The translations under genes and the position numbers were made by a program. This document shows positions 1 through 12,555 of a stretch of 12,555 nt of DNA, in pieces. Under the pieces are notes generated by a model. It made no database searches. It had not been told where the DNA came from and saw only the letters and a program-made list of their open reading frames with translations. The stretch covers positions 1-12,555 of the forward strand of contig JACCZQ010000114.1 in assembly GCA_013695905.1 (NCBI GenBank), given 5' to 3'. How positions within the stretch are numbered: the stretch's first letter is position 1; each line of letters begins with the position of its first letter. This DNA comes from Chthoniobacterales bacterium (lineage in GTDB: Bacteria; Verrucomicrobiota; Verrucomicrobiia; Chthoniobacterales; UBA10450).

Positions 1-2
1 CT

Positions 3-656
3 TCCGACGGTCCGTGGCGTGAGGTCGTCGGAATCGTGGCGGATGTGCGCCAGAACGACTTCGCTGCTGAGCCGAAGATGCAGATGTACCTCAACTACGA
101 GCAGGTGATCTCGTTGGCTCCGAATGCGCTCGTTGTGCGCACAAAGGTGGCCCCGCTCAGCCTCGGGACAGCGGTGCGAAACGCCGTCTGGTCGATCGAC
201 AAGGATCAGCCGGTCTCCGACATCCGTTCCATGGAAGAGATCGTCTCCACCGCGGTCGCGCGGCAGCGCTTCAGCACGATGCTGCTGGGTGTCTTCGCTG
301 TGCTCGCACTGGTGCTGGCGGCCGTCGGCATCTATGGCGTGATGAGCTACACCGTGGCGCAACGGACGCGCGAGATCGGCATCCGCATCGCGCTCGGCGC
401 GCAGCGGAGTGATGTGCTGAAGATGACGGTGCAGCAGGGGCTGAAACTTGTCGGCATCGGAGTCGTCATCGGCGCCGTCGCGGCGCTGGTGCTCACCCGG
501 GTGATGGAAAGCCTGCTCTACGGCGTCAGCGCGACTGATCCGACCACGTTCGCCACGATCTCGGCGGTGCTGATCGGCGTCGCCGCGCTGGCGAGCTTCA
601 TTCCGGCGCTGCGGGCGACGCGGATCGATCCGATGGTGGCGCTGCGCTATCAGTAG
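3..656 (+). CDS. ABC transporter permease, FtsX/MacB-like (ADOP type), 3' part only
   Basis: The reading frame is open from position 3 to the stop at 654-656, so the gene begins upstream of the window; the GTG at 36 is internal, because codons before it read [11 protein letters not shown] in the usual family context. The visible part has the end of the periplasmic domain (VVGIVADVR, then [16 protein letters not shown]) followed by the C-terminal FtsX domain: a membrane segment from about [17 protein letters not shown] to GIYGVMSY, the cytoplasmic coupling stretch [15 protein letters not shown], two more hydrophobic segments, and the typical ending [17 protein letters not shown]. This pattern is typical of acidobacterial-type duplicated orphan permeases, which act with an ABC ATPase in efflux or envelope export; the substrate cannot be read from sequence. 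It converges on aroA with an 11-bp gap. Its last 174 bp recur at 4161-4334. Confidence 0.9.
476..656 (+). repeat. Direct repeat, copy A (permease 3' end)
   Basis: The last 174 bp of the permease gene (483-656) match 4161-4334 without a gap, with 12 mismatches counted by eye (about 93% identity). Similarity may extend to 476 if a 3-nt indel is allowed. Both copies end exactly at the stop codon; the sequences after it differ. Together the two copies bracket the aroA and pheA/aroF block. Confidence 0.9.
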
Positions 657-667
657 AAACAGGATCT

Positions 668-1954
668 TCACGCTGCGCAGAGGGCGCAGAGTTGCTCGGG
701 GAATCCGGGGTAGGACGTCGCGACACAATCCGTGTCGATGATGGTTGTCTCCCCGTGGGCGAACAGACCAGCGATCGCGAACGCCATGGCAATCCGATGA
801 TCGCCAAAGCTGTGCAACCGTGCCCCATGCAGCGGCCGGCCTCCCGTGATGACCATCCCGTCGCCGGTCTCCTCCACCTCCGCGCCGAGCGCACGCAGGT
901 TTGTGGCAATCGCGTTGAGCCGGTCGGATTCCTTGACGCGCAATTCGCCTGCGCCGGAAATCGTGGTGCGACCGTGCGCAAGTGCTGCCGCGACGGCGAG
1001 GACCGGAAGTTCATCGATCACATTCGCGATCTCATCGCCTCCGATGTGTGTGCCTTGCAGTTGGGCGCCGTCGATACGGACACGGCCGCTCGGCTCGGTA
1101 GCCGGTTCCGTGACCGCAACCTCGACGCCTGCTCCCATGGCCGAAAGCACCGCGAGCACGCCACTCCGCGTCGGGTTAAGGCCGACATTTTCCACGAGCA
1201 AAGATGAGCCCGGGCGAGCAGCAGCTGCGACAAACCAGAACGCCGCGCTCGATATGTCTCCGGGCACGGAAAAGCTGCGCGCCTGCAGAGTTTGTCCGCC
1301 GGTGATCGAAACGGTGAGCCCGGCGCGATGCACGGCGACGCCGAAATGATCGAGCATTTGTTCGGTGTGATCGCGACTGAGCGACGGCTCGCTCACTGTG
1401 GTGACGCCGCGCGCGAACAGTCCGGCGAGGAGCACTGCGCTTTTAGCCTGCGCGCTGGCGGTCGCGAGCGAGTGCTCGATCGACTGCAGATGAGCGCCTT
1501 CGATCATGAGGGGCGGGCGCCCGTCTGGGCCTTCCGCGTGCACCGTCGCGCCCATGCGCGTGAGTGGCTCGATGATGCGGCGCATCGGTCGCGTGGAAAG
1601 CGAGCGGTCTCCCGTGAGGCGGGTGTGAATTGGCTGGCCCGCAACCAACCCGGCGAGCAGGCGCATGGTTGTGCCGGAGTTTCCGCAATCGATCGCGCCT
1701 GGCGCTGGCCGGAACGTGCCGCGACATCCTTGCACTACGAGCGTCGTGGGTTCGGGAACCTGAATGGTGACGCCCAACGCGCGCATCGCGTCCACTGTTC
1801 GCATGCAATCTGCGCTCGGCAGGAAGCCCCGAATCTCCGAGGTGCCGTCGCTAATGGCGGCGAGCAGCACGGCGCGATGTGAGATACTTTTGTCTCCCGG
1901 CACCTGCAGCGTGGCCTGAATCTGCGGCACGGGTCGAATGATCCAATCGGCCAT
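668..1954 (-). CDS. aroA: 3-phosphoshikimate 1-carboxyvinyltransferase (EPSP synthase)
   Basis: Transfers the enolpyruvyl group of PEP to shikimate 3-phosphate, the sixth shikimate-pathway step, in the cytoplasm. From ATG 1954 the protein has 428 residues, the usual size. Visible motifs: PGDKSISHRAVLLAA (about 19-33; K22, S23, R27 for substrate binding), GNSGTTMRLLAG (91-102), GDRSLSTRPMRR (R122), SAQAKSAVLLAGL (167-179), SRDHTEQML, VIDELPVLA (catalytic D314), RVKESDRL (E342, R345) and GDHRIAMAFAIAG (384-396). RPMRR, SAQxKSAVLLAGL and SRDHTE resemble the Bacillus/CP4-like type more than the E. coli type. The frame extends upstream to 2023, but the family's N-terminus (xxIxPxxxxxGxIxVPGDKSISHR) begins close to M1954; ATG 1984 is a weaker alternative. 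No clear Shine-Dalgarno sequence is seen. It is divergent from the pheA/aroF fusion, across 143 bp. Confidence 0.96.
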   Translation of the reverse strand: MADWIIRPVPQIQATLQVPGDKSISHRAVLLAAISDGTSEIRGFLPSADCMRTVDAMRALGVTIQVPEPTTLVVQGCRGTFRPAPGAIDCGNSGTTMRLLAGLVAGQPIHTRLTGDRSLSTRPMRRIIEPLTRMGATVHAEGPDGRPPLMIEGAHLQSIEHSLATASAQAKSAVLLAGLFARGVTTVSEPSLSRDHTEQMLDHFGVAVHRAGLTVSITGGQTLQARSFSVPGDISSAAFWFVAAAARPGSSLLVENVGLNPTRSGVLAVLSAMGAGVEVAVTEPATEPSGRVRIDGAQLQGTHIGGDEIANVIDELPVLAVAAALAHGRTTISGAGELRVKESDRLNAIATNLRALGAEVEETGDGMVITGGRPLHGARLHSFGDHRIAMAFAIAGLFAHGETTIIDTDCVATSYPGFPEQLCALCAA

Positions 1955-2097
1955 GGTTGCTGTCGTGAAGGGAATGCAATTCATCTCATTGCAGGTCTGC
2001 CCCCCGCAACGAAGATTACTCAATAACGCGCACCGCGGCAGCAGCTCGAGTTTTCTTCGAATGCCGCCGGTGTCGCGGTTCCAAAATCCGATCGATC
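1955..2097. promoter_or_regulatory. Divergent intergenic region between aroA and the pheA/aroF fusion
   Basis: These 143 bp separate the two divergent aromatic genes and must hold the promoter or promoters for at least the fusion gene. I see no confident -35/-10 pair, no phenylalanine-rich leader peptide and no attenuator hairpins. A short GATCGATC palindromic run lies just before ATG 2098. The regulatory role is inferred from position only. Confidence 0.35.
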
Positions 2098-4128
2098 ATG
2101 CTCGAAGAATTACATTCCGTCCGCACCCGACTCGATGAACTGGACCAGCGACTCGTGCAGGCTCTGGCCGAGCGGCAGCGTCTGGTCGCGGAGGTGGCGG
2201 CGTTGAAAGCAGATCCTGCGCTGCCGTTACAGGATGCCGGGCGCGAGCGCGATCTGCTCGGGCGGGTTGCGAAGCTGGCTGAAGCCGAACACCTCGACGG
2301 CTACTTCGTCCAGTCGCTTTACCGGCGAATTCTCGAACACTCCGTCCGGTTCCAGGCAGCGCGGCAGGGTCAAAGCGAGGAGACGGGCGCGCTCCTGGTC
2401 GCTTACCAGGGGGTGGAAGGATCCTACAGTCACGCCGCCGCGCGAGCACACTTCGGGGCCTCTCCGCGGACGGTTCGGCATCACGGTTACCGGTCGTTTC
2501 CCGCCGCGCTGGAGGCGGTCACAAACGGCGAGGCGGAGTTCGCGATTCTGCCGATCGAGAATTCGGTCGTCGGTTCGATCACGGAAACCTACGACCTGCT
2601 CGGGCGATCCGATCTGCACCTGATCGGGGAAGAAATTCTGCGGGTGGAACATTGTCTCCTCGCCCTGGAGCAGGTGCCGCTGGGCTTGATCCGTCGCATC
2701 GGTTCGCATCCGCAGGCGCTGGCGCAGTGCAGCACTTTTCTGGAGGCGCTGGAGGATTGCCGGGTGGAGTTCGAAGAAGACACTGCGAGCGCTGCGATGC
2801 TGGTGGCCGAATCGGGCGATCTTTCCCGGGGAGCGATTGCGAGTGAGGAGGCGGCCGCTCGCTACGGGCTCCAGGTTTTGAAGCGAAGCGTCGCGAATCA
2901 GCGGGAGGTTTATACACGCTTCGTGGTGATCGGGCGGAAACCGCGGACCGCCGATGCCCGGCTCCCGCACAAGACATCGCTGCTGCTGACGATGGCGCAT
3001 GCGAAAGGCGCTCTGGCGCAGGGTCTCGACGTGCTCGCCCGCAAGGGAGTGAATCTGACCAAGCTCGAATCGCGCCCGAGCCCGGAACGGCCCTGGCAAT
3101 ACATGTTTTACATGGATTTCGAAGGCGGTCTCCACGAGTCGCATGTCGCGGAGGCGCTCGCCGAATTAGGCAAACACGCTGAAGCCGTCCGTGTGCTCGG
3201 CTCTTATCCGCGAAGCGTGGCGGGGACTGCGACGCAGATCGATTACGCGAACCGCAGCGGCGAATCGGCGCTCGCACCGCCGGCGCCAAAACCTGCGGCG
3301 GGCCTCACCCCTGCGCAGGAAAATCGTTCCTACCGACTCGGCTCGCGCCACCATCGCGCCGAAGACACCGTCATCGAGATCGGCAAGGTGAGAATCGGAG
3401 GCGATGCGCCTTTCGTCCTCATCGCCGGACCGTGCTCGGTCGAGTCAGACGAACAGATCACCCGCTGCGCCCGGGCGTTGCACGAGGCGGGCGGCAGTCT
3501 TCTCCGCGGCGGCTGTTTCAAACCGCGAACTTCGCCCTACGATTTTCAGGGACTCGGGCTCGACGGGCTTGCCCTCATCCGCGCGGCCGCCGATGCCTAT
3601 GGCCTGGCTGTCGTTACGGAAGTGGTGCATCCCGGCGATGTCGAGGCGGTCGCCCGGGAAGCCGACGTGCTGCAGCTCGGCGCGCGGAACATGCAGAATT
3701 TCGCGCTCCTGAAAGCGGTCGGCAAAACGCGCCGGCCGGTGGTGTTAAAGCGCGGACTGATGGCTTCCATCGATGAATGGCTGGCAGCTGCCGAGTACAT
3801 CATGAGCGAGGGAAACCCGCGCGTCATTCTGTGTGAGCGCGGTATCCGCACCTTCGAGACCGCCACCCGCAACACACTTGATCTTTCCGCGGTCCCCGTG
3901 CTGCGGGAGCGCACCCATCTGCCGATCATCGTGGATCCCAGCCACGCCGCGGGCCGGCGTGAATGGGTCGCGCCGCTGGCCCGCGCCGCCCGCGCGGTGG
4001 GAGCAAATGGCGCGATGCTGGAATTCCATCCCGAGCCCGAGCGGGCGCTCTCGGACGGCCGGCAATCGCTCGAGCTGGATCAATTTGCCGCGCTCGCGGC
4101 GGAGCTGCTGTCGCCGGTGGTGCGCTGA
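2098..4128 (+). CDS. pheA-aroF: Chorismate mutase / prephenate dehydratase / ACT / DAHP synthase fusion
   Basis: A 676-residue protein with four domains. Residues 1-90 are an AroQ-type chorismate mutase; the E. coli PheA active-site residues appear at a constant offset of two (R9, R26, K37, D46, R49, E50, Q86). Residues about 98-280 are prephenate dehydratase ([24 protein letters not shown] 151-161, catalytic TRF at 273-275). Residues about 291-372 are an ACT domain with the phenylalanine-site motifs GALA (304-307) and ESRP (324-327). A Pro/Ala-rich linker (about 376-420) leads to a type I-beta DAHP synthase barrel (about 425-672: [49 protein letters not shown]). Metal ligands C446, H616, E642 and D653 are all present, each offset by 344 from the Thermotoga enzyme. 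The protein would thus catalyse both the entry into the shikimate pathway and the conversion of chorismate to phenylpyruvate. No strong Shine-Dalgarno precedes ATG 2098. I use a composite symbol because no standard symbol covers all domains. Confidence 0.95.
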
Positions 4129-4334
4129 CGCTGCTCCCGGAGCGGACGAGCGTCGCGTTGGCGCTGGTGCTCACCCGAGTGATGGAAAGCCTGCTCTACG
4201 GTGTCAGCGCGATCGATCCGGTGACGTTCGCGACGATCTCGGCGGTGCTGATCGGCGTCGCCGCACTGGCGAGCTTCATCCCGGCGCTGCGGGCGACGCG
4301 GATCGATCCGATGGTGGCGCTACGGTATCAGTAG
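4129..4334 (+). pseudogene. Detached 3' fragment of an FtsX-like ABC permease gene (direct repeat, copy B)
   Basis: Immediately after the fusion stop codon, an open frame ending in TAG at 4332-4334 encodes the last 58 residues of an FtsX permease ([18 protein letters not shown] through PMVALRYQ). Positions 4161-4334 align without gaps to 483-656 (12 mismatches in 174). Most differences are silent; the visible protein changes are near SAIDPVTF versus SATDPTTF. Clear similarity starts around 4151; 4129-4150 is not recognisable. No ATPase-coupling region, no other membrane segments and no credible start remain, so it is a gene remnant or a recombination scar rather than a functional gene. Confidence 0.8.
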
Positions 4335-4349
4335 CGCGGGCGAAGAACG

Positions 4350-4373
4350 ATGGTGGCGTTGCGCAATCAGTAA
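4350..4373 (+). pseudogene. Third miniature copy of the permease C-terminal tail
   Basis: Sixteen bases after the stop of the permease fragment, the sequence encodes MVALRNQ and a stop, nearly repeating the MVALRYQ-stop ending at 633-656 and 4311-4334. About 20 of 24 bases agree. It is too short to be a gene; it looks like the residue of another permease 3' end or of a small tandem duplication. Confidence 0.5.
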
Positions 4374-4429
4374 AGGGGCAAAGAACAACGCGAGTGCAAA
4401 CCCGTATCTTCTCGCTCGCCGCTGCCAAA

Positions 4430-4664
4430 AGCACCGGAGGTGCGACGGAATAGAGCCCGGAGTGCAGCGGAACTCCGGGTATGACGACGACCAGCCGAGA
4501 GGCCAAACCCGTGAAACGGGTGACGGAAAATCGCGATGCCATAACCGTCATCGATGGCAGACTTCCGTCGCCCCTCCGGGGCTGCACATCCTTACAAACC
4601 TTGCATTACCCGGAGCTCCGCTTTGCTTCGCTCCGGGCTACATTCCGTCGCGCCCTTCGGGCGC
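4430..4664. repeat. Composite palindromic intergenic repeat, copy 1
   Basis: A nested inverted-repeat element. Outer arms 4442-4462 and 4631-4651 are reverse complements at 19 of 21 positions. Second arms 4468-4480 and 4608-4620 match at 12 of 13. Inside are a GACGGAA/TTCCGTC pair (about 4522-4528 and 4563-4569) and three small hairpins: 4507-4521 (6-bp stem, GAA loop), 4570-4582 (5-bp stem, TCC loop) and 4650-4664 (6-bp stem, TTC loop). The same architecture with strongly similar outer arms recurs at 11212-11454. It lies between the permease remnant and the convergent accA 3' end. The frames that cross it (for example from 4462 and 4481) are taken as non-coding. Confidence 0.85.
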
Positions 4665-4733
4665 TGGAGGTGGCGCTCGCCTGCTCGCTCTGCAGTCCGC
4701 CGGGCGGCTTAGGTCTGCATTCCGTTAGCTGGT
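4665..4733. other. Short intergenic stretch beside accA, no gene seen
   Basis: Between copy 1 of the palindromic repeat and the accA stop codon the sequence is GC-rich with short internal repetition (CGCTCGCCTGCTCGCTC) and a CCGCCGGGCGG run. I see no gene and no clear terminator with a T tract. Confidence 0.4.
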
Positions 4734-5726
4734 TTAGCTCTGCGCTCCGGCGGCTCGGCGGGACTTTGTGCCTTCGGCGAAGTTGCCGAGCTTCCGGAAT
4801 TTTTCGTAGCGATGTTTCAACAGCTCCTCGGTGCTCATCGCGGTGAACCGCTCCAGGTTCCGCCGTAACGCGCTGCCGAGATGCGCCGCCGCCAGGTCAT
4901 GGTCGCGATGCGCGCCGCCTTCCGGCTCCTGCACCACTTCATCGACCACGCCGAGCCGCATCAAATCATCTGCGGTCAGCTTCAAGGCTTCGGCTGCCTC
5001 AGGAGCGTGCCGGCGATCCTTCCACAAAATCGCGGAGCACGCCTCCGGGCTGATGACGGAGTAGTAGGCGTTCTCGAGAATCATGACGCGATCGGCGACA
5101 CCGATCCCGAGGGCACCGCCGGAGCCACCTTCCCCGATGACGACGGCGAGGATCGGCACCCGCAGGTTCATCATTTCGCGGAGGTTCACCGCGATCGCTT
5201 CCGCGATGTGCCGCTCTTCGGATCCGATGCCGGGGTAAGCGCCCGGGGTGTCAATGAGACAGATCACCGGCAGATCAAACTTCTCCGCCATTTTCATGAG
5301 GCGAAGCGCCTTGCGATAACCTTCCGGATAGGCGCAGCCGAAATTTCGCTTCACGTTTTCCTTCGTGTCGCGGCCTTTCTGCTGCGTGATGACAGCGCAA
5401 TGGCGGGTGCCAATTTTCGCCAGCCCGCACGGCATCGCCTTGTCGTCGCCGAAGACGCGGTCGCCGTGCAGCTCCACCCACTCGCTGAAGCAGCGCGTGA
5501 CGTAATCGAGCGCAAAGGGGCGTTGGATGTGACGGGCGATCTGCACATGCTGCCACGCGGTGAGATTTTCGTAAATATCGCGGCGCGTCTCGCGGATCTT
5601 CAATTCCATCGATTCCACCTCGCGTTCGAAGTCGAGGTCGTGCTCGTGCGAATGACTTTTCAGATCCTGCAGGCGGCGCTGCAGCTCCAGGATCGGCTTT
5701 TCAAACTCGAGCGGCTGAACTTCCAT
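4734..5726 (-). CDS. accA: Acetyl-CoA carboxylase carboxyltransferase subunit alpha
   Basis: Alpha subunit of the AccAD carboxyltransferase, which moves the carboxyl group from biotin on AccB to acetyl-CoA, giving malonyl-CoA for fatty-acid synthesis. The protein has 330 residues. It has the AccA-type N-terminus LEFEKPILELQRRLQDL, a helical stretch to about 60, then the crotonase-fold domain: YVTRCFSEWVELHGDR (75-90), QQKGRDTKENVKRNFG (115-130), LPVICLIDTPGAYPG (152-166), SEERHIAEAIAVNLREM, and the glycine-rich oxyanion-hole segment GEGGSGGALGIG (198-209), followed by YYSVISPEACSAILWKD. The open frame extends to 5768 inside the upstream gene, but AccA proteins start just before the FExPI motif, favouring ATG 5726. 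It begins 4 nt after the LysM gene's stop, so translation is probably coupled. The last 15 or so residues are a basic, alanine-rich tail. The partner accD is not in the window. Confidence 0.97.
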   Translation of the reverse strand: MEVQPLEFEKPILELQRRLQDLKSHSHEHDLDFEREVESMELKIRETRRDIYENLTAWQHVQIARHIQRPFALDYVTRCFSEWVELHGDRVFGDDKAMPCGLAKIGTRHCAVITQQKGRDTKENVKRNFGCAYPEGYRKALRLMKMAEKFDLPVICLIDTPGAYPGIGSEERHIAEAIAVNLREMMNLRVPILAVVIGEGGSGGALGIGVADRVMILENAYYSVISPEACSAILWKDRRHAPEAAEALKLTADDLMRLGVVDEVVQEPEGGAHRDHDLAAAHLGSALRRNLERFTAMSTEELLKHRYEKFRKLGNFAEGTKSRRAAGAQS

Positions 5727-5730
5727 CGGA

Positions 5731-6573
5731 TCAATCCGTAATGGTGACAGGGGTCTTGCTATTAACAAGGCCGCTCAGCTCCTCCACGTCGCCCGCCACC
5801 ATGCCGAGCCCGGTCGGGGGCGGGGGCACGCCACCGGGTTTCGGCTCGGCGGCGGTCGGCTCGGGGTACAAATAGTAACCGGGGGCGGCTAGTCGGATCC
5901 ACCGGAGGCTGCCGATGTATTCCTTCGTGCCGAAGCCGACGCGTTGCCCATCGCGCCAGGCGAAGGTCTCCGCCACGCGGGTGGTGATCCGCGGCGACTG
6001 CTTCGGGCCGAGCTTCACGTTCAACACCCGGTAGCGTTTGAAGAATTGCCCTTTATCGAGCAGCACCACGCGCTGCTCCTTCCGCTGGATAAAGAGCGAG
6101 AACTCCGGCTGCGAAATCAGGAGCCGATCGCCAATCCGCAGCATCGTGCCGCTGAGATTGTTTGTCCGCATGATCAGCTCCGGTGTGGTCTTCATGCGGT
6201 TCGCCACCCGCGCCAGCACGTCGCCGCTCCTGACCACGTACTCCTTTTTTTCCGGGGACGGATATTTCGAGAGCAGAATGTCGATATTGACGTCGCCGAG
6301 CAGGTCCTTCGCCTGCTCGGAGCGCTGGCCCTGCGGATACTTGACGAGGAACTGGGTGAGCGCCTGGCGCGCCTCGGTGAGACTCCCTTCCTGGCGGAGC
6401 TTCGCCGCGGCCTCAAACTCCGGCAAGCTCACATCGGGCCGCTCCTCCTCGACAAACTCGCCGCGCTGTTCCGCGCGCACCACCATCTCCGGCTTGACGA
6501 AGATGTGGTAGCCGAAAAACGCGGCGCTACCGAAAATCACCACCGCGAGGAGGAGAGCGAAAAGCCATTTCAT
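5731..6573 (-). CDS. Membrane-anchored LysM protein with degenerate L,D-transpeptidase (YkuD) domain
   Basis: A 280-residue envelope protein. Residues 4-22 form one N-terminal membrane segment or uncleaved signal. Residues about 50-100 are helical and TPR-like (LRQEGSLTEARQALTQFL, then YPQGQRSEQAKDLLGDVN). Residues 111-154 are a LysM peptidoglycan-binding domain (YVVRSGDVLARVANRM, then NNLSGTMLRIGDRLLI). Residues 156-280 follow the layout of a YkuD domain: VVLLDKGQFFKRYRV, FGTKEYIGSLRW, GYYLYPEP where active enzymes have GxGIHG, and GLGMVAGDVEEL followed by TPVTI where active enzymes have the SxGCxRM catalytic motif. The catalytic Cys and His are both absent, so peptidoglycan cross-linking activity is unlikely; a structural or wall-sensing role is possible. 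It precedes accA by 4 nt and follows the DUF2007 gene by 97 nt, on the same strand. The start is the only well-placed ATG; no clear Shine-Dalgarno is seen. Confidence 0.85.
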   Translation of the reverse strand: MKWLFALLLAVVIFGSAAFFGYHIFVKPEMVVRAEQRGEFVEEERPDVSLPEFEAAAKLRQEGSLTEARQALTQFLVKYPQGQRSEQAKDLLGDVNIDILLSKYPSPEKKEYVVRSGDVLARVANRMKTTPELIMRTNNLSGTMLRIGDRLLISQPEFSLFIQRKEQRVVLLDKGQFFKRYRVLNVKLGPKQSPRITTRVAETFAWRDGQRVGFGTKEYIGSLRWIRLAAPGYYLYPEPTAAEPKPGGVPPPPTGLGMVAGDVEELSGLVNSKTPVTITD

Positions 6574-6642
6574 GGAGCGAGTGCGCGAAACTTAAATTTC
6601 TCCGGCGCCGCCAGCCGCGAGAGCCGCAGCGTCCCACTAACG

Positions 6643-6664
6643 AGCCGGACACACCGTTCCGGCT
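6643..6664 (-). terminator. Hairpin just after the DUF2007 gene
   Basis: A 7-bp perfect stem (AGCCGGA with TCCGGCT) and an 8-nt loop begin 6 nt past the stop codon of the DUF2007/zinc-ribbon gene. There is no T tract on the minus-strand side, so it may be an attenuator, an RNA-stability hairpin, or nothing. Confidence 0.3.
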
Positions 6665-6670
6665 GCGAGA

Positions 6671-7066
6671 TTACCCCTGCCGGTCCTTCGTCCAGGTGAG
6701 GTGGCAATCCTCGCAATAGAATTCCTTCTCGAAAACTCCGAGCGCGAACAGGATCGCCGCCAATCCCGGCACGAACGGAAACTTCCGCGCGAGCTGCGGA
6801 TAGACGACGCGCGGCGATTGACATTGCGGACAACGAATCGCGGAGCCGATCTCCGGGTCGGACGCTTCCCATTCCACCATGAGCTGGTGCGCGGCCTGGA
6901 AGTCCTTTTCGTCCACCAGCACCTTGGCGTTCGCCTGCGGCTTCGAGAGCATGGCGACCTGCATTTGCGCCTCGTTGTGCACATCGGCCTTCACGCCTGC
7001 CTCTGCCAGGCGGGTCTTCAGGTGCCTGGCCTTCCCGACTTCATTGAACGTCGCAATCGTGACCAT
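6671..7066 (-). CDS. DUF2007-like protein with split zinc ribbon
   Basis: A 131-residue protein. Residues 1-65 resemble the DUF2007 (putative signal-transducing) fold: VTIATFNEVGKARHLKTRLAEAG followed by AKVLVDEKDFQAAHQLM, a small alpha/beta domain also related to PII-like folds. Residues 79-82 (CPQC) and 118-121 (CEDC) form two CxxC knuckles, a zinc ribbon. They are separated by a hydrophobic stretch (about 97-112, FPFVPGLAAILFALGVF), which could be a membrane hairpin or part of the domain core. The function is unknown. The frame is open back to 7117, but ATG 7066 begins exactly at the conserved domain start (MVTIATF), so I prefer it. It is first of three same-strand genes, ahead of the LysM gene and accA. 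Confidence 0.82.
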   Translation of the reverse strand: MVTIATFNEVGKARHLKTRLAEAGVKADVHNEAQMQVAMLSKPQANAKVLVDEKDFQAAHQLMVEWEASDPEIGSAIRCPQCQSPRVVYPQLARKFPFVPGLAAILFALGVFEKEFYCEDCHLTWTKDRQG

Positions 7067-7244
7067 AAGCTCAGTGTTTTTTTGCTGCCTCTCCGCCCCC
7101 TCTGCCGGCTTGATCAAACATCATCAGTGAGCGATGCGCAAGACTAGCGGCTTCGCGAAGCGCAGCGACCTCCTGCTCCTGATCCTGATCTTGATCCTGC
7201 TCCTTTAGCTCGGGGTGGCTAGGAGCAAGAGCAGGAAAAGGGGA
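7067..7244. other. Intergenic region with simple repeats between the DUF420 and DUF2007 genes
   Basis: This 178-bp gap holds a T run at 7075-7083, a perfect 12-bp palindrome GCTTCGCGAAGC at 7150-7161, and the hexamer repeat and hairpin listed separately. The minus-strand promoter for the DUF2007-LysM-accA genes is presumably here, but I cannot assign -35/-10 boxes. Confidence 0.4.
7172..7227. repeat. Hexamer tandem repeat with inverted partner
   Basis: Positions 7172-7204 contain about 5.5 units of the hexamer CCTGMT (CCTGCT, CCTGAT, CCTGAT, CTTGAT, CCTGCT, CCT). Positions 7221-7235 carry the reverse-strand form AGGAGCAAGAGCAGG. TGCTCCT at 7198-7204 pairs with AGGAGCA at 7221-7227, extended by AGC/GCT, making a hairpin between two minus-strand genes. 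No T tract follows, so a terminator role is not supported. Confidence 0.6.
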
Positions 7245-7679
7245 TCATCCCGCGGCCGGAAACCACCGGTACAACATCAGGTAAACCAGCACTCCCGTCA
7301 CCGAGACATACAGCCATACCGGCATCGTCCAACGCCCGAGCCGCGCGTGTTTGCTCCACCGGCGACGAAATACCGGCACCAGCGTCGTGATCACCAGCGG
7401 CAGAATGATGAACGCCAGCAGGATGTGCGAAATCAGGATCGTGAAGTAGATCGGCCGCACGATCCCTTCCCCTGAGAACAGCGTCGCCTGCCCGCCGCGC
7501 GCGTAGTGATAGGTGAGGTACGACGCGAGAAAGAGCGTGGAAGTGAACAGCGCCGTCACCATGCAGGCGATGTGTTGCCGCCAGTAGCCGCGCCGGATCA
7601 GGTACCAACCCGCCGCGATAAAAATCGTGCTGATGCCGTTCAGCGTCGCATTTAACGCCGGGAGATCGGAGATGCTCAT
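7245..7679 (-). CDS. DUF420 family four-helix membrane protein
   Basis: A 144-residue integral membrane protein that fits the DUF420 family (YozB-like), often found near cytochrome c oxidase genes; its molecular role is not established. It starts with the family-like LPALNATLNGIS, then has four hydrophobic segments at about 10-28, 38-58, 77-103 and 118-138. Family landmarks are YYxIRRG-like WYLIRRG, SYLTYHY (H58), VRPIYFTILISH (H85), ARLGRWTMPVWLYVSVTG and VYLMLY. Four conserved-looking histidines (H36, H58, H85, H111) could bind heme or metal; that is inference. A GTG at 7691 would add four residues, but ATG 7679 better matches family N-termini. It is divergent from the AsmA-like gene across 83 bp. 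No oxidase genes are in the window. Confidence 0.85.
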   Translation of the reverse strand: MSISDLPALNATLNGISTIFIAAGWYLIRRGYWRQHIACMVTALFTSTLFLASYLTYHYARGGQATLFSGEGIVRPIYFTILISHILLAFIILPLVITTLVPVFRRRWSKHARLGRWTMPVWLYVSVTGVLVYLMLYRWFPAAG

Positions 7680-7762
7680 CTTGCCGCGCACCCTACGCGA
7701 GGAATGACCGCCGCTACAGCGCGCCAGCTTGAAATCCGCAGCACGTCGCGCGACTGAATCGC

Positions 7763-10159
7763 ATGCCGCCGATCCTGCTCGATCCCCCGCGTCCGCCGCG
7801 GCCGGCGAAATCGCGCTATCGCCGCTGGACCTGGCAACGGCAGCTGCGCGCCTCCGGATTGCGCCTGCTCCTCATCGCGCTGCTCGTGTTCTTCGGCTGG
7901 GGCGCGTGGTACCTGGCGAACAAAGGCTTCGGCCGCCAGTGGCGCACCACTGTCGCCGAAGAACTCCGGAAACGCGGCGTGGAAGCTTCCGTGCGCCGCC
8001 TCACGCTCGATCCCTTCCGCGGGCTCGTGGCGCAGGACGTCCGCATCTACGACTTCAAAAATCGCGATCATCCCATCGCCGTCATCAGCGAAGTCTCGCT
8101 CGATATCAACTACGCCGCGCTCCTGCATCGGCAGCCGTTCCTGAACGCGCTCGATATCCGCGATGCGGACGTGACTTTTCCGAACATCTCCGGCGATCCG
8201 CGGGCGCCGGTCGCGCAGCTGAAGCAATTCCGCGCGCACATCTACTTCCCGCCGGAGCAAATCTTCATCCGGCAGGCCGAGGGTTCCTTCCATGGCGTGC
8301 GCATCTCCGCCACGGGTCAGCTGATCAAGCGCGCCGATTACAAACCATCCCGCGTCGTCACTGAAGCAGAATGGCGCCAGCGCATGGAGCTGCTCCAGCG
8401 CGTCGCGATGGAGCTGAACCAGTTCCGTTTCCCGGATGAGCCGCCCTCGTTGCAGATAAAATTCTCCGGCGACCTCGCTGAGATGGAGCACGCCCACGTG
8501 GAGGCGACTCTCCGCGGCGAGCTGCTGCAGCGCGGAGCCTACGAGATGAGGAATCTCGTCGCCTCGGGCGATTGGTCCGAGCGCACGCTGCACCTCCGGC
8601 AGCTGGAGTGGAGCGACGGGAGCGGCGGCTTCGCGGGCCGCGCCAGCTGGAATGTCCCGGCCGGGAACGCAGAGTTCCAGGTCCGCAGCACCATCGAGGC
8701 GAAGCAATTCCTGGAGGCCGTCGGCTCTGGCCATTTCCTGCACGACGCCACCTTCGCCACCCCGCCGCTGGTGGAGCTCTCCGGCTCTGCGAGTTTTTCC
8801 GCCGCGGAGCCGAAGCGGAGCGCCCTCGGCCGCGTGGAAGTGGGCGGCTTCACCTTTCGCGCCGTGCCGTTTCTCAATCTGACCGCGGATTTCTCGTGGG
8901 ACGGCGCGCGCACGATGTTGCGCAATGTGCGGGTGCGGCACGCCACCGGCGACCTGGTGGCCGACTTGCTCGAGGGGCCGGAGGTGTTTCGCGCCAGCTT
9001 CGACAGCACGATGAATCCCGCGGTCCTGCGCCCGCTCCTGCCGCCGGGTCCGCAGAAGTTTCTGGGCGAATGGGAATGGCCACGCTCGCCCGCGATCCGG
9101 CTCACGCTGCAAGGCACCTCGCGCGCTCCGCGGAGCTGGACCGGCGAAGGATCGATCGCGCTCCCGCGGACGAGATTCCGCGGCGTCTGGATGAACAACG
9201 CCACCGCTGCCGTGCAGCTGCAGGACGGCGCGGTGACGTTCACCGATCTGCGCGTGGTGCGGCCGGAGGGGATCGGCACCGGCTCGTTCACGTATGACTT
9301 CGCGCGGCACGAGGTGCGGGTGGAAAATGTGCGCACATCGTTGTCGCCCGCGGAGGCGATTTATTGGATCGAGCCGAAGCTGTTCCGGGTCGTGGCGCCA
9401 TACCGGTTCCGCAGCCCCCCGCACCTGGTGGCGAATGGCGTCGTCACCTTCCGTGGGCGACGCGAGACGCAGCTGGAGATCGGCATCGATGCGCCGGCCG
9501 GGATGGATTACGTTTTTCTCGGCCAGGTGCTGCCGTTCGACCGGGCGGCGGGGCAACTCCTCATCACCGACGATCGCGTGCAGCTGCTGGGAACCAACGG
9601 CACGCTCTTCGGCGGGAGCGTGCGCGGCACAGCCGACATTCACACCGCGAAGCCGGACGATCACTACACCGCCTCGATCGCGCTGGACGGAGTGGATTTC
9701 CCGCGCCTGACCGATCTTTATTTCAAATACAAAACCGCGCAGGGGCAGCTCGCCGGCCGGTATGAATTTGCGGTGCGGAATGACGACACCCGCACGATGA
9801 CCGGCACCGGCAGCATGCGCGTGTCGAATGGTAATGTGTTCGCGATTCCGGTGTTCGGGCCGCTTTCCGGCTTGATCTCGGCGGTGATCCCTGGCGCCGG
9901 CTACAGCGTCGCGAAGCAGGCGGCCGCCACCTTCACGGTGGCTGACGGAGTGATCCACACCGACGACTTCAAAGTCTCAGGGAAACTGTTCGGCATGCGC
10001 GGCCACGGGGACATTCATTTTCTCGACGACAAATTGGACTTCGACCTCCGCATCGACGCGCGCGGCGCAGGTGCATTGCTCACGCCGGTCTATCAGCTGT
10101 TCGAGTATAAGGGTGAAGGCAGTCTCGCGAAGCCGACATGGCGGCCGAAAAATTTCTGA
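7763..10159 (+). CDS. AsmA-like envelope protein
   Basis: A 798-residue protein. A basic, proline-rich cytoplasmic N-terminus (1-31) precedes one membrane segment (about 32-50, GLRLLLIALLVFFGWGAWYL), giving a signal-anchored periplasmic protein. The body has the repeating beta-strand pattern of the AsmA/TamB/YhdP group: short two-strand turns such as LLGTNGTLFGGSVRG, YTASIALDGVDFPRLTDLY and TMTGTGSMRVSNG, then the family-like C-terminal section (GVIHTDDFKVSGKLFGMRG, HFLDDKLDFDLRIDARG, and a final GEGSLAKPTWRPKNF). Proteins of this group form long beta grooves that help move phospholipids or assemble the outer membrane; that role is inferred here. ATG 7763 is the first start in the frame, with no clear Shine-Dalgarno. 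A 760-residue antisense frame across the gene is a GC-rich shadow. The 3' end is followed by an interspersed repeat. Confidence 0.8.
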   Translation: MPPILLDPPRPPRPAKSRYRRWTWQRQLRASGLRLLLIALLVFFGWGAWYLANKGFGRQWRTTVAEELRKRGVEASVRRLTLDPFRGLVAQDVRIYDFKNRDHPIAVISEVSLDINYAALLHRQPFLNALDIRDADVTFPNISGDPRAPVAQLKQFRAHIYFPPEQIFIRQAEGSFHGVRISATGQLIKRADYKPSRVVTEAEWRQRMELLQRVAMELNQFRFPDEPPSLQIKFSGDLAEMEHAHVEATLRGELLQRGAYEMRNLVASGDWSERTLHLRQLEWSDGSGGFAGRASWNVPAGNAEFQVRSTIEAKQFLEAVGSGHFLHDATFATPPLVELSGSASFSAAEPKRSALGRVEVGGFTFRAVPFLNLTADFSWDGARTMLRNVRVRHATGDLVADLLEGPEVFRASFDSTMNPAVLRPLLPPGPQKFLGEWEWPRSPAIRLTLQGTSRAPRSWTGEGSIALPRTRFRGVWMNNATAAVQLQDGAVTFTDLRVVRPEGIGTGSFTYDFARHEVRVENVRTSLSPAEAIYWIEPKLFRVVAPYRFRSPPHLVANGVVTFRGRRETQLEIGIDAPAGMDYVFLGQVLPFDRAAGQLLITDDRVQLLGTNGTLFGGSVRGTADIHTAKPDDHYTASIALDGVDFPRLTDLYFKYKTAQGQLAGRYEFAVRNDDTRTMTGTGSMRVSNGNVFAIPVFGPLSGLISAVIPGAGYSVAKQAAATFTVADGVIHTDDFKVSGKLFGMRGHGDIHFLDDKLDFDLRIDARGAGALLTPVYQLFEYKGEGSLAKPTWRPKNF

Positions 10160-10192
10160 ACCTGCTGGTCCTCTCTGCCATCCAGCTGCCCT

Positions 10193-10342
10193 CCTTGTCA
10201 TGTCGAGCGAAGCTTGTCCTGAGCAGAGTCGAAGGAAGACATCTCTTTTAATTCTCTTCCGTCTCGGCGATCCAAGGCGCGGCGCAGCAGAAGTTGATAA
10301 GAGATTTCTCCACTCCGCTACGCTTCGGTCGAAATGACAAAG
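10193..10342. repeat. Interspersed palindromic repeat (CPEQSRR-type)
   Basis: Left arm 10193-10213 and right arm 10322-10342 are reverse complements at 18 of 21 positions; inside them the stretch around 10233-10250 pairs with 10297-10314 (ATCTCTT with AAGAGAT). Translation of the left arm gives SSEACPEQSRRK; the reverse strand gives RLCSGQASLDMT. I recall these strings recurring in spurious small proteins of many unrelated bacterial genomes, which indicates a widespread repeat family. It fills the gap between the AsmA-like gene and nfo and overlaps the first three nfo codons. I see no gene in 10160-10333. Confidence 0.75.
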
Positions 10343-11194
10343 CTGCTCCTCGGCGCTCATATGTCGATCGGTGGTGGCGTGCACCGGGCCATCGAGCGGT
10401 CGTGCTCGATCGAATGCACTGCCATGCAAATCTTCGTGAAGAACAACATGCAGTGGTTCGCGAAGCCGCTGGAGCAGGCGGAGATCACCGCGTTCCTCCA
10501 ACATGCGCAGCGGAAGCAGCTCAGCGCCGCTTTTGCGCATGCGAATTACCTGATCAATCTCGCGGCGACGAATCCGCAGTTTCACACCAACTCGCTCCGG
10601 GCGCTGACGGAGGAACTCATCCGTGCCGATCAACTGGAGCTGCCGTTTCTGGTGCTCCATCCGGGCGCACATCTCGGCGCGGGCGAAGACGCCGGGCTGG
10701 AGAAGATCATCGCCTCCATCGATGCGGTGCACGCCTGTCTGCCTAAGAAAACCAAAGCCCGCCTCGCGCTGGAAACCACCGCCGGACAGGGCTCTTGTCT
10801 CGGTTGCACCTTCGAACAGCTCGCCACCATCATTGAGAACGTGCAGGAACCGGAGCGGCTCCGTGTTTGTCTCGATACGGCGCACGTCTTCGCCGCCGGC
10901 TACGACATCAGCACCGAAGCGGGCACGAAGAAGATGTTCGCGGAGTTCGACCGGAAGGTCGGGCTCGAGCGGCTGGTGGCGTTGCACCTCAACGACTCGA
11001 AAACGGCGCGCGGCTCACGCGTGGATCGGCACGAGCACATCGGGAAGGGGAAGATCGGCCCTGCTGCGTTCCGCTTTATCATGCGCGACCGGCGTTTCCG
11101 AAAAATCCCGAAGGTGTTGGAAACGCCGAAAGGCAAGGAGCTGATCGAGGACGTGGAGAACATGCGGACGCTGCGGGAACTCGCCGCCGAGTAA
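10334..11194 (+). CDS. nfo: Endonuclease IV (AP endonuclease)
   Basis: Cleaves DNA 5' to abasic sites in base-excision repair, using three zinc ions in a TIM barrel. The protein has 286 residues, against 285 in E. coli. All nine metal ligands are visible at or near the E. coli positions: H69 (HANYLINLA), H109 (LHPGAHLG), E147 (LETTAGQG), D181 and H184 (CLDTAHVFAAGYD), H218 (HLNDSK), D231 and H233 (DRHEHIGKGKIG), and E263 (VLETPKG). The N-terminus MTKLLLGAHMSIGGG matches the family start plus about two residues. ATG 10334 lies inside the right arm of an interspersed palindromic repeat, and no Shine-Dalgarno precedes it, because the upstream bases belong to the repeat. The gene stands alone and is followed by the second composite palindromic repeat. 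Confidence 0.96.
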   Translation: MTKLLLGAHMSIGGGVHRAIERSCSIECTAMQIFVKNNMQWFAKPLEQAEITAFLQHAQRKQLSAAFAHANYLINLAATNPQFHTNSLRALTEELIRADQLELPFLVLHPGAHLGAGEDAGLEKIIASIDAVHACLPKKTKARLALETTAGQGSCLGCTFEQLATIIENVQEPERLRVCLDTAHVFAAGYDISTEAGTKKMFAEFDRKVGLERLVALHLNDSKTARGSRVDRHEHIGKGKIGPAAFRFIMRDRRFRKIPKVLETPKGKELIEDVENMRTLRELAAE

Positions 11195-11211
11195 ACGTCC
11201 ACTGTGATCCA

Positions 11212-11454
11212 CAGCACCGAAGGTGCGACGGAATAAAGCCCGGAGTGGAGCGTCAGCGGAACTCCGGGAAGTCCACCACGTTGAGAGACCAAGCCCCCGG
11301 AGGGGGCGACGGAACGCGCTACGCACACGCGGTGCAAACGCGAGTCGCGTCCTTCCGTCACCCCCTTCGGGGGTTTGACGTTTTTAGCGTGCGGCGGTCC
11401 CGGAGCTCTGCTTCGCGTCGCTCCGGGCTTTATTCCGTCGCACCTCCGGTGCTG
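11212..11454. repeat. Composite palindromic intergenic repeat, copy 2
   Basis: The outer arms 11212-11245 and 11421-11454 are reverse complements at 33 of 34 positions. Second arms lie at about 11257-11269 (CGGAACTCCGGGA) and 11398-11410. The inner part has hairpin 11293-11307 (6-bp stem, GGA loop), GACGGAA, a variable spacer, TTCCGTC, and hairpin 11360-11374 (TTC loop). Order and arms match copy 1 at 4430-4664; the spacer differs. It begins 18 bp after the nfo stop and ends about 86 bp before the IS110 transposase start. Confidence 0.9.
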
Positions 11455-11539
11455 TGCTGTTGGGAAAGCACACTGACTGTGTTCTCCACTACTGTCCGCG
11501 CGCTCGCGGACGCTTAGATGACATGTAAGGAGTTGCCGG
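11455..11539 (+). other. IS110 left flank: possible bridge-RNA region
   Basis: Between the palindromic repeat and the transposase start are GTGCT/AGCAC pairing (about 11454-11471), a perfect 7-bp hairpin at 11494-11511 (GTCCGCG, loop CGCT, CGCGGAC), and AAGGAG at 11527. IS110-group elements are known to encode a structured bridge RNA in the non-coding end upstream of the transposase. The exact element boundary and RNA cannot be read from one copy, and the stretch is shorter than the known IS621 bridge RNA. Confidence 0.3.
11527..11532 (+). promoter_or_regulatory. Shine-Dalgarno sequence deciding the transposase start
   Basis: AAGGAG lies 7 nt before an in-frame GTG at 11540 but 37 nt before ATG 11570. 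It is the strongest Shine-Dalgarno match seen in the window and favours GTG 11540. Confidence 0.55.
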
Positions 11540-11569
11540 GTGCGGGGGATTGAACCGACACCCGACAAT
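11532..11569 (+). promoter_or_regulatory. Imperfect hairpin over the transposase start
   Basis: GTTGCCGGGTG (11532-11542) can pair with CACCCGACAAT (11559-11569) at 10 of 11 positions, counting one G-U pair, with a 16-nt loop. It would cover the end of the Shine-Dalgarno and the GTG start, and ends one base before ATG 11570. It may limit transposase translation. Confidence 0.4.
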
Positions 11570-12555
11570 ATGAAAAATGAGTTGAACTCAGAGTTGTCCT
11601 CACCCGAGGGAACCCGCGGTCAGTTTAATGACCGCCCGAGCACGATCAAGCTCGGAATCGATGTCCACCAGGCGTTCTACGTGGTGGTGCTGCAGGAAGG
11701 CGGGAGCAATCCCAAGCCGCCGCAGCGTTTCAGCAAAGAGGCTTTCCTGGTCTGGGCGGCGAAGCTGAGAGCGAAACATCCCGGCGTCCAGCTCCACGCC
11801 GTCTACGAAGCGTGCGGTTTCGGGTTCGGCTTGCAACGGGCCCTGACTGCGCGCGGGTTCAACTGCCTGGTGGTCTGCCCGCAGAAGCTGGACGAACGCC
11901 AGCAGCGGGTGAAGACCGACGGGCGCGATGCCCGCACCCTTTGCCTGAAGCTGAGTCGCTATGTCGAGGGAAATAAGGAAGAGCTGGCCGTGGTGCGGGT
12001 GCCGAGGGAAGCGGAAGAGCAAGCCCGCGCCCTGCACCGGCAGCGCGAACAGCTGGTCCGGACGCGCAAGCAGCTCGAAGCGCACGGCCGCAGTCTGCTG
12101 GTCAATCACGGCTGCGAGCCGGTCAACAAATGGTGGAAGGCGCGCGCCTTCACCACCCTTGCGGTCCCGGCCTGGCTGAAGGAACTGCTCGGCCACACCC
12201 AGCCGCTCCTCCTGGCGCTCGAAGCGCAGATCCGGGCCCTCACCGTGCAGTTGCAGGCCGCCGCCGCGCCCGACCAGCCCCGCGGCCTGGGCGCCCTGAC
12301 CAGCGTGGTGCTCGACCGGGAAGTCTGCTCCTGGGAGCGCTTCGCCAACCGGCGGCAGATCGGGAGCTACACCGGCCTCTGCCCGGGCGAACACTCGAGC
12401 GGCCAGACCCGTCTCCAAACCTGCGTGACCAAGCACGGCAACCCGCGGCTGCGCGCCGCCCTGGTCGAGCTGGCCTGGCGGATGGTCCGCTTCCAGCCCG
12501 AGTACCGGCCGGTCGTGAAATGGAGAAGAATCCTGGCCAAAGGCGCCCTCGCCAC
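11540..12555 (+). CDS. IS110-family transposase, 3' end beyond the window
   Basis: The frame is open from 11522 to the window end. Numbered from ATG 11570, the N-terminal DEDD (RuvC-like) domain has D31 (KLGIDVH), E80 (YEACGFG), and D117 and D120 (KTDGRDAR). A basic, glutamine-rich helical middle (about 145-235) leads to the C-terminal Tnp domain with GALTSVVLDREV, the stretch FANRRQIGSYTGLCPGEHSSG with the conserved serines S276/S277, and TKHGNPRLRAALVELAW. About 328 residues are visible; the family is usually 330-400, so only the end is missing. These enzymes are RNA-guided recombinases rather than DDE transposases. GTG 11540, with AAGGAG 7 nt upstream, adds ten residues (MRGIEPTPDN) and is preferred here; ATG 11570 is the alternative. 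No stop or frameshift is seen, so it may be active. Confidence 0.93.
   Translation, partial: MRGIEPTPDNMKNELNSELSSPEGTRGQFNDRPSTIKLGIDVHQAFYVVVLQEGGSNPKPPQRFSKEAFLVWAAKLRAKHPGVQLHAVYEACGFGFGLQRALTARGFNCLVVCPQKLDERQQRVKTDGRDARTLCLKLSRYVEGNKEELAVVRVPREAEEQARALHRQREQLVRTRKQLEAHGRSLLVNHGCEPVNKWWKARAFTTLAVPAWLKELLGHTQPLLLALEAQIRALTVQLQAAAAPDQPRGLGALTSVVLDREVCSWERFANRRQIGSYTGLCPGEHSSGQTRLQTCVTKHGNPRLRAALVELAWRMVRFQPEYRPVVKWRRILAKGALA

Follow-up and report, generated by a model that had tools for sequence, protein, structure and literature searches.

Fusions of chorismate mutase (CM) with prephenate dehydratase (PDT) and with DAHP synthase (DAHPS) constitute known cases of regulation in aromatic amino acid synthesis. 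In PheA, the P-protein of the E. coli type (AroQ-PheA-ACT), an N-terminal CM_2 domain is followed by PDT and an ACT domain. In the type I-beta CM-DAHPS enzymes, represented by the structures 5j6f and 3nvt (presumably of the Bacillus type), an AroQ-type CM and an I-beta DAHPS form a single chain; in other I-beta DAHPS, the barrel is preceded by an FBD or CM domain with a regulatory role. The opposite order, DAHPS-CM, without PDT or ACT, occurs in Porphyromonas and Prevotella, where the fused halves are described as interdependent (PMC12202928). Larger fusions are mentioned by Song et al. 2005 (PMC1173090): in Shewanella oneidensis, aroQ-pheA is fused to an aroAI-beta ‘pseudogene’, and in Archaeoglobus a four-domain TyrA-AroQ-PheA-ACT protein combines three catalytic domains with ACT.

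The window, i.e., the whole stretch of 12,555 nucleotides of Chthoniobacterales DNA analysed here, contains a gene that merges the CM-PDT and CM-DAHPS kinds of fusion in one frame of 676 open codons whose sole stop is terminal (Table 1). Like PheA, its product begins with CM_2, PDT, and ACT in that order and bears the same catalytic and phenylalanine-binding motifs; it differs from PheA by an additional C-terminal DAHPS barrel. With CM-DAHPS it shares the AroQ-type CM and the I-beta DAHPS on a single chain, but PDT and ACT intervene, so that CM does not stand directly before the barrel as its regulatory domain. The order CM, PDT, ACT, DAHPS is that of the S. oneidensis fusion as printed in PMC1173090; there, DAHPS is called a ‘pseudogene’, whereas its residues are intact in the window. 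The Archaeoglobus fusion, according to that paper, has a dehydrogenase in the place of DAHPS. Spirochaete DAHPS-PDT-ACT proteins also join DAHPS to PDT-ACT, albeit in the opposite order and with no CM found.

Table 1. Features of the window and of the stand-alone relative in genome G391 (positions, strand, and basis of assignment).
Feature	Position	Strand	Basis
Left direct repeat, 3′ end of FtsX-type permease gene	476..656	+	Repeat comparison
Second, divergent aroA (EPSP synthase)	671..1954	-	Pfam; tree; divergently oriented to fusion
CM-PDT-ACT-DAHPS fusion gene	2098..4128	+	676 aa, open frame
Chorismate mutase domain (AroQ-type, CM_2), residues 8-86	2119..2355	+	Pfam; 1ecm alignment; conservation
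Prephenate dehydratase domain, residues 101-282, TRF motif 273-275	2398..2943	+	Pfam; 2qmx alignment
ACT domain, residues 294-358, GALA 304-307, ESRP 324-327	2977..3171	+	Pfam; conservation
Pro/Ala-rich linker, residues 377-410, predicted disordered	3226..3327	+	pLDDT <50
Type I-beta DAHP synthase barrel, residues 425-667	3370..4098	+	Pfam; TIGR01361; metal/PEP residues
Right direct repeat (184 aligned positions, 92% identity with 476-656)	4151..4334	+	Repeat comparison
accA, start of genus-anchoring block	4734..5768	-	accA identity; synteny; Pfam
G391 stand-alone CM-PDT-ACT	L193:6219-7361	-	380 aa, 68% identity

All four domains exceed their curated Pfam cut-offs: CM_2 (68 bits), PDT (184.8 bits), and DAHP_synth_1 (273.6 bits), together with ACT, which passes marginally (27.6 bits versus a cut-off of 27). 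Among the NCBIfam models, TIGR01361 (DAHP_synth_Bsub) assigns the C-terminal part to type I-beta (381.4 bits, cut-off 267.75), and the middle passes the prephenate dehydratase equivalog PRK11898 (233.9 bits, cut-off 219). The protein stays below the bifunctional CM/PDT equivalog PRK10622 (284.7 bits, cut-off 577) and exceeds the CM-DAHPS model PRK12595 (405.8 bits, cut-off 279), the best stretch of which covers residues 407-670 only. Sequence matches to solved structures span all parts: 1ecm for CM, 2qmx for PDT-ACT, and 1rzm, 4grs, and others for DAHPS, chains that we take to be E. coli, Chlorobium, and Thermotoga enzymes. The 4grs entry appears in the match list as a DAHPS of two named molecules and is presumably the engineered transfer of an ACT-like domain that rendered DAHPS feedback-sensitive; in its layout, the natural fusion appears similar to this construct. 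Promoter and terminator scans of positions 1900-4400 and an Rfam scan of the whole window found nothing.

Alignment to structures places the residues that we assume to be the catalytic, metal, and phenylalanine-site residues of CM (R9, R26, K37, D46, R49, E50, S82, Q86), PDT (T273-R274-F275), ACT (GAL 304-306, ESRP 324-327), and DAHPS (C446, H616, E642, D653, K475, R477, K551, R581); in the latter, the Cys, His, Glu, and Asp presumably constitute the four metal ligands and the Lys and Arg residues bind PEP. Their conservation was read from 116 rows of at least 640 residues, namely P0001, and 115 of its 120 best relatives (five shorter ones were excluded), a sample of best matches that is therefore biased towards intact proteins. 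Within it, all the listed CM residues except R9 (114/116, two gaps), T273 and R274 of PDT, E324, R326, and P327 of ACT, and all the listed DAHPS residues except C446 (113/116, two gaps and one Ala) are invariant; F275 is kept in 113 and S325 in 111 rows. The single frame, the catalytic and metal-binding residues of three enzymes, and the Pro/Ala linker between the halves, all put forward by the first-pass annotation, are thereby borne out, and the alignments support one polypeptide with three intact predicted active sites and a phenylalanine-type ACT domain. The accompanying description of the protein as uniting the first and the last enzymes of phenylalanine synthesis holds for the first enzyme, the entry enzyme DAHPS being present. 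PDT yields phenylpyruvate and the final step is a transamination, for which the fusion protein encodes no enzyme.

A whole-protein search (8000 candidates scored, 4902 retained at E 0.001, best 120 listed) revealed that the architecture, which the first-pass annotation did not recognise as standard, is shared by more than 100 full-length relatives. Precomputed domains comprise CM_2, PDT, and DAHPS in 119 of these best 120 of 4902 (P0073 lacks CM_2), ACT being frequently uncalled. One of them, P0002, is identical to the window's fusion protein. Relatives at 84, 83, and 82% identity over 99-100% of the length lie on other contigs, which makes a sequencing or frameshift artefact very unlikely, and the frame is open across residues 375-425, where a stop or frameshift, if seen on resequencing, had been named as evidence against the fusion. 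Source names among the best 120 include Chthoniobacterales, Rhodothermales, Rubrivirga, Bacteroidetes, and Phycisphaerae; the annotations read ‘bifunctional DAHPS/chorismate mutase’ (a databank name that misses PDT), ‘DAHP synthase’, or ‘chorismate mutase/prephenate dehydratase’. A scan of species-genome contigs returned at least 80 loci; among the matches listed, L004, L005 (Melioribacter), and L006 (Myxococcales) carry CM_2, PDT, and DAHPS in the order of the fusion, with ACT below cut-off in L005 and L006 and unlisted for L004, and L021 (Eremiobacterota) carries PDT, a weak ACT, and DAHPS without CM. Of 167 plasmid-collection records with a match, none spans 80% of the query in one place, and in a phylum sample (n=288) a full-length match occurs in the window's genome only, among the matches listed. 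P0247 and P0250, which are listed without DAHPS, were rejected as examples of separate halves, as their ends look frame-shifted by eye. In the metagenome frame P0251, an aminotransferase end runs into the start of a close fusion relative, possibly an operon with the last phenylalanine step. No report on an intact four-domain enzyme was found in a search of open papers, and the fusion is absent from the portions seen of a fusion survey (PMC4921024) and an archaeal fusion survey (PMC11237513); the same domain order is on record for Shewanella in Song et al. 2005 (PMC1173090). As far as these searches show, the architecture is a recurrent one in several bacterial groups, a variant of known fusion kinds that has hardly been studied.

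Trees of both halves fit a fusion that would be old. The N-half tree, for which 154 rows were thinned to 50, clusters fused and separate PheA proteins but does not sort them cleanly: there are five label changes, at least two of which are forced by starred branches. One of the forced changes is G391, whose gene sits inside a 133-kb contig; no other close relative was found in which PheA is clearly a separate protein. Close relatives with the halves as separate genes had been named as evidence against the fusion; this genome is such a case, yet it nests inside the fused clade, and a grouping of 23 fused rows without G391, defined in the light of the first tree, fails the AU test (p 0.0004). G391 therefore appears to have lost its DAHPS half secondarily. 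In the C-half tree (38 fused rows and 37 others, root arbitrary), a 98% branch parts 36 stand-alone, CM-fused, and Spirochaete rows from all fused rows plus L021, a split with which a single origin would be compatible; several fused rows with a degenerate DAHPS form very long branches. The Spirochaete DAHPS-PDT-ACT arrangement occurs at seven loci among the matches listed (L015, L017, L018, L019, L047, L050, L075), with an N-terminal FXD domain in L015 (3770-5722), the one scanned. In L015, L019, and L047, three of these seven loci, the DAHPS forms its own branch among stand-alone enzymes, apparently reflecting a second, independent fusion, an indication that selection has favored joining these steps more than once. 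Ratios of dN/dS in the closest fused pair, G407/G480, amount to 0.25 for CM, 0.03 for PDT, 0.04 for ACT, and 0.05 for DAHPS (0.23, 0.07, 0.05, and 0.09 in G407/G468) and support purifying selection acting on all four domains; pairs that include the window's gene approach or reach saturation.

The reading that we favor, with moderate confidence, is that of a trifunctional enzyme whose ACT domain exerts phenylalanine feedback on PDT and probably on DAHPS, and which was gained together with aroA as a cassette. The C-terminal barrel would convert PEP and erythrose 4-phosphate to DAHP, and the N-terminal half would convert chorismate via prephenate to phenylpyruvate. The ACT domain would bind phenylalanine and feed back on PDT; it probably acts on DAHPS too, because it is tethered directly before the barrel, at the place where other I-beta enzymes carry FBD or CM. 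A single phenylalanine signal would then set pathway entry and branch together, and such ACT-mediated co-regulation of both halves is plausible. Architecture, residues, selection, and setting are read from the sequence; the three activities, phenylalanine control of DAHPS, and acquisition over retention are what we infer from it. The fusion and the second aroA would have arrived as a small cassette in a lineage mostly without CM and PDT, where they would restore the route to phenylpyruvate.

The genomic setting is consistent with such a cassette. The window's genome has one PDT and one CM_2 match, both within the fusion, at 76.7% completeness. It also has a second DAHPS of 356 aa and another aroA, so that these parts of the pair are unneeded for the common pathway. 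Chorismate synthase was detected in 77 of the 83 family genomes, as against 6 for PDT and 5 for CM_2; among the 30 better genomes (at least 90% complete, at most 5% contaminated), the numbers are 29, 2, and 2, the survey of the branch covering the CM_2 and PDT domains. PDT is fused in four of the six PDT-bearing genomes, namely G000, G407 (with a second copy at a contig end), G468, and G480; G391 has PheA without DAHPS, and the PDT of G486 is a distant one (36% identity) that a contig end truncates. The survey fits the published accounts of ‘Candidatus Udaeobacter’, in which the phenylalanine pathway lacks two of three enzymes and the tyrosine pathway was not identified (PMC7343977; PMC10665431), with the caution of the authors of PMC7343977 that missing enzymes need not equal auxotrophy. 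Judging by the names attached to its protein hits, the window's lineage is probably related to bacteria described as amino acid auxotrophs.

The aroA gene of the pair (mechanical ORF 668-2023, with an upstream TTG start) is 55-60% identical to near-complete family copies, including the other aroA of this genome on G000:C113 (58%), which groups with its own genus in the tree. Against 120 listed database kin, identity is 64-68%, except for one match at 98%, P0122. For both P0122 and the identical fusion protein P0002, the longest contig listed has 3819 bases, so that the pair probably lies together on one other contig. Direct repeats flank aroA and the fusion, with no integrase or transposase between them. 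The FtsX-type permease gene, the 3′ end of which forms the left repeat, has many relatives in the genomes compared; a copy at G000:C162:1-535 (L232) is 91% identical, and its 3117-base contig ends near the repeat. To the right of the pair lies the order accA, LysM, DUF2007, DUF420, followed by YhdP-like and AP endonuclease-like genes. The first four occur together in all eight relatives read, five of them genus mates, and the YhdP-like gene is next in six and the endonuclease-like gene in five of the eight, some stretches being contig-cut. In none of the eight accA stretches is there a match to the fusion, aroA, or the permease at E 1e-10. Of the six genus mates, five have an accA that is 85-88% identical, and one has no match. 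Taken together, accA identity and synteny indicate that the contig is native and that the aroA-fusion pair looks inserted. The divergent aroA, the 92% repeats, the native contig, and the rarity of PDT and CM_2 in the family thus suggest an acquired phenylalanine cassette. Elsewhere in the window, two REP- or MITE-like repeats, each of about 240 bases (4430-4666 and 11210-11456), are imperfectly palindromic and mutually related in both orientations, and an IS110/IS116-type transposase at 11573-12553 reads towards the window end.

An ancestral family gene that was retained here and lost elsewhere is a tentative alternative to a newly gained cassette, on the doubtful side. Three genera of the family have fusions (g1, g157, g162) and a fourth (g155) has PheA without DAHPS, and GC does not set the pair apart (64.5% for aroA and 65.3% for the fusion versus 60.8-65.1% for the flanks). 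Against retention stand the adjoining divergent second aroA, the flanking repeats, and the lack of a PDT match in all six genus mates (66-93% complete).

On the functional side, the fusion might secure only co-expression and equal amounts of the entry and branch enzymes, with independent halves and a DAHPS that is not under ACT control, which we consider rather unlikely. The AlphaFold2 model (64 fusions as input) has a mean pLDDT of 90 and a pTM of 0.58, with pLDDT below 50 in the linker (35-38 per block of ten); the domains are thus predicted to fold, and the mutual placement of the two halves is given without confidence. A linker that is variable (25-75 residues between positions 372 and 412), predicted disordered, and fast-evolving in G407/G480 (dN/dS 0.70) suits independent halves, and a study of exported CM-CDT fusions reported no catalytic gain from fusion (PMC10520331). 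On the other hand, linker size is restricted, 123 of 133 fused rows falling within 31-46 residues, and linker dN/dS is 0.19 in G407/G468, at a dS of 2.5 that is near saturation. Splitting the domains of the related Porphyromonas DAH7PS-CM costs activity in both halves (PMC12202928). Tied expression with a shared phenylalanine signal ranks as the likeliest benefit of the fusion, and tied expression alone ranks next.

An assembly chimera or contaminant contig is improbable. The assembly is fragmented (2.8 Mb, 561 contigs, 76.7% complete, 2.6% contamination), repeats lie at the junctions, and the fusion is rare in the order (4 of 213 genomes), which had raised the question of contamination. This origin was set aside on the accA identity, nearest to genus mates, and the block synteny described above; in addition, the repeats are 92%, not 100%, identical, and the pair seems to recur on another contig.

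It is likewise improbable that the DAHPS half of the window protein serves chiefly in structure or regulation and is on its way to becoming a pseudoenzyme, a fate that has apparently befallen relatives. An N-half search, whose length window favors short proteins, listed twelve further fusions of at least 640 residues. DAHPS residues are intact in three (P0265, P0270, and P0279, the last absent from the trees), and metal and PEP residues are lost in nine, in all of which Pfam still recognises DAHPS. One loss pattern is shared by P0293 (named Myxococcaceae), P0331, P0335, and P0337, and a second by P0319 and P0289; single patterns in P0305, P0333, and P0323 could include frameshifts. The two shared patterns suggest retained pseudoenzyme domains over sequencing errors. 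These degenerate fusions recall the Shewanella DAHPS ‘pseudogene’ fused to aroQ-pheA (PMC1173090). Together with the G391 PheA, they indicate that the DAHPS activity of the fusion is dispensable in some lineages. The window protein, by contrast, retains every DAHPS residue examined, and dN/dS of this domain is low among fused family relatives. Channelling between the halves, which the first-pass annotation had entertained and for which physical linkage alone speaks, is highly improbable, as DAHPS and CM catalyze non-consecutive steps with six steps by other enzymes between them, and the linker is predicted to be flexible.

A wider reading of the trifunctional, ACT-regulated enzyme joins all of these elements and is, as a whole, unlikely. 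PheA's ACT would have become the allosteric domain of DAHPS, so that a single binding of phenylalanine shuts both the first step and the branch steps, as a natural equivalent of engineered ACT-DAHPS chimeras; the repeat-flanked aroA cassette would regain the phenylalanine branch in soil Verrucomicrobia that lost it; and the barrel that decayed elsewhere would persist there as a dead, retained regulatory domain. What is new is the setting, a fusion beside a second aroA in a lineage mostly without the phenylalanine branch. A single protein of this kind would report whether a tethered phenylalanine sensor can gate pathway entry, and the intact, halved, and apparently catalytically dead versions within the fusion family provide a ready comparative series. 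For the window's lineage, the fusion may mark the regain of the phenylalanine branch via a two-gene cassette.
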